Source of the DNA: an uncultured Prevotellaceae bacterium
Lineage (GTDB): Bacteria; Bacteroidota; Bacteroidia; Bacteroidales; Bacteroidaceae
NCBI GenBank assembly: GCA_900318995.1
Contig: ONMR01000018.1
Span: forward strand, 1-60,598
Direction of reading: 5' to 3'
DNA: 60,598 bases
A program made the position numbers and the translations under genes. Shown here piece by piece: positions 1 through 60,598 of this stretch. Each line of letters begins with the position of its first letter. Position 1 is the stretch's first letter. The notes beneath the pieces were generated by a model that was not told where the DNA came from, made no database searches, and saw only the letters and a list, made by a program, of their open reading frames with translations.

Positions 1-44
1 GACATCATCACAACGCCCAAAAACAGAAAAGACAACTTTCTCAT
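1..44 (-). CDS. 5' end of a secreted protein gene, cut by the window edge
   Basis: An ATG on the minus strand at 44 opens a frame that runs off the window as MRKLSFLFLGVVMMS. This looks like the start of an SPI signal peptide and closely resembles MRKIISLFAWASIMM of the next gene at 452-1138. The leader above it (45-103) also resembles the leaders of the genes starting at 1138 and 5723. It is probably another member of this cluster of secreted paralogues; its function cannot be seen from 15 codons. Confidence 0.6.
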   Translation of the reverse strand, partial: MRKLSFLFLGVVMM

Positions 45-103
45 AATGCAGTTTATCAGGTTGTTCATCTTCTAAACGGCAAAAATCTCTGAATACGTCT
101 TTA

Positions 104-131
104 TGACACAGGGATACGATACTTTTGTGTC
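104..131. repeat. Inverted repeat, TGACACAGGG...TGTGTC type, copy 1
   Basis: Arms GACACA and TGTGTC enclose a spacer close to those of the copies at 3299-3327 and 4452-4480. The right arm has TGTGTCT instead of TGTGTCA, so it is the most degenerate of the three copies. Its TGA (104-106) is in frame just before the InlB-repeat fragment on the plus strand. Confidence 0.6.
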
Positions 132-450
132 TGGTTCACTGGAATGATGATGACAATGAAACAGCTTTGGTACGCCGCTTCTATCTGGACCGCTACACGC
201 CCAGATACTTTGAGGCCATACTGGAGAGTGATGCCACATATCACATCCGGGCTGTTTGCGAGCCTGAGGAGGCTGGTACCGTGACGGGATGCGTGGAGGC
301 AGCCCACTATGAGGACAGCGTGGAGCTGGATGTTACTCCGGCTCCGGGCTGGCGTATTGTGGAATGGAGCGATGACCGGCACTTTGACGGTGACCACAGG
401 ACCATTGACGTTTATGAGGATTTGGACCTGGTGGTTTATCTGCGCCGATG
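107..450 (+). pseudogene. Fragment of an InlB B-repeat-like surface protein
   Basis: There is an open plus-strand frame without a credible start: an in-frame TGA lies at 104-106 and the first possible start is a TTG at 125. The translation holds one nearly complete and one partial divergent InlB B-repeat-like unit. Readable segments are EEAGTVTG, a tyrosine plus DSVELDVTPAPGWRIVEWSD, then RTIDVYEDLDLVVYL; an earlier LVHWNDDDNE is probably the end of a preceding unit. Such repeats occur in large secreted Bacteroidetes proteins. The frame overlaps the 3' end of the opposite-strand gene at 452 and has no signal peptide, so it is most likely a relic left by recombination. Base composition is richer in G+C than the neighbouring AT-rich secreted genes. 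Confidence 0.55.
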
Positions 451-451
451 G

Positions 452-1138
452 TTACGGGCAGACGGGACGGACGGAACGACCCGTAGAGCGATTCAGGTAT
501 GTTTCGGATTCAACAACATTTTGATGATAATACAACTGATATGAACGGAAGGGACTATCCTTGCAAAGTGTACTAGTCCAATAGTAACCATACGGCTCAT
601 TACGCATATTCACCACATCGGTATAACAACCGGCCGCCGGGAGAAATATTGTGCGGTCAGTATAGCCGGACATTTTACTTCTCACTAAATAACCCTGGAC
701 ATTCCCCAGTGTAAACAAGGACCATGTACAGTTATTATATAACTCAGCCATCTCATCATTGGTTGGCATACGCCAGCTACCGCCCCATTTTACGTGAGCA
801 ACATCATCATTGGGTTCAAGGGTAATTTTATTGTCTGTGAATCCATCTTTTCCGCAATCACTGTCTGTGCAGTATTTGGTTAGGATTGGATTACGTGAGT
901 CTTTCCATCCGTATTCACCATTACTCCATTTGTAATTATCCCAAGAATAATAATCCTTGGTTTCTGTTTCACCCCAGGCATAATAATCTCCGGATTCATC
1001 GGGCTTATTTGCACCAACGTTACATGTGGCCCATTTTACACTCAACCCCAGGTCGACAAACTCATGTTGAGCACTTGCGGGAACACAAAGAGTCATCATT
1101 ATTGATGCCCAAGCAAACAGCGAAATTATTTTTCTCAT
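452..1138 (-). CDS. Secreted Fibrobacter-major-paralogous-domain (FISUMP-like) protein
   Basis: The 228-residue protein starts with an SPI signal peptide (MRKIISLF..., cleavage probably after ASA at about residue 23). The mature part carries the hallmarks of the Fibrobacter succinogenes major paralogous domain: VDLGLSVKWATCNVGA near the N-terminus, YAWGE, WRMPTNDEMAELYNNC in the middle, YYWTST, and GRSVRPVCP at the extreme C-terminus. Members are exported proteins of unknown role, common in multicopy in Bacteroidetes. It is the third gene of the minus-strand cluster that starts at 2453, 85 bp after the stop of the preceding gene. Those 85 bp hold a leader block shared with the gene at 5723. 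No lipobox is evident. Confidence 0.8.
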   Translation of the reverse strand: MRKIISLFAWASIMMTLCVPASAQHEFVDLGLSVKWATCNVGANKPDESGDYYAWGETETKDYYSWDNYKWSNGEYGWKDSRNPILTKYCTDSDCGKDGFTDNKITLEPNDDVAHVKWGGSWRMPTNDEMAELYNNCTWSLFTLGNVQGYLVRSKMSGYTDRTIFLPAAGCYTDVVNMRNEPYGYYWTSTLCKDSPFRSYQLYYHQNVVESETYLNRSTGRSVRPVCP

Positions 1139-1166
1139 AATGCTACTAATTTGGTTTCTTGTTATT

Positions 1167-1181
1167 TAAACTGATTTATAC
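1167..1181. repeat. Shared leader block, copy A (15 bp)
   Basis: TAAACTGATTTATAC (plus strand) lies about 30 bp upstream of the start at 1138 and is identical to 5752-5766, which lies about 30 bp upstream of the start at 5723. Flanking bases are also similar (an AAAAT.CGT block follows both). It may be a conserved leader or regulatory site, or simply a recent duplication. Confidence 0.5.
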
Positions 1182-1223
1182 GGAAAATACGTTTTGTGTT
1201 AAATAGTTTTTTGTCATCATTGT

Positions 1224-1646
1224 TTAGTGGGATACTGATTTAGCTGCCTCACGTAAAGGTATGGGTATACCTTTATACGGATAACCTGAATCTGTATTCA
1301 TTTCTACTTGAGGCAGTTCATCCCATTCCTTCATCTTAATCTCAAAGAAGGTCGTGTCAATAGGAATAACTACAGTCTCATAACCAACAAAGGGTATCTG
1401 CATCCTGTCATCAGGGTTGACCAGACGGAAAGAGAAATGACCGCCAAAATCAGTGACTGTGTGAGCTACAACACTGTCCGATGAATCCAGCTCCAATACG
1501 TTTACCCAAATCATGGGGCCTATACTATCACGAATGATACCGGAGATTGTATCACCCGCCTTGGGCTTGTCCTGAGCAAACACGGTGGTTGCGGCTGCCT
1601 GAATAAACAGCAATACCATAAATACAATGAGTCTTGAAGTTTTCAT
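1224..1646 (-). CDS. Small secreted carboxypeptidase-regulatory-like domain protein
   Basis: 140 residues, start chosen at ATG 1646 (MKTSRLIVFMVLL...) because the longer frame begins only with TTG. A signal peptide ending VFAQ is followed by a single CarboxypepD_reg-like beta-sandwich: GDTISGIIRD, then VNVLELDSSD, TVTDFGGHFSFRL and FVGYETVVIPI. In the family this domain usually caps TonB-dependent receptors; here it stands alone. The C-terminal tail ends GIPIPLREAA, matching GIPIPIRDSQ of the paralogue at 5820. The two genes share runs of about 20 identical bases, so the duplication is recent. It begins 6 bp after the stop of the gene at 1653, so the two are almost certainly co-transcribed. 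Confidence 0.75.
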   Translation of the reverse strand: MKTSRLIVFMVLLFIQAAATTVFAQDKPKAGDTISGIIRDSIGPMIWVNVLELDSSDSVVAHTVTDFGGHFSFRLVNPDDRMQIPFVGYETVVIPIDTTFFEIKMKEWDELPQVEMNTDSGYPYKGIPIPLREAAKSVSH

Positions 1647-1652
1647 AAACAA

Positions 1653-2453
1653 TCATTTATTCATGAACTTATCTATTTCCTGCTGCCAGATATCATCATT
1701 TATTCCCAAATACTTGAAACCTTCAGCCCAGAAATGTGCCGCCTTATCGGGAGTGATTGCAAAGGCTATATCACCATCATAAATGATATCCACCACAGGA
1801 AGTCCTCCTTCATAAACATCTACAATGACAGGATTGTTTACGGCGTACTCTATATCGGCTATCTTTTTGTTGACCGATGTCTCCAGTTCCTTTGCCAGAA
1901 CAGACTTAATGTTTCTTGTCTCTGTCTTATCTGCCTCCTTATAAACCAGATTATAATTATCTCCTTCCTTTACAAGGAATATACCCCATAGGTTCTTGTT
2001 CCATGCATTCCGCATTATATAACCGCAGACAAAACCCTCCGGCGCATATTGCTTCAGCTTCTCCATATAGTCTGTATTGGTTCCCACCATTCCGCGGTCA
2101 CGGGGATAAACCTCTTTAGTGCCAATCAGTTTACCCTTATTTACTTTCATATTAATATCAAAATGGAGTTTGTCAAATGGGATATCCACAGTTTCATAAC
2201 CTACGTAAGTGATATTGAGCCTATCATTGGGGTTGTCCAGTTTAAAGGCGAATACACCATCCATATCTGTAATAGCATGTGCAACTATACGGTCGTCCTG
2301 ATCACGTTCTGTTACATTAACCATCATCATGGGACCCTCATCATCGTTAACAACACCGGTAATTATATCACCAGCCTTTTGGGCAGACACTGTGGTTACG
2401 ACTGCCTGAATAAACAGCAATCCTGTGAAAGAAATGAGTTTTGACGCTTTCAT
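1653..2453 (-). CDS. Secreted protein: CarboxypepD_reg-like domain plus unknown C-terminal domain
   Basis: 266 residues. A signal peptide (about 1-25, ending VSAQ) is followed by the same CarboxypepD_reg-like module as its neighbours (GDIITGVVND, AITDMDGVFAFKL, YVGYETVDIPF) to about residue 108. A C-terminal region of about 150 residues follows that I do not recognise (KQYAPEGFVCGYIM, WNKNLWGIFLVKEGDNYNL, a lysine-rich stretch, then GGLPVVDIIYDGDIAFAI). It is the first gene of the cluster. A well-formed promoter (2472-2503) and an upstream octamer repeat (2511-2548) stand directly before it. Confidence 0.7.
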   Translation of the reverse strand: MKASKLISFTGLLFIQAVVTTVSAQKAGDIITGVVNDDEGPMMMVNVTERDQDDRIVAHAITDMDGVFAFKLDNPNDRLNITYVGYETVDIPFDKLHFDINMKVNKGKLIGTKEVYPRDRGMVGTNTDYMEKLKQYAPEGFVCGYIMRNAWNKNLWGIFLVKEGDNYNLVYKEADKTETRNIKSVLAKELETSVNKKIADIEYAVNNPVIVDVYEGGLPVVDIIYDGDIAFAITPDKAAHFWAEGFKYLGINDDIWQQEIDKFMNK

Positions 2454-2471
2454 ATACTTTTATTTTTGTGA

Positions 2472-2503
2472 CAAATGTAAGTATAGATAGATTGTCAAAA
2501 CAA
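2472..2503 (-). promoter_or_regulatory. Promoter of the secreted cluster at 2453
   Basis: On the minus strand the -7 box TACATTTG (2472-2479) matches Bacteroidetes TAnnTTTG, with TTG at 2501-2503, a 21-bp spacer. The promoter at 6238-6269 repeats the architecture: CAAATGTAAGTA, then TCAAAACAACAA, on the plus strand in both. Confidence 0.7.
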
Positions 2504-2510
2504 CAATTAG

Positions 2511-2548
2511 GCGTTGCAATATCGTTGCAATGTGTTTCCCTAAAAAAG
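2511..2548. promoter_or_regulatory. Upstream element with two CGTTGCAA octamers, copy 1
   Basis: Octamers CGTTGCAA at 2512-2519 and 2523-2530 lie 11 bp apart (one helical turn), followed by TGTGTTTCCCTAAAAAA. The same arrangement occurs at 60475-60514 and, degenerate, at 6277-6295. In each case the element sits 31-32 bp beyond the -7 box, just upstream of the -33 region. This is an activator- or repressor-site pattern; the cognate protein is unknown. Confidence 0.6.
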
Positions 2549-2566
2549 CCCTCATGATACTATCCT

Positions 2567-2599
2567 TTTGTGTCATGTGTCAAGAATTAAGTATTTTTG
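2567..2599 (+). promoter_or_regulatory. Promoter of mtgA
   Basis: TTTG at 2567-2570, a 21-bp spacer and TATTTTTG (2592-2599, TAnnTTTG) lie 24 bp before the mtgA ATG. The spacer holds TGTCATGTGTCA, related to the inverted repeats nearby. Confidence 0.65.
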
Positions 2600-2623
2600 C
2601 AGCTGATTAGGACTCAATCGTTT

Positions 2624-3289
2624 ATGAAGAAGCGCAAATGGACATACAAGCTGTTAGTAAGGCTACCCCTACTCTTTATAGCCTTCAGCTTTGCCCTGGT
2701 GCTTCTGTTACGATACGTTCCCATAAATTATACTCCGCTCATGCTTAAACGTTCCATCGAGAACCGTAAAGTGGAATCATTTAAGAATCAGCACACTTGG
2801 GTAAGCCTGGATAAGATATCGCCTCAACTTGCCAAGGCCGTGGTTCTGACCGAGGACCAGAAGTTCTATCAGCATCACGGTTTTGATTGGGAAGAGATCC
2901 GCAAGATGCGTGATGACCACCTGAACAAAGGAACCAAAATCCGTGGTTGCAGCACCATATCGCAACAAACCGCAAAGAACATATTCACATTCGGCTCCCG
3001 CACCGGCGCCAGGAAGATATGGGAAGCTTACTGGACAGTTCTGATAGAACTACTCTGGAGCAAGGACCGCATAATGGAAGTCTACCTTAATGTGATTGAG
3101 ATGGGTCCCGGCATCTATGGTGCCGAAGCCGCCGCCCAGCAATACTTTAATTGTCAAGCCGGCAAACTTACCCGCAGACAAGCCTTATCCATCGCCATTT
3201 GCCTGCCCAACCCGCTAAAGAGCAATCCCACCAAGCTGACTCCCTACCTCCGCAACCGATGCAATACTCTGCTGGAGCAGATGCAATGA
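2624..3289 (+). CDS. mtgA: Monofunctional peptidoglycan glycosyltransferase MtgA
   Basis: 221 residues from ATG 2624 (MKKRKWTYKLL; the longer frame starts upstream of the promoter's expected transcript). One N-terminal membrane helix (about 12-32) anchors a GT51 domain that polymerises lipid II into glycan strands on the outer face of the inner membrane. Motifs are in family order: AVVLTEDQKFYQHHGFD (the catalytic glutamate), GCSTISQQTAKNIF, and KDRIMEVYLNVIEMGPGIYG followed by GAEAAAQQYF. There is no transpeptidase domain, and the length is normal for MtgA (about 220-240). It is the only plus-strand gene among the secreted paralogues and separates their two clusters. Confidence 0.93.
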   Translation: MKKRKWTYKLLVRLPLLFIAFSFALVLLLRYVPINYTPLMLKRSIENRKVESFKNQHTWVSLDKISPQLAKAVVLTEDQKFYQHHGFDWEEIRKMRDDHLNKGTKIRGCSTISQQTAKNIFTFGSRTGARKIWEAYWTVLIELLWSKDRIMEVYLNVIEMGPGIYGAEAAAQQYFNCQAGKLTRRQALSIAICLPNPLKSNPTKLTPYLRNRCNTLLEQMQ

Positions 3290-3338
3290 CACAGCACATG
3301 ACACAGGGAAACGATTCTTCTGTGTCACAAACGTGTCA
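3287..3338. repeat. Nested inverted repeat, copy 2
   Basis: Inner arms TGACACAG (3299-3306) and CTGTGTCA (3320-3327) are perfect 8-mers around a 13-bp spacer. Outer arms TGACAC (3287-3292) and GTGTCA (3333-3338) add a second layer. The TGA stop of the minus-strand gene at 3325 lies in the right inner arm. mtgA ends at 3289, so the element also spans the convergent junction. A T-tract, as in an intrinsic terminator, is lacking. Confidence 0.75.
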
Positions 3339-4425
3339 CTTTCTTGCCGTTCACGTAAACATTCTTGAGGCTGTCTATTGTAACGCCGGGGAGTTTCCGG
3401 ATAATATCATCAGCAGTTGTACCTTCGGGCAGACGGAAAGCCTCCGGATTGAATTCGGGGCCACAATCAAGATGTATTTCTGATGCCTGAATTTCAATAA
3501 GCAATGACAACATCTTTTCTACAGTAAGGTCACTTTCCTTAAGTTTGATTTCAAATTGCTTCTGGTCTTTGCTGATCTGAGGCTTGGTCACACTTTCATC
3601 AACAATGAATGAAAAGTAATAACCATCATCAGCAAAATCAGACAGGGCATAAATCTTGTGTGCAACCTGCCGGATGGTGCTTTCATATTTTTCAAGATAC
3701 AGTTTTCTATACTCCTCCTTGAAATCCTTGTCACTGAATGTAAAAACCACATCAAGGTTGTTACTGAATATATCGCCGCCAAATGACGAGTATAGACTTA
3801 AGTGTTTAACGGGTGCAAGTTTGTTGTCTTCTGTCCAGGGAGTTGAAACGGATACTATTACAGGCCATCCTTGTTCGGGATAAAAGGTCTTGATCAAACG
3901 GCGCAATGAATCTGCCGCTGAAACCTGTTTTTCCATACGCTTGATGTCATTGTCTCGGACAGCATTCATCACTTCCTTGAATACCGTTACTATGTCACTG
4001 CACATTCCATATGGTGACCAGCACCATGCACCGTCAGATTTATAGAACATGAAATACATCTGACCGTCCAGCCCCATATTTCGGCTGGCATATGAAGATG
4101 TCATAACCGTATGTTTGGCCAACAGCTTTAGAGAATTATACAATTCCGGGCTACACTTTACACTATACTCTTTCCCTTGTTGCGAAGTTACCTTTATTAT
4201 ACCCCCATACATCACCAATGATTCCAAGATGGATGGTGATATAATCATATCCGACGGCATGATAAGGTTTACATCGGCAGATTGGGTGTAATATTTGTCA
4301 ATATACTTGCCCCAAAAATCATAATGAGACCTGGTAATTGGTGAAAACAGATTCTGGGCACCGGCATTCAGGCTTGTCAGGACCATGATCAGCAAGAGGC
4401 TCAGCAGATGATTATTCTTTTTCAT
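3325..4425 (-). CDS. Secreted protein of the 'CWSP' paralogue pair, with a plug-like tail
   Basis: 366 residues from ATG 4425 (MKKNNHLLSLLL..., signal peptide ending NAGAQ). I do not recognise the family. It shares a core with the next gene (4478): GLDGQMYFMFYKSDGAWCWSP here against GLDG.TYRFF...GAKCWSP there, followed in both by a helical stretch with an aromatic/Pro end. It is longer, with a middle section (VSVSTPWTEDNKLAP, FGGDIFSNNLDVVFTF). The C-terminal end (GTTADDIIRKLPGV, then NVYVNGKKV) resembles the segment after the carboxypeptidase-like domain in Bacteroidetes outer-membrane receptors (KLPGV...VNGK.V). Its TGA stop is supplied by the inverted repeat at 3299-3327. It is last in the cluster transcribed from 6238. 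Confidence 0.65.
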   Translation of the reverse strand: MKKNNHLLSLLLIMVLTSLNAGAQNLFSPITRSHYDFWGKYIDKYYTQSADVNLIMPSDMIISPSILESLVMYGGIIKVTSQQGKEYSVKCSPELYNSLKLLAKHTVMTSSYASRNMGLDGQMYFMFYKSDGAWCWSPYGMCSDIVTVFKEVMNAVRDNDIKRMEKQVSAADSLRRLIKTFYPEQGWPVIVSVSTPWTEDNKLAPVKHLSLYSSFGGDIFSNNLDVVFTFSDKDFKEEYRKLYLEKYESTIRQVAHKIYALSDFADDGYYFSFIVDESVTKPQISKDQKQFEIKLKESDLTVEKMLSLLIEIQASEIHLDCGPEFNPEAFRLPEGTTADDIIRKLPGVTIDSLKNVYVNGKKVTRL

Positions 4426-4443
4426 TAGTCCAGTTTTTATTAT

Positions 4444-4480
4444 TGACACAGTGACACAGGGAACTGATTGTTCTGTGTCA
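4444..4480. repeat. Inverted repeat, copy 3
   Basis: Perfect arms TGACACAG (4452-4459) and CTGTGTCA (4473-4480) with a 13-bp spacer, preceded by a tandem extra TGACACAG (4444-4451). The TGA stop of the gene at 4478 is the end of the right arm, exactly as in copy 2. The next start (4425) follows about 20 bp beyond. The spacer differs from copy 2 at only a few bases. Confidence 0.75.
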
Positions 4481-5236
4481 GAAATCAGTCACCCAATTGG
4501 CAGGTTTCTTGTCAATCCTGAGCAGATAATATTCGCGGTAAGGATCCTGTAGCAACGACGCATATTTCTTAGCCAGGCTCTTGATATCAGAAAGTTTGGA
4601 ATTGATTATCTCAACATCCTTTTTCCCAATGGCATCGTACATAGCCTGGTTAATTGCCACAAGAGCGGCGTTATTACCGTTTCTTGGAGACCAGCATTTT
4701 GCGCCGTATTGTCTGTTGAAGAATCGATAGGTAGTTCCATCAAGACCGGCGACCATAGCCATTACGCCCTCTCCGGACTTAAGGATATCCAGTTTCTGTT
4801 GCATCCACTGTTTATCAGGCAGATTACTGGCCGAATAAACCGCAGCATCTATCAGATTCCTCATCTGATAAGCTAGTTCCTCATCTATTTCAAGCACGTG
4901 AGGCTCTGTCTGATTCTGCACTTTTAGTTCCAGACGACACTCCATAGACTGGCTGTTGCAGACACATTGGATTTCATAGCTCTCCTCAAAAGACGGTTCA
5001 ACTTTTGTGCTCCAGCATACCACGTCATAATTTCTGGGAGATTTCATCATTTCCTCCATCTGTTTCTGGAAGCCTTCGGGGTCTTCAAGCATATTACCAC
5101 TCCATACCATCGTATACGTTGGAAGCGGTTTGTCACAAGGTTGCAGATACTCATTTGTTCTCTGCGCCATAGCCGACATTGCAAACATCAGCAAAAGACC
5201 GGATAAAACCGGTTTAAGATACATTCTCATATTCAT
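4478..5236 (-). CDS. Secreted protein of the 'CWSP' paralogue pair
   Basis: 252 residues with a signal peptide (MNMRMYLKPVLSGLLL..., cleavage after AMA at about 24; MRMYLK at 5230 is an alternative start). The family is not recognised. The C-terminal half shares GLDGTTYRFF, GAKCWSP and a following helix pair (DIKSLAKKYASLL) with the gene at 3325, so the two are paralogues of different length. The N-terminal half has three cysteines in a short span (IQCVCNSQSMEC) that could pair in the periplasm. One base separates it from the stop of the gene at 5238, so they are translationally coupled. Its own stop overlaps an inverted repeat. Confidence 0.65.
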   Translation of the reverse strand: MNMRMYLKPVLSGLLLMFAMSAMAQRTNEYLQPCDKPLPTYTMVWSGNMLEDPEGFQKQMEEMMKSPRNYDVVCWSTKVEPSFEESYEIQCVCNSQSMECRLELKVQNQTEPHVLEIDEELAYQMRNLIDAAVYSASNLPDKQWMQQKLDILKSGEGVMAMVAGLDGTTYRFFNRQYGAKCWSPRNGNNAALVAINQAMYDAIGKKDVEIINSKLSDIKSLAKKYASLLQDPYREYYLLRIDKKPANWVTDF

Positions 5237-5237
5237 T

Positions 5238-5723
5238 CTATTTTATTGGTTTCAACCTAATCTCATAAGTCCCGCGGTCAATCGGGAAAGACAGCTTTTC
5301 ATACCCATCGGCCTCGAAAGACAGATAATTGTCCGTGCTTTTAATACCTATAAGCATAAAGAAACCGTCTTTCTGGTCTGCATTGGTAATTGTAACGGCA
5401 CGATCCACAAAATCACGCTCACAGATCCTTACCTCTTTATTTGCAATAGGATTGCCGTCAGCGTCAAGTACATGTCCGTTAACCCTTCCTCCCGCTTTAG
5501 GAGCAGACTCTATCGGCTTGTGCATATCTTCAATATTCTTTCTGACCAAGGAATCCAGCTGTTCTCTGCTCATCTGGCTCAATTCATTAATCCTTTCAAG
5601 TGTAGAATCCAGTTTAGTCTGCAATTCCGCACTATTCTTCTCTGCAGTACCCACCTGCTGTGCACTCAAAGGAAAGCACACCATCATAAAGACTGGAATC
5701 AAAAACAATAAATTCTTTCTCAT
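5238..5723 (-). CDS. Secreted protein: helical segment plus CarboxypepD_reg-like domain
   Basis: 161 residues. A signal peptide (MRKNLLFLIPVFMMV..., ending LSAQ) is followed by a charged, probably coiled-coil stretch (about 28-70, KNSAELQTKLDSTLERINEL). A C-terminal CarboxypepD_reg-like beta-sandwich follows (GGRVNGHVLDADGNPIANKEV, DGFFMLIGI, YLSFEADGYEKLSFPI). The order differs from the paralogues at 1224, 1653 and 5820, where the beta-sandwich directly follows the signal peptide. It is the second gene of the minus-strand cluster starting at 6218 and shares its leader block (5752-5766) with the FISUMP gene at 1138. Confidence 0.7.
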   Translation of the reverse strand: MRKNLLFLIPVFMMVCFPLSAQQVGTAEKNSAELQTKLDSTLERINELSQMSREQLDSLVRKNIEDMHKPIESAPKAGGRVNGHVLDADGNPIANKEVRICERDFVDRAVTITNADQKDGFFMLIGIKSTDNYLSFEADGYEKLSFPIDRGTYEIRLKPIK

Positions 5724-5751
5724 AAAGCAATTAATCCGGCTATCTATTCTC

Positions 5752-5766
5752 TAAACTGATTTATAC
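5752..5766. repeat. Shared leader block, copy B (15 bp)
   Basis: Identical to 1167-1181 (TAAACTGATTTATAC) and at the same distance from the next start. It lies in the 96-bp gap between the genes at 5820 and 5723. Confidence 0.5.
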
Positions 5767-5819
5767 CCAAAATGCGTCTCCTGTTAAAGAACTTTTCTCA
5801 TAATAATGCTTAAATCAAT

Positions 5820-6218
5820 TTACTGACTATCACGGATCGGTATGGGGATACCTGTTGTCTTATAACCGGGATCTGTAGTGATCTCTACCGGAGGCAGATC
5901 ATCCTGTTCTTTCATCTTTATTTCAATGAAGGTCGTGTCAATAGGAATATTCACGGTTTCATAACCTACGTAGGATACCCGTATCCTGTCATCCGGGTTG
6001 ACCAGACGGAAAGAGAAATAGCCCCAAAAGTCAGTAACAGAATGTGCTACAACAAGGTCCGATGAATCACGCTCCGTTACGTTTACCATCATCATAGGAC
6101 CTAAACTGTCACAAACAATACCGGAGATCGTGTCACCCGCATGGGGCTTACTCTGAGCAAACAAGGAAACTGCAGCAACCTGCAGCAAAAAAGCCAAAAG
6201 AACCAAACGCTTTTTCAT
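5820..6218 (-). CDS. Small secreted carboxypeptidase-regulatory-like domain protein
   Basis: 132 residues, start at ATG 6218. A signal peptide ending LFAQ is followed by a stand-alone CarboxypepD_reg-like domain (GDTISGIVCD, MMMVNVTERDSSD, SVTDFWGYFSFRL, VSYVGYETVNIPI) and a tail TTGIPIPIRDSQ. It is nearly colinear with the product of 1224-1646, and the genes share runs of identical bases (for example GGTCGTGTCAATAGGAATA near 1350 and 5930). It leads the second secreted cluster and has its own promoter at 6238-6269. What it binds is unknown. Confidence 0.75.
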   Translation of the reverse strand: MKKRLVLLAFLLQVAAVSLFAQSKPHAGDTISGIVCDSLGPMMMVNVTERDSSDLVVAHSVTDFWGYFSFRLVNPDDRIRVSYVGYETVNIPIDTTFIEIKMKEQDDLPPVEITTDPGYKTTGIPIPIRDSQ

Positions 6219-6237
6219 AATTCATTGATTTTTGCAA

Positions 6238-6269
6238 CAAATGTAAGTACTCCCCTATCATCAAAACAA
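6238..6269 (-). promoter_or_regulatory. Promoter of the secreted cluster at 6218
   Basis: Minus-strand TACATTTG (6238-6245) with TTG at 6267-6269, a 21-bp spacer: the same boxes and spacing as at 2472-2503. A degenerate version of the octamer element (CGCTGCAA at 6278-6285, then TGTTAATG 11 bp on) lies 32 bp beyond the -7 box. Confidence 0.65.
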
Positions 6270-6303
6270 CAAAACAGCGCTGCAAAACTGTTAATGGCAA
6301 TCT

Positions 6304-6445
6304 CGCCAAAGTGTCCCACACTCGCCCTATCGACAATACGTTCTGACGCGGGTTGGTGTGGGACACGAGCCTTAGATGAGGGTGTGTCCCACGCTCATCG
6401 GCTCCACAAAGCCCACAGAGCCGATTATTGTGGGACACTTTGGCG
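6304..6445. repeat. Composite inverted repeat built on GTGTCCCAC / GTGGGACAC
   Basis: A 17-bp perfect inverted repeat, CGCCAAAGTGTCCCACA at 6304-6320 and its complement at 6429-6445, encloses a second pair: GTGGGACAC at 6358-6366 and GTGTCCCAC at 6384-6392. The 9-mer therefore occurs four times in alternating orientation (6311, 6358, 6384, 6430). Smaller stems (ATGAG/CTCAT at 6376 and 6395) lie inside. No reading frame here is credible. It resembles a REP/BIME-type mosaic in the gap after nqrF. Confidence 0.75.
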
Positions 6446-6521
6446 GGCGAGGGAAAAGGGAACAAAAAAAGCAGCCCCCGCAAAGAGAGCCGCCTTTTCA
6501 ATTCATGAAAATGATACAAAA

Positions 6522-6534
6522 GGGGTCTGACCCC
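6522..6534 (-). terminator. GGGGTC-A-GACCCC palindrome after nqrF
   Basis: A perfect 13-bp odd palindrome 7 bp after the nqrF stop; on the nqrF strand it is followed at once by TTTTGT. It could terminate the nqr transcript. The same core (GGGGTCAGACCCC) is, from general knowledge, a widespread REP-like palindrome, so it may be a repeat in a terminator position. The stem is short. Confidence 0.45.
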
Positions 6535-6541
6535 AATTGTA

Positions 6542-7810
6542 TTATCCGCCAAAGTTATCGTACATGATTGATGCGGGATCAACGCCCAGGTTATCCAGCA
6601 TACCGGTAACGGCCTTTGACATGGGGCCAGGACCGCACATGTAGTACTCGATATCCTCAGGTGCCTCATGGTCCTTAAGATAGGTCTCGTACATAACGTT
6701 GTGAACAAATCCGGGAGTGTACTTGACGCCTGCTGCATCGGCTGCGGGATCCGGACGGTCCAGCGCCAGATGGAAGTGGAAGTTCTTGAACTCCTTCTCC
6801 AGACCCAGGAAGTCATCCAGATAGAACACCTCGTTAAGGGCACGTGCACCGTAGAAGTAATGCATCTCACGGTCAGTGGTCTTAAGGGTCTTGGTCATAT
6901 GCATGATCTGTGCACGCAGAGGAGCCATACCGGCACCGCCACCAACCCAGATCATCTCCTTCTTGGAGTCAAAGATAGGATGGAACTCACCGTAAGGACC
7001 TGACATGATAACCTTGTCACCCGGCTTGAGGCTGAAGATATAAGATGAAGCCACACCGGTGGGAACATCCTGGAAACCAACCTCTGGTTTGGGTTTGAAC
7101 GGAGGAGTAGCGATACGTACTGTCAGCATGATGCGGTCACCCTCGGCCGGATAGTTGGCCATAGAGTAAGCACGGATGGTAGGCTCGGTAACTACAGACT
7201 TAAGGCCGAAGAGACCGAACTTCTCCCATGCGGGCAGATACTCGGGACCGATGAGGTCCTTATCGATATCCTTGTCATAATCCATTGTGTATGCGGGAAT
7301 CTTGATCTGAGCGTAACTTCCGGGCAGGAAATCCATGTGCTCTCCGGGAGGAAGCTGCACGATGAACTCCTTGATGAAGGTAGCCACGTTCTTGTTGGAG
7401 ATAACCTCGCACTCCCACTCCTTGACACCGAGTACGCTCTCGGGAACCTTGATGGCCAGGTCACCCTTGACCTTGCACTGGCAACCCAGACGCCAGTTGT
7501 CCTTGATCTGCTTGCGTGTAAAGTGGCCCTTCTCAGAGTCCAGAATCTCACCGCCGCCCTCAACGACCTGGCATTTGCACTGACCGCAAGAACCCTTACC
7601 ACCGCAGGCTGAGGGCAGATAAACGCCGTTCTCGGCCAGGGTGCTCAGAAGGCTTGCGCCTGAATTCACCTCAAGTTCCTTGTCGCCGTTGATTGTTACC
7701 TTTACCTTGCCTGAGGCAACAAGGTAGCTCTTGGCCACCAGCAGGATAACTACCAGCAGCAATATAACGGTCAGGAAAACTATAATACTTGAAATATAGA
7801 TGTTGTTCAT
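6542..7810 (-). CDS. nqrF: Na+-translocating NADH:quinone reductase subunit F
   Basis: 422 residues. NqrF takes hydride from cytoplasmic NADH onto FAD and passes electrons through a [2Fe-2S] cluster into the membrane part of Na+-NQR. An N-terminal membrane helix (about 7-28) precedes a ferredoxin domain with Cys69, Cys75, Cys78 and Cys110 (SACGGKGSCGQC, WRLGC). The reductase part has RAYSMANYP for FAD binding, GGGAGMAPLRAQI and YYMCGPGPM for NADH binding. Length and order are normal. It is the last gene of the nqrABCDEF operon, 12 bp after nqrE. Confidence 0.97.
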   Translation of the reverse strand: MNNIYISSIIVFLTVILLLVVILLVAKSYLVASGKVKVTINGDKELEVNSGASLLSTLAENGVYLPSACGGKGSCGQCKCQVVEGGGEILDSEKGHFTRKQIKDNWRLGCQCKVKGDLAIKVPESVLGVKEWECEVISNKNVATFIKEFIVQLPPGEHMDFLPGSYAQIKIPAYTMDYDKDIDKDLIGPEYLPAWEKFGLFGLKSVVTEPTIRAYSMANYPAEGDRIMLTVRIATPPFKPKPEVGFQDVPTGVASSYIFSLKPGDKVIMSGPYGEFHPIFDSKKEMIWVGGGAGMAPLRAQIMHMTKTLKTTDREMHYFYGARALNEVFYLDDFLGLEKEFKNFHFHLALDRPDPAADAAGVKYTPGFVHNVMYETYLKDHEAPEDIEYYMCGPGPMSKAVTGMLDNLGVDPASIMYDNFGG

Positions 7811-7822
7811 AATATTACCTTT

Positions 7823-8431
7823 TTAAATTGCCAGACCTGAGAAGCACATGAAAGCCATAGCCATCAGACCTACGGTAATGAATGTAATGCCCACACCCTT
7901 CAGAGGCTTGGGGATATCGCAGTATTCCATCTTCTCACGGATGGCAGCCAGGCAGACGATAGCCAGAGCCCAACCGATACCGGAACCCAGTGCATAAGCG
8001 ATTGAGTCACCGAAAGAGGTAATGGCCTGAGTGTTGTCCGGATCCATTCCGATACGCTGCTGCATGAACAGTGATGCACCCATGATGGCGCAGTTCACGG
8101 CGATAAGCGGCAGGAATATACCCAGTGAGTTGTAGAGTGACGGTGAGAATTTCTCGACCACCATCTCAACCAGCTGGACTATACCGGCTATAACAGCGAT
8201 GAAAAGGATGAAACTGAGGAACTCCAGGCCCATGGGCTCAAGGACCTTGGTCTGAAGCAGATAGTTTACAGGGAGTGTAATGAGCTCAACAAAGATTACG
8301 GCTACACCAAGTCCCAAAGACGTCTTTACGTTCTTGGATACGGCCAGGAATGAGCACATACCCAGGAAGAAAGCGAATATCATGTTGTCGACGAATATCG
8401 ACCTTACGAATAAACTGAAGAAATGTTCCAT
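7823..8431 (-). CDS. nqrE: Na+-NQR subunit E
   Basis: 202 residues, a six-helix membrane protein homologous to NqrD and to RnfA. Together NqrD and NqrE hold an iron centre in the membrane, each giving conserved cysteines from half-helices. Visible are [13 protein letters not shown] near the N-terminus and [15 protein letters not shown] in the middle, which supply those cysteines. Spacing to nqrD is 19 bp. Length is normal. Confidence 0.96.
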
Positions 8432-8450
8432 AGTTCTTTACGCTTTGAGA

Positions 8451-9071
8451 TTAGTTTTCCTGTAAATCCTTGTTCTTGGCGCGATGGTACCAGATGATGC
8501 AGCCGGCCAGGATAAGAGCCATAGGCGGCATGATCATAAGACCGTTGTTCAGGTAACCGGCCTCATAGCAGGCCTGCGGTATAACCTGGAAACCGAACAA
8601 TGTTCCGCTACCGAAGAGTTCACGTACAAAAGCAACCACCACCAGGATGGCAGCATAACCCAGACCGTTACCTATACCGTCCAGGAACGATGCCCAGGGA
8701 CCGTTCTGCATGGCAAATGCCTCCAGACGACCCATAAGGATACAGTTGGTAATGATAAGACCTACATATACTGAGAGCTGAACGCTAACATCGTATGCAA
8801 AGGCCTTGAGGATCTCGCTTACTATAGTAACCAGAGCAGCTACCACCACCAGCTGGATGATGATACGGATACGGTTAGGAATAGTATTGCGCAAGAGTGA
8901 AATGATCACGTTAGACATAGCCACGATGACGGTCACTGAAAGGCCCATCACGATGGCAGGTTTGAGCTGAGCCGTTACGGCCAGAGCCGAACATATACCC
9001 AGAATCTGAACCAATACAGGGTTGTTGACCCACAACGGCTGTTTGAAAGCCTCACTGTTCTTGTTTGCCAT
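8451..9071 (-). CDS. nqrD: Na+-NQR subunit D
   Basis: 206 residues from ATG 9071 (MANKNSEAFKQPL). A longer frame reaches back into nqrC, but this start lies 7 bp after the nqrC stop, fits the family's N-terminus and is preferred. Multi-helix membrane subunit; LGICSALAVTAQLKPAI near the N-terminus and LIITNCILMGRLEAFA in the middle carry the conserved cysteines matching those of NqrE. Same fold as RnfE. Confidence 0.95.
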   Translation of the reverse strand: MANKNSEAFKQPLWVNNPVLVQILGICSALAVTAQLKPAIVMGLSVTVIVAMSNVIISLLRNTIPNRIRIIIQLVVVAALVTIVSEILKAFAYDVSVQLSVYVGLIITNCILMGRLEAFAMQNGPWASFLDGIGNGLGYAAILVVVAFVRELFGSGTLFGFQVIPQACYEAGYLNNGLMIMPPMALILAGCIIWYHRAKNKDLQEN

Positions 9072-9078
9072 AATCCTA

Positions 9079-9963
9079 TCAGTCGTTAGAGTTTTCATCG
9101 CAGCACTCATCGGCACCCTCCTCGCAGCCGCCTTCCTTGCAGCACTGCTTGGTCAGGAACGGGATGTATGCTGACAGCACCTTATTAATCATAGTATTCA
9201 CACCAGTTGATGTGATGGTAGCACCTGTCACACCGTCAACCTCAAACTGTGAGCCCTTGTCGGCCTTGCCGTACTTGACCACCTTGAGGCCAACCTCCTC
9301 ACCGTTAACCACCAACTTGCCGGGGAAACGGTCCTGGAATTTGGTTCCGGCGATTTCACCGCCCAATCCGGGAGTTTCGGATGAGTGTGAGAAATAAACG
9401 CCATAGACTGTGTTGCGGTCCTCATTCAGGGCAATGTAACCCCAGATGGTACCCCACAGGCCAAGTCCGTTCATGGGGATGACAAACTTGCGCTCGCCAT
9501 TAACCTCGGCAACAAAGATGTGCAGGTTACCATTGTCGAACTCACTCTTATAAGAGGTATTGAAATCACCCTCATACTCAGCCATCTTGCCGTTGGGTTG
9601 CATCAGGGCATCGGCCTTGATAACCTCTGCATATGTGCCGGCAACATCGGGCAGGTCACGCATATTCAGGGCAGAGAGTATCTGCTGCTTGGTGTCGTTG
9701 ATTACATTTGCGGTCTGACGCTCCTTGAGTGTCTGTGATACGAACACCAGGAGGAAAGCCACTATGATAACCATTACGGCAGCATAGACGATAGTATATA
9801 CGTTACTGTTGGTGTTGAGACCCTTCTTGGGAGCGGCAGCGCCCTCCTCTACGATCTCCTCGAACTCACTCTGAGGTGCCTGACACATGGGGCACTTCTC
9901 AGGAGCCTTATCTCCTTCGTGGACATAGCCACAAACCTTACATTTGAATTTTTTCGTAGCCAT
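9079..9963 (-). CDS. nqrC: Na+-NQR subunit C with an N-terminal rubredoxin-like domain
   Basis: 294 residues, longer than typical NqrC (about 230-260). Residues 6-34 form a rubrerythrin-type rubredoxin/zinc ribbon: Cys8-x2-Cys11-G-Y, EGDKAPEKCPMC with Cys24 and Cys27, then APQSEF. A linker of about 20 residues leads to the normal NqrC membrane helix (about 55-75) and the outer domain, which carries covalent FMN on Thr249 in DGVTGATITST. The C-terminus adds an acidic tail with five cysteines (274, 275, 280, 287, 288). By the known NqrC topology the ribbon would be cytoplasmic, near the NqrF side, and the tail outside. The ribbon and tail are seen directly; a redox role is inference. It sits in a normal operon position, 5 bp after nqrB. 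Confidence 0.93.
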   Translation of the reverse strand: MATKKFKCKVCGYVHEGDKAPEKCPMCQAPQSEFEEIVEEGAAAPKKGLNTNSNVYTIVYAAVMVIIVAFLLVFVSQTLKERQTANVINDTKQQILSALNMRDLPDVAGTYAEVIKADALMQPNGKMAEYEGDFNTSYKSEFDNGNLHIFVAEVNGERKFVIPMNGLGLWGTIWGYIALNEDRNTVYGVYFSHSSETPGLGGEIAGTKFQDRFPGKLVVNGEEVGLKVVKYGKADKGSQFEVDGVTGATITSTGVNTMINKVLSAYIPFLTKQCCKEGGCEEGADECCDENSND

Positions 9964-9968
9964 AATCC

Positions 9969-11135
9969 TTATTTGTTAATCATTCTTTTTGCACGTTTGT
10001 TCACGTTACGCTGTACTACGCAGTAGTCAATAAGCGGAGCGAAGCAGTTCATGAGCAGGATGGCCAGCATCATACCTTCGGGATAACCGGGGTTCATGAC
10101 GCGGATTGTGATAGCCATCATACCAATGAGCAGACCGTATATCCACTTACCAACCTCTGTACGGGCCGATGTAACCGGATCAGTAGCCATGAATACGGCA
10201 CCGAAGCAGAAACCGCCCAGGCAGATATGCTCGTACCAGGGCATCTGAGCCATTGCGTTGTCGGGACCCCACTGGTTATAAACGAGAGCCATAAGGATAC
10301 CGCCTACGAATACTGAAAGCATTGTCTTCCAGCTGGCGATTCCGGTATAGAGCAGAAGCAGGGCGCCCAGGGCGATTGCAATCACGCTGGTCTCACCTAC
10401 TGAGCCGGGGATGAAGCCCCAAACCATATTCATATCGAATGCGGGAGCGGCAGCGGTGGTAGCGGCTGTACCCAGAGCGGTAGCGGCTGTCATACCGTCA
10501 ATATCGGCACCCAGACCGCAGATTGCGTGATCAACCACCCAAACGGTCTCACCGGTAATTACCGATGGATAGGCAAAGAATATGAATGCGCGGGTAATCA
10601 GGGCAACGTTCAGGAAGTTCATACCTGTACCGCCGAATATCTCCTTTGCAAAGATTACCGAGAAGGCAACGGCTACGGCAAGAATCCACAGAGGTGTGGT
10701 TGCGGGGATAATCAGGGGAATGATGAAACCTGAAACCAGGTAACCCTCCTGAATCTCCTCGTGTTTCCACTGAGCCACGATGAACTCGATTGTAAGACCT
10801 ACTACGTATGAAACGATCAGTCTGGGCAGAACGGCCAGGAAGCCGAACCAGAACTTATTCCAGAATGTAGCCTGCTGAAGCAGACCGGCCAGAGCAAAAT
10901 GCTGATAGCCTACATTGTACATACCGAACAGCAGTGCGGGAACCAGGGCAATCACAACCATGATCATCATACGCTTGCTGTCGAATGAGTCGTGGATGTT
11001 CACACCGTTCTTTGCAGTGTCGTTGGGAACATAAAGGAAGGTCTCGAAACCTTCAAAAACCGAGCGGAAAGCGTGCAGTTTGCCACCCTCCTCAAAATTC
11101 GGTTTGATCTTGTCTATGTAATTTCTTAAACTCAT
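9969..11135 (-). CDS. nqrB: Na+-NQR subunit B
   Basis: 388 residues, a large membrane subunit with about ten helices that carries riboflavin and covalent FMN and forms the main sodium path. The FMN-threonine region is readable as DGMTAATALG (about 213-222), where the usual text is SGAT; the alanine in place of glycine is a mild variation, and Thr219 is the likely attachment residue. Other family blocks are FGMYNVGYQH, GTGMNFLNVALITRAF and ATDPVTSARTEVGKW. It starts 14 bp after nqrA. Confidence 0.95.
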   Translation of the reverse strand: MSLRNYIDKIKPNFEEGGKLHAFRSVFEGFETFLYVPNDTAKNGVNIHDSFDSKRMMIMVVIALVPALLFGMYNVGYQHFALAGLLQQATFWNKFWFGFLAVLPRLIVSYVVGLTIEFIVAQWKHEEIQEGYLVSGFIIPLIIPATTPLWILAVAVAFSVIFAKEIFGGTGMNFLNVALITRAFIFFAYPSVITGETVWVVDHAICGLGADIDGMTAATALGTAATTAAAPAFDMNMVWGFIPGSVGETSVIAIALGALLLLYTGIASWKTMLSVFVGGILMALVYNQWGPDNAMAQMPWYEHICLGGFCFGAVFMATDPVTSARTEVGKWIYGLLIGMMAITIRVMNPGYPEGMMLAILLMNCFAPLIDYCVVQRNVNKRAKRMINK

Positions 11136-11149
11136 GACTTCCTTGGGGT

Positions 11150-12499
11150 TTAGGCCATTTCGGCACGCAGGTTATTCAAGCCCTCACGTACTATACGCTG
11201 AAGCTCAAGTTTAGATGAATCTACAAACTCGCACAGTGCAAAATCCTCGGGGGCGACTTCATAGATACCGTATGCCTCCATCTTGTCGATATTGCCTGTT
11301 ATTATAGCCTTGATAAGGTACTCGGGATAGATATCCATGGGGAACACCTTATCGTACTCGTTTGACATGATCATGTGGCGCTCGCCGCCCTTGATGCGTG
11401 CATCAATGCTGAACGGCTTCTTGCATGCAAGCCAGCTGAAGAATGTGCGGCTTACGCTGAACTGCTTGAAACGGGGAGCTATCCAGCCCATGAACTCGTT
11501 TACATCATCACCCTCGGGGATAACGGTCACCATGTTGGCGAATGCGCCCAGATAATCGTCCTTGGTGCACTTTACACCGGTCAGCACGTTTCCGTTGATT
11601 ATACGGATGTGCTCGGTCCTGTTGAGACGGCCGTCAACGATTGATGATATCTTTGCACCTGCAATGACCTTGAGGTACTGGGGATTGACTATCTCCTCGC
11701 CTGCCACTGCAATGACGCGTGTCATATCCACAACGCCCTTGTTGAACAGACGGCCTATGAAGATGACTGCCTCGGGATCTATTGTCCATACCACCTCACC
11801 CTTGTTGACGGGCTTGATGTGGTTGATCTGTACACCTACGTTACCTGCGGGATGTGCACCCTTGAATGCATACAGGTCAACGTTCTTGGCGTCGGTAAGA
11901 GTCTCGGCTGTCTGGCTGGCGCTGATGCTCAGGGTTGTGGGAGCAATCTTGGCGATTGCGCTCAGACCTGTGCGGAAGTCCAACTCGTTGCCATGGAGCA
12001 CGAACTCAAAGTCAGGAGCAAGCGGTTTGGAATCAAATGCCGACACGAATATGCCGCGGGGAGCATCGGCGGGGTTAGCGATCACGTCGTATGGACGCTG
12101 ACGGAAGAATGAAAAAAGACCTGACTCCAGAAGAGTGGCCTTTACCTCCTCACCTGAGAGCGACTGTACGCTCTTGGTGCCGAACTCTACATAGGTCTGC
12201 TTGGCATCGGGCTTGACCACGATGCTCATGACCTTGCGGCGTGCGCCACGGTTCACTGCCACGACCTCACCGCTTACAGGCGAAACGAATTTCACCTCAG
12301 GGTGGTTCTTGTCAATGAACAGAGCCTCACCGGCCTTGACGGTCTGCTGTTCCTTGACGACCGGCTTGGGAGTGACTCCGGTAAAGTCATCGGGGCATAA
12401 CGCGTATGACTCCGCAAGACCAACCTCTGTCAACTCCTTTACGGGAGCGCCCAGCAACTTGATGTCCAGACCTTTTCGTAAACGAATGATTTCTGCCAT
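11150..12499 (-). CDS. nqrA: Na+-NQR subunit A
   Basis: 449 residues, the soluble cytoplasmic subunit that caps NqrB. The N-terminus IIRLRKGLDIKLLGAP and the barrel-sandwich segment VKAGEALFIDKNHPEVKFVSP with GEVVAVNRGARRKV are typical of NqrA and its RnfC relatives. The C-terminal half holds RTFFSWLACKKPFSIDAR and MDIYPEYLIKAIITGN. It is first in the operon; the -7 box at 12548-12555 should drive all six genes. Confidence 0.95.
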   Translation of the reverse strand: MAEIIRLRKGLDIKLLGAPVKELTEVGLAESYALCPDDFTGVTPKPVVKEQQTVKAGEALFIDKNHPEVKFVSPVSGEVVAVNRGARRKVMSIVVKPDAKQTYVEFGTKSVQSLSGEEVKATLLESGLFSFFRQRPYDVIANPADAPRGIFVSAFDSKPLAPDFEFVLHGNELDFRTGLSAIAKIAPTTLSISASQTAETLTDAKNVDLYAFKGAHPAGNVGVQINHIKPVNKGEVVWTIDPEAVIFIGRLFNKGVVDMTRVIAVAGEEIVNPQYLKVIAGAKISSIVDGRLNRTEHIRIINGNVLTGVKCTKDDYLGAFANMVTVIPEGDDVNEFMGWIAPRFKQFSVSRTFFSWLACKKPFSIDARIKGGERHMIMSNEYDKVFPMDIYPEYLIKAIITGNIDKMEAYGIYEVAPEDFALCEFVDSSKLELQRIVREGLNNLRAEMA

Positions 12500-12547
12500 T
12501 TTGTTGTTAGTTGAATATATTATTGAAGATTATTCATAAATCGGGCG

Positions 12548-12555
12548 CAAAATTA
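12548..12555 (-). promoter_or_regulatory. -7 box of the nqr operon
   Basis: Minus-strand TAATTTTG fits TAnnTTTG, 49 bp before the nqrA ATG. No clear TTG is seen at the -33 distance. The 261-bp gap 12500-12760 otherwise holds AT-rich DNA and the tamB -7 box. Confidence 0.5.
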
Positions 12556-12746
12556 CTAATAATAAGGGATAATCTTAACTTAATAAAAACAAAAAAAACA
12601 ACACAGTTTTCAACATCCTCCAATAATCCCGATTCCATCGGTAAAATGGGCAAAAACGCGCCGGTAAACGCTTGTTGTAATGTTTTTTTACAGCAAATTG
12701 TGCAAAACTTCATTTAATTTGGGATACCAACTTATTTTATTATTTA

Positions 12747-12754
12747 TATTTTTG
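12747..12754 (+). promoter_or_regulatory. -7 box of tamB
   Basis: TATTTTTG, only 6 bp before the chosen tamB ATG (12761), which would make a nearly leaderless mRNA. No good -33 box is present at the usual spacing. Confidence 0.4.
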
Positions 12755-12760
12755 CTGCTG

Positions 12761-15700
12761 ATGAAAGCCGGAAAGGTTTTACATATCATTCTGGCCGTAC
12801 TTATAGCATTGTTTATAAGCGGTCATATCCTGTTGAATAACAAAACCATTCAACGGAATGCGGCGTCCCATGTGGTTAAGATAGCCCGGACAGCCTTGGG
12901 CACTGACGTATCCGCCGGCAGAGTGCAGCTCACTTATCCTTTCGGCATAAAGATCGAAGACCTCACCGTCTATGATTTGGGCAATGACACTCTGGCACAT
13001 GTACCTTCACTTTCCCTGCGCCTAAAGCCGTTACTCCTGCTCAAGAACAAGCTCAGCATAACAAGCGTAAGAGTTAACAGTCCCAGTATCAGGCTTTACA
13101 CGGACAGTTTAGGCGCAGAGCCCAATTATGCATTCCTTAAAGCCCTGTCCGGCCAGAGCGACAGGAAGATGGCATTCAGGGCCAACTCCATACTTGTAAG
13201 GAACGGATCGGTCAAATACGATAACAGAAGCGCCGGGTATACAGACAGTCTTTTCAATAAAGAACACATAGGTATAACGGGCCTGACCGCCAACCTGTCT
13301 TTGAAATCACTCAATCCGGATTCCGTTGCCGTCATAATCCGCAAGCTCACTTTCAGCGAGCAGTCGGGATTCAGACTTGCCAAGGCCAAGGGTGCCCTGA
13401 CCGTAAGTGGCAATGAGACCAGGTTATATGGTCTGGACATGACAACTCCCAACAGCAGGTTGGAAGCAGAGCGATTCATCGCCGGCGTAGGTCTTGAATC
13501 ACCTGTAAACGGTGTTCCCGAATTTGACATTGACCTCGACGCCACATTCACAGGAAAGGATTTCAAGGCTTTCCTCCCCCAGTTGGCAAGCATGACAGAC
13601 CCGCTTGACATTAAGGTTAAGGGTAAGACGGGCAATACAGGTGAGATTGTCCTTGATGCACTTAACGTACATGCACCCGGCAATATGATCAACCTGGGTA
13701 TGAGCGGTACAATCCTGATGGACAGCAGCCTGAACGTTACCGGATGCAGATATGCCCAAGCTCACGGAACATTCAGGGACGGCATGCCGGCATGGCTTGA
13801 ATCTCAATTGGAAGGTTTAGGGATCAGGATACCTGCTCAAATCAAGACCCTGGGTGACGGTGATTTCAAAGCCAGCCTGAACAGTAACAGCAAGAATGAC
13901 CAGATTGATTCCGACTTGGAATTAAACAGTCTTGCAGGTTCACTTATGTGCAGGTTAAACGGTAAAAACGGCACCTACAACGGCACAGTGGATGCCAGGA
14001 ATGTTGATCTGCAGACCATAACCGGAAACAACAGTCTGGGCAACTGCAGCCTTTCCGCTCAAGCCCAGGCACAAAAGCAGACCAACGGTTACTCCGGAAA
14101 CTTCAAGGGCAGCATAGCCAGCCTTGTATATAATAAGTATGACTATAGGAATATAATCGTTAACGGATCGTTTAATCCCGACATGATACTTTCGGACCTG
14201 AATTTCTCTGACAGGAACGGAACACTTTCGCTGAACGCAGGCATAGGTACAGGTAAAGAGCCTTTCTACAGGGTTGACCTGAATGCAGACTCACTAAACC
14301 TTTACGCCTATCACCTGACAGAGAAAGAGGATATGACCATGACAGTATCCATGAATGCAGACCTTGCAAGTAAAGACACAGATGATATAACCGGAAAGAT
14401 ATCCGTAGACAGTCTGTATTACGCCGACACATCCGGAGACTGGTTCATGGATAACTTCACCGTCGAAATCGGAGAACTCCAGGATTTCGTCAGAATCATA
14501 TCCGTCAACAGTGATTTCATGAACATGTCCATAACCGGCTACTACGATCTGTCAACTCTTCCCGGTTCATTGGCCAAGGCATGCGGTGATGTACTGCCTA
14601 CAATAGGCAATATGGTCGGCACTAAACTGAAAGCCGGCAAATATGACACGAACAATAACAGTTTTGCCATAGAAGCCCATATCGACAACCTGGACGTTTT
14701 GGAGAAAGTACTCCATTACCCTGTCTCAATCAGCAAGCCTGTCTACATGCAGTTTACATTAGCCGACAAGGAAAGCAAATGTTCAGGCAGTTTGTCCATA
14801 CCTGAGGCTGAGATCTCCGGAAAAAGGCTTTCTGATGGGAATCTGACCCTGAATTCTGCAGAAGGCACATGTAACACCGAGATAACAGGTTATTACGGCA
14901 ACAAGGATGAGGACGGCATAGCCTTCAAAGCCAACCTTATGGCATTCATGGATATCGTTCGCGGCAAATATTCATGGAAGAGCGAGACAGGACAGATGAG
15001 CGGAGATGCCAAGACATTGTCACAATTTTTCCGTTATGACGCCAGGAACGGACTGAATTCCCTGACATTCATCGACACCACCAGCATTATGGTTAACGGA
15101 ACGACATGGGACCTTTCCATATCAAGACTGAGTACAGACAAGCACAAGATTACGATATCTGATTTCTGTGCCAAGAATGATAACCAGTATCTTTATGCCG
15201 ATGGTACTATTTCGGCCGATTCTATCGATATTTTCAAATTGTCAATGACCCGTATCAACATCGGTCGTACCCTCTCGGTGATAAAACCGGCAAAAAAGTT
15301 CGGATTCCAAGGTCTGGCCTCCGGTTATCTCACCATTTCCAGTGTTCTGAGCAAGCCGGCATTCTATGGTTCGTTCCAGATTGAGGATTTCAGGTTCATG
15401 GACTCATACCATGGACTTCTTACAGCCGACTGCCGCTGGAATCAGCAGGCACGCCAGGTGGAATTGGACGGCCTGATGGTTGATGAGGGCATTGAGACAA
15501 CAGGTTTTTCCGGTATTTACATACCTCAATCCAAGACTATCGACGTGTCCCTTGCCGCCAATCACACAGATTTGCGTTTCCTTAATACATGGACCAAAAC
15601 AGTATTCAGGGAACTTGGTGGTCGCGCTACCGGCAATCTTCGTCTGTTCGGAAGTCTTCCCGGACTCGACCTGGAAGGTGAGGCCATTCTGGAAGACGGA

Positions 15701-17119
15701 TACTTTGTGCAGGACGCTATCAACACCACTTTTAATGTAAAACGGGATACATTGTGGTTTGAGCCTGGCAAGATGCTGTTCAGGGATGTGGAATTCTATG
15801 ACGAAAAGGGACATGACGGCATCATGACATGTATCCTTACCCATAACAAGTTCAAAAACTGGAAGGTTGATATGAATGCCGATGTGGCGGATATGCTTGT
15901 TTACTACCAGCCACGAAACGAGAAAAGCGACATATTCGCATCAGTCTTTGCAGAGGGCTCCATGAATCTCAAGTTCGATGAAAGAAACGGTCTTAACATA
16001 TATGTCGATGCCCGAACTGCACCCGGCACCCGAATCGGCTATAACCCCAGTTCCGGTACCGTAGCAGACTACAGCTTCCTGACTATAGTTGACAGGAATA
16101 CCGTCATGCTCAATGAGGAAAATGTAAAGAATATCATACCGTCCAAAACAAAAAAAGGCAAGAACTTCTATCTGAATTTTAATATTGAGTGCAGTGAAGA
16201 TGCCCTCATTGAGATGAATATGGCATCACTGAACGGTTTCTTCCGAGGCAACGGTAATATCTCCATCAAATTCAATCCCAAGGACGGTCCTGTCCTGAAC
16301 GGCATCTACAATCTCAGCTATGGCCAGTGCGCTCTGTCCATTGAGGATCTTATCCGTAAGAACTTCACCCTTATTGAAGGTAGTTATGTGCGTTTCAACG
16401 GAGCGCCGATGGACACTGAACTGCATCTTCAGACCTATCATAACGTCAACTCAGCATCAATATATGACCTTGATCCCAGCCTGTCGTCAGACAACAAGGT
16501 TCATGTAAGGTGTCTTATGGACATTATGGGTAATGTCACCGACCCCAGGATAACATTTGATATTGATTTACCGAACGGTACACCCGAGGAGAAAGCCGCC
16601 TTGGCTGGAGCTACTGCTACAGAAGAGCAGAGAAACAACCAGTTTATCTACCTGCTGGCTATAGGACGTTTCTACACATATGATATGAATACCATGAACA
16701 ACGGGCTGACACCCAGCGCCATGGAGTCTATCGTGAACTCAACCGTAAGCGGACAGATCAACAACGTATTGTCTCAGGTCCTGGATAATGAGAAGGTTAC
16801 TATTTCCAGTAACGTCAGCGCCAGCAGCTACCTTTCAAACGATGCCACAAATCTAAGCAACAAGGAACTGGAGGGCATTCTTGAGGCACGTCTTCTCGAC
16901 AACCGGCTACTGCTGAACGGTAACTTCGGATACAGGGAGAACACCATAAACAACACATCAAACTTTATTGGTGATTTTGAATTCAAATACCTTCTGATTC
17001 CTGATAAGAACGGTAAAGGAATCAGCATCAAAGGCTATAACAAAGCCAATGACAAATATTTCTCCAAGACTACCCTTACCACACAGGGAGTAGGCCTTGT
17101 ATATGAGAAAGACTTCTGA
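12761..17119 (+). CDS. tamB: TamB-like translocation/assembly module protein
   Basis: 1452 residues from ATG 12761 (MKAGKVLHIILAVLIALF); a frame extending 27 codons upstream is rejected because it crosses the promoter box and adds an atypical hydrophobic leader. An N-terminal signal anchor (about 5-25) is followed by a long beta-helical AsmA/TamB-type body (ISGHILLNNKTIQRNAASH, KIEDLTVYD). The conserved C-terminal TamB (DUF490) region has TAPGTRIGYNPSSGTV, MNMASLNGFFRGNGNISI, ITFDIDLPNGTPEEKAAL and a last ISIKGYNKANDKYF. TamB spans the periplasm and helps insert outer-membrane proteins or move lipids; no tamA/bamA partner gene is in this window. Convergent with proS. Confidence 0.9.
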   Translation: MKAGKVLHIILAVLIALFISGHILLNNKTIQRNAASHVVKIARTALGTDVSAGRVQLTYPFGIKIEDLTVYDLGNDTLAHVPSLSLRLKPLLLLKNKLSITSVRVNSPSIRLYTDSLGAEPNYAFLKALSGQSDRKMAFRANSILVRNGSVKYDNRSAGYTDSLFNKEHIGITGLTANLSLKSLNPDSVAVIIRKLTFSEQSGFRLAKAKGALTVSGNETRLYGLDMTTPNSRLEAERFIAGVGLESPVNGVPEFDIDLDATFTGKDFKAFLPQLASMTDPLDIKVKGKTGNTGEIVLDALNVHAPGNMINLGMSGTILMDSSLNVTGCRYAQAHGTFRDGMPAWLESQLEGLGIRIPAQIKTLGDGDFKASLNSNSKNDQIDSDLELNSLAGSLMCRLNGKNGTYNGTVDARNVDLQTITGNNSLGNCSLSAQAQAQKQTNGYSGNFKGSIASLVYNKYDYRNIIVNGSFNPDMILSDLNFSDRNGTLSLNAGIGTGKEPFYRVDLNADSLNLYAYHLTEKEDMTMTVSMNADLASKDTDDITGKISVDSLYYADTSGDWFMDNFTVEIGELQDFVRIISVNSDFMNMSITGYYDLSTLPGSLAKACGDVLPTIGNMVGTKLKAGKYDTNNNSFAIEAHIDNLDVLEKVLHYPVSISKPVYMQFTLADKESKCSGSLSIPEAEISGKRLSDGNLTLNSAEGTCNTEITGYYGNKDEDGIAFKANLMAFMDIVRGKYSWKSETGQMSGDAKTLSQFFRYDARNGLNSLTFIDTTSIMVNGTTWDLSISRLSTDKHKITISDFCAKNDNQYLYADGTISADSIDIFKLSMTRINIGRTLSVIKPAKKFGFQGLASGYLTISSVLSKPAFYGSFQIEDFRFMDSYHGLLTADCRWNQQARQVELDGLMVDEGIETTGFSGIYIPQSKTIDVSLAANHTDLRFLNTWTKTVFRELGGRATGNLRLFGSLPGLDLEGEAILEDGYFVQDAINTTFNVKRDTLWFEPGKMLFRDVEFYDEKGHDGIMTCILTHNKFKNWKVDMNADVADMLVYYQPRNEKSDIFASVFAEGSMNLKFDERNGLNIYVDARTAPGTRIGYNPSSGTVADYSFLTIVDRNTVMLNEENVKNIIPSKTKKGKNFYLNFNIECSEDALIEMNMASLNGFFRGNGNISIKFNPKDGPVLNGIYNLSYGQCALSIEDLIRKNFTLIEGSYVRFNGAPMDTELHLQTYHNVNSASIYDLDPSLSSDNKVHVRCLMDIMGNVTDPRITFDIDLPNGTPEEKAALAGATATEEQRNNQFIYLLAIGRFYTYDMNTMNNGLTPSAMESIVNSTVSGQINNVLSQVLDNEKVTISSNVSASSYLSNDATNLSNKELEGILEARLLDNRLLLNGNFGYRENTINNTSNFIGDFEFKYLLIPDKNGKGISIKGYNKANDKYFSKTTLTTQGVGLVYEKDF

Positions 17120-17125
17120 TTACTA

Positions 17126-17155
17126 AGAAAGGGCTCATTTTCATGAACCCTTTCT
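17126..17155. terminator. Bidirectional terminator between tamB and proS
   Basis: AGAAAGGG (17126-17133) pairs with CCCTTTCT (17148-17155), extended inward by TCAT/ATGA across one mismatch. It lies 6 bp after the tamB stop. A short stretch with recurring CTATT (17162-17189) separates it from the proS stop. Confidence 0.6.
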
Positions 17156-17189
17156 AAACTTTGGCTATTGACTATTAGCTATTGGCTTT

Positions 17190-18671
17190 TTAGTAGGAAC
17201 GGGCAAACAGCACGCGGCGTGCAGCAGGTTTTCCGCTGTAAACATCTTTACCCGGCTCTTCTTTCATACCAAAAGGCAGACAACGGATTGTTGCCTTGGT
17301 CTCTTCCTTGATCTTGGCCTCTGTCTCGGCAGTGCCGTCCCAATGAGCCAGTACAAAGTAACCGGCCTCTATCTTTTCCTTGAATTCATCATAACTGTTA
17401 ACCTCGACCATGCGTGCGTCGCGCCATGCCTTAGCCTTCTCAAAGATTGCGGTCTGCATATCATCCAGCATATTCGGGATAAGTTCCTCCAGTCCATCAA
17501 ACGGAACGGTCTCCTTCTCCAAAGTGTCGCGCCGCATGATCTCGCATGTACCGGCCTCAAGGTCACGCATACCCAATGCCACACGTACGGGAACGCCCTT
17601 TACCTCATAATCGGCAAACTTGAATCCGGGACGCTTGTTGTCGGCATCGTCATACTTGACGCTGATGCCCTTCTTCTTAAGAGCCTCAACCAGAGTGTCA
17701 ACCTTGGCGCTTATCTGTGCCAGGTCATCGGCATTCTTATAGATAGGTACTATTACAACCTGTATGGGAGCAAGTTTAGGAGGCAGAACCAGACCGTTGT
17801 CATCGGAGTGAGCCATGATGAGAGCACCCATCAGACGTGTTGATACGCCCCATGAGGTAGCCCATACATACTCAAGCTGGTTCTCCTTGTTTATGAACTG
17901 TACGTCAAAGGCCTTGGCAAAGTTCTGACCAAGGAAGTGTGATGTACCGCACTGCAGAGCCTTACCGTCCTGAGTCATTGACTCAATGGTATAGGTATCA
18001 AGAGCACCTGCAAAACGCTCGGTCTCGGACTTGACGCCACGAACTACAGGAACAGCCATGTAACCCTCTACAAAATCTGCATAAACCTGCTGCATGCGGC
18101 GTGCCTCCTGCTCTGCTTCCTCACGGGTGGCGTGTGCGGTATGCCCCTCCTGCCACAGGAACTCGGCGGTACGCAGGAACAGACGCGGACGCATCTCCCA
18201 GCGCATTACGTTAGCCCACTGGTTGCACAGTATAGGCAGGTCACGGTATGACTTGATCCAGTTCTTGTATGTAGCCCAGATAATGGTCTCTGATGTAGGA
18301 CGTACTATGAGTTCCTCCTCCAGTTTTGCTGCGGGATCAACAATGACGCCGCTTCCGTCCTCGGCGTTCTTAAGGCGGTAGTGGGTAACAACTGCGCACT
18401 CCTTGGCAAAGCCCTCCACGTGCTCGGCCTCACGGCTCAGATATGACTTGGGTATAAGCAACGGAAAGTAAGCGTTTACGTGTCCGGTCTCCTTGAACTT
18501 GTCATCAAGGGTACGCTGAATCTTTTCCCAGATTGCATAACCGTAAGGCTTGATGACCATGCAGCCGCGCACGGGTGCCTGCTCTGCAAGATCTGCCTTT
18601 ACAACCAATTCATTATACCACTGCGAGTAGTTCTCGCTTCTTTTGGTAAGGTCTTTAAGTTCTTTTGCCAT
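17190..18671 (-). CDS. proS: Prolyl-tRNA synthetase (archaeal/eukaryotic-like type)
   Basis: 493 residues, the short ProRS form without the bacterial editing insertion. It charges tRNA-Pro in the cytoplasm. Class II motifs are clear: motif 1 region around [17 protein letters not shown], motif 2 [21 protein letters not shown], and the substrate block [16 protein letters not shown]. The anticodon-binding domain holds [11 protein letters not shown]. The protein ends in FARSY, and a C-terminal tyrosine is usual for this type. Monocistronic, convergent with tamB. Confidence 0.97.
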
Positions 18672-18692
18672 ATCCTAAGATTTTTCGGAGTG

Positions 18693-18700
18693 CAAAGGTA
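18693..18700 (-). promoter_or_regulatory. -7 box of proS
   Basis: Minus-strand TACCTTTG, a perfect TAnnTTTG, 21 bp before the proS ATG. No TTG at -33 spacing. Confidence 0.55.
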
Positions 18701-18729
18701 CGCTTTTTTTAGAAATAAATAAAAAGAGA

Positions 18730-18755
18730 GGACGACCGGATTATTCCTATCGTCC
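18730..18755 (-). terminator. Terminator of the esterase operon
   Basis: On the minus strand GGACGA and TCGTCC form a 6-bp stem (14-base loop) 23 bp after the esterase stop, followed by TCTCTTTTTATTTATTT. This fits an intrinsic terminator of moderate strength. Confidence 0.5.
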
Positions 18756-18778
18756 CCCTCCTGTTTCTGTTCCTTATT

Positions 18779-19900
18779 TTACTTGAACAGCAACTGGGCA
18801 AATGTATTAAGGTACAGACGCCAGTTAGCCCATACGTGACCTCCGTCTGACTTATAGAATGTGTGCTCCAGACCGCAGTCTGTCATGGTCTGGTCCAGCG
18901 TTACAGACTGTTGCCACAGGAAATCGCTTGTACCACAGGCCAGGAAATACAGCTTGACACCGGCTTTCTTGAGGGCGGTTATCTGCTCTGCAGTTGAACT
19001 GCCTGCAGCTGACAGTGGGCAAATCCAGTCAAACATGGCGGGATAAAGGTTTGTTGCGGTAATGGTATGGCCGCCACCCATCGACAGACCTGCAATGGCG
19101 CGTGACTCAGGCTTGGCTATAACGCGGAAGTTCTTCTCAATGAAAGGAACTATCTCTGTGCACAGACTCTTTACGTACGCATCGGCCATATTGGGATCAC
19201 GGCGGTCAATCTGCTTTTCGGGCAGGCCCAGTGTCTGTGCGGCCTGCTGTCCGGGGTTGCCGTTGGGCATTACTACAATCATAGGCTGAGCCAGACCTTT
19301 CTCAATAAGGTTGTCCAGAATCTGTGCGGTACGGCCCATTGATGTCCAGGCCTCCTCATCGCCTCCGGCTCCGTGAAGCAGATACAGCACCGGGTATTTC
19401 TTGCCGCTGGTCTCATAACCGTAAGGGGTATAGACGGTGACGCGGCGGTTGATGCCCAATATCTTGCTGTCATACCAGCGGTATGAAACGGTTCCTCGCT
19501 GGTTTGCCTCAAAATAGTTCTCAGTGCGTTCTCCCGGCACCATCAGCATGTTAAGGTAACGGGTTCCGTCACGCTGTACCATATAGTTCTGCGGATCGTT
19601 CACCGACACGCCGTCAACAACGAAATTGTAAGTGTAGATTTCAGGAGAAGGAGTGTCAATAGTAATCTCCCATACACCGTTCTGGCCTTTCTGCATAGGC
19701 TGGCTCCCATTCTCCATCCAATTGCCCTGCAGACTCACCTGTGTAGCATAATTGGCGTTGAGACGGAAAGTCACCTTTTCACCATTGATTTCGGGTGATT
19801 TAACCTGCTGTCTGCCACGACTGAAATTGTTAAGCTCCTGAGCTAATGCCGGAGCAGCTAGAAACGTCACCAAAGTGACCAATGTCAGAATCTTTTTCAT
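18779..19900 (-). CDS. Secreted CE1-type esterase with N-terminal E-set domain
   Basis: 373 residues. A signal peptide (about 1-20, ending ALAQ) is followed by an immunoglobulin-like E-set domain (about 35-125; VTFRLNANYATQVSLQG, YTYNFVVDGVSVNDP), then an alpha/beta-hydrolase of the esterase D / carbohydrate esterase family 1 type. VLYLLHGAGGDEEAW gives the oxyanion region, AIAGLSMGGG the serine nucleophile, and GGHVWANWR the catalytic histidine. In the family these enzymes remove feruloyl or acetyl groups from xylan and related glycans in the periplasm or outside the cell. It follows the sugar O-acetyltransferase by 15 bp, so the pair are likely an operon. Substrate is not decided by sequence. 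Confidence 0.85.
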   Translation of the reverse strand: MKKILTLVTLVTFLAAPALAQELNNFSRGRQQVKSPEINGEKVTFRLNANYATQVSLQGNWMENGSQPMQKGQNGVWEITIDTPSPEIYTYNFVVDGVSVNDPQNYMVQRDGTRYLNMLMVPGERTENYFEANQRGTVSYRWYDSKILGINRRVTVYTPYGYETSGKKYPVLYLLHGAGGDEEAWTSMGRTAQILDNLIEKGLAQPMIVVMPNGNPGQQAAQTLGLPEKQIDRRDPNMADAYVKSLCTEIVPFIEKNFRVIAKPESRAIAGLSMGGGHTITATNLYPAMFDWICPLSAAGSSTAEQITALKKAGVKLYFLACGTSDFLWQQSVTLDQTMTDCGLEHTFYKSDGGHVWANWRLYLNTFAQLLFK

Positions 19901-19915
19901 AAGCTTGATATTTGG

Positions 19916-20512
19916 TTATTTATTATCTGGAATATGCTTGATTACACGGCACGGATTACCTACCGCCACGCAGTCTGACGGGATATCACGAACAACCACG
20001 CTCCCCGCTCCTATCACGGTACGGTCTCCTATCGTAACACCGGGACATATGGTGGAATGGCCGCCTATCCAGCACCTCTCACCTATATGAACAGGACGGC
20101 AGTTCTCCCACTCGTCACGTTCTGCGGCCTTGACAGGATGCTCGGCAGTGTAAATCTCCACGCCGGGAGCTATCAGGGTTCCTTTTCCAATATATACTCC
20201 ACCGCCATCCAGTATAGTACATCCAAAGTTTATGAATACCCCCTCACCTGCATATATAAGATTACCGTAATCACAATAGAACGGAGGTTCCACATATACA
20301 TCCGGAGCCGAATTGGGCAATAATTCACGGGTTATGGCAGACATCGTGTCATCATGATACTCTGTTATATTGAGGCGACGCAAAAGTTTCTTAACCTCAT
20401 CACGCCATGCATACATCTCCGGTGTATGCGCATCATAAGGCTTTCCGCTCATCATGCGCTTCAGTTCATCCTGCAATGCAGGATTCTGTTCCAGTTCTTC
20501 TTTTCTGGTCAT
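19916..20512 (-). CDS. Sugar O-acetyltransferase (maltose/galactoside type)
   Basis: 198 residues, cytoplasmic. An N-terminal Mac-like helical segment (MLS-type: LKRMMSGKPYDAHTPEMYAW) precedes a left-handed beta-helix of hexapeptide repeats (FINFGCTILDGGGVYIGKG, LIAPGVEIYTAEHPV, WIGGHSTICPGVTIGDRTVI, GAGSVVVRDIPSDCVAVGNP). The histidine in TAEHP is the usual catalytic base. It transfers acetyl from acetyl-CoA to a sugar hydroxyl. It is in one operon with the CE1-type esterase, so an acetylation/deacetylation link is possible but not shown. Confidence 0.9.
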   Translation of the reverse strand: MTRKEELEQNPALQDELKRMMSGKPYDAHTPEMYAWRDEVKKLLRRLNITEYHDDTMSAITRELLPNSAPDVYVEPPFYCDYGNLIYAGEGVFINFGCTILDGGGVYIGKGTLIAPGVEIYTAEHPVKAAERDEWENCRPVHIGERCWIGGHSTICPGVTIGDRTVIGAGSVVVRDIPSDCVAVGNPCRVIKHIPDNK

Positions 20513-20538
20513 TCGGTCAATAATTGATTACAGATACG

Positions 20539-20546
20539 CAAACCTA
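20539..20546 (-). promoter_or_regulatory. -7 box of the acetyltransferase-esterase pair
   Basis: Minus-strand TAGGTTTG (TAnnTTTG) 27 bp before the ATG at 20512. No clear -33 TTG. Confidence 0.45.
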
Positions 20547-20635
20547 CACAAAAAAAACGGTATAATTTGATTCATTGCCGTTAAAACAATACTTTTGGAA
20601 AATAAACCCACAACCCCGTTTAACCAGACAATCCA

Positions 20636-20662
20636 TTGTTGCATAATAATAGTGTGCAACAA
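20636..20662. promoter_or_regulatory. Inverted repeat upstream of the DUF5103 gene
   Basis: Perfect 8-bp arms TTGTTGCA (20636-20643) and TGCAACAA (20655-20662) around an 11-bp AT-rich spacer, 40 bp before the ATG at 20703. The geometry suits a dimeric repressor; a weak hairpin is the alternative. Confidence 0.45.
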
Positions 20663-20702
20663 ATAACAATAAGCCCTGCCTATAGTACGTTATTATATTG
20701 AT

Positions 20703-21944
20703 ATGAAAATATTTGCAAACATAGCAAAAGGTTGTTTGTTCCTTATACTGACAGCAGTGTCGCCGGTATCAAAGGCTCAATGGTTCGGAAGTACAACCGA
20801 CAGGATAAACACCCTGCGCATGATTGTAGACAACGATTGGGAAAAGCCTCCCGTTGTGGATATGGCATCCGATGCAACCATAGAGTTTTCGTTTGACGAG
20901 ATGTCACACGAGTACCACCGCTTTACCTACCACATACAGCATTGTGATGCCCAATGGCAACCTTCCGATATCCTTGAGTCAGATTATCTTGACGGATTCA
21001 ACGATGAAACCATAGATGACTGGGAAAACTCAATCAACACTACATTTGACTACACACACTATCGTCTTACAATACCAAACAATGAGGTAAGACTTAAAAT
21101 ATCAGGCAACTACAGGCTCTCAATACGCGAAGATGACCATGAGGTGGCATACTTCAGGTTCTGTTTATCGGAAGGGAAAGATCTTTTATCCTGCACTATT
21201 AGCGGCAATACCGATATTGACGCACATGATTCGCACCAGCAACTCGACCTTACCGTAAACTACGGCAGTCTTACTGTAAGGGATCCTTCTAAGGAACTGT
21301 ATACGGTTGTAATGCAGAACCGCAGGACTGACAATCAGGTCCGGAACCCCGCTCCCACCTACGATGCCGGAAGCAAACTCACATACGAGCATTGCCGTGA
21401 ACTCATTTTTACGGCAGGCAATGAGTTCCGCCGCTTCGAGGTGGTCAACATGTATGACTATTTCATGAATGTGGACCGTCTCAGTTTCCATGACCCGTTC
21501 TATCATGCCACACTTATGCAAGATACACGCCGACATGCCTACAAATATGATTTTGACCACAACGGACGTTATCTTGTTCGCTATAACCAGGCAACTGACA
21601 GCGATACCGAAGCCGATTACCTGTTTGTACACTTTAATCTTGCAAGCGAACGGCTTACAGGCGGCAAGCTCTATGTTTCCGGTCATTTCAGCGGGGGAAA
21701 CCTCACCTCACGCTATGAGATGAAATATAATGAGACCGAGAACAGCTATCAGGCTACCATACTGCTCAAGATGGGAGCATATGATTACCAATACATATGG
21801 GTACCGGACGGAGAAACAGACGGCCGGACAAAACCAGCCGAAGGAGACTGGTACGAAACAAAAAACGAATATCTTATCCTGCTATACTATCGCCAGCGCG
21901 GCTCACGCTATGACCGCCTTATCAGCACGCTTCAGCCGGAATGA
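20703..21944 (+). CDS. DUF5103 / type IX secretion plug-like protein
   Basis: 413 residues with a signal peptide (about 1-25, ending SKAQ). The body matches the DUF5103 family as I know it, whose characterised member is the plug protein associated with the T9SS translocon SprA. Blocks include LRMIVDNDWEKPPVVD, YHRFTYHIQHCDAQWQPSD, DYTHYRLTIPNNEVRLKISG, YRLSIREDDHEVAYFRFCLSE and YDYQYIWVPDGETDGRTKPAEGD. Many Bacteroidales carry this gene without an evident T9SS, and no other T9SS gene is in the window. Convergent with rarA, with a 13-bp overlap of the 3' ends. Confidence 0.8.
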   Translation: MKIFANIAKGCLFLILTAVSPVSKAQWFGSTTDRINTLRMIVDNDWEKPPVVDMASDATIEFSFDEMSHEYHRFTYHIQHCDAQWQPSDILESDYLDGFNDETIDDWENSINTTFDYTHYRLTIPNNEVRLKISGNYRLSIREDDHEVAYFRFCLSEGKDLLSCTISGNTDIDAHDSHQQLDLTVNYGSLTVRDPSKELYTVVMQNRRTDNQVRNPAPTYDAGSKLTYEHCRELIFTAGNEFRRFEVVNMYDYFMNVDRLSFHDPFYHATLMQDTRRHAYKYDFDHNGRYLVRYNQATDSDTEADYLFVHFNLASERLTGGKLYVSGHFSGGNLTSRYEMKYNETENSYQATILLKMGAYDYQYIWVPDGETDGRTKPAEGDWYETKNEYLILLYYRQRGSRYDRLISTLQPE

Positions 21945-23181
21945 CCCCATAGCGCATCCATGCGCTCCTTTATGCGTTGCTCCTGAGCGTTATCCTGAGG
22001 CTCCCAAAAGTGCGAATCCATGATTTCATCGGGAAGATACTGCTGTTTTACAAAGTTGCCCCGGAAATCGTGGGCATATTTGTAGTTATCACCGTAACCC
22101 AGATCCTTCATAAGTGATGTAGGAGCATTCCTGAGATGCAACGGTACAGGAAGGTTGCCAGTCTCTTCAACCTTACCCAAAGCATTTGCTATTCCCATAT
22201 ATGCAGAGTTGCTTTTGGGGCTGGTTGCAAGATACACCGTTGCTTCGGCAAGAGGAATACGTCCTTCGGGCCAACCAATCTTCATGACGGCATCAAACGC
22301 GGCATTTGCAATAAGCAGGGCGTTCGGATTAGCCAGGCCCACATCCTCGGACGCTGATATCACCAGACGGCGGGCTATGAAAGCGGGATCCTCACCGGCC
22401 TGAACCATACGTGCCAGCCAATAGAGAGCGGCATCGGGATCACTTCCGCGGATGGATTTGATGAATGCCGATATAATGTCATAGTGCATCTCTCCGTCCT
22501 TATCATATGCCAACGGATTCTGCTGCAGACGCTCATTCACGATCTCATCGGTGATTATCACCTTATCTGAGCCGTCTGCCTCAACTACAAGTTCCAGTAT
22601 ATTGAGCAGTTTACGGGCATCACCTCCCGAGAAACGCAATATGGCGGTTGTCTCCTTAAGCTCTATATCACGCTGACTGAGCAGTGTATCTGTCTTAATG
22701 GCGCGGTCCAGAAGTCTGAGGAGGTCATCCTTTTCGAGTGAGTTGAGCACATATACCTGCATGCGCGACAGCAGCGGACGTATCACCTCGAACGACGGAT
22801 TCTCTGTAGTGGCACCTATCAGTGTTATATCGCCACGCTCAACCGCGCCCAACAATGAATCCTGCTGAGCCTTGTTGAAACGGTGGATCTCGTCGATAAA
22901 AAGGATTGGACTGCCTTTGGTGCGGAAAAGTGGATTGCTCCGTGCCCGGTCAATGACTTCCCTCACCTCCTTGACTCCGGCTGTCACTGCGCTCAAGGTG
23001 CTGAAGTATTGAGCAGGCCGAAAGAGGTCTTTCCCGTCCCAGGAGGGCCCCACAGTATAAAAGAAGAGAGCCTGCCTGAATCAATCATACGGCGCAACAC
23101 GGCACCTGGACCGACCAGATGGGTCTGTCCTACATAATCGTCAAGAGACCTGGGTCTCATCCTTTCGGCTAGCGGCTGCAT
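21932..23181 (-). pseudogene. rarA: rarA (mgsA), AAA+ recombination factor, frameshifted in the P-loop helix
   Basis: The start [19 protein letters not shown] (ATG 23181) is a normal RarA start, and the P-loop [10 protein letters not shown] is intact. The frame then runs to a TGA near 22993, while the family sequence resumes in another frame as [38 protein letters not shown] (Walker B), TLIGATTENPSFEV, then the C-terminal tetramerisation part to the stop at 21932. Relatives have about 13 residues between GKT and the F.TLSA block; here only about 20 nucleotides remain, so roughly 19 bases are missing. Everything else is full length. RarA acts at stalled replication forks. Either a real inactivating deletion or an assembly error. 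Confidence 0.75.
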
Positions 23182-23184
23182 ATC

Positions 23185-24069
23185 CTACAAGACACAAATA
23201 TAACAGAGTTTGTACAATGAGAAAATTCTCAACTTAGGTTTGGGTCCAAGCAAGTTCTTCTCCATACTTTTCTGGAAAAACGCCCAGATAAACCTGAAAA
23301 GCCATTTTACCCGGAACTTAAGCACCTTTCGGTAATGAGTGAGCAATTTTGAGCTCTCTCCGATATCATACTTATGATCAAAAGCGTTGAGTACGGCCTG
23401 ACGCGTCTTGTTTAGGTAGGTGGGACTGTCATCCAATCCCATATGGGCAAGGGGATTGTCTATATGCAGTATGCTTACACCGTGGGCTTCCAGCTCATGC
23501 CCAAACTGCACGTCCTCATATCCGTAACGTACATAAGACTCATCAAACCTGATACTCATGAATACATCCCTGTCAATCAGGAATGAGAACGATGTGAACC
23601 TCAGATAAGGATTCTGGCTCCTGAAACCGGCCGAACGCTCATATGCAGCATTTTTTTCATACAGATAACGGAGTTCCATTCCTTTCATTGGTATCTCATC
23701 GGGATGCGTCAGGCCACCGCATACTACTGATGCGCGCCCTGATGCCTCCATATATTTCTTAAGGAACTGTTTGTCCCTTACCTCTGCATCACAATCCAGG
23801 AACAGCAGTTTTTCATATTTGGACTGGTCTGCCAGGAAATTACGGATAGCGGCACGTCCTATGTTATGCTGGAGTCCGATGTAACGGCAGTTCTCATGAA
23901 TTTCGGCCACCAGACGGCTTTTTGCCTGAAGATCCTTGTCTGTTGAGCAGTCATCAGCCACGATTATCTCATATGGAATGTCTAACGTCAGGCCCTGAAA
24001 GTGCAGGTCCCTGACCAATCTGGTGCAGTCCCAGTTGTAAACCGGAATAAGTATCGATAAAGCTTCCAT
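23185..24069 (-). CDS. Family 2 glycosyltransferase
   Basis: 294 residues from ATG 24069 (MEALSILIPVYNWDCT); a longer frame upstream begins with a non-family sequence. GT-A fold: the nucleotide-sugar motif IIVADDCSTD, the metal-binding LLFLDCDAEV, and an acceptor-side region (RFDESYVRYGYEDVQFGHEL). The C-terminus is basic and aromatic without clear membrane helices. It transfers a sugar to an unknown cell-surface acceptor. It is 3 bp upstream of rarA on the same strand and divergent from the CDF gene. Confidence 0.85.
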   Translation of the reverse strand: MEALSILIPVYNWDCTRLVRDLHFQGLTLDIPYEIIVADDCSTDKDLQAKSRLVAEIHENCRYIGLQHNIGRAAIRNFLADQSKYEKLLFLDCDAEVRDKQFLKKYMEASGRASVVCGGLTHPDEIPMKGMELRYLYEKNAAYERSAGFRSQNPYLRFTSFSFLIDRDVFMSIRFDESYVRYGYEDVQFGHELEAHGVSILHIDNPLAHMGLDDSPTYLNKTRQAVLNAFDHKYDIGESSKLLTHYRKVLKFRVKWLFRFIWAFFQKSMEKNLLGPKPKLRIFSLYKLCYICVL

Positions 24070-24099
24070 ATAAAGTAACCGACGTTTTGCAAAAGTAAT

Positions 24100-24107
24100 T
24101 ATTTTTG
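24100..24107 (+). promoter_or_regulatory. -7 box of the CDF exporter gene
   Basis: TATTTTTG (TAnnTTTG), 23 bp before the ATG at 24131. Confidence 0.5.
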
Positions 24108-24130
24108 TGGAGCAGAAAACAATCATCGCA

Positions 24131-25051
24131 ATGAATGTTGGACAAAAAACAGTTGACAGGCAGAAGGAGATTTACAAAGTGACTCTGCTGGGCGGAGCGG
24201 TCAATGTCGTGCTTCTGGTATTCAAGTTCGTTGCCGGCATCCTGGGGCATAGCGCCGCAATGGTGGCCGATGCCATTCACTCCCTTTCGGATTTCATTAC
24301 GGACCTGATTGTATTAGTGTTTGTGTACATAAGCGGAAAGCCGCAGGACAAGACACATGACTACGGTCACGGCAAATATGAGACTCTGGCACTTGTATTC
24401 ATAGGCTTAGCCCTGCTGGCAGTTGCTGTTGGGATATTCACTAGCGGCACACAGAAGATTATTTCCTGGTATAATGGCGAACAGCTGGCTGCCCCCGGTA
24501 TCCTGGCATTATGGGCCGCGCTGATCTCAATCCTGCTCAAGGAGCTGACCTACCGTTATACCATACACAAGGCCAGACAATTGGATTCAACGTCCATGGA
24601 GGCCAACGCCTGGCATCACCGAAGTGACGCCCTGTCATCCATAGGAACCGCCGTAGGCATAGGCGGAGCCGTATTGCTGGGCAAACGCTGGACCGTTCTT
24701 GACCCGTTGGCTTCGTTGGTTGTAGGCGCATTCATAGTCAAGGTGTCTTTTGACCTGATAAACAAAGGCATGAGTGAACTGATGGAGAAATCCCTGCCCG
24801 ATGATGTGGAGGATGAGATAATGCGCATAGCTGCATCCGAGCCCGATGTCATTGAGCCGCATGACCTTAAGACACGCCGCATCGGCAACCGCTATGCCAT
24901 TGAGCTGCACATCCTTATGAGCGGAGACATAACTCTGGCCAAAGCTCATGAACATGCAGATTCCATAGAGAAGCAGCTAAAGGAAAAATACGGGGAGAAC
25001 ACCCATGTGGCCATACACATGGAACCCAAGGAGACCGAAAGCCCTACATGA
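24131..25051 (+). CDS. Cation diffusion facilitator (Zn/Fe/Mn-type exporter)
   Basis: 306 residues from ATG 24131 (MNVGQKTVDRQKEIYKV); an in-frame GTG lies upstream inside the -7 box. Six membrane helices with the metal-site motifs AMVADAIHSLSDFITD in helix II and EANAWHHRSDALSS in helix V, plus the family's HDYGHGKYE loop. A cytoplasmic C-terminal domain of about 85 residues (HDLKTRRIGNRYAIELHI) is present. It exports divalent metals by proton antiport; the exact metal cannot be told. Its 3' end overlaps the opposite-strand TIGR02757 gene by 8 bp. Confidence 0.92.
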   Translation: MNVGQKTVDRQKEIYKVTLLGGAVNVVLLVFKFVAGILGHSAAMVADAIHSLSDFITDLIVLVFVYISGKPQDKTHDYGHGKYETLALVFIGLALLAVAVGIFTSGTQKIISWYNGEQLAAPGILALWAALISILLKELTYRYTIHKARQLDSTSMEANAWHHRSDALSSIGTAVGIGGAVLLGKRWTVLDPLASLVVGAFIVKVSFDLINKGMSELMEKSLPDDVEDEIMRIAASEPDVIEPHDLKTRRIGNRYAIELHILMSGDITLAKAHEHADSIEKQLKEKYGENTHVAIHMEPKETESPT

Positions 25052-25766
25052 CCTGACTCCCGTACAGGGCAAAGTCACCGCGTGCGGGGTCTTCAGGCCA
25101 GATTTCAGCCATTTTACCGGTAATTTCAATACTTGTCTTAAGGTCGGCACTACGTCTTGATGTAAGTCCCAAAGACCTGGCCACGGTATATACATGAGTG
25201 TCCACCGGTACCAGAAGCTGCGCCGGAGATACCCTGTTCCATATTCCAAAATCCACAGGACTTCCCTTGCGCACCATCCACCTGAGGAACATATACAGTC
25301 TTTTATTGGCCGACGAGCTACCTGCCACGGGAATACCGTTAACCCCTTCAAACTCACTGCACAGTCTGACAACACCATTATCAAGCGGCTCACCGGGAAC
25401 GAACAGTTCTTCAAGGCTCTCAAAACGCGAATAAACATCTGCCAGTCTCCGGCAAAGCGCGATGAAATCGGCCCATTTGTAAAACCTGTACAGACAGCCC
25501 TCATTTTTCAGACTGCGCCAGGATCCGGATACTACGAACCTGTACGGACCACCAGCCCCGTCCATAATCCGGTGAAGCCTTTCCAACACTTCCAGGAACA
25601 CCTTGCGGCTTCCGTATGCCATCCATGACGATATGAACGCTGACACCTCAATATCCCGTTCATTTCCGTACCTGTGAGGAAACCGTATGGGATCCCCTTC
25701 TATGAAAGACGGACATTCATACTTGTCGGCGGCCGTCTTTAGCCGTGAAATAATATTGTAATCCAT
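25044..25766 (-). CDS. TIGR02757 family protein (DUF2400)
   Basis: 240 residues from ATG 25766 (MDYNIISRLKTAADKYE). Family blocks are DPIRFPHRYGNERDIEVSAF near the N-terminus, WRSLKNEGCLYRFYKWADF in the middle, NKRLYMFLRWMVRKGSPVDF, and PVDTHVYTVARSLGLTSRRSADLKT towards the end. The last part resembles a HhH-type DNA-glycosylase fold, so a nucleic-acid role is often guessed. The true function is unknown. It overlaps the end of the CDF gene by 8 bp. Confidence 0.85.
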   Translation of the reverse strand: MDYNIISRLKTAADKYECPSFIEGDPIRFPHRYGNERDIEVSAFISSWMAYGSRKVFLEVLERLHRIMDGAGGPYRFVVSGSWRSLKNEGCLYRFYKWADFIALCRRLADVYSRFESLEELFVPGEPLDNGVVRLCSEFEGVNGIPVAGSSSANKRLYMFLRWMVRKGSPVDFGIWNRVSPAQLLVPVDTHVYTVARSLGLTSRRSADLKTSIEITGKMAEIWPEDPARGDFALYGSQVM

Positions 25767-25783
25767 ATTGGAAGGCCAGCTTA

Positions 25784-25814
25784 TTGGTTGCAGTCGCAAA
25801 TATACTTACCTTTG
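25784..25814 (+). promoter_or_regulatory. Promoter of the hydrolase lipoprotein
   Basis: TTG (25784-25786), a 20-bp spacer, TACCTTTG (25807-25814), then 18 bp to the ATG at 25833. A textbook Bacteroidetes promoter. Confidence 0.65.
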
Positions 25815-25832
25815 CTGTATAAAACCTCTGTT

Positions 25833-27233
25833 ATGAAAAAGATTCTGTCTTTGATCATCGTAGTTTCTGTCTTGATTTCATGCCAGGACCAGCAAGATGA
25901 CGGGATTATCATTCAAGAACCAGAGTACCAGATACTGAGTATCTCTGACAACGGAGCCATACAATGCACATATTCATATCCTTCCGTAGATGAGAACGGT
26001 AATGAAATCATGCTTTCAGCGGCACTGGTTGCCTGGAAACCGGCCCAAAAGAACAGTTCGGGAACCATAAAAACCGTAATTATCGGCTGCCATATAACCA
26101 TTACATCCGACAAGCAGTGCCCCACCTCTGTAAACAGCAGTCATACGAGCGGAGACGCCTTGATTATGTCCTCATTTCCCACTCAGGCCTCCATTCCTGA
26201 ACTCAGACAGAGTATTGTAATCATGCCTGATTATGAAGGCTATGGCATAACAAGAGACCGTGTCCATCCCTATCTTGTCCAGGAACTTACAGCCCGACAG
26301 GTTGCCGATGCTGCAAAATACGGTCTGCAACTCTACAAGAGCCTTGACAATGCCCAACCGCTTGCAAAAGACTGGAAAACCATTAGCATGGGATTCTCAC
26401 AGGGAGGTGCAGTTGCACTTGCAACCCACAAGTACATTGAGCAGCATGCTTTGGACAAGGAGTTGCATTTTGCCGGCAGTTTCTGCGGAGACGGTCCATA
26501 TGACCTTATGCAAACTATCAGTTACTACTTTGAGGACGATGGCCATTCATTCGATGTTGAGACTCGTCACAAGCGTGGCACCACTCCCGAGCCGCTTGTC
26601 ATCCCTCTTCTTGTAAAAGGTATGCTCAACTCTGATTCCCTCATGAATAAGCATAAAGTCAGCGACTATCTGAGCAAACAATTCCTGGATACAGGTATTA
26701 TGGATTGGATTGATGACAAGGAACTCAATACCGATCAGATAAGAGAAAATTTCTACTATATCTGTGTTAACGGACTGACTGCATCCGACGGTACATACTA
26801 CTCTCCGGAGCAGATGCACGAACTGTTCCCTGAATACTCCCACATTAAAAGCCTGTTGGGAACTGACTTCCATGTTTCGGCAGACCTGTCACGAATGTTC
26901 ACACCTGAATTTATGGATTTCTGGAACGGCGAAGCCCAGCCACCTGCCAAGGAAGGAAATCCGTATTACGATCTGGCAACGGCTCTTGTCAGAAACTCAC
27001 TTGTCCAAGGGTGGAATGTCAGGCACAGGATTGTATTTGTCCATTCCAAATATGACACCACGGTGCCATTCAGCAATTACCAGGAGTTTTCGGACCATCA
27101 CCCTGAAGCTCAGATCAGGTTCATCCCATATGGCAAGGAGGACCATGAGATAACCGGAACCAAACTATTCATATCGCTTTTAAGTTCGACATTCCATGAT
27201 GACTTTACATGGCTTTTTACCGGAAAACAGTAA
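25833..27233 (+). CDS. Lipoprotein alpha/beta-hydrolase, secretory-lipase-like
   Basis: 466 residues from ATG 25833 (MKKILSLIIVVSVLISC). The lipobox LISC makes it a lipoprotein. The hydrolase core shows VIMPDYEGYGITRDRVHPYL, then the elbow ISMGFSQGGAVALA with the serine nucleophile, AGSFCGDGPYDL, and the acid/His end VFVHSKYDTTVPFSNY and PYGKEDHEITG. This order fits the secretory lipase (LIP)-like family, which cleaves acyl or feruloyl-type esters; substrate is unknown. glnS follows 30 bp on and has its own -7 box. Confidence 0.8.
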   Translation: MKKILSLIIVVSVLISCQDQQDDGIIIQEPEYQILSISDNGAIQCTYSYPSVDENGNEIMLSAALVAWKPAQKNSSGTIKTVIIGCHITITSDKQCPTSVNSSHTSGDALIMSSFPTQASIPELRQSIVIMPDYEGYGITRDRVHPYLVQELTARQVADAAKYGLQLYKSLDNAQPLAKDWKTISMGFSQGGAVALATHKYIEQHALDKELHFAGSFCGDGPYDLMQTISYYFEDDGHSFDVETRHKRGTTPEPLVIPLLVKGMLNSDSLMNKHKVSDYLSKQFLDTGIMDWIDDKELNTDQIRENFYYICVNGLTASDGTYYSPEQMHELFPEYSHIKSLLGTDFHVSADLSRMFTPEFMDFWNGEAQPPAKEGNPYYDLATALVRNSLVQGWNVRHRIVFVHSKYDTTVPFSNYQEFSDHHPEAQIRFIPYGKEDHEITGTKLFISLLSSTFHDDFTWLFTGKQ

Positions 27234-27238
27234 TTTTG
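27231..27238 (+). promoter_or_regulatory. -7 box of glnS, overlapping the preceding stop
   Basis: TAATTTTG (TAnnTTTG) starts with the TAA stop of the hydrolase gene and lies 25 bp before the glnS ATG. No clear -33 box. Confidence 0.45.
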
Positions 27239-27263
27239 CAATCTAAAAACAAACAGATACACT

Positions 27264-29006
27264 ATGGCAGAAAACAGTATAGTTGAGAACAGTGAGAAAA
27301 AGAGTCTGAACTTCATTGAGGAGATGGTTGAGAAGGACCTGGCTCAAGGTAAGAACGGAGGCCGCGTACAGACCCGTTTCCCGCCGGAACCCAACGGTTA
27401 CCTTCACATAGGTCATGCCAAGGCCATATGTCTGGATTTCGGTATGGCCGAGAAGCACGGAGGTATATGCAACCTGCGTTTTGATGACACCAATCCCACC
27501 AAGGAAGATACCGAGTACGTTGATGCCATCAAGGAGGATATAGAGTGGCTGGGATTCCACTGGGCAAACGAGTTCTATGCATCAGACTATTTCCAGCAGC
27601 TGTGGGATTTTGCAGTTGACCTTATAAAGGAGGGCAAGGCCTATATTGACGAGCAGGATCAGGAGACCATCCTTTCACAGAAAGGAACCCCCACCCAGCC
27701 GGGCATCAACAGCCCTTACCGCGACCGCCCCATACAGGAAAACCTGGACCTGTTCTACAAGATGAACAGCGGTGAGCTTGAAGAGGGCTCTATGGTATTG
27801 CGTGCCAAGATTGACATGGCTCATAACAACATGCTGTTCCGAGACCCCATAATATACCGCATAGTCAAGACTCCGCATCACCGCACCGGCACCAAGTGGA
27901 AGGCATACCCCATGTATGATTTTGCACACGGTCAGAGTGACTATTTTGAGGGTGTAACCCACTCTCTCTGCACGTTGGAGTTCGTACCTCACCGTCCTCT
28001 CTATGACCTGTTCATTGACTGGCTCAAGAAAGGACAGGACCTGGACGATAACCGCCCGCGCCAGACAGAATTCAACAAGCTCAACCTCAATTACACACTA
28101 TTGAGCAAGCGTAACCTCCTTGCTCTGGTTCAGAATGGTATGGTATCCGGTTGGGACGACCCCCGCATGCCGACCATCTGCGGTTACCGCCGCCGCGGTT
28201 ACACACCTGAATCCATCCGCATGTTCGTAGATCGCATAGGATACACCAAGTTCGATGCACTTAATGACATGGCCCTGATGGAGTCTGCCATCCGCGAGGA
28301 CCTGAACCGCCGCGCCACCCGTGTATCGGCCGTAATCAACCCGGTCAAGCTAATTGTGACCAACTATCCGGAGGGTAAGACCGAAGAGCTGGATGCCATA
28401 AACAACCCGGAGGATCCTGAGGCCGGTTCACATAAGATTACTTTCAGCCGTGAACTATGGATTGAACGTGAAGACTTCATGGAGGATGCCCCAGCCAAGT
28501 ATTTCCGTCTGAGCCAAGGCCGGGAAGTACGTCTCAAGAGTGCATACATCGTTTTGTGTACAGGCTGCAAGAAAGCCAACGACGGAACCATCGAGGAGGT
28601 TTACTGTGAATACGTTCCGAACACCAAGACCGGAGAGTCAGATTGTAACCGCAAATGCAAAGGAACCATTCATTGGGTAAGTGCAGCCCACGCAGTAAAA
28701 GCTGAGGTACGTCTGTACGACCGTCTGTGGAAAGTTGAGAATCCCCGTGATGAACTGGCCCGTCTTCGTGAGGAGGGAATGGATGTAATAGATGCCTTAA
28801 AACAGATGAAGAACCCTGATTCACTTGAAATCAGGGAGAACTGTTACGTTGAGAAATATCTGGCCGACACCAAGCCCATGGACCATTTCCAGTTCCAGCG
28901 CATCGGTTATTTCTGTACTGACAAGGATTCCACTCCGGAACACCTTATTTTCAACCGCACAGTATCACTCAAGGATACTTGGAGTAAGGTTAAAGACAAA
29001 GCATAA
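27264..29006 (+). CDS. glnS: Glutaminyl-tRNA synthetase
   Basis: 580 residues. Class I synthetase: RFPPEPNGYLHIGHAKAI with HIGH at about 48-51, LRFDDTNPTKEDTEYV, the tRNA-acceptor site YPMYDFAHGQSDYFEGVTHS, and the KMSKS equivalent LLSKRNLL. The GlnRS-type beta-barrel anticodon domain follows (VNPVKLIVTNYPEG, ESDCNRKCKGTIHWVSAAHA). It attaches glutamine to tRNA-Gln, so this organism does not depend on GatCAB for this tRNA. The TPR gene follows 13 bp on. Confidence 0.96.
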   Translation: MAENSIVENSEKKSLNFIEEMVEKDLAQGKNGGRVQTRFPPEPNGYLHIGHAKAICLDFGMAEKHGGICNLRFDDTNPTKEDTEYVDAIKEDIEWLGFHWANEFYASDYFQQLWDFAVDLIKEGKAYIDEQDQETILSQKGTPTQPGINSPYRDRPIQENLDLFYKMNSGELEEGSMVLRAKIDMAHNNMLFRDPIIYRIVKTPHHRTGTKWKAYPMYDFAHGQSDYFEGVTHSLCTLEFVPHRPLYDLFIDWLKKGQDLDDNRPRQTEFNKLNLNYTLLSKRNLLALVQNGMVSGWDDPRMPTICGYRRRGYTPESIRMFVDRIGYTKFDALNDMALMESAIREDLNRRATRVSAVINPVKLIVTNYPEGKTEELDAINNPEDPEAGSHKITFSRELWIEREDFMEDAPAKYFRLSQGREVRLKSAYIVLCTGCKKANDGTIEEVYCEYVPNTKTGESDCNRKCKGTIHWVSAAHAVKAEVRLYDRLWKVENPRDELARLREEGMDVIDALKQMKNPDSLEIRENCYVEKYLADTKPMDHFQFQRIGYFCTDKDSTPEHLIFNRTVSLKDTWSKVKDKA

Positions 29007-29019
29007 CCACAAAGTCAGG

Positions 29020-30141
29020 ATGAAGGACGATTCGGCATCATATTATGACAGTCAGGAATTCACAGACCTTCTTGCCTCATATGAAAATATGATGTCCGAA
29101 GGCGGCTCTGTCTATTTTGACAGTATGGACATTGCCAATATAGCCGAATACTATACCATATCCGGTGATCTTGAAAAATCCGATGTCGCTGTAGAATACG
29201 GTCTGAATCTCCATCCGTCAGACCCCGACATACTGATAGCAAAGGCCAACAACCTGCTTATCCGCGGACATAGGGAGGAAGCTGCAGTAATTGCCGAATC
29301 CATCGATGATCCGGACAATCAGGAACTGCTTTATCTCAAAGGAGAACTGGCCATTGCAACCGAAGACCCTCAAACCGCTGACTTTTACTTTACTCAGGCT
29401 GTTGAATTGAGCGACCATGACCCAGGCATGCTCAACGACATCATCGTCAAATTCATGGACAGCCGCCACTTTGACCTGTGCCAGAAATGGCTGGACCTGG
29501 CTCTTCTGCAGTCACCTGATTCAAGGAATTTCATTGAATTGCAGGCTGACCTGTTCTTTGATACCGGTCAGACGGACCATGCCATAGAATGGTACAACCA
29601 TCTGCTGGACGAGTTTGCATATGACACATATTACTGGGAACAGCTTGGCAGAATCTACTACGAAAAGAACAACTACCCAAAGGCCAAGGAGTGTTTTGAA
29701 TTCATTGAAGCCATTGAACCAACATTCACATCAGCTCATATGATGAAGGCTGGATGCCTGTTCAACATGGAGCAATGGGATGAGGCGTTCACTATTTACA
29801 AATCTCTCCTGGACGAGGATAAGGACTCTTATACCCTACTCTATTACTGTGGGAGATGTCTCTATGAGCAAGGTTATTACAATGAAGCGCTAACATATCT
29901 TACACACTCACGTGAAATGCTCATGCTGGACCCTGATGTCCCGCAGGAACTATATACGGAACTTTATTTCATTATGGCCAGCTGTTACTATAGGAACGGT
30001 AATACGGATAACGCCAGGACTTTTCTGTATGAAGGTCTTGCCATTGACCCCGATGATGAGGACCTTAGGGAGTTGGCTGTCAGGATTCTCCCCGAAGACG
30101 AAGCCTCTATATTTACAGATGAGAGTACTCCACGAAACTGA
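29020..30141 (+). CDS. Tetratricopeptide-repeat protein
   Basis: 373 residues from ATG 29020 (MKDDSASYYDSQEFT). The longer open frame overlaps glnS out of frame and is discarded. No signal peptide. Around eight TPR-like helix pairs run through the protein (LEKSDVAVEYGLNLHPSDPD, YYWEQLGRIYYEKNNYPKAK, TLLYYCGRCLYEQGYYNEAL). It is very acidic. It is probably a cytoplasmic scaffold of unknown partner, co-transcribed with glnS and the membrane protein after it. Confidence 0.8.
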   Translation: MKDDSASYYDSQEFTDLLASYENMMSEGGSVYFDSMDIANIAEYYTISGDLEKSDVAVEYGLNLHPSDPDILIAKANNLLIRGHREEAAVIAESIDDPDNQELLYLKGELAIATEDPQTADFYFTQAVELSDHDPGMLNDIIVKFMDSRHFDLCQKWLDLALLQSPDSRNFIELQADLFFDTGQTDHAIEWYNHLLDEFAYDTYYWEQLGRIYYEKNNYPKAKECFEFIEAIEPTFTSAHMMKAGCLFNMEQWDEAFTIYKSLLDEDKDSYTLLYYCGRCLYEQGYYNEALTYLTHSREMLMLDPDVPQELYTELYFIMASCYYRNGNTDNARTFLYEGLAIDPDDEDLRELAVRILPEDEASIFTDESTPRN

Positions 30142-30164
30142 ATTATAACGACAATATAAAGCAG

Positions 30165-30638
30165 ATGAACAAATACCTGATTGTATTCCTTATCTCCATG
30201 GTCCCGCTGATTGAGTTGCGCGGGGCAATACCGTATGCCGTAGGTTACGATCTTCCTATTGCACCGTCCATAGCTGTAGCCTTACTGGGAAACATGCTTC
30301 CAGTTCCGTTCATATTCCTGTTTGCCCGCAAGATACTTTCTTGGGGTAAGGATAAACAAATAATCGGTGGATTCTGCCGCTGGTGCCTCGAAAAGGGCGA
30401 AAAAGGCGGAAGGAAACTGGAAGCCAAGGCCGGTGTGGGACTCTATATGGCTTTGCTGCTGTTTGTAGGTATACCTCTGCCCGGAACAGGTGCATGGACC
30501 GGCACATTAGCTGCAAGCCTGCTGGACCTAAACTTCAGGAAAAGTGTCATCTACATTCTGTTGGGCCTTCTGTTGGCAGCAGCCATAATGCTGGCTGCCA
30601 GCTTTGGCGTATTCGGTGCGATATCGTTGGTAAAATAA
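30165..30638 (+). CDS. Small multidrug export family membrane protein (COG2426)
   Basis: 157 residues with three to four membrane helices. The N-terminus MVPLIELRGAIPYAVGY and the repeat-like C-terminal FVGIPLPGTGAWTGTLAASLL are the two halves of the family signature. The family name comes from an early drug-efflux report; its real substrate is not settled. It starts 23 bp after the TPR gene. Convergent with the next gene across 16 bp, without a visible terminator. Confidence 0.85.
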   Translation: MNKYLIVFLISMVPLIELRGAIPYAVGYDLPIAPSIAVALLGNMLPVPFIFLFARKILSWGKDKQIIGGFCRWCLEKGEKGGRKLEAKAGVGLYMALLLFVGIPLPGTGAWTGTLAASLLDLNFRKSVIYILLGLLLAAAIMLAASFGVFGAISLVK

Positions 30639-30654
30639 CTACGGATAACGATAT

Positions 30655-32214
30655 TTATTCCTTGAAATAGAGAGAGAAGGATTCTGCCGATATCTTGGAT
30701 TTGAGGCGTGATTTTATGCTTCGCATATTGGAGCGTGAAGTACACATAATATCAGCTGTCACACCCTGGTCCAGGCCCAATACATTACAGAATATCAGCA
30801 TGATATCCTGCTGTCCAAGTCTACCGGCTTCTTCACGCAAGCTTGCTATCTGATTGCTGAAGTAAAGGTTGACATCATGTAGGATCACATCTCTCTCATC
30901 GGGCTTGAAGCCTCTGTGCTCCATTACAACATCATTGATCATGTTGAACGCTATACCTGACCGGAACGATTCACACGCGCTGACCAGACGGTTCTCCACG
31001 GTTTCAGCCTTCTCTTCTATCTGCCTCTTGATAAAGTCATCATGCATCTTCAGATAATAAGCCTCCCTCTTACGGTCGCGCTGAATATTGACCAGTATTA
31101 CCACCGCAATCAGTATTATCAGTATCAGTACAGAGAGCATTATTATTCTGGATACCCTTGACCTGTATTTATGTTCCTGTATCTCATCATTGTATTGCAG
31201 GCGTATTCGGGTTATCTCCGATTCATTTGACTGTTTGTCAAGTTCATCCTGATACTCCCTGATCAGTATCTCTGCATTCCATGCCTCCTGATAACGTTTC
31301 ATACGGATGGCGACCCCTTCCAGGCCCTTAATTGCAAATATCTTGGTAGACAGATCGCCAGAAAGTCTGTGGGCTTGTTCCAAATAGGCAAAAGCCGAAT
31401 CATTCTCATTCAGATAATATAGGGCGATACCCTTCATGGCGTATCCGGAGGCAATATCTTCATCGCTTCCTGCATTTTTCAGAAATGCATCCACATATTC
31501 AAGTTCCTCACGCCCTGCATTCTTTCCACTTATACCATTGATGATATGGGCCATATAAAGATAGCATGTGTTATGGGAATTAGCATCCAGACATCTGTCC
31601 ATTAGCATTTTCTCCATAATATCCCTTGCTGCCGGATAGTTTTTCTGTTCCAGGTAGACTCTGCCTAGATTGAATTCAGAGAATGAGGCCAGTCTGCAGT
31701 CGCCCAACTCCCGGTACTTACGGTAACTTTCCGAATAAGCGTCTGCTGCCTCATCAAACAATCCTCTCTTACGAAAATGCTTACCCAACAGAGTCTCTAT
31801 TGCAGCAAGATCAAATGAAAGCGTGTCCTTGGAAAGATCCCTTGATTTCATAAGCGCATAGATAGCCTCCGCATCCCTATTCATCGATGAATAAGCGTAT
31901 CCAAGGCTCTGCCAACTGAGTGATGTGTATTTTCCCTTACGCCTGCTGCCCCAGTAATCGGTTGCTATACGGGCTAGTGAATCGGAACTTATGGCTTTTC
32001 CTGAAACATAATCAATACGCGTACGCATCATACCATAAAACGCAGCCTGTCTTCCATGCAATTTATCCGGGTTTATCTTGTCCAGTATCAGTCCGGCTTC
32101 AAGCGGATTACTGACAAGTGCCTGTTCGGCACGTCTCAGATCCTTCATTGAGTCTCCTGTACATGAACACACAAGAAGTAAGTAGAAAAATAATGATATA
32201 ACATGCTTTTTCAT
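30655..32214 (-). CDS. Lipoprotein-anchored TPR regulator with membrane helix and C-terminal HTH-like domain
   Basis: 519 residues. The N-terminus MKKHVISLFFYLLLVCSC has a lipobox-like end. TPR-type helices cover about 25-330, then a membrane helix (about 350-370, IIMLSVLILIILIAVVILV) and a coiled coil. A C-terminal domain of about 100 residues (DERDVILHDVNLYFSNQI, LGLDQGVTADIMCTSRSNMRSIKSRL) resembles a winged-helix/LuxR-like output domain. This layout is frequent among Bacteroidetes sensor proteins that act from the membrane. Its target is unknown. Divergent from mscS. Confidence 0.75.
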   Translation of the reverse strand: MKKHVISLFFYLLLVCSCTGDSMKDLRRAEQALVSNPLEAGLILDKINPDKLHGRQAAFYGMMRTRIDYVSGKAISSDSLARIATDYWGSRRKGKYTSLSWQSLGYAYSSMNRDAEAIYALMKSRDLSKDTLSFDLAAIETLLGKHFRKRGLFDEAADAYSESYRKYRELGDCRLASFSEFNLGRVYLEQKNYPAARDIMEKMLMDRCLDANSHNTCYLYMAHIINGISGKNAGREELEYVDAFLKNAGSDEDIASGYAMKGIALYYLNENDSAFAYLEQAHRLSGDLSTKIFAIKGLEGVAIRMKRYQEAWNAEILIREYQDELDKQSNESEITRIRLQYNDEIQEHKYRSRVSRIIMLSVLILIILIAVVILVNIQRDRKREAYYLKMHDDFIKRQIEEKAETVENRLVSACESFRSGIAFNMINDVVMEHRGFKPDERDVILHDVNLYFSNQIASLREEAGRLGQQDIMLIFCNVLGLDQGVTADIMCTSRSNMRSIKSRLKSKISAESFSLYFKE

Positions 32215-32221
32215 ATCACGT

Positions 32222-32229
32222 CAAAAATA
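32222..32229 (-). promoter_or_regulatory. -7 box of the TPR regulator
   Basis: Minus-strand TATTTTTG only 7 bp before the ATG at 32214, so the mRNA would be almost leaderless. Confidence 0.4.
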
Positions 32230-32279
32230 GCGATTTTTGTGGAATAATATCTATATTTACACCTCTAACGCTAAAGAAT

Positions 32280-33200
32280 ATGATATTTCTTCAAACGACC
32301 ATTGATCCTGAAATGGTAATTAATGTGAATGATTCCATTAAAGCAGCAACAGACAGTCTGATAACACAGGTGAAAGAGAATCCAGGCACATTCATGCAAG
32401 ACCTGCTTCAAAGCGCCATTGATTTCGGTCTCAAGCTGTTGGCTGCAATTGTCATCTACATTATCGGAGCTTGGCTGATAAAAAGAATAAAGAAGGGTCT
32501 CACCAGGTTGTTTGCAAAACGCAACACGGAAACCACGCTTTCAACATTCATAGTATCACTGGTATCCATAACCCTGACCATCCTGTTGATAGTCATCACC
32601 ATCGGTACCTTGGGAATCAACACTACGTCTCTGGCTGCACTTCTGGCTGCAGGAGGAATGGCCATAGGTATGGCACTGAGCGGAGCTGTATCAAATTTTG
32701 CAGGCGGACTGATGATTCTGGTATTCAAGCCCTTCAAAGCCGGTGATTTCATCAATGCCCAAGGTTATTCAGGAACCGTAAAAGGGGTTTCAATAGTAAA
32801 CACCAAGATTGTCACTCCCGACAACCGTGAGATAATAATTCCCAACGGAGCGCTATCCAACGGAAACATTGACAACTACTCAGCCAGACCTATCCGTCGT
32901 CTTGACATAGAGCTGAATATGGCTTATGAAACTGATGCTGACAAATGCATCGCTGCAATACTCTCAATCCTGAGTTCAGACCAGCGTGTCCTTGATTCCA
33001 AGACCGAAGGAGCCTCCGATCCGATCTCAGTCATCAGTTCCATGAATGACAGTACTGTAACTTTCCTGGCACGCGTATGGATCAACTCATCAGACTACTG
33101 GCAGGTTAAGTTTGACCTGAACAAGACGTTGTTTACCGAACTGCCCAAACAGGGATTCACATTTGAGTACCCTCATATGAACATAACCATAGACAATTGA
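32280..33200 (+). CDS. MscS-family mechanosensitive channel
   Basis: 306 residues. A short N-terminal extension outside the membrane precedes three helices. The pore helix is glycine/alanine-rich (ALLAAGGMAIGMALSGAVSNFAGG), followed by the beta domain (VFKPFKAGDFINAQGYSGTVKGVSIV, TPDNREIIIPNGALSNGNIDNYS). The cytoplasmic cage end is PKQGFTFEYPHMNI. It releases solutes on hypo-osmotic shock. One base separates its stop from the SDR start. Confidence 0.93.
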   Translation: MIFLQTTIDPEMVINVNDSIKAATDSLITQVKENPGTFMQDLLQSAIDFGLKLLAAIVIYIIGAWLIKRIKKGLTRLFAKRNTETTLSTFIVSLVSITLTILLIVITIGTLGINTTSLAALLAAGGMAIGMALSGAVSNFAGGLMILVFKPFKAGDFINAQGYSGTVKGVSIVNTKIVTPDNREIIIPNGALSNGNIDNYSARPIRRLDIELNMAYETDADKCIAAILSILSSDQRVLDSKTEGASDPISVISSMNDSTVTFLARVWINSSDYWQVKFDLNKTLFTELPKQGFTFEYPHMNITIDN

Positions 33201-33201
33201 A

Positions 33202-33996
33202 ATGGTCATCCTAATCACCGGCATAACATCGGGATTCGGCCGGGCCATGGCCCGGAAACTGGCGCATGACGGTCATATAGTCTATGGAACCCATCGCAAT
33301 GATTCAGACCGCATTCCCGGAGTCACATATGTCAAAGCCGATGTTCAGGACGCCGAATCCCTTAAGGTTGCAGTAGGCCGCGTCATGGAACTGGAAGGCC
33401 GCATAGATACACTGATCAGCAATGCAGGAATGGGTATAGGCGGCCCGCTTGAGTTCACATCAACAGATGATGCCCAGCGGCAGATGGATGTCAATTTCAT
33501 GGGTATGGTCAGACTCCTGAATCTGGTAATACCCATCATGCGTAATCAGCGTAAAGGACACATAATCTGCATCAGTTCCATCGGCGGACTGATGGGACTG
33601 CCTTATCAGGGAATGTATTCAGCCAGTAAATTTGCCATTGAGGGCTACTGCGAGTCACTACGTCTGGAGCTACGCCGGTTCAACGTCAACGTTACCGTCA
33701 TTAACCCGGGCGATTTCTCTACCGGCTTCACCTCACAGCGCGGTAAGGTATGCTGTCCGGAGGCCCTGGCCGCCTACCCCGGTTACTCCAGATCAATGCA
33801 AAGCATAGAGCACGATGAGAACACCGGCCTCAAACCTGACCTTCTTGCCCGCCGCATCAGCCGCATAATACTCAAAAAACATCCCCGCAACCGCTACATA
33901 ATAGCCACACCGATACAGAAAGCCTCTGTACTGCTCAAGAGAATTTTACCCTCCAGGTGGTTTGACCGCATCCTTGGCTCCTATTATAGACTTTAG
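33202..33996 (+). CDS. Short-chain dehydrogenase/reductase
   Basis: 264 residues, Rossmann fold. The cofactor motif is TGITSGFGRAMA, then the structural NAG (LISNAGMGIGG), the catalytic serine in ICISSIGG, and the active site YSASKFAIEGYCESL. It is a classical SDR using NAD(P)H; a basic residue after the first strand (GTHRND) hints at NADPH. The substrate is unknown. Directly coupled to mscS. A 12-bp tandem (GGCGTTGGCT at 34001 and 34013) follows the stop. Confidence 0.88.
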   Translation: MVILITGITSGFGRAMARKLAHDGHIVYGTHRNDSDRIPGVTYVKADVQDAESLKVAVGRVMELEGRIDTLISNAGMGIGGPLEFTSTDDAQRQMDVNFMGMVRLLNLVIPIMRNQRKGHIICISSIGGLMGLPYQGMYSASKFAIEGYCESLRLELRRFNVNVTVINPGDFSTGFTSQRGKVCCPEALAAYPGYSRSMQSIEHDENTGLKPDLLARRISRIILKKHPRNRYIIATPIQKASVLLKRILPSRWFDRILGSYYRL

Positions 33997-34027
33997 CTTG
34001 GGCGTTGGCTTTGGCGTTGGCTGAAAT

Positions 34028-34060
34028 GAAAAAAAGCCCGGATTTCTCCGAGCTTTTTTC
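34028..34060. terminator. Bidirectional terminator between SDR and xylA
   Basis: An A-tract, AAGC-CCGG, a short loop, CCGAGCTT and a T-tract (34052-34059) make a hairpin with U-runs in both directions, placed between two convergent genes. Confidence 0.75.
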
Positions 34061-34076
34061 ATTTTTGATGTATCGA

Positions 34077-35387
34077 TTAAGCGTACATGGCAACGATAGC
34101 CTCGTACAGTTCCTGCTTGCCGCTGGTCTGCTTGGGCTCGTCTACCTTCTTGCCGTACTCGTAAGCCTCCTCGAAGGTCATCTTGCCCTCCTCGAACTTC
34201 TTACCCATACCGCTGTCGAATGAAGCGTAACGCTCAGCCTTCATCTTCTTGTAGGGTGACTCCTCAAGCAGCTTTGCAGCTGACTCAAGAGCGCGAGCCA
34301 TAGCATCCATACCGCTGATGTGAGCGATAGCGATGTCCTCAAGATCGGTTGAGTTACGACGTGTCTTAGCGTCGAAGTTTGTACCACCTGTGCCAAGGCC
34401 ACCGTTACGGATGATCTCCATCCAAGCCTGTGTGAGCTCGTAGTTGTCAATCGGGAACTGGTCGGTATCCCAACCGTTCTGAGCGTCACCGCGGTTAGCA
34501 TCAATTGAACCGAGCATGCCGGCGTCAACAGCGCAAGCCAGCTCGTGCTCAAATGTGTGACCGGCCAGAGTAGCGTGGTTAACCTCGATGTTTACCTTGA
34601 AGTCCTTATCCAGGCCGTGAGCCTTGAGGAAACCGATAACGGTCTCGGTGTCAACATCATACTGGTGCTTTGAAGGCTCGCATGGTTTGGGCTCAATCAG
34701 GAATGTGCCCTTGAAACCCTTGCCGCGTGCATAGTCACGAGCCATGCGGAGCATGGTAGCCATGTGCTCTTTCTCACGCTTCTGGTCTGTGTTGAGAAGG
34801 CTCATATAACCCTCACGGCCACCCCAGAATACGTAGTTCTCAGCACCCAGCTCGATACCTGCATCGATAGCGTTCTTGATCTGAACGATAGCGCGTGCAA
34901 CTACATCGAAATCAGGATTGGTTGAAGCACCGTTCATGTAACGCTTGTTACCGAATACGTTAGCGGTTGACCAAAGCAGTTTGGCACCGGTCTCTTTCTG
35001 CTTCTCCTTAATGTAAGCAACGATAGCCTTCATATTGGCCTCATACTCTGCTACGTTCTTGCCCTCTGAAATGAGGTCAACATCGTGGAAGCAGAAATAA
35101 GGGATACCAAGCTTCTGCATCAGCTCGAAACCGGCATCTACCTTGTTCTTAGCGGTCTGAAGAGCGTCATCGGCCATCCAGGGGAATGACTTTGTGCCAC
35201 CACCGAACTGATCTGCACCCTCTGCGCAAAGTGTGTGCCACCATGCCATTGCAAAGCGCAGCCAATCCTTCATAGTCTTGCCCATGATAACCTTGTTCTC
35301 ATCATAGTAATGGAAAGCAAACGGATTCTTGCTGTCCTTACCCTCGAATTTGACTTTCTTCAAACCGGGAAAATACTCTTTTGCCAT
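34077..35387 (-). CDS. xylA: Xylose isomerase
   Basis: 436 residues, the class II (longer) type. It converts D-xylose to D-xylulose with two divalent metals. Seen: [18 protein letters not shown], the active-site histidine in [10 protein letters not shown], the metal ligands in [16 protein letters not shown] and [18 protein letters not shown], and [17 protein letters not shown]. Downstream of xylB and GH31 on the same strand but with its own promoter and a hairpin (35431-35480), so it can be expressed separately. Confidence 0.97.
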
Positions 35388-35430
35388 AATTGATTTTATT
35401 AATAAAATGTGAATAAAAACTCTTGTTTAC

Positions 35431-35451
35431 GCCTTTCATTGCGCGAAAGGC
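35431..35451. promoter_or_regulatory. Hairpin/operator at the xylA transcription start
   Basis: Perfect 7-bp arms GCCTTTC (35431-35437) and GAAAGGC (35445-35451), directly downstream of and touching the xylA -7 box. Placement over the start point suits a repressor operator; an mRNA 5' hairpin is the alternative. Confidence 0.5.
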
Positions 35452-35480
35452 AAAGTTACATTTATAATTCAAATAATCAA
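35451..35480 (-). promoter_or_regulatory. Promoter of xylA
   Basis: Minus-strand TAACTTTG (35451-35458) with TTG at 35478-35480, a 19-bp spacer, in the 111-bp gap between xylB and xylA. Confidence 0.65.
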
Positions 35481-35498
35481 CCTTTCAGCTGCTATTTT

Positions 35499-36998
35499 TC
35501 AAAATTCATTCATATACATGTTAAGTATACGTTTCCAGCGTGCGTATGCCTCCTCATACTGCGGTATGAGTTTCTTGTCAGGCTCTATTACATTGATCTT
35601 CTCCAATGTCGAGAATGCCTCATTATGATCCTTGTAAAGACCTGCTCCCATACCTGCTCCCTTGGCGGCACCTACGGAACCATCTGTATCGTATAGCTCA
35701 ATAGTTGCACCGGTTATACCTGCCAGAGTCTCGCGGAATACGGGGTTGAGGAACATGTTGGCGTTGCCGGCATGGATCTTTGATATCTCCATACCCATCT
35801 CAACCATTACGTCCATACCATACTTGAATGAGAATACTATACCTTCCTGTACGGCACGGGCCAGATGGTTGCGGTTATGTATGTTGAAGTTGAATCCGTG
35901 TATGCTGCAGCCCACGTTGCGGTTGCCCAGCACACGCTCGGCTCCGTTACCGAACGGCAGAACGCTTACGCCGTCCGAACCTACCGGAATGCTTGAAGCA
36001 ATCTTGTTCATATCTCCGTATGAGAGGCCCTCCAGCATGATGTTACGGCGAGTCCAGGCATTCAGGATACCGGTTCCGTTGATGCAGAGCAGCACGCCCA
36101 GACGGGTTTGTTTGTTGGTGTGGTTAACGTGAGCGAAGGTATTGACTCTTGACTGAGGATCAAAGTTGACAGCTCCGTTAACTCCGTATACAACGCCCGA
36201 TGTACCTGCTGTAGCGGCAATCTCGCCCGGCTCGAACACATTCAGTGACAGAGCATTGTTTGGCTGGTCACCGGCACGGTAAGTAACAGGTATTCCAACC
36301 TCGAGGCCAAGTTCCTTGGCTGCTGCAACCGATATACGTCCCTGTTCTGAGAATGTGGGTCTGATCTCAGGAATAAGTGAACGGCTGAAACCGTAATAAT
36401 CCAACAGGAAATCGGCCACATCGTTTTCCTTGAAGTTCCACATCATGCCCTCCGAAAGGCCGGATACTGTAGTGCAGGTGGTTCCGGTAAGACGCATGGC
36501 GATATAATCACCCGGAAGCATTATCTTGTCAATCTTCTCATAGAGTTTGGGCTCGTTCTCCTTTACCCAAGCCAGCTTGGCGGCAGTGAAATTACCCGGT
36601 GAATTGAGCAGATTTGTCAGGCACTGGCCCTTGCCGATCTCGCGGAAAGCCTTATCTCCATAAGGTACTGCACGTGAGTCACACCAGATGATAGCCGGAC
36701 GAAGAGCCTTACCGGCCTTGTCTACGCATACCAGACCGTGCATCTGATACGAGATACCGATAGCCTCAATGTCGCTGCCCTTGGCACCAGACATCTGCAT
36801 TACCTTGGCGGTCACGTTCTTGAGATATGTCCACCAGTCATCGGGTTCCTGCTCTGCCCACCCGGGATTGAGAGCCTTGATGGGAGCCTCTGAATCAGGG
36901 TAGAAAGCTGATGCTACACTTTTTCCTGTCTCAACAGACACCAGGCTGGCCTTCACTGAAGAACTGCCTATGTCATAACCTAACAGATACTTCTTCAT
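35499..36998 (-). CDS. xylB: Xylulokinase
   Basis: 499 residues from ATG 36998 (MKKYLLGYDIGSSSVKAS). FGGY-family sugar kinase that makes D-xylulose-5-phosphate. The phosphate-1 loop is YDIGSSSVKA; then WAEQEPDDWW, GISYQMHGLVCVD, IIWCDSRAVPYG, the catalytic region YRAGDQPNNAL, and the adenosine-binding stretch GGxxGN-like TDGSVGAAKGAGMGAG near the end. It follows GH31 by 23 bp. Confidence 0.93.
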   Translation of the reverse strand: MKKYLLGYDIGSSSVKASLVSVETGKSVASAFYPDSEAPIKALNPGWAEQEPDDWWTYLKNVTAKVMQMSGAKGSDIEAIGISYQMHGLVCVDKAGKALRPAIIWCDSRAVPYGDKAFREIGKGQCLTNLLNSPGNFTAAKLAWVKENEPKLYEKIDKIMLPGDYIAMRLTGTTCTTVSGLSEGMMWNFKENDVADFLLDYYGFSRSLIPEIRPTFSEQGRISVAAAKELGLEVGIPVTYRAGDQPNNALSLNVFEPGEIAATAGTSGVVYGVNGAVNFDPQSRVNTFAHVNHTNKQTRLGVLLCINGTGILNAWTRRNIMLEGLSYGDMNKIASSIPVGSDGVSVLPFGNGAERVLGNRNVGCSIHGFNFNIHNRNHLARAVQEGIVFSFKYGMDVMVEMGMEISKIHAGNANMFLNPVFRETLAGITGATIELYDTDGSVGAAKGAGMGAGLYKDHNEAFSTLEKINVIEPDKKLIPQYEEAYARWKRILNMYMNEF

Positions 36999-37021
36999 AA
37001 TCAAACACGTTTATTCAGTTA

Positions 37022-39862
37022 TTATCGTAATCTTAAATTATAATCCAGACGTTCGCCAGAATAATTCACCACACGTTCAATAATCCTGCCTGGCAGGTGA
37101 TACCGTATATTGAACCTTCTTCTTGATTCCATTCCGTCATATTCGCCCATCCTCTTGTCAAAAGTGAATACGCACCTGTATTCATCCTCCCTGAATGAAA
37201 CGGGAATAACTGAGAAGGCCCCTTGCTGATAGGCATTTGTTGTTCCGTCATCCTCATAAATCAGGAATTCTCCGTCACTGCCTGAATAAAAGTCAATAGT
37301 GAGTTCATCAGCCGGTTGCTCATCTACATAATTCACATCCTTACCGTATACCAGTATGGCACCCGATGGCACAAACAACGGAATACGCTCGTATGGAGCA
37401 TCGGCCTCAATAGTCTGACCTCCCCAATAGACCGAATCATTGTAATAGTCATACCATATTTTACCATCCGGAAGATAGACATTTCTCGACTCAGCTCCAT
37501 ATTCATATACCGGACATACCATGAGTGATGGTCCGAACATATACTGGTCCGATACATTACTGGCAATCGAATCATCCGTATAGTCCATTACCAGGCCTCG
37601 CATCATCACCTCGCTTTGTGCCCATGCATGACCGGCCAAAGAGTATATATAGGGCATCAGCTTGTATCTGAGCCTGTTGTAGTAAACTATTGATTTATAA
37701 GCCGGATGATCTTCGGGAGCGATATTCCACACCTCACGCAAAGGATACTGTCCATGTGCACGATAGAGCGGGCAGAACGTGCCGAACTGATACCAGCGCG
37801 TCTGGAGTTCACGCCACTCCCTGAGGTCAGCGTTCTCCAAACGGGTACGGTCATAGAAACGCTGGGCGTTTGCATAACGGTTCTCTACACAGAAACCGCC
37901 TATATCCATGGTCCAATACGGATTGCCGCAGAGTGAGTAATTCATCCCCGCAGTAATCTGTGAGCGCAGATCCTCCCAACGGGTTCCTATATCACCGCTC
38001 CATGAAGCAGTCGAATAGCGCTGTAATCCCGCATAGCCCGAACGCGTCAGTTGGAAAACACGTTTGTCGGGATCCTCTTTCATCAGGCCTTCATAAATTG
38101 CCTGAGCATTCATCAGTGAATAAGCCATAAGGTATTCGGTAGAGGATCCGAGAGCTGTAGGTCCGCACAGCGCTTTCCAGTAATCCATCGGAACGCAGTC
38201 ACGTATGTTAGGCTCACTGGCATCCATCCACCACGCATCAATGCCATATCCGTAAAGATGGTCTTTGAGCTGATTCCAGAACAGTTCACGTGCTCCTGCC
38301 GAATATGCATCATAGAAAGAGCCGATATAACCGGGGCCGACCCAATCACGGATACTGTCCTCAATTGCCCTTCGATACATCCATCCATTGGAGTCAAACT
38401 CCTTGAAATGCTCAGTGGATTCATAAAATTTCGGCCATACTGAAATCATCAGATGTGCATTCATATCATGAACCCTGTCCATCATTGCTCCGGGATCCGG
38501 ATAGCGGGTCTTGTCAAATTCATGTGAGCCCCACTCGTCCTGCTTCCAATAGTTCCAGTCCTGGACTATGTTGTCAAGTCCTATTCCGCGTCTTCGGAAC
38601 TCCCTAACGGTGCGTATGACCTCATCCTGGTTCTGGTAATGCTCACGGCTCTGCCAGAATCCCATTGCCCATTTGGGCAGCATGTTGGGCCGTCCCACCA
38701 ATGTATGAAGACCGTTAATGACGCCATCCATATTCTCACCGGAAATGAAATAGTAATCAGATTCCGGCACCATCTCATTCCACATGGTCAGCCTGTCCTT
38801 TATGGCCGGCTCTACGGGAGCATATGCCCTGAGTCCGCAGTAGGACGGATTTCCGTCAGGGCGCCATTCAATCCTGAGATAATACCTTTGCCCCTCTTTC
38901 ATGTCGAGACTGAACTTGTGGGAATTGGGATTCCAGGCCGTGCGCCAACGCTCCTTGACCACCTCATTGTCGTCAATGAAGACACGGATGTAGCCGGCAT
39001 AGTAGAGGATGAAATCATGGATGCCTGTCTCACGGGCTTCAAGAGTTCCCTCGTAAACAACCCTCTGCCCAAGGCGAGGCAGATTCTTAACGGTCTCAGA
39101 GTCTACAAAATATATGGAATCCTCATCCCTTACTTCGGTACGTCCGCGCATACCGCTGTAATAGGTTCCCGTAAGACATCCCGGCTTACCGTTCTTGTCA
39201 AACAGCCTGAATATATGGTTGAGCTGCTGATAAGGTTCAGTATTGCCGAAACGTCCCTGCGAGTATGAATCCCACAAGATGCCGTAATTATGTGACGATA
39301 TGACAAACGGTATGCTTATCTTGGTATTGTACTGGAAGAGTTCCTCATTCTGTCCTTTGTAGTTCCACTGGTCAGACTGATGCTGTCCCAATCCGTACAG
39401 TCCCTCATCATCCTGAGTATCAAAACTGTTAATTGTTGAATACCCGTGTGTCCCGTCAACAGTTATCGGGGTGAATGATGCAGGCATGGATTCTGCAGTT
39501 ATGTAGTTTCCGCCGGCATCAGTAAAACGCACGCTACCGTCTTTTTTGTTTACGAATGCGCTCAGGCCTGTTGCCTGAAGTTCGACCTCATCCTTATGGT
39601 TACGCACGGCAAACACGGATACTTCGGCCGACGTATCCTCCGGCACCATAAGGCTACTACGGTCGTGGAAAGACTTGTCAGGTGTGGCGGTTACACGAAT
39701 AATCCTGTCGGACATCACGGTAAGACGGACTTTCTGCGGTCCGTCAACAACCGGCTCGAGAACATTGACCACAACACCGTCTTCCAGAATCCTGTATTCC
39801 TTTCCGGAACAGGAAAACAGAGCGACAGCAAGCAGCAATATATAAAATGACCGAAGTTTCAT
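37022..39862 (-). CDS. GH31 alpha-xylosidase lipoprotein with inserted PA14-like domain
   Basis: 946 residues. The lipobox LFSCSG (about 14-18) predicts a periplasmic or outer-membrane lipoprotein. An N-terminal galactose-mutarotase-like beta domain is interrupted at about 228-345 by a PA14-like insert (YEGTLEARETGIHDFILYY, WRPDGNPSYCGLRAYAPV). The (beta/alpha)8 barrel has RREHYQNQDEV, the nucleophile aspartate in DAWWMDASEPN and the acid/base aspartate in ASWSGDIGTRWEDL. A PA14 insert in GH31 is known from xyloglucan-acting alpha-xylosidases. Next to xylB and xylA this supports release of xylose from xyloglucan-type oligosaccharides. Confidence 0.9.
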   Translation of the reverse strand: MKLRSFYILLLAVALFSCSGKEYRILEDGVVVNVLEPVVDGPQKVRLTVMSDRIIRVTATPDKSFHDRSSLMVPEDTSAEVSVFAVRNHKDEVELQATGLSAFVNKKDGSVRFTDAGGNYITAESMPASFTPITVDGTHGYSTINSFDTQDDEGLYGLGQHQSDQWNYKGQNEELFQYNTKISIPFVISSHNYGILWDSYSQGRFGNTEPYQQLNHIFRLFDKNGKPGCLTGTYYSGMRGRTEVRDEDSIYFVDSETVKNLPRLGQRVVYEGTLEARETGIHDFILYYAGYIRVFIDDNEVVKERWRTAWNPNSHKFSLDMKEGQRYYLRIEWRPDGNPSYCGLRAYAPVEPAIKDRLTMWNEMVPESDYYFISGENMDGVINGLHTLVGRPNMLPKWAMGFWQSREHYQNQDEVIRTVREFRRRGIGLDNIVQDWNYWKQDEWGSHEFDKTRYPDPGAMMDRVHDMNAHLMISVWPKFYESTEHFKEFDSNGWMYRRAIEDSIRDWVGPGYIGSFYDAYSAGARELFWNQLKDHLYGYGIDAWWMDASEPNIRDCVPMDYWKALCGPTALGSSTEYLMAYSLMNAQAIYEGLMKEDPDKRVFQLTRSGYAGLQRYSTASWSGDIGTRWEDLRSQITAGMNYSLCGNPYWTMDIGGFCVENRYANAQRFYDRTRLENADLREWRELQTRWYQFGTFCPLYRAHGQYPLREVWNIAPEDHPAYKSIVYYNRLRYKLMPYIYSLAGHAWAQSEVMMRGLVMDYTDDSIASNVSDQYMFGPSLMVCPVYEYGAESRNVYLPDGKIWYDYYNDSVYWGGQTIEADAPYERIPLFVPSGAILVYGKDVNYVDEQPADELTIDFYSGSDGEFLIYEDDGTTNAYQQGAFSVIPVSFREDEYRCVFTFDKRMGEYDGMESRRRFNIRYHLPGRIIERVVNYSGERLDYNLRLR

Positions 39863-39882
39863 ACACTAACAGATATTGTCTA

Positions 39883-39890
39883 CAAACTTA
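39883..39890 (-). promoter_or_regulatory. -7 box of the GH31-xylB transcript
   Basis: Minus-strand TAAGTTTG (TAnnTTTG) 20 bp before the GH31 ATG. No clear -33 TTG. Confidence 0.45.
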
Positions 39891-39939
39891 ATGATTTTTC
39901 GGGATTAGAACGTATTCCACCATATTTTATTATTAAAAA

Positions 39940-39973
39940 ATAATGGAGAGAACTGACATGTCCTCTCCATTAT
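39940..39973 (-). terminator. Intrinsic terminator of fba
   Basis: An 11-bp perfect stem, ATAATGGAGAG (39940-39950) with CTCTCCATTAT (39963-39973), followed on the minus strand by TTTTTTAATAATAA. It lies 30 bp after the fba stop. Confidence 0.85.
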
Positions 39974-40003
39974 CCTTAATATGTGTGTTTATGGTCTGTC
40001 TTC

Positions 40004-41005
40004 TTACTTCTGCAGAAGCTTGCCGTCTGAACCGAGTACCTCCACGATCTTGTGGATATACATCTTCTTCATGTTCTCGCGGGCGGGCTTGAGATACTGA
40101 CGGGGATCAAAGTCTCCGGGGTGCTCAGCCAGGTGCTTACGGATAGCGGCAGTCATAGCCAGACGTGAGTCAGAGTCGATGTTGATCTTGCATACAGCGC
40201 TCTTGGCAGCCTTGCGGAGCTGCTCCTCGGGAATACCGATGGCAGCCTCAAGCTTACCGCCGTACTTGTTGATGGTGTTGACCTCGTCCATGGGAACTGA
40301 TGAAGATCCGTGGAGTACGATGGGGAATCCGGGAAGTTTCTTTTCAATCTCGGCCAGAACGTCGAATGCCAATGGAGGCGGAACCAGAACGCCGTTTACA
40401 AGTGTGCACTGCTCGGGAGTAAACTTGTGTGCGCCGTGAGATGTACCTATTGAGATAGCCAGTGAATCGCAACCGGTGCGGGTAGCGAAATCGATAACCT
40501 CCTCAGGCTTGGTGTAGTGAGACTCTGCCGAAGAAACCTCATCCTCAACACCTGCCAGAACGCCCAGTTCGGCCTCAACTGTTACATCATACTTGTGAGC
40601 ATAGTCAACAACCTTCTTGGCAAGAGCGATATTCTCCTCATAAGGAAGGGATGAGCCGTCAATCATAACTGATGAGAAGCCCATGTCGATGCAGTCCTTG
40701 CAGAGCTCGAAAGAATCACCGTGGTCAAGGTGAAGCACGATCTCGGGATGAGCGCAGCCAAGTTCCTTTGCGTATGCAACAGCACCCTCAGCCATATAAC
40801 GCAGGATAGTAGCGTTGGCATAGTTGCGGGCACCCTTTGATACCTGCATGATAACCGGTGACTTGGTCTCGACTGCAGCCATAACGATGGCCTGCATCTG
40901 CTCCATAGTGTTGAAATTGAATGCCGGGATTGCATAACCGCCCTTGACGGCTGCGGCAAACATTGCGCGGGTGTTTACAAGACCCAGATCTTTGTAGTTT
41001 ACCAT
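40004..41005 (-). CDS. fba: Class II fructose-bisphosphate aldolase
   Basis: 333 residues. Zinc-dependent aldolase of glycolysis and gluconeogenesis. Seen: AFNFNTMEQMQAIV, the zinc site LHLDHGDSFELCKDCID, VMIDGSSLPYEENI, EAELGVLAGVEDEV, SIGTSHGAHKF and VLHGSSSVPMDEV. Close relatives also act on tagatose-bisphosphate, but the gene's isolation from any such pathway favours the fructose role. Monocistronic, with its own promoter and terminator. Confidence 0.93.
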   Translation of the reverse strand: MVNYKDLGLVNTRAMFAAAVKGGYAIPAFNFNTMEQMQAIVMAAVETKSPVIMQVSKGARNYANATILRYMAEGAVAYAKELGCAHPEIVLHLDHGDSFELCKDCIDMGFSSVMIDGSSLPYEENIALAKKVVDYAHKYDVTVEAELGVLAGVEDEVSSAESHYTKPEEVIDFATRTGCDSLAISIGTSHGAHKFTPEQCTLVNGVLVPPPLAFDVLAEIEKKLPGFPIVLHGSSSVPMDEVNTINKYGGKLEAAIGIPEEQLRKAAKSAVCKINIDSDSRLAMTAAIRKHLAEHPGDFDPRQYLKPARENMKKMYIHKIVEVLGSDGKLLQK

Positions 41006-41057
41006 AGATTTGATGTATTATTTGTGATTAATAAACTCTCTATTCCAAAATCGGACA

Positions 41058-41065
41058 CAAAATTA
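41058..41065 (-). promoter_or_regulatory. -7 box of fba
   Basis: Minus-strand TAATTTTG 52 bp before the fba ATG. The 173-bp gap 41006-41178 shows nothing else. Confidence 0.45.
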
Positions 41066-41178
41066 CACTCTTTAGTCACCAATTTAAAATGTACGAGGCA
41101 GAAAGTTATCAACTTTCACAAAGTTTAATCTGTTGTCACCCCAACTGCAAACATCACATTGCAATAAAAGCCCAAAGT

Positions 41179-42258
41179 TCAGATTTCTACGCATACAGAA
41201 CCCTCTTGAGACTCTGTGACCGACCTGCTCATTCCCTTGACCATCAGCAGCGACAAGGATTCCTCATCAAGGGTCTTCAGTATCGGTCCGTCCGGTTTTT
41301 CCTCAGTAAAGGTAAGACTCAGGACCGAAGTCTTCTCGCTGTATTCGGCCCTCACTGTCACTGCTCCGTTGAAAGGCATTATTCCGCAAAGCATCTCCTC
41401 CGTCACGTGCTGTACCTTGTCCAGTGTCTGGCCCACCACTCCGTATTTAGTGCAAAACGTATGAATTTTTCCAAACAGGCCATACAGGTCGAAACGGCGG
41501 TTCTCCAACCTTGCCTCAAATGTGCGTATCCGGTTGATGAACGCTTTTGTTACCGGCTTCTGCGGATTATCGAATATCTGCTCCGGAGTGCCCTCCTCAT
41601 AAACCACACCGTCATAGAGAAACAGGATCCTGGTGCTCACGTCACGCACAAACTGCATCTCATGGCTCACTATACACATAGTCATACCCTGGCTTGCCAG
41701 ATGACGTATCACAGCCAACACCTCACTTACCATAGTAGGGTCCAGGGCCGATGTAGGCTCGTCAAAAAGAATTATCTCCGGCTCCATGGCAAGGCATCGG
41801 GCTATAGCCACACGCTGTTTCTGTCCGCCCGACAACTCTCGCGGAAGATTTCCCGCCTTGTCGTGAAGGCCCACGGCCTCCAGCAGTTCCATTCCCCGAT
41901 GCTCGGCCTCAGCACGGCTCTTGCCCAGCAGAGTCATAGGGCAGAGAGTCACATTATCAAGGACCGTAAGGTGCTCAAAGAGGTTGAAATTCTGGAACAC
42001 CATACCCATCCGGCGGCGTATCCTGCTTATGTCGGTCGAACGGTCCAGGATATCGGTCCCATCCACCTCTATAGATCCCGACGTCGGTTCCTCCAGCCGG
42101 TTCAGACAGCGCAGCAACGTACTCTTTCCGGTTCCGGAAGGACCGATTATCGAAACCACCTCACCTTTGGCAATGTCACAGTTGATATCGGACAACACGG
42201 TCAGATCCTCGCCCTGAGGTGTCCTGAACACTTTCTTAAGATGCCTTACTTTTATCAT
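41179..42258 (-). CDS. Polar amino-acid ABC transporter ATPase with extra C-terminal domain
   Basis: 359 residues from ATG 42258, whose ATGA overlaps the stop of the fusion gene upstream. Residues 1-about 240 form a GlnQ-type ATPase: Walker [22 protein letters not shown]-loop [14 protein letters not shown], signature [16 protein letters not shown], Walker [14 protein letters not shown] and the H-loop IVSHEM. Typical GlnQ proteins stop there (about 240-250). Here about 115 more residues follow ([46 protein letters not shown]). Their pattern faintly recalls an RsbW-like HATPase fold with degraded nucleotide motifs; that is a guess. It is the last gene of a three-gene operon. Confidence 0.9.
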
Positions 42259-43745
42259 GATTGTCTGTTTTTTGGAGTAAAACGGCGGTCCAGGGCATCC
42301 AGTCCCCATCCCGTCAGCTGCGACAGCACTATATAGACAAGCGTAACCAGCAAGAGCGGGAACAACGCATCCAGGGTTGTGGACCGCAGTATGTCGCTCG
42401 CCTTGGTAAGGTCTATGACAGCCACATATCCCACCACCGATGTTGTCTTTATGAGAGTTATCACCTCACCTTTGAACACCGGTATTATCCGTATCAGCGC
42501 CTGAGGCAGTATCACCTTTAAAAATGTCTGGAATTTTCCAAGTCCGAGAGCAAGCCCGGCTTCCCACTGTCCCCTGTCCACGCTCTCCATCCCCATACGG
42601 AACACCTCACCGAAATAGGCTCCGTAATATATGCCGAAACTGACAACCGTCACCGTGAGTGCGGTAACCGATGCCGATGCGAACACCACATAGAACATGA
42701 TCATAAGTATAACCAGCAACGGAATTCCCCGCACCAGTCCTATAAAAGCCGATGCGGTTTTCCTTATACTTTTTGAGCGTCCCATACGCAGGCGGCACAG
42801 GATGACACCGGCCACGATGGCGGCCAGAATGGAATACAGCGAAATCTCAAGTGTAACCAGGAGTCCGGAAGCAAGCAGTTTCCAACGTTTCTCTTCAACC
42901 AGATTCCTGCGCCAACTGCTCTTGAGTCTGTCCCAAGGACCCTTGCGCAGTTTTGCGGAGACTGACTTTGCACTTCGGCAGACAGCCGCACCTCCTCCCT
43001 GAAGATAGGGATCGGAGAACAGGACCTTTCTGGCCCTTTCCTCAGTCACCCGCATATGCGATACTATCACATCGATTTTACGGGAATTGAGTGCGGGAAT
43101 CAATGCACTGAAATCCGTAACCTGAAAATCCGTACCGTATCCGGCATAAAGGCAGAACCGGTTCATCAGGTCCAGTTCCATTCCCGTAAGTCCGCCCTCC
43201 TTATAGAAGATATAGGGATAATTTATGGTTATACCCACCTTGAGAACCCTGTTGCCGGCACCTGCGGTCTGCCTGGTCAGCAGCAAAGCCTCATCGGCCA
43301 TGGAATCCGGACGGCTCATCCACCGTTCACTCCAACGGTCATACTCTCCGGTCTCCTTTAGATTACGCAGATAGGCGTTGAACTCTGCCTGGAGCAATGT
43401 ATCGGACTTGTTGAAACCGGCGGCGGCCGTTCCTTTGAGTATATCCCGGATCTTTATTTCCAGACCACGGTCGGCCAGATTCAGCATTCCGGCCTGAATC
43501 TGGTCCATAATGCAGAATTCAGCCCTACCCGTCTCCACCGCAAGCAGCAGTTCACTGACGCCCAGATGTACCAGTTCAACACCTCCCATATCGGAAAGCA
43601 TCAGGTCATACGAGCTTCCCATTGATACGGCCACACTGTGACCCTTAAGGTCCGATATGTCGTGTACATCGGAGTAGTCAGCCTTTTTATCGGCCGAACA
43701 GGCGCAGAGCAGATATACCGCAAAAATGAAAACCAGTCTTCTCAT
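42255..43745 (-). CDS. Binding-protein/permease fusion of the amino-acid ABC transporter, lobes in reversed order
   Basis: 496 residues. A lipobox LCAC (Cys16) anchors the N-terminus. Residues 31-144 read like the second half of an SBP_bac_3 domain (DLKGHSVAVSMGSSYDLML, VETGRAEFCIMD, LRNLKETGEYDRWSERW). Residues 167-256 read like its first half (VLKVGITINYPYIFYKEGG, GMELDLMNRF, FSDPYLQGGG). Residues 290-496 are a HisM/GlnP-type permease (LVRGIPLLVILMIMFYVVFA, EVFRMGMESVDRGQWEAGLALG). Fusions of binding domains to permeases are known (GlnP); the reversed half order is what stands out. ATGA overlaps couple it to both neighbours. Confidence 0.85.
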   Translation of the reverse strand: MRRLVFIFAVYLLCACSADKKADYSDVHDISDLKGHSVAVSMGSSYDLMLSDMGGVELVHLGVSELLLAVETGRAEFCIMDQIQAGMLNLADRGLEIKIRDILKGTAAAGFNKSDTLLQAEFNAYLRNLKETGEYDRWSERWMSRPDSMADEALLLTRQTAGAGNRVLKVGITINYPYIFYKEGGLTGMELDLMNRFCLYAGYGTDFQVTDFSALIPALNSRKIDVIVSHMRVTEERARKVLFSDPYLQGGGAAVCRSAKSVSAKLRKGPWDRLKSSWRRNLVEEKRWKLLASGLLVTLEISLYSILAAIVAGVILCRLRMGRSKSIRKTASAFIGLVRGIPLLVILMIMFYVVFASASVTALTVTVVSFGIYYGAYFGEVFRMGMESVDRGQWEAGLALGLGKFQTFLKVILPQALIRIIPVFKGEVITLIKTTSVVGYVAVIDLTKASDILRSTTLDALFPLLLVTLVYIVLSQLTGWGLDALDRRFTPKNRQS

Positions 43746-44431
43746 ATCTTACGGCTTTTTGGTGTGAGTCTGTTTTGCAACATATCCAGGCCAAGGCTTA
43801 ACAGCCATGAAAGGATAAGATATACTGCCGCCACGAGAAGCAGCGGAAAGAATGCATCGAAAGTACGGGAGCGTATCAGGTCACCGGATTTTGTCAGATC
43901 CACAACCGCCACATACCCCAGTATGGAAGTGCTCTTGACAAGAGTCACTATCTGTCCCTTGAATACGGGTATTATACGCACCAGCGCCTGCGGCAGAATG
44001 ACTTTCAGGAATGTAACAGCCGGACTCAGTCCCAATGCATATCCGGCCTCCCACTGGCCCCTGCCCACTCCCTCTATTCCCGTACGAAAAGTCTCACAGA
44101 AATAGGCACTGAAATAGAGCATGAAACTGATTATGGCAACCCACATTCCAGACAACGGGACATCAGTGAGAATCACATAAAACAAAAGCAGGAGCAACAC
44201 CAATATGGGGACGGCACGCATCAGTTCCACATACCGGCGGACCGCCATCTGCATCCAATGACGGCGGTTCATACGCAAGGCGCAGAGCAAACTGCCGATT
44301 GCAGTTGCAAGCAGGATGGACCACAAAGATACCCGGACAGTTACAGCGAGCCCATCCAGCATTATCCTCCAGCGATCCTCTACAAGAAGGTTTGAGTTGA
44401 TGCTCCCGCTTATATTCTCCCAAAAGTCCAT
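43742..44431 (-). CDS. Polar amino-acid ABC transporter permease
   Basis: 229 residues, HisM/GlnP-type membrane subunit with five helices. EAA loop: ETFRTGIEGVGRGQWEAGYALGL, then the PQALVRIIPVFKGQIVTLVKSTS block shared almost word for word with the permease half of the fusion downstream, so the transporter probably uses a heterodimer of two related permeases. First gene of the operon. I see no clear TAnnTTTG box in the 194 bp between it and rpmE2. Confidence 0.9.
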   Translation of the reverse strand: MDFWENISGSINSNLLVEDRWRIMLDGLAVTVRVSLWSILLATAIGSLLCALRMNRRHWMQMAVRRYVELMRAVPILVLLLLLFYVILTDVPLSGMWVAIISFMLYFSAYFCETFRTGIEGVGRGQWEAGYALGLSPAVTFLKVILPQALVRIIPVFKGQIVTLVKSTSILGYVAVVDLTKSGDLIRSRTFDAFFPLLLVAAVYLILSWLLSLGLDMLQNRLTPKSRKI

Positions 44432-44512
44432 TCTACAAATATGCCAAAACCAAATGCCAAATTAATCAATAAAACGCACAGTTGTACAAATTGAGCAAAA
44501 ACAAACAGCAAC

Positions 44513-44545
44513 TTTTGGTTGTTACAACAAATAATAGTACCTTTG
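44513..44545 (+). promoter_or_regulatory. Promoter of the L31 gene
   Basis: TTTTG (44513-44517), a 20-bp spacer and TACCTTTG (44538-44545). The ATG is 80 bp further, leaving a leader of about 70 nt, long for this genome segment, where most starts lie 10-30 bp from the -7 box. Confidence 0.65.
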
Positions 44546-44625
44546 CGCGCTGAAACCCCCATAATAAGATGCCAGCTTATATTCCGGCCGGCCATAAATG
44601 GAGTAATTAAAAACAAAAATAAGTT

Positions 44626-44883
44626 ATGAAAAAAGGTATTCATCCCGAGAACTATCGTCCTGTAGTATTCAAGGACATGTCAAACGGTGATTGTTTCCTG
44701 TCACGCTCTACCTGCGCTACCAAGGAGACAATCGAATTTGAAGGTCAGACCTATCCCCTGATCAAGATTGAAATCTCAAACACCTCTCACCCGTTCTTTA
44801 CCGGTAAGTCAAAGCTGGTCGATACCGCAGGTCGCGTCGACAAGTTCATGAGCCGCTATGCAAAGAGCCGCGGAGGCAAATGA
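44626..44883 (+). CDS. rpmE2: Ribosomal protein L31, type B
   Basis: 85 residues. Start [18 protein letters not shown], middle [19 protein letters not shown], end [18 protein letters not shown]. The zinc-binding CxxC of type A L31 is missing (a single cysteine stands at each candidate site), which defines the zinc-free type B. It is part of the 50S subunit. Own promoter and terminator. Confidence 0.97.
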
Positions 44884-44903
44884 TTCTCAGAAATAAAAAA
44901 AAG

Positions 44904-44929
44904 CAAGCCGGTGCAAATGCATCGGCTTG
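44904..44929. terminator. Terminator after L31, shared with the DUF3256 gene
   Basis: CAAGCCGGTGCA and TGCATCGGCTTG form a 12-bp stem with one G-T pair, flanked by an A-tract before (44895-44902) and TTTTTTATTT after. It can serve both convergent genes. Confidence 0.85.
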
Positions 44930-44933
44930 TTTT

Positions 44934-45563
44934 TTATTTACGTTTGAAACGCTTCCCGTTCCAGATGTAGCGTAAGGGGTCCTGTTTAAGCCATGAGCGG
45001 TATCGCTCAGCATCCTCACCGATATAATCCAATGATGTGTAACAGAACTCAAGCGCGCCGTCAACCGGGGTTACGGACTGCAACCTGAGAATAGACCTTT
45101 TCTTGAAATAAGCCAGTGAATCAGCCTTCAGAGCCTCATTGGTCAGGTAGTCGTCAAACTTAGGCAGTTCTATCAGATTCCCTACCGGAACAGGATCCCA
45201 GTCCTCAGTATAGAACGAAAGACGTGAATCATTGTATCTGGCTGTTACCGTACGTATAATGCAGATCAGGCTCCCGCCTCTCTTTTTGGGGAACAGAACC
45301 ATCTCAAAGCGGCCCGCACCCGATGTGCGCACAACCAACCTGTTTTCCTCAAACAGTATCATTTCACTCTCTCCGTCCAGTTTATTCCTTACTCTTGCTC
45401 TCATGCCGCTCTCCAAATAATCGATGAAATCCATTCTCTCACTACGCGTAAGCGTAGGCAGCAGGGAGTCCGGCATCTCTATAAACAGAGTCTTGAGGTC
45501 GGCAGCCGATGATAACGACCAGCCCAATAACAGAAGTGACAGTGCAAATATGTTTCTTTTCAT
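44934..45563 (-). CDS. DUF3256 family secreted protein
   Basis: 209 residues with a signal peptide (MKRNIFALSLLLLGW..., ending SSAA). The mature start LKTLFIEMPDSLLPTLTRSERMDFIDYLESGM is the family's signature, followed by a beta-rich region (SEMILFEENRLVVRTSG) and a basic end (WNGKRFKRK). It is a Bacteroidetes family of unknown role, often next to truA, as here; one base separates the two genes. Confidence 0.85.
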   Translation of the reverse strand: MKRNIFALSLLLLGWSLSSAADLKTLFIEMPDSLLPTLTRSERMDFIDYLESGMRARVRNKLDGESEMILFEENRLVVRTSGAGRFEMVLFPKKRGGSLICIIRTVTARYNDSRLSFYTEDWDPVPVGNLIELPKFDDYLTNEALKADSLAYFKKRSILRLQSVTPVDGALEFCYTSLDYIGEDAERYRSWLKQDPLRYIWNGKRFKRK

Positions 45564-45564
45564 A

Positions 45565-46320
45565 TCATTTTTGAATCAAAAACAGATTATCAGGATATAT
45601 TATCTTATGCAGGAACAAGCCCTGTGCAGGCGCCGAATCTCCGGCGGAGCAACGGTTCTTACTAAGTATGACATCACTAAACCCTCCAGTATCCATGCGA
45701 CCGCGACCGACTTCCATCAGAGTACCTACTATGGCACGTACCATATTCCTCAAAAATCGGTCGGCGGTAACGGTAAAGACCCACCGGTTGTCATCCAAAG
45801 GACTCCATACAGCCTCAGTAACATGACAGTCATTGGTTCTGGTATCAGTATGCAACTTGCTGAAACTGGTAAAGTCGACCGTTGAAAGCAACAGTTCGGC
45901 GGCCTTGTTCATAGCGTCGAAATCAGGTTCATTGACCAGATACCATGAATAGTTCCGGTTAAAAGCGCTCTTGGCCAGACTAACATAATACTTGTAGGTT
46001 CTGGATACGGCGTCAAAACGCGCATGAGCATTCGGCGCAACAGGTACAATACGGTGTACCGCTATATCAGGAGGCAATATTCCGTTCAGTTTGTTTTTCA
46101 TCCAGGCGCATTCCTGAGGCTCATCCAGGTCAAAATGCGCAACCATCTCCGAAGCATGCACACCGGCGTCGGTACGTCCGGCTCCCGTCACGCTGACGTT
46201 ATGGCGCAGGAACAGAGCCAGAGACTCCTCCAGAGTATGCTGAACGGACGGTGAATGCGGCTGTATCTGCCATCCGCTGTATGCGCTACCATCAAATTCC
46301 AGATATATAAAGTATCTCAT
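45565..46320 (-). CDS. truA: tRNA pseudouridine(38-40) synthase TruA
   Basis: 251 residues. Start RYFIYLEFDGSAYSGWQIQP, catalytic aspartate in VTGAGRTDAGVHASEMVAHFD, and SRTYKYYVSL, then FLRNMVRAIVGTLMEVGRGR. It modifies the anticodon arm of many tRNAs. It overlaps the stop of rsmE by 4 bp (ATGA). Confidence 0.95.
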   Translation of the reverse strand: MRYFIYLEFDGSAYSGWQIQPHSPSVQHTLEESLALFLRHNVSVTGAGRTDAGVHASEMVAHFDLDEPQECAWMKNKLNGILPPDIAVHRIVPVAPNAHARFDAVSRTYKYYVSLAKSAFNRNYSWYLVNEPDFDAMNKAAELLLSTVDFTSFSKLHTDTRTNDCHVTEAVWSPLDDNRWVFTVTADRFLRNMVRAIVGTLMEVGRGRMDTGGFSDVILSKNRCSAGDSAPAQGLFLHKIIYPDNLFLIQK

Positions 46321-47024
46321 TCCCTGCTCTGTCCTGCCAGATTCATAATATGTACGGCCACAAGCGCTGCAGTCTCAGTACGCAGGCGCGACGGCCCCAG
46401 CGATATAGGTTTGAAACCTGCCTTAAGTGCCATATCAATCTCCTCGGGACTGAAATCGCCCTCCGGTCCGATAAGCACGAGTGAGTTGTGTCCCGAAACC
46501 ACGGCATCCTGAAGAAGGAGTTTGCTACCCGTCTCACAGTGAGCGATAAACCTGTCGCCGTCAAAGCCGTGTTCAATGAAACTGCGCAATGAAGTCATAC
46601 CGTTCAACACAGGCAAAGTAGCCTTCTGCGACTGCTTCATGGCCGAAACCGCAATCTTTTCAATACGCTCCATTTTTATGACGTCACGCTCTGAATGGTC
46701 TGTTTTCAGGAAAGTAATCTCATCCACACCTATCTCCACAGCCTTTTCCACGAACCATTCGTTACGGTCCATCAGTTTGGTGGGAGCAACTGCAATATGC
46801 AGATGCCCGCTCCAAAGCGGAGCCTGCTTCTCAATATTCTCCACATGCACCATGCAGCGTTTGCCCGATACAGCACTTATGACCGCATCATAAAAAAAAC
46901 CCTTTCCATCGGTAAGACGTATACGGTCTCCCTCTTTCATGCGGAGCACGCGGACGCAGTGTCCGGCCTCATCCTCAGGGAGCTGCATATCATCCTGTAT
47001 ATCGGGAGTATAAAATAGCCACAT
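46317..47024 (-). CDS. rsmE: 16S rRNA (uracil1498-N3)-methyltransferase
   Basis: 235 residues. An N-terminal PUA-like part (HCVRVLRMKEGDRIRLTDGKG) is followed by a SPOUT methyltransferase with ATDRNEW-type LMDRNEWFVEKAVEIGVDEI, the SAM-binding knot LVLIGPEGDFSPEEI, and ISLGPSRLRTETAALVAV. It methylates U1498 of 16S rRNA. It begins 6 bp after the nuclease gene. Confidence 0.95.
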   Translation of the reverse strand: MWLFYTPDIQDDMQLPEDEAGHCVRVLRMKEGDRIRLTDGKGFFYDAVISAVSGKRCMVHVENIEKQAPLWSGHLHIAVAPTKLMDRNEWFVEKAVEIGVDEITFLKTDHSERDVIKMERIEKIAVSAMKQSQKATLPVLNGMTSLRSFIEHGFDGDRFIAHCETGSKLLLQDAVVSGHNSLVLIGPEGDFSPEEIDMALKAGFKPISLGPSRLRTETAALVAVHIMNLAGQSRE

Positions 47025-47030
47025 ATGCCG

Positions 47031-47624
47031 TCAGATTAAGTCCATATCAGATTCATCAGCCTGTCCTCGGCTGTTTATCTCATCACGCAGTCGTGCGGCG
47101 AACTCGTAATTCTCGGTAGCGATAGCCTGCTCCATCGCCTCTTTAAGAACCTTGGTGCTGGCAGTGGTGATAGGCAATGAATATGCTCCGTCAGACTGAA
47201 GACGTACACAGTTGCGCTCCAAAAGATCCTCCTCAATATATATAGGTATATTACTGCGCACCGCAAGTGCCAGGGCATCCGATGTACGGCAGGTAATGAA
47301 TGATGTGTTGCCGTCACGCTCAATGAACAGATGGGAGTAGAAAATGCCTCCGCTTATCCTGTATATATCCACCTCCGTCAGATTACCGTCAAACTGCTTA
47401 AGGGTATTCAGATATAGGTCATAGATACCCGGATGAGGGATACGGTGACGGAACAGGCTCACTATGATGGCCTGAGCCTCCAGCGGCCCTACCAGGACAG
47501 GAAGGCAACGCAACCCCTCGTCGGCCCCATCCTTCTCCTTGAGCAGCGCTATGAGAGCCAGATCCGAAGGCTTGCGGTTCAGGATCTCACCCACTACCAG
47601 TTCTATCTTCCTCTTCTCATCCAT
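47031..47624 (-). CDS. Bifunctional nuclease family protein (DUF151) with UVR motif
   Basis: 197 residues. The DNase-RNase (BFN) domain shows LPVLVGPLEAQAIIVSLF, HPGIYDLYLNTLKQFDGNL and SDALALAVRSNIPIYIEEDLL. A C-terminal UVR helix hairpin (QAIATENYEFAARLRDEIN) is a typical addition in Bacteroidetes. It probably degrades nucleic acid; biological role not established. First gene of the operon with rsmE, truA and the DUF3256 gene. Confidence 0.9.
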   Translation of the reverse strand: MDEKRKIELVVGEILNRKPSDLALIALLKEKDGADEGLRCLPVLVGPLEAQAIIVSLFRHRIPHPGIYDLYLNTLKQFDGNLTEVDIYRISGGIFYSHLFIERDGNTSFITCRTSDALALAVRSNIPIYIEEDLLERNCVRLQSDGAYSLPITTASTKVLKEAMEQAIATENYEFAARLRDEINSRGQADESDMDLI

Positions 47625-47631
47625 ATGCTCA

Positions 47632-47661
47632 CAAAAGTAAGAAAAAAGGGTTATTCTCCAA
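47632..47661 (-). promoter_or_regulatory. Promoter of the nuclease-rsmE-truA-DUF3256 operon
   Basis: Minus-strand TACTTTTG (47632-47639), a 19-bp spacer and TTG (47659-47661), 8 bp before the ATG at 47624. Confidence 0.65.
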
Positions 47662-47666
47662 AAGCA

Positions 47667-47699
47667 GAAAACGAGTTGTCATCCCGACAACTCGTTTTC
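47667..47699 (-). terminator. Terminator of the RlmI-like gene
   Basis: A perfect 14-bp stem, GAAAACGAGTTGTC (47667-47680) with its complement (47686-47699), and a 5-base loop. It lies 105 bp after the methyltransferase stop. The T-rich tail on that strand is short (TTTTC then TGCTTTT). Confidence 0.7.
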
Positions 47700-47803
47700 A
47701 AATTAAATCTAATACCATGAAAAACACATAGCAAAGATATGTCTTTAATTAATATACAAGTCTTATTCAGTATAAAAATTTTGTCATTTAACATTATTTC
47801 ACA

Positions 47804-48985
47804 CTATTCGACCGACAGGACAAGTCCCTTCAGGTACTCCCCTTCCGGGTGGAATATGTTGACCGGATGGTCTGCAGGCTGATGCAACTGATACAGGATC
47901 TTTACACTACGTCCCGCTTGGGCGGCAGCAGTGAATACAGCCATACGGAACTGATCCTTTGTTACTACCTGCGAGCAGGAGAATGTAAACAGCAGTCCTC
48001 CGGGCAGAATCTTCTCAATCGCCTTCTGGTTCAGGCGACGATATCCTATGAGAGCGTGTTTGAGAGCATCCTTGTGTTTGGCAAAAGCAGGAGGATCCAG
48101 TATAATCAGGTCATAAATGGAATCCATACGGTCCAGAAATTTGAATGCATCCTCGGCAAAAGCCTCATGACGATTATCGCCAGGAAAGTTATTTCTCACT
48201 CCGCCCGATGTCAGGTCTATGGCACGCGCAGAACTGTCAACCGAGTGGACCAGTTTGGCTCCACCACGGAGGGCGGCAAGCGAGAATCCGCCTGTGTAGC
48301 AGAACATATTGAGAACCGTACGATCCTTTGAGTATCTCTCAAGCAATGCCCTGTTTTCACGCTGGTCGATGAACAGGCCGGTCTTTTGTCCTCCGATCCA
48401 GTCAACCGGCATCTTCATGCCGTATTCCAGCGGAGTATCATCGGATGGTCCTCCCCAAATATAACCGTTCCCGCGGTCCAAATCGGCCTTGAACGGGAGT
48501 GTGGTCTCCGATTTGTAATAGATACCGCTTATGGAATCGCCCATGACCTCACGCAAGGCATCGGCAATTACCTCCCGGTCACAATGCATGCCGACGGAAT
48601 GCGCCTGAATCACAGCTGTACGACCGTAGATATCAATGACCAGACCGGGCAGATTATCACCTTCGCCATGCACCAGGCGATATATGTTGTGGTCGGTGCG
48701 TCCTGTCAGATTCAGGGAACGGCGCAATTCAAAAGCGACACTAAGCCTTTTGAGCCAAAAAGCACGGTCAACCGGCTCTTTTTCAAACGACAGCACCCGT
48801 ACCGCTATGCTGCCCACCTGTATATGGCCTACAGCAATCCAATCGCCCTCACGGGTATAGACATCCACCACGTCACCCTCTTGGGGCGAACCTTCTATTT
48901 GGGCTATCGCACCTGAGAATATCCAGGGGTGAAAACGCCTCAAAGACTCCTCCTTACCCTTTTTCAGTATTACTCTCTTCTGCAT
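47804..48985 (-). CDS. RlmI-like class I rRNA (cytosine-C5) methyltransferase
   Basis: 393 residues. An N-terminal PUA domain (KEESLRRFHPWIFSGAI, GDVVDVYTREGDWIAVGH) precedes an RNA-binding segment (YRLVHGEGDNLPGLVIDIYG) and the methyltransferase domain: FIDQRENRALLERY, VLNMFCYTGGFSLAALRGGA for SAM, IILDPPAFAKHKDAL as the DPPxF motif, and FTFSCSQVV with the catalytic cysteine. It most likely methylates 23S rRNA. It overlaps the exonuclease gene by 32 bp. Confidence 0.92.
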   Translation of the reverse strand: MQKRVILKKGKEESLRRFHPWIFSGAIAQIEGSPQEGDVVDVYTREGDWIAVGHIQVGSIAVRVLSFEKEPVDRAFWLKRLSVAFELRRSLNLTGRTDHNIYRLVHGEGDNLPGLVIDIYGRTAVIQAHSVGMHCDREVIADALREVMGDSISGIYYKSETTLPFKADLDRGNGYIWGGPSDDTPLEYGMKMPVDWIGGQKTGLFIDQRENRALLERYSKDRTVLNMFCYTGGFSLAALRGGAKLVHSVDSSARAIDLTSGGVRNNFPGDNRHEAFAEDAFKFLDRMDSIYDLIILDPPAFAKHKDALKHALIGYRRLNQKAIEKILPGGLLFTFSCSQVVTKDQFRMAVFTAAAQAGRSVKILYQLHQPADHPVNIFHPEGEYLKGLVLSVE

Positions 48986-49595
48986 GTTTACTGATAATTC
49001 TGTATTCTCCCGACTGTTTGAGTTCCAAAAGATAACGGTATATCCTGAGGCAAGCCCAAGCGTCTACGGCAGCATACTGTCTCTGCCCCTCCGTAAGGCT
49101 CTCTATCTCCCAGTTGCTGAGTTGCTGATTCTTGGAAATCCTTTCACCGAACAGAAGGCCATACATTTTCTGGAGTCCCTTCTCTTCAATACCCATGCCG
49201 CCGCACATATCCTGCAATTCCACAAATCCTGCCGGAGAGAATTTCCGACGGCTGGCAAGTGATGCAAAATCATCCTTCACCGACACTCCCACCTTTATTA
49301 TATCGGGAGTTGCCAGAAAATCTGCAATACAATCAGGAATACCTATTTTATTTAGACGGAACAGATAAGCCATATCATCTGTGGAGAGTTGAAGCAGGGC
49401 AATCTTATGCCCCTGTCCCCTGGCGAATGAAGGCCTTGTCTCCGTATCAAACCCCACCACTTTTTCATTGCGGAGAATCCGGATGGCTTTCTGCGCCTTA
49501 TCCTCAGTATCAATCTCCTCAATAATACCGTTAAACACCACTTTGGGTTTGTCTGCCAGTTCGGCTTTCTCTATTCTGTCAGGTAGTTCAATCAT
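48954..49595 (-). CDS. RNase D-like 3'-5' exonuclease
   Basis: 213 residues from ATG 49595 (MIELPDRIEKAELADKP). The longer frame overlaps the DUF5063 gene out of frame and is discarded. DEDD exonuclease: VVGFDTETRPSF (first two acidic residues), KVGVSVKDDFASL, and YAAVDAWACLRIY (last motif, DEDDy type). No HRDC domain, so shorter than RNase D. Start overlaps the DUF5063 stop by 8 bp; its 3' end runs into the methyltransferase gene. Confidence 0.9.
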   Translation of the reverse strand: MIELPDRIEKAELADKPKVVFNGIIEEIDTEDKAQKAIRILRNEKVVGFDTETRPSFARGQGHKIALLQLSTDDMAYLFRLNKIGIPDCIADFLATPDIIKVGVSVKDDFASLASRRKFSPAGFVELQDMCGGMGIEEKGLQKMYGLLFGERISKNQQLSNWEIESLTEGQRQYAAVDAWACLRIYRYLLELKQSGEYRIISKHAEESNTEKG

Positions 49596-50127
49596 AAACA
49601 GAGGATTCGTCTTCGTTGAAGTCAGAATTGTATCTGACGTTGTGAACAGCGCGCAGCGTATTTGTAAGAGTCTGCCCCCAATACGTCCTGAATCCCTCCG
49701 AACATACTGCAACCGCCTCTTCCATAACCTCGTCCAGACCGCTGCGATATGAGTGGACAAAGTTCTTGAGCGCCTGGTAGATATCAGCCAGATCCTCCGA
49801 AATGCATCGGCGGACCGGTGTGTCACTGTACTTCATATCTTCCACAAACACTTCAAGATAATCATCGTTTTCACCGAACTTTTGCTGGAGTGACATGCGG
49901 ATTGCATCATACTCCGGTTCAGTAACAATTTCCTCAAGATAAAGGCGTTCCGGCTCTGTATCTGTCAGCATGGAAGCTTTCAGATAGACAAGCGGAAGCA
50001 GCTTGGATATGACATCAGCCACTCTAGTAGGCTCTTTATCATAAATCTGCTCAAGAAAGGCGCAGTACTCAGCTGCAACCGTAACAAACTCAACTGTATT
50101 CCTGTCAAATGCCGACGTCTTAGCCAT
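49588..50127 (-). CDS. DUF5063 family protein
   Basis: 179 residues from ATG 50127 (MAKTSAFDRNTVEFVTVAAEYC). No signal peptide. An all-helical, acidic protein (LLPLVYLKASMLTDTEPE, QQKFGENDDYLEVFVEDM, VRRCISEDLADIYQALKNFV). A small cytoplasmic Bacteroidetes family of unknown function, typically next to the RNase D-like gene, as here. Confidence 0.85.
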   Translation of the reverse strand: MAKTSAFDRNTVEFVTVAAEYCAFLEQIYDKEPTRVADVISKLLPLVYLKASMLTDTEPERLYLEEIVTEPEYDAIRMSLQQKFGENDDYLEVFVEDMKYSDTPVRRCISEDLADIYQALKNFVHSYRSGLDEVMEEAVAVCSEGFRTYWGQTLTNTLRAVHNVRYNSDFNEDESSVYD

Positions 50128-50145
50128 ATGGTTCAATTGCGTTTG

Positions 50146-50153
50146 CAAAAGTA
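50146..50153 (-). promoter_or_regulatory. -7 box of the DUF5063-exonuclease-RlmI operon
   Basis: Minus-strand TACTTTTG 19 bp before the ATG at 50127. No clear -33 box. Confidence 0.45.
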
Positions 50154-50211
50154 CTCACAAATCACCGATAAGACCACCCTATTTTGATTTTTTATTATCA
50201 TAAATAGTTTC

Positions 50212-50219
50212 TATCTTTG
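50212..50219 (+). promoter_or_regulatory. -7 box of ftsK
   Basis: TATCTTTG 35 bp before the ftsK ATG. TTTTG at 50182 is 25 bp upstream, longer than usual. Confidence 0.5.
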
Positions 50220-50253
50220 CACTTTAGCACAAAACAAGGCTATAACATGCACT

Positions 50254-52680
50254 ATGGGCTTGAAAAATAAGGATAAGAAAACACGCACCGGGACTCAGCA
50301 CCCTGAATGGAAATTCAGTATTTCAAACATATCCGACACTCTGCGCAATGAAACGTTCCTGTTTACATGCGGAGCAGTACTGACCATTGCAGCCATCTTC
50401 ATGCTGGTGGCATACATATCATTCCTGTTCAATGGAGGAACAGACCAAAGCGCCATCCTGAACGGGTCCCCAGAAATTGAGAACAGCACGGGCATCCTGG
50501 GTGCCAAGGCTTCCGAATTCATCGTCAACGGGTGGTTCGGTTTCTCTTCGGTTCTGCTTCCGGTATTCCTGATCATATGCGGTCTAAATATGATGCGCAT
50601 AACACATTTCAGGCTTTTCCGTTGGTTTGTAAGCTGTACGTTCCTGATGGTTTGGATATCGGTATTCCTTCAGATGGTACTGTCTCCCATCATGAAGAAC
50701 TCTTTCATTATACCCGGAGGTTGTCACGGCAGGAACGTCACTGAGGCAATGCGCAGTTACATTGGCATACCCGGGCTTCTGCTTCTGCTAATTCTGACCA
50801 TGTTGCTCTACTGCATCTACTTGACCAGACGTACCATCGAAGTGATACGTAACAGTGCCGGACACCTTAAAAGCGGTATAGGCAAACGTCATAACAGGGA
50901 GGAGCATACGGTTGAAACACCTGACCAAGAGACCGATGACGACGATATATACGCCACGACTAAGGACTCCGGAACTCCTGTTTTTGAAGAGCCGGACGAC
51001 GTTCCGCCTCTCAAACCGGTCAATGACACGGTTCCGGACACAGATAAAACCGCCCAATCATCAACTGACAAGGAGGAGCCCGACACCGGCGTAAGTGACA
51101 TCAAGATGACAGTCACTGCAGCCCAGGAGGATGAAAAAGCCGAAGGCAAGATCCAAGAGCCGTATGACCCGCGTCTGGACCTCTCCCATTACAGGTTCCC
51201 CACACTGGATCTGCTCAAGCACTACGATAATGACGCGCCTGCCATTGACGACAAGGAACAGGAGGCCAACAAGCACCGAATAATCAAGGTTCTACAGGAT
51301 TTCGGGATAGAAATCGAGACCATAAACGCCACCGTGGGTCCAACCATCACATTGTATGAAATTACCCCTGCCGCCGGTGTACGCATATCCAAGATCCGCA
51401 ATCTTGAGGCCGATATAGCATTGAGCCTGGCTGCCCTCGGCATACGTATCATTGCGCCTATTCCCGGCAAGGGTACTATAGGTATTGAGGTACCGAATGC
51501 CAAGCCAGTAATGGTGTCGATGGAGTCCATACTCAACAGCAGGAAATTTGCCGAGAGCAAAATGGAACTGCCGGTGGCCCTGGGCCGCACCATCACCAAT
51601 GAGGTGTTCATGTTTGACCTTGCCAAAATGCCCCACCTGCTGGTAGCCGGCGCCACCGGTCAGGGTAAGTCTGTAGGTCTTAACTGTGTCATCACCTCCC
51701 TGCTCTACAAGAAACATCCGGCAGAGCTCAAACTGGTCATGGTTGACCCCAAGATGGTTGAGTTCAGCATCTATTCACCCATCATCAAGCATTTCCTTGC
51801 CAAAATGCCTGATGTTGATGACGCCGATGCCATCATAACCGATACCACAAAGGTCATTCACACCCTCAAGTCACTCTGCATTGAGATGGATAACCGGTAT
51901 GAATTGCTCAAGGATGCAAATGTACGTTCGGTAATTGAATACAACAACCTCTTCAAGGACCGTAAGCTGAATCCCGAGAAGGGACACCGATATCTGCCGT
52001 ACATCGTAGTCGTGATAGATGAGTTCGGTGACCTTATCATGACCGCCGGCAAGGATATAGAGATGCCTATCGCACGAATCGCCCAGAAGGCCCGCGCCGT
52101 AGGTATGCATATGATAATTGCCACCCAGCGTCCTACTACAAATATCATAACCGGAACAATCAAGGCCAACTTCCCTGCCCGTATGGCATTCCGTGTGAGT
52201 TCAATGATAGACTCACGCACCATTCTGGACCGTCCGGGCGCCAACCAGCTTATCGGCCGCGGAGACCTGCTGTTCCTTTCCGGAAGCGACCCGGTACGAG
52301 TGCAATGTGCTTTTGTAGATACGCCCGAAGTTAATGCCATCTGTCATTATATCAGTCGTCAGCAGGGTTATACCGAGGCTTATCCGCTACCCGAGTATGT
52401 TGACGAGAATGAAAGCGGTCCTGTGGAAGGCGGCGTTGAAATGGGCAAATTTGATCCCATGTTCGCCGATGCTGCACGTCTTATCGTTGCCAGCCAATCC
52501 GGCTCCACATCTCTCATACAGCGAAAGTTTGCCATAGGCTATAACCGCGCCGGCCGTCTTATGGACCAGTTGGAGGCCACCGGAATAGTAGGCAAGGCCG
52601 ACGGAAGCAAACCGCGCCCTGTCCTGGTTATGGATGACACTCAGCTGGACCGCATACTTGAAACTTATAATCTGCTTTGA
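50254..52680 (+). CDS. ftsK: DNA translocase FtsK/SpoIIIE
   Basis: 808 residues. Four N-terminal membrane helices (about 37-58, 97-112, 127-145, 172-190) and an acidic linker (about 205-310) precede the RecA-like motor. Walker A is GATGQGKS (466-473); further motifs are LKLVMVDPKMVEFSIY, VVVIDEFGDLIM (Walker B) and IIATQRPTTNIITG. The C-terminal gamma winged helix (SLIQRKFAIGYNRAGRLMDQL) reads KOPS-type polarity sequences. It pumps chromosomal DNA at the septum. It leads a run of six plus-strand genes; the LolA-like ATG is 2 bp after its stop. Confidence 0.97.
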   Translation: MGLKNKDKKTRTGTQHPEWKFSISNISDTLRNETFLFTCGAVLTIAAIFMLVAYISFLFNGGTDQSAILNGSPEIENSTGILGAKASEFIVNGWFGFSSVLLPVFLIICGLNMMRITHFRLFRWFVSCTFLMVWISVFLQMVLSPIMKNSFIIPGGCHGRNVTEAMRSYIGIPGLLLLLILTMLLYCIYLTRRTIEVIRNSAGHLKSGIGKRHNREEHTVETPDQETDDDDIYATTKDSGTPVFEEPDDVPPLKPVNDTVPDTDKTAQSSTDKEEPDTGVSDIKMTVTAAQEDEKAEGKIQEPYDPRLDLSHYRFPTLDLLKHYDNDAPAIDDKEQEANKHRIIKVLQDFGIEIETINATVGPTITLYEITPAAGVRISKIRNLEADIALSLAALGIRIIAPIPGKGTIGIEVPNAKPVMVSMESILNSRKFAESKMELPVALGRTITNEVFMFDLAKMPHLLVAGATGQGKSVGLNCVITSLLYKKHPAELKLVMVDPKMVEFSIYSPIIKHFLAKMPDVDDADAIITDTTKVIHTLKSLCIEMDNRYELLKDANVRSVIEYNNLFKDRKLNPEKGHRYLPYIVVVIDEFGDLIMTAGKDIEMPIARIAQKARAVGMHMIIATQRPTTNIITGTIKANFPARMAFRVSSMIDSRTILDRPGANQLIGRGDLLFLSGSDPVRVQCAFVDTPEVNAICHYISRQQGYTEAYPLPEYVDENESGPVEGGVEMGKFDPMFADAARLIVASQSGSTSLIQRKFAIGYNRAGRLMDQLEATGIVGKADGSKPRPVLVMDDTQLDRILETYNLL

Positions 52681-52682
52681 CA

Positions 52683-53312
52683 ATGCGTAAATATCTGCTC
52701 TTCATATTAGCTTTCTGCATACTGCCCCTGTCAGCCCAGAACAGTGCGGACAGACTGTTGCAGAACACCGTCTACAAGCTGAAGAAGGACGGAAGCATCG
52801 CCATGACCTTGGATGCGGCGGTCAAGAATGAGGGTACTACTGAGCACATGGAAATGGTGATCAGGATGTCTGGAACCGGTTTCTACGCTCAGATGGAAGA
52901 CAACACGCTATGGTTTGACGGAAAGACCATGTGGAACGGCAAAGACTTTGGTGACGGCATTGAGGAGATATACATCACAGAGCCTACCCCCGAAGAGAAA
53001 GCCCGCTACGACATAATCAGCCTGATTGAGAAACATCAGGGATTCAGCGTAAGCGGGAACGGAACGGATACGTTCATCCTGACAGCGTCAAATCCGGAGC
53101 GCAGCGTTGAGGGCATCAGCAAGGTCAGTATAAAAGTTGATGCCGGCACATACGCAATCCAGAACATTCAGGTAGAGTTTGACGAGGGACTTGGCGGCAT
53201 ATCGGCAACGGCCAAGGTTACTGAATACAAGCCCGGACAGAAGTTTGACAAGGCTGTATTCACCTGTCCCGTCAAGGATTACAAGGATGCCGAGATCATT
53301 GATTTGAGATAA
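52683..53312 (+). CDS. LolA-like outer-membrane lipoprotein carrier
   Basis: 209 residues from ATG 52683 (MRKYLLFILAFCILPLSAQ, signal peptide). The family pattern is an open beta-barrel: DGSIAMTLDAAVKNEG, RMSGTGFYAQMEDNTLWFDGKTMW, YITEPTPEEKARYDIIS, and SIKVDAGTYAIQNIQVEF. In Bacteroidetes a LolA-like gene directly after ftsK is a common arrangement. It would carry lipoproteins across the periplasm. Confidence 0.85.
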   Translation: MRKYLLFILAFCILPLSAQNSADRLLQNTVYKLKKDGSIAMTLDAAVKNEGTTEHMEMVIRMSGTGFYAQMEDNTLWFDGKTMWNGKDFGDGIEEIYITEPTPEEKARYDIISLIEKHQGFSVSGNGTDTFILTASNPERSVEGISKVSIKVDAGTYAIQNIQVEFDEGLGGISATAKVTEYKPGQKFDKAVFTCPVKDYKDAEIIDLR

Positions 53313-53325
53313 AACAGAACGATAT

Positions 53326-54255
53326 ATGGAAAGAGTAAAATGCCTTATCATCGGATCCGGACCTGCCGGATTCACCGCAGCTATCTATGCTTCACGCGCC
53401 AATCTGAACCCCGTGCTCTATGAGGGTCCGCAGTCTGGTGGCCAATTGATAACCACCACCGTAGTTGAGAATTTCCCCGGCTATCCGCAGGGAGTGAGCG
53501 GTTATGACATGATGGAGGATATGCGCACCCAGGCAGCACGGTTCGGTGCCACAATCCGCATGGGCATTGTAACTGCAGTGGACTTTGGATCGGCCCCCTA
53601 CACCGTCACCATCGATGACGGCTCACAGCTGCAGGCAGATACCGTGATCATATCCACCGGTGCCACCGCCAAGTATCTTGGTCTGGAGGATGAAAAGAAA
53701 TATGCCGGCCGCGGTGTAAGCGCCTGCGCCACCTGTGACGGTTTCTTCTTCCGCAAAAAAGTGGTTGCGGTTGTAGGCGGCGGCGATACCGCATGTGAGG
53801 AGGCATCCTATCTGGCCACACTTGCCAGCAAGGTCTATCTTATAGTCCGCAAGAACTACCTTCGTGCCAGCGACATAATGCAGAAACGCGTGCTTGAAAA
53901 CCCCAAGATAGAGGTCCTCTTCGGCCATAACACTGAAGGCCTTACCGGAGAGAGCAAGGTGCAGGGCATCAAGCTGGTCAAGGACCTGGGCCTGCCCACC
54001 GAGCAGCACTATGAGCGCGAGATTGACGGATTCTTCCTGGCCATCGGCCACAAGCCTAACTCGGATGTGTTCAAGCCCTGGATAGAGACCGATGAAAACG
54101 GCTATATCAAGACCTTGAACGGTACTCCCGTAACCAACGTTCCGGGTGTGTTTGCCGCAGGCGATGTGGCAGACCCCGTTTACCGTCAGGCCATCTGCGC
54201 CGCAGCCAGCGGATGCAAGGCCGCCATCGAAGCCGAAAAATACCTGAACAAATAA
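53326..54255 (+). CDS. trxB: Thioredoxin-disulfide reductase
   Basis: 309 residues. FAD motif IIGSGPAGFTAAIYASRANL, redox-active CATC in GVSACATCDGFFF, NADPH motif VAVVGGGDTACEEASYLA, and the second FAD motif GVFAAGDVADPVYRQAICAA. It reduces thioredoxin with NADPH. Length is normal. Confidence 0.97.
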   Translation: MERVKCLIIGSGPAGFTAAIYASRANLNPVLYEGPQSGGQLITTTVVENFPGYPQGVSGYDMMEDMRTQAARFGATIRMGIVTAVDFGSAPYTVTIDDGSQLQADTVIISTGATAKYLGLEDEKKYAGRGVSACATCDGFFFRKKVVAVVGGGDTACEEASYLATLASKVYLIVRKNYLRASDIMQKRVLENPKIEVLFGHNTEGLTGESKVQGIKLVKDLGLPTEQHYEREIDGFFLAIGHKPNSDVFKPWIETDENGYIKTLNGTPVTNVPGVFAAGDVADPVYRQAICAAASGCKAAIEAEKYLNK

Positions 54256-54275
54256 TCCAAATCCAATAAATAGAA

Positions 54276-55160
54276 ATGAAGATTTCAGAGATTCTTGCCA
54301 AGAAAAAAACCCTTTCATTCGAGATTTTCCCTCCCAAGAGAGAGGAGGACACCTTTACCCTGATAGACAAGACCATCAGGCAGCTGAGCAAATACTCCCC
54401 CGATTACATAAGCGTAACCTACGGAGCCCTGGGTAACACCCTGTCCAACACCGCCATGATAGCCAAGACCATAAAGGACAACACCAGCGCACAGCCCCTG
54501 GCCCATCTTACCTGCGTGGCATCCACACGTGACAAGGTGGACAGCGTCTGCAATGAGCTCAAGCAGTACGGCGTTGAGAACATACTCACTCTGCGCGGCG
54601 ACATACCCAAGGATACCACCACACCCATATTCTCCGATTTCAAGCACGCCAGCGACCTGGCATCGTATATAAAAGGCAAGTATTATAGCAGTTTCGGAAT
54701 AGCCGGAGCATGCTACCCCGAGAAGCATCCCGAGGCAGCCAACCTGTCCACCGACATTGAGTTCATGAAAATTAAGCAGGATGCCGGAATGGAGTTCTTT
54801 GACAGCCAGCTGTTCTTTGACAACGAGGTGTTCTACCACTTCCTGCTCAAGGCCCGCAAGGCCGGCATCACGGTGCCTATAATCCCGGGAATAATGCCTG
54901 TTACCAACTACGCCCAGCTGGACCGCATGATACAGGTGACCGGCTGCAACGTACCGCTCAAGCTGCGCAACTATTTTGACCGCTATAAGGATGACAAGGC
55001 CGCCATTGAGGAGATTGGCCTGATATTCACCAGCTACCAGATACTGGACCTGATTGCCAACGATGTCGATGGCATCCATATCTACTCCATGAACAAGAGC
55101 GAGTTCATTGGCAAACTGATGGACAACATTGGCTACGTGGCATCGGGATTCTTCAAATAA
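54276..55160 (+). CDS. metF: Methylenetetrahydrofolate reductase
   Basis: 294 residues. TIM barrel with FEIFPPKREEDTF at the start, YISVTYGALGN, AHLTCVASTRDKV, ILTLRGDIPKD for FAD/substrate, FFDSQLFFDNEVFY, and PIIPGIMPVTNYAQ. It makes 5-methyl-THF, the methyl donor for the metH product encoded next (16-bp gap). Confidence 0.96.
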   Translation: MKISEILAKKKTLSFEIFPPKREEDTFTLIDKTIRQLSKYSPDYISVTYGALGNTLSNTAMIAKTIKDNTSAQPLAHLTCVASTRDKVDSVCNELKQYGVENILTLRGDIPKDTTTPIFSDFKHASDLASYIKGKYYSSFGIAGACYPEKHPEAANLSTDIEFMKIKQDAGMEFFDSQLFFDNEVFYHFLLKARKAGITVPIIPGIMPVTNYAQLDRMIQVTGCNVPLKLRNYFDRYKDDKAAIEEIGLIFTSYQILDLIANDVDGIHIYSMNKSEFIGKLMDNIGYVASGFFK

Positions 55161-55176
55161 CCACCTGAAAGACAGA

Positions 55177-57513
55177 ATGACAATAGACAAGATACAGATA
55201 TTTGACGGCGCCCAGGGAACGGTATTGGCCGATGCCCGTGACCCGGAGCACAAGCATCAGGGAGTGGCCGCACTCAACATAACCAATCCCTCCCGCGTGC
55301 AGCAGATGCACCGCGACTATCTGGAGGCCGGAGCGCAATACATAACCTGCAACTCATTTGAGCTCAACCCCGCCAAATGGCAGTCCAAGGAGTTCACATG
55401 GCAGCAGATAGCCGATGCCGCAATACAGAACGCCCGCACCGCCGTAGGTGACCGCGCAATGGTGATGTTCGATGTCTCCACATCGGGCCAACTCATGGAA
55501 CCCGTTGGCCAGTTCACCTTTGAGCAGGCTTATGACAACTACCGTCAGGTGGCAGAATATACATGTGACCGCGTTGACGGATATCTGCTGGAGACATTCA
55601 GTGACCTCTACGAACTGCGTGCCGCCATACTGGCCATACGCGACGTATGCAGCAAGCCCATATTCGCCACAATGACTTTCGATGAGCAGGCCCGCACGCT
55701 TACCGGCTCCACCCCGGAGATTGTGGCGCTGACACTTTCATCACTCGGTGTCGATGCTCTGGGCGTGAACTGCTCCACCAACCCCGCAGGCGTGATTGAA
55801 GTGGTACGCCGCATGAAACCATTTGCCACCTGCCCCATCCTGGCCCAGCCCAACAAAGGCCTGCCCGAGATGCGTGACGGTGAGGTGGTCTATAACTGGA
55901 CCGATGAGCAGTTTGCCGCTGCCGCCAAGGACCTCATTGCGGCCGGCGCCTCCATAATAGGCGGCTGCTGCGGGTCGTCTCCTTCAACCATCAAGGCAAT
56001 ATCAATCTATAAGGGACAGCCCGCCCCCGAGATTTCTAAACCGGACGGCACATATATCTGCTCATCCACCATACTGCTCAAGCTTGACAAGGGTCTGATA
56101 TGCGGTGAGCGTCTGAACCCCACAGGCAAGAAAAAGCTCAAGGCCGCACTTGCCGAAGGCAACTTTGAGTACCTCCAGCACGAGGCACTTGCCCAGAAGG
56201 ATGCCGGGGCCGATTTCCTGGACCTTAACTGCGGTGTACCCAACTCCGATGAAAAAGCTCTTTTATGCCAGGCCGTACGTAAGGTTCAGGAGGTATGTGA
56301 CCTGCCGCTGCAGCTTGACTCGTCCAACCCCGAGGCAATCCAGGCAGCCATCCGTCTGTACAACGGCGTGCCCATGATCAACTCCGTAAACGGCGCAAAA
56401 GAGTCAATGTCACGCCTGCTGCCCATCATAGCACGCTATCAGGCCCCGTCAGTAACACTTCCGCTTGATGAACGCGGCGTTCCAGAGAGCTGTGAGGGAC
56501 GCATTGAGATAGCCCACCGCATCATAAAGGAGGCTGAAGGTATGGGAATTGACCGCCGCCTGCTGGTATTTGACGGTCTGGTTATGGCCATATCGTCCAA
56601 CCCGCAGTACGGCAAGATTACAATAGATACGCTTTCCGCTCTCAAGAAGCTGGGGGTTCTCACCACAATCGGCCTTTCCAACGTATCATTCGGACTGCCT
56701 GAGCGTGGCACACTGAACCGTAACTTCCTGGCTATGGCATTCATGAACGGTCTGGATATGCCTATCATGAACCCGCTTGACCGCGATACCGTAGCCACCG
56801 TGCGTGCATCGATGGCACTCACCGGCAATGATCCGGGTTGCGCTGGATTCATATACTTCAACACCCAGACATCCGATGAGCAGGTTGCAGATAACCTCTA
56901 CAACGCTGTCGCGCAAGGTCTTAAGGACCGCGTTAAGGAATGCATAGAGCGTGAGATGCCGGATCTTGGCAAGGACCGCATAATAAACGAGGTTCTCATT
57001 CCGGCACTTGGTGATGTAGGTGCCCGTTTTGCCCGCAACGAGGTGTTCATGCCCCAACTGATACGTTCGGCCGAAGCCGCCAAGCTGGCGTTTGCCGTCA
57101 TCTCCGAGCAGTTCGGCACCAAAGGTGATGACGAGCCTTCAAAGGGTCACATGATCATTGCCACCGTCAAGGGCGATGTCCATGACATAGGCAAGAACAT
57201 CGTGAAGGTGGTGGTGCAGAGCCACGGATTCAGCGTTACGGACCTAGGCAAGGATGTTCCCAAGGAGACCGTGCTTGAGGCAGCTGTAAATGAAAAGCCG
57301 AATGCAGTAGGACTCAGCGCACTCATGACAACCACCGTTGACTCCATGAAAGAGACCATTGAGTATCTGCGCGCCAACGGTATCACCTGCCCCATCATTG
57401 TTGGAGGTGCCGTAATGACCCCCGATATCGCATCGGCAATAGGTGCAACCTACTACTCAAAAGATGCGTTGGAAACGGCACATCTCATGCAGGATATCTG
57501 TGGTGCAAAATGA
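55177..57513 (+). CDS. metH: Cobalamin-dependent methionine synthase, short form without activation domain
   Basis: 778 residues from ATG 55177 (MTIDKIQIFDGAQGTVLAD). Order: homocysteine domain with zinc cysteines in LGVNCSTNPAG and IGGCCGSSPSTIKAI (to about 285); the pterin-binding domain (ICGERLNPTGKKKLKAAL, VPMINSVNGAKESM, to about 560); the cobalamin cap; and the Rossmann B12 domain with DVHDIGKNIVKVV, whose histidine is the lower cobalt ligand. The AdoMet-binding reactivation domain of E. coli-type MetH (about 1200 residues) is absent and no frameshift or remnant follows, so the gene is complete as a Thermotoga-like short MetH. The stop overlaps the MFS start (ATGA). Confidence 0.93.
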   Translation: MTIDKIQIFDGAQGTVLADARDPEHKHQGVAALNITNPSRVQQMHRDYLEAGAQYITCNSFELNPAKWQSKEFTWQQIADAAIQNARTAVGDRAMVMFDVSTSGQLMEPVGQFTFEQAYDNYRQVAEYTCDRVDGYLLETFSDLYELRAAILAIRDVCSKPIFATMTFDEQARTLTGSTPEIVALTLSSLGVDALGVNCSTNPAGVIEVVRRMKPFATCPILAQPNKGLPEMRDGEVVYNWTDEQFAAAAKDLIAAGASIIGGCCGSSPSTIKAISIYKGQPAPEISKPDGTYICSSTILLKLDKGLICGERLNPTGKKKLKAALAEGNFEYLQHEALAQKDAGADFLDLNCGVPNSDEKALLCQAVRKVQEVCDLPLQLDSSNPEAIQAAIRLYNGVPMINSVNGAKESMSRLLPIIARYQAPSVTLPLDERGVPESCEGRIEIAHRIIKEAEGMGIDRRLLVFDGLVMAISSNPQYGKITIDTLSALKKLGVLTTIGLSNVSFGLPERGTLNRNFLAMAFMNGLDMPIMNPLDRDTVATVRASMALTGNDPGCAGFIYFNTQTSDEQVADNLYNAVAQGLKDRVKECIEREMPDLGKDRIINEVLIPALGDVGARFARNEVFMPQLIRSAEAAKLAFAVISEQFGTKGDDEPSKGHMIIATVKGDVHDIGKNIVKVVVQSHGFSVTDLGKDVPKETVLEAAVNEKPNAVGLSALMTTTVDSMKETIEYLRANGITCPIIVGGAVMTPDIASAIGATYYSKDALETAHLMQDICGAK

Positions 57514-58691
57514 CCAGGGATAAGCTTTGGAACGCCAATTACATAAAGATATGGACCACCAACTTCCTGGTCCATTTCTCTTTTATGCTCATTGTTCCGC
57601 TGCTGCCACTATACCTTAGCGAGACATTCGGTGCCACCAAGGATACCATAGGAATGGTGCTTACCGGCTATACCATCATGGCACTGGTAATCCGTCCTTT
57701 CAGCGGCTATATGGTGGACAGTTTTCCGCGCAAGACGGTGCTGGTGGTTTGCGGCGCTCTCTTTTTCAGCATATTCGTGGGCTATATAGTAGCAGGTTCA
57801 CTGGCTGCATTCGCCATATTCCGCACCCTGCACGGCGCTCCTTTCGGAGCCACCACCGTTGCGGCCAGCACTGTGGCCATTGATGTTGTACCCTCTTCCC
57901 GCCGCGGCGAAGCAATAGGCTACTACGGTTTGAGCAACAACCTGGCAATGGCACTTGGTCCTGCCCTTGCAATCGTACTTCTGGGCGCCTTCGGCGGCAG
58001 TTACAAGGCGCTTTTCTGGGTTTCGCTTGCCGCATCGTTCATCGGTCTTATTCTGGAACTCTCCATACGCCTGCCCAAGCGTGACTTTGTTACGGAAAAG
58101 AAAGTGCTCTCACTGGACCGTTTCTTCCTGCTTCACGGCTGGCGTGAGGCCATTGGTATTGCATGTTTTGCTTTCAGTTACGGTGTTCTATCCACTTACG
58201 TGGCCATTTACGGCAAGGAGGAGCTGGGAATCACCGGTGGAACGGGGCTTTTCTTCGGGCTCTGCGCAGCCGGACTCATACTGTCACGACTTACCGGCGC
58301 CCATGCCCTGCGTGAGAACAAGGTTTCACGCAACGCCACAATGGGCGTATCGGTCAGCATATTCGGATACCTGCTGTTTGCCGCGCTGCACAACCCTATC
58401 GGCTATTACGGCGCCGCACTTATAATAGGCTTGGGCAACGGCCACATGTACCCAGCCTTCCAGACCATGTTCATCAACCTGGCCGAGCACTCGCAGCGCG
58501 GCACCGCAAACTCATCCATCCTGACCTCCTGGGATGCCGGCGTAGGCCTGGGCGTACTCATAGGCGGCCTGTTTTCCGAATACTTCGGTTACCACAGCGC
58601 ATTCTGGGCCGCCTGGGCAGTCAATCTGTTCGGCCTGATCTTCTACTTCACCACTATCCGCCGCCACTTCGAATCCAACAAACTGCGTTAA
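57510..58691 (+). CDS. MFS transporter
   Basis: 393 residues, twelve helices. The loop 2-3 motif reads YMVDSFPRKTVLVV, with helix 1 WTTNFLVHFSFMLIVPLLPLYL and SRRGEAIGYYGLSNNLAMALGPALA in the 4-6 region. The type resembles sugar/drug efflux carriers; the substrate is unknown. Its ATG overlaps the metH stop by 4 bp, so it is expressed with the methionine genes, though a transport link to methionine is only a guess. Confidence 0.88.
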   Translation: MTRDKLWNANYIKIWTTNFLVHFSFMLIVPLLPLYLSETFGATKDTIGMVLTGYTIMALVIRPFSGYMVDSFPRKTVLVVCGALFFSIFVGYIVAGSLAAFAIFRTLHGAPFGATTVAASTVAIDVVPSSRRGEAIGYYGLSNNLAMALGPALAIVLLGAFGGSYKALFWVSLAASFIGLILELSIRLPKRDFVTEKKVLSLDRFFLLHGWREAIGIACFAFSYGVLSTYVAIYGKEELGITGGTGLFFGLCAAGLILSRLTGAHALRENKVSRNATMGVSVSIFGYLLFAALHNPIGYYGAALIIGLGNGHMYPAFQTMFINLAEHSQRGTANSSILTSWDAGVGLGVLIGGLFSEYFGYHSAFWAAWAVNLFGLIFYFTTIRRHFESNKLR

Positions 58692-58704
58692 CGACGCAAA
58701 AACA

Positions 58705-58731
58705 ACGCAAAGGGGTCGTTTCCCTTTGCGT
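58705..58731. terminator. Terminator between the MFS and DUF4419 genes
   Basis: ACGCAAAGGG (58705-58714) pairs perfectly with CCCTTTGCGT (58722-58731), loop of 7. It lies between convergent genes and touches the DUF4419 stop codon. T-tracts are weak on both sides. Confidence 0.65.
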
Positions 58732-60419
58732 CATTTCAGGATCCAGTTGTTATAGAGATCCTCGATTGAATAGTATGTGGCGTTATCTGACGGGATGTAT
58801 AGGCCGTCTCCCGGTAATGAGTTCAACTCTGTCTTGGCATTCTCTTTCAGTATTTCATCATTTATTGACTCCCAGGCATACTCGTTGATATCGGGATACT
58901 TCCTTTCCATCCCTCCAGCCATCACGGTCTTCACTTCAATTAAACCATTTATACCGCGCATTCCCCAAAATGCAGTTGATGCTGGAGGTTCCAGGAATGA
59001 AATATTCGTTATCTGACTGGTTTCCAGACCCAGAAGCTCCGCCGCTTCCTGATGGGTAAATTCATCGTCTTCAATCATTTTCCACAGTTTCTTTCCGTCA
59101 ACATTTGCTATGTTGCCATCAACAACCACTAATGGATTGGAAACCTCCTTTGTCCTGTCATTGACTTTTGACGAAGAGCCGATAAGCCTGTTCACTACAG
59201 AATCCTCATTATGAAGTGGTGATGCAAAAACATTAGGGATATCCGTCTTTATGTTTTCATAAAAGAAATCACGCTCTTCATCAGGGAGAATGCAACGTAC
59301 CATCCAGCCTATCTCGGGTTTTAAAGCTCCGGTTGAGGCATCTTCGCTCAGGCCAATGATGCCCGCATACAGCAGCATATCGTACTTGGCCAGAACAGTC
59401 CCGTCATAATCCCGGACTTCATAGACGAAAGGTGTCTCCACAACTTCCGGAAGCAGTCTGGCGTTGTACGTCATTGGACCGGATATCCTGTCGCCGAACG
59501 CATTATACGGATAGAAGGTGGTAAACCAGCCGTCAAACTTAAGTTCAGTATTGTCGGTGGGCATTCCGCAACTGGTTTGCCTGAATTTGGCCGATCCCAC
59601 CATCTCCATCCAGTACTCTTTTACTACTTTACCCTCAGAGGCATCCACAAACTGTTTAAGTATAGGATCCAGGCTTTCTATCCACCAGTCCATTCCATAT
59701 CCTTTAAGGGATTGGGCCTTCTCCCTTACCTTGCGCCAATCGTCAGGAGTTCCGGTCAAGGTGATATCCGGTATTCCGCATCCCAATGTCATCACCTTGT
59801 ATTCAAAATAAGATTTTACCGATTCCATCAGGGTTATCTGTGATGCAATCTTTTCAGTTCTGCCCGTGGTGCTGAAATCGGCGGTAATGATATCGGCAAT
59901 ATTATTCTTTGTATTGCTCCTTATCTGTTTCTCAAACTCACCGAAGATAGAGTCCCAGTTAACCTTATCAGTCTCAAGAAGGAGGTTTTTGTGGGATTCC
60001 ACCTCAAGAGTCTTCTTACCCTGGTGATAAACTATCTTGTCCCGGAGTTCCTCGGAGTTAAGGTTCACATGGGCTGCAAATCCCTGACTTATAAGCAACC
60101 AGATCACATCGGGAGACAAGACTATACCCCTATGACTTGCATAGGCATTGATCATTCCCTTATAGAATGAGTGGGTACCGAAAGAAATCAGCGAATCACC
60201 GTCAATACTGCTTTTAATTACCCCGTTACGGTAATCAGCACTATTGTATTTTACAACAGTATTGGCTATTTGATAAGAAGAACTGTGCTGGAATGACCGT
60301 TCTATAGGTTCCAGATCCTCAACATGGAATGTAAAACCGGCGTTTTGCGCCATAGCACCGCCTGTCAGCAAACTTAATACCGACACCCCAAATAACCTTT
60401 TTGCAATAGACTGTTTCAT
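58731..60419 (-). CDS. Secreted DUF4419 protein with TonB-plug-like C-terminal segment
   Basis: 562 residues from ATG 60419 (MKQSIAKRLFGVSVLSLL); the longer frame runs through the promoter. Signal peptide to about 24 (GGAMAQ). Residues 60-390 match DUF4419 by blocks YKGMINAYASHRGIVLSPDV, WLLISQGFAAHVN, ADFSTTGRTEKIASQITLM, TLTGTPDDWRKVREKAQSL and KFDGWFTTFYPY. The C-terminal part reads like a detached receptor plug: NPLVVVDGNIANVDGKK, then ISFLEPPASTAFWGMRGING and LIEVKT, echoing PLYVVDG...A.YG.RGANGVI in TonB-dependent receptors. Its function is unknown. Its promoter shares boxes and an upstream element with the cluster at 2453. Confidence 0.8.
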   Translation of the reverse strand: MKQSIAKRLFGVSVLSLLTGGAMAQNAGFTFHVEDLEPIERSFQHSSSYQIANTVVKYNSADYRNGVIKSSIDGDSLISFGTHSFYKGMINAYASHRGIVLSPDVIWLLISQGFAAHVNLNSEELRDKIVYHQGKKTLEVESHKNLLLETDKVNWDSIFGEFEKQIRSNTKNNIADIITADFSTTGRTEKIASQITLMESVKSYFEYKVMTLGCGIPDITLTGTPDDWRKVREKAQSLKGYGMDWWIESLDPILKQFVDASEGKVVKEYWMEMVGSAKFRQTSCGMPTDNTELKFDGWFTTFYPYNAFGDRISGPMTYNARLLPEVVETPFVYEVRDYDGTVLAKYDMLLYAGIIGLSEDASTGALKPEIGWMVRCILPDEERDFFYENIKTDIPNVFASPLHNEDSVVNRLIGSSSKVNDRTKEVSNPLVVVDGNIANVDGKKLWKMIEDDEFTHQEAAELLGLETSQITNISFLEPPASTAFWGMRGINGLIEVKTVMAGGMERKYPDINEYAWESINDEILKENAKTELNSLPGDGLYIPSDNATYYSIEDLYNNWILK

Positions 60420-60436
60420 ATCAAAATTGTTTGCTG

Positions 60437-60467
60437 CAAATGTAATGCTGCATACAGACCCCAACAA
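60437..60467 (-). promoter_or_regulatory. Promoter of the DUF4419 gene
   Basis: Minus-strand TACATTTG (60437-60444), the same octamer as at 2472 and 6238, with TTG at 60465-60467 (20-bp spacer), 17 bp before the ATG. Confidence 0.65.
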
Positions 60468-60474
60468 GGAAAAA

Positions 60475-60514
60475 GCGTTGCAAAAACGTTGCAAATTGTG
60501 TTTCCCTAAAAAAG
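60475..60514. promoter_or_regulatory. Upstream element with two CGTTGCAA octamers, copy 2
   Basis: CGTTGCAA at 60476-60483 and 60487-60494, again 11 bp apart, followed by TTGTGTTTCCCTAAAAAAGG, almost the same as 2511-2548. It starts 31 bp beyond the -7 box. Confidence 0.65.
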
Positions 60515-60598
60515 GTTGACTCGGATTGTCTTATTCCTGATAGAAGTTGACTCTGGTTATTCTTATTACTGCTATAAGTTGACTGGTGGTTGGTTTGA
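60515..60598. repeat. Imperfect 31-32-bp tandem repeat at the window edge
   Basis: GTTGACT recurs at 60515, 60546 and 60578, each followed by a G/T-rich part and, in the first two units, CTTATTnCTGnTA. The third unit is cut or diverges at the window end. The period is not a multiple of three and no reading frame is supported. Confidence 0.55.

Follow-up and report, generated by a model that had tools for sequence, protein, structure and literature searches.

Na+-NQR is generally regarded as a pump of six subunits that contains a single set of cofactors. The closest described relatives of the NqrC subunit considered here are those of V. cholerae (7xk3, 8a1t) and of Parabacteroides (3lwx, the soluble part). 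According to the available part of PMC12174285, NqrC has one N-terminal transmembrane helix, and its FMN domain, which lies in the periplasm, swings back and forth from NqrD/E to NqrB. No description of a rubredoxin- or rubrerythrin-type domain or of a Cys-rich tail on NqrC was found in PMC, with subscription papers and architecture databases lying outside the scope of the search. The sole PMC match pairing NqrC or Na+-NQR with rubredoxin or rubrerythrin was PMC5924567 (available in part), the word rubredoxin is absent from PMC12174285, and the available parts of PMC10739449 and PMC4014512 mention no such domain. The NqrC described below is a variant in which a known domain occupies a new place. 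Class F and class D flavodiiron proteins and flavorubredoxin are soluble oxygen reductases and are neither ion pumps nor FMN_bind proteins. In them a short or canonical rubredoxin domain is likewise fused into an NADH-fed flavin chain, as the available part of PMC6033852 describes them.

The window, which is the whole stretch of DNA that was analysed, comprises 60,598 nucleotides and carries a normal, complete nqrABCDEF operon on its minus strand (12499 to 6542). The genes nqrA (11150..12499), nqrB (9969..11135), nqrD (8451..9071, starting 7 nt past the nqrC stop), nqrE (7823..8431) and nqrF (6542..7810, with the Fer2, FAD, and NAD domains all matched) each matched their own Pfam/NCBIfam models. 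Between nqrB and nqrD, at the same position as in the V. cholerae and Parabacteroides systems, lies nqrC (9082..9963, stop codon at 9079-9081), a single open frame (9079-9963) that begins with ATG, encodes 294 aa, and has no internal stops; the plus-strand reading of the same interval is interrupted by stops. The product matched the NqrC family model TIGR01938 with 187.5 bits (NCBIfam, cut-off 144) and scored 301.4 against the subgroup model NF003750, under its cut-off of 352. The FMN_bind domain (PF04205, 68.8 bits) was located at residues 168-263 (9175..9462), and the predicted FMN attachment residue is T249 within a DGVTGAT motif (codon 9217-9219). Both this threonine domain and the N-terminal helix are as in the described NqrC proteins.

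The first 37 residues (9853..9963) form a short-spaced rubredoxin ribbon. The Pfam model RUBY_RBDX matched residues 6-35 with an E value of 3.8e-15 and 55.5 bits (cut-off 26.5), a whole-genome profile search with PF21349 placed its NqrC match at 9859-9948, and Cys8, Cys11, Cys24, and Cys27 are arranged as CxxC...CPxC with 12 residues between Cys11 and Cys24. An AlphaFold2 model was built on 43 aligned relatives, of which 41 carry the ribbon (41 had been picked as fused and 2 as unfused), and it reached a mean pLDDT of 84.2 and a pTM of 0.68. It consists of an ordered ribbon (mean pLDDT 79 for residues 1-10, 86 for 11-20, and 90 for 21-30), a flexible linker (residues 38-53, 9805..9852) with pLDDT below 50 at 39-49, a long helix at residues 54-98 (9670..9804) assigned as the membrane helix and its continuation from the AlphaFold2 secondary structure and homology to V. 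cholerae NqrC, then the FMN domain, and finally a tail modelled with low confidence. Foldseek ranked 3lwx first for this model, the match lying in the FMN-binding fold. The rubrerythrins 1b71, 1ryt, and 9fj2, whose sequences match the ribbon, and the ferredoxin-dependent disulfide reductase 4tpu gave shorter matches (37-44 columns). The sequence-only reading had described, without assigning a strand, this uninterrupted frame of ribbon, NqrC, and tail, with the same four cysteines, threonine 249, and a helix at 55-75; the family and domain matches and the model agree with it.

Vibrio NqrC (257 aa) aligned solely from residue 151 of the present protein onward, in line with the earlier claim that the Vibrio enzyme lacks these additions, and to our knowledge it has no ribbon. 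The 3lwx sequence aligned solely from residue 77 onward and, as a construct, cannot show a ribbon; its nearest full-length relative among the proteins gathered (L188) shares 89% identity with it across 197 residues and carries the fusion.

The distribution of the ribbon was determined by searches at four levels. In the genus (37 genomes), 30 of 32 NqrC rows start at the ribbon, and the two unfused members start with MATKKINTSSN (G030) and MATNKLNTNSN (G015, whose nqrC gene extends off the contig at its far end), so that the ribbon is gone and the opening residues are kept. The family search (301 genomes) gave 77 rows with the ribbon and 73 without it among the 150 highest-scoring NqrC matches listed. 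In the wider samples, of 148 genomes each, the ribbon is rare: 4 of 121 NqrC rows were fused in the order (the present one and those of G353, G410, and G330) and none of 32 besides the present one in the phylum, with some matches in both samples spanning the FMN half alone and a very divergent ribbon being able to escape. Among the named carriers are Paraprevotella xylaniphila YIT 11841, P. clara YIT 11840, Parabacteroides bouchesdurhonensis Marseille-P3763, and Alistipes sp. An66. The same architecture was found in 109 of the 165 distinct NqrC proteins gathered (at least 200 residues), a set enriched for ribbons through one seed peptide, MATKKFKC, which is the ribbon start, and through the deliberate fetching of carriers; neither ribbon nor Cys tail was present in any of the 9 proteins of the paralogue RnfG read from 10 genomes searched. 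Since the fused label is a pattern of four Cys, G12, and P25, the invariance of these positions (109/109) is by construction; outside the pattern, P21 was found in 109/109, Y13 in 102/109, H15 in 98/109, and F34 in 102/109. The architecture is far beyond chance and is well supported. The joining of two genes by an assembly error, which the sequence-only reading had named as an outcome that would overturn it, is ruled out by the recurrence of the fusion in many genomes and in named strains. One record in this collection (L031, Clostridium sp. NALB_7961_31) has an nqr operon that falls within the Paraprevotella clade, and its name looks wrong.

The NqrC ribbon is most closely related to the ribbons that reverse rubrerythrins carry at their N-terminus, and the same genome encodes one such rubrerythrin (184 aa, PF21349 and PF02915). 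That genome (86.8% complete) has three ribbons above the Pfam cut-off, namely those of the reverse rubrerythrin, of a classical rubrerythrin, and of NqrC, and it also encodes a free rubredoxin. Reverse rubrerythrins, in which an N-terminal ribbon precedes a diiron bundle, share the spacing and the core of the NqrC ribbon; NqrC, however, has no diiron bundle, and because the PF02915 domain is absent from it (Pfam) despite the ribbon, it is not a rubrerythrin. Classical rubrerythrins carry the same Pfam domain, and 1b71 matches the NqrC ribbon, but their ribbon is C-terminal and their N and H near the cysteines are V and A in NqrC. Plain identity failed to separate NqrC ribbons from rubrerythrin-type ribbons, the means being 0.67-0.75 between NqrC groups and inside the Bacteroidaceae group and reaching 0.75 to the rubrerythrin-type ribbon L218. 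Three positions differed in their preferences: K7 in 64 of 88 NqrC ribbons against I7 in 16 of 19 N-terminal rubrerythrin-type ribbons, E33 in 58/88 against K33 in 19/19, and E35 in 57/88 against K35 in 10/19. Among the 20 rubrerythrin-type ribbons compared, "reverse" was called from the position in the frame, and the diiron domain was checked in the one from the same genome.

Quick trees were computed for NqrC (141 rows, 88 fused) and for the concatenated NqrA, NqrB, NqrD, NqrE, and NqrF (139 rows, 86 fused). On the operon tree, 16 changes of the fused state are needed, 15 of them forced by supported branches, and on the NqrC body tree 19, of which 9 are forced. When the 33-residue ribbons were placed on a tree together with the 20 rubrerythrin-type ribbons, 4 changes of label sufficed, 1 of them forced, and the NqrC ribbons look like one group. 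One or a few captures of the ribbon followed by many losses are the likely history, and recombination may have spread it. The donor type would be a reverse rubrerythrin, from which, as we infer from the sequence affinities, a ribbon already at the protein start was taken. Given the 16 state changes on the operon tree, the ribbon is dispensable.

Purifying selection acts on the ribbon. Pooled dN/dS values from 23 genus sequences were 0.13 for the ribbon, 0.11 for the tether, 0.06 for the transmembrane segment, 0.17 for the body, and 0.24 for the tail, and the ribbon was more similar than the body in 5,479 of 5,886 fused pairs, in a set biased to common-start ribbons. These values bear on the reading that the ribbon is a neutral or expression leader, a well-translating start region that is tolerated. 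Its frequent clean absence, including the two genus members that keep just MATKK or MATNK, is what such a leader would leave. We nevertheless regard it as highly improbable, considering the dN/dS of 0.13, one relative with three tandem ribbons, and the lack of any half-decayed ribbon, there being no Cys in the first 12 residues in 58 of 58 unfused loci. Within the genus, pS was 0.31 in the ribbon (9853-9963) and 0.46-0.54 in the rest of nqrC; the low ribbon value could come from start-region constraint or from segment exchange.

Our best guess for the function, held tentatively and at somewhat less than an even chance, is that the ribbon is a cytoplasmic FeCys4 site by which electrons leave the pump for rubredoxin-linked oxygen defence. 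NqrC would have gained the short-spaced ribbon of a reverse rubrerythrin at its presumed cytoplasmic N-terminus, where a flexible tether would join it to the foot of the membrane helix. There it would bind iron at a potential near 0 mV, draw single electrons from a reduced pump centre, either the NqrF 2Fe-2S or the NqrD/E 2Fe-2S, and pass them to cytosolic rubredoxin, rubrerythrins, and perhaps a flavodiiron protein for defence against O2 and peroxide, so that the sodium pump would have an optional outlet, or overflow valve, for electrons. Menaquinone lies at about -74 mV. At what we take to be the exact places of the potential-raising Asn and His of classical ribbons, the classical rubrerythrin of the same genome has N and H, and 0 of 86 fused NqrC rows have them, V/I/L/Q and A/V/Q/S being found instead. 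These two residues are held responsible for the high potential of classical rubrerythrin ribbons in the available part of PMC6033852. Classical ribbons range from +185 to +281 mV, and the ribbons of the C. difficile reverse rubrerythrins bind iron at +10 and -10 mV (PMC7482061). Since neither residue is found at these places in fused NqrC proteins, we predict that the ribbon, if it binds iron, lies near 0 mV, although one flavodiiron short rubredoxin at -110 mV (PMC6033852, available part) makes sequence a weak guide to potential. With NADH at -320 mV (PMC12174285, available part), a ribbon near 0 mV would be downhill from NADH and somewhat above menaquinone, which fits an exit better than an in-line carrier.

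The cytoplasmic placement, also claimed by the sequence-only reading, follows by homology from the NqrC topology in the available part of PMC12174285, which at the same time puts the tail in the periplasm. With none of the other nqr subunits and none of the NqrF domains missing, the ribbon adds to the pump rather than replacing a part of it. Candidate acceptors in the genome are one rubredoxin and two rubrerythrins, and since the NqrC ribbon comes closest to the reverse rubrerythrin ribbons, a rubredoxin-linked role in oxygen defence stays plausible. In B. thetaiotaomicron, electrons pass from NADH to rubredoxin to Roo, with NROR as one source but not the sole one, according to the available part of PMC5210497. 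That the fusion substitutes for free rubredoxin was rejected: a PF00301 match was missing from 15 genomes in the fused set of 77 and from 9 in the unfused set of 73 (Fisher p 0.27), the genomes being classed from the 150 NqrC matches listed and many of them being incomplete. Four genomes of the same genus (G019, G022, G017, and G024) have no PF00301 match at 96-100% completeness and do have a ribbon NqrC. Counting against the electron exit are the many switches of ribbon state on the operon tree, the six of 88 fused rows with CGQ or CGK in place of CGY, the missing tie to rubredoxin loss, and the failure of any column in the other five subunits to stand out as co-changing with the ribbon.

A structural or docking module is a serious rival to the electron exit, if a somewhat unlikely one. 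Here the ribbon would hold zinc, or iron without turnover, and would serve assembly, stability, or contact, for example by keeping NqrF or a reverse rubrerythrin near the pump. The shifts from K to E at positions 33 and 35, which imply an altered contact surface, would suit such a module, as would the frequent changes of the ribbon state on the operon tree and a tether of variable length, the distance from the fourth Cys to the pre-helix motif being about 16-36 residues in 87 of the 88 fused rows measured with a loose pattern. So would the six of 88 fused rows in which CGQ or CGK replaces CGY and the following H/Y and G are missing, so that the aromatic core is lost while the four Cys, themselves part of the fused pattern, are kept. 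These variants (CGQTFEA, CGQVFEA, and CGKTFEA in L137 and L146-L150, genera g11 and g22) have no Fe-type aromatic and, by their sequence, may be zinc sites, that is, a possible metal switch. On the other hand, the CGY.(H/Y).G core common to reverse rubrerythrins is kept in the remaining 82 of 88 fused rows, and a scan for columns of NqrA, NqrB, NqrD, NqrE, and NqrF co-changing with the ribbon returned none that stands out in 2,233 tests, the best column going on average the same way as the ribbon in 7.4 and the opposite way in 1.4 of the 15 pairs.

The same scan weighs on a third reading, that the ribbon is a redox sensor: O2 or peroxide would oxidise its iron site, and through the NqrC helix, which moves during the catalytic cycle, the pump would be slowed or rerouted. 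NqrC, including its transmembrane helix, takes different positions among the modelled states in the available part of PMC10739449, its movement is also reported in that of PMC12174285, and reverse rubrerythrins reduce O2 and peroxide according to that of PMC7482061. No co-change with NqrB, NqrD, or NqrE accompanies the ribbon, however, and we consider a sensor improbable, below both the docking module and the preferred electron exit.

The acidic C-terminal tail (residues 273-294, 9082..9147) contains C274, C275, C280, C287, and C288, the five cysteines noted in the sequence-only reading, and its pLDDT is below 50 at residues 281-286 and 288-294. Tails with at least three Cys were found in 27 of 165 distinct NqrC proteins (22 of 109 fused and 5 of 56 unfused), and at least three Cys within the last 30 residues in 8/144 NqrA, 0/164 NqrB, 0/163 NqrD, 0/160 NqrE, and 0/143 NqrF. 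This trait needs 14 changes on the operon tree, 12 of them forced; the mean for shuffled labels is about 16.4, and 11-13 of 500 shuffles give so low a number, so that the trait is only weakly clustered. Some relatives have tails of 14-35 Cys built from unlike repeats, such as a 39-bp unit in 3.8 copies in L130 and 35 Cys in about 150 residues in L150. Tails of 8-35 Cys, which occur on both fused and unfused NqrC, were recorded in L150 (G257), L130/L121 (G232/G127), L132 (= L043), L139 (= L060), L206 (G416), L174, L102, and L103. Pooled over 17 Cys-rich tails, Cys accounts for 162 of 832 residues; the tail of the present NqrC has only five. In 12 of 12 loci checked, nqrD starts 7-35 nt past the nqrC stop, and the Cys tails are therefore true coding ends. 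Other long tails (23 with at least 15 residues) are rich in A and E instead of Cys, so that a tail as such is not special.

Ribbon and tail had been presented as one package, and this part of the sequence-only reading was not supported. The two lie on opposite membrane sides by homology, and each is found without the other. As a claim, a single module was rejected: among 15 independent pairs the tail follows the ribbon in 1.8 and runs opposite to it in 2.3, numbers too small for significance in either direction, in a test of little power. By analogy, the long Cys tails of the relatives appear metallothionein-like, and they would be periplasmic by homology. The Cys tail is probably an unrelated periplasmic add-on and, to judge from its composition, probably metal- or thiol-active.

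In the gut genera with named strains (Paraprevotella, Parabacteroides, and Alistipes), a pump subunit carries one more predicted redox domain, drawn from the toolkit of oxygen defence. A wider proposal, unlikely when taken as a whole, is that Na+-NQR in several gut Bacteroidales lineages would also be an NADH:rubredoxin-type oxidoreductase, with a tethered reverse-rubrerythrin FeCys4 site feeding O2 and peroxide reductases and with repeatedly evolved, metal- or thiol-rich periplasmic tails protecting or serving the exposed FMN. Should the ribbon conduct, gut anaerobes would have their respiration and their oxygen defence physically coupled at the pump. For C. difficile, the available part of PMC7482061 describes as unknown which physiological donor supplies rubrerythrins and flavodiiron proteins with electrons, and for Roo in B. 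thetaiotaomicron the donor is only partly known according to the available part of PMC5210497; with a conducting ribbon, the donor would become testable in Paraprevotella, Parabacteroides, and Alistipes.

Two further arrangements of the ribbon were seen among the relatives. One NqrC of 382 aa (L120, identical to L254, G126:C18) has three tandem ribbons, the first two of which are nearly identical. At another locus (L214, G353:C7), a free-standing frame of 41 residues encoding a short-spaced ribbon adjoins a ribbon-bearing frame of 160 aa.
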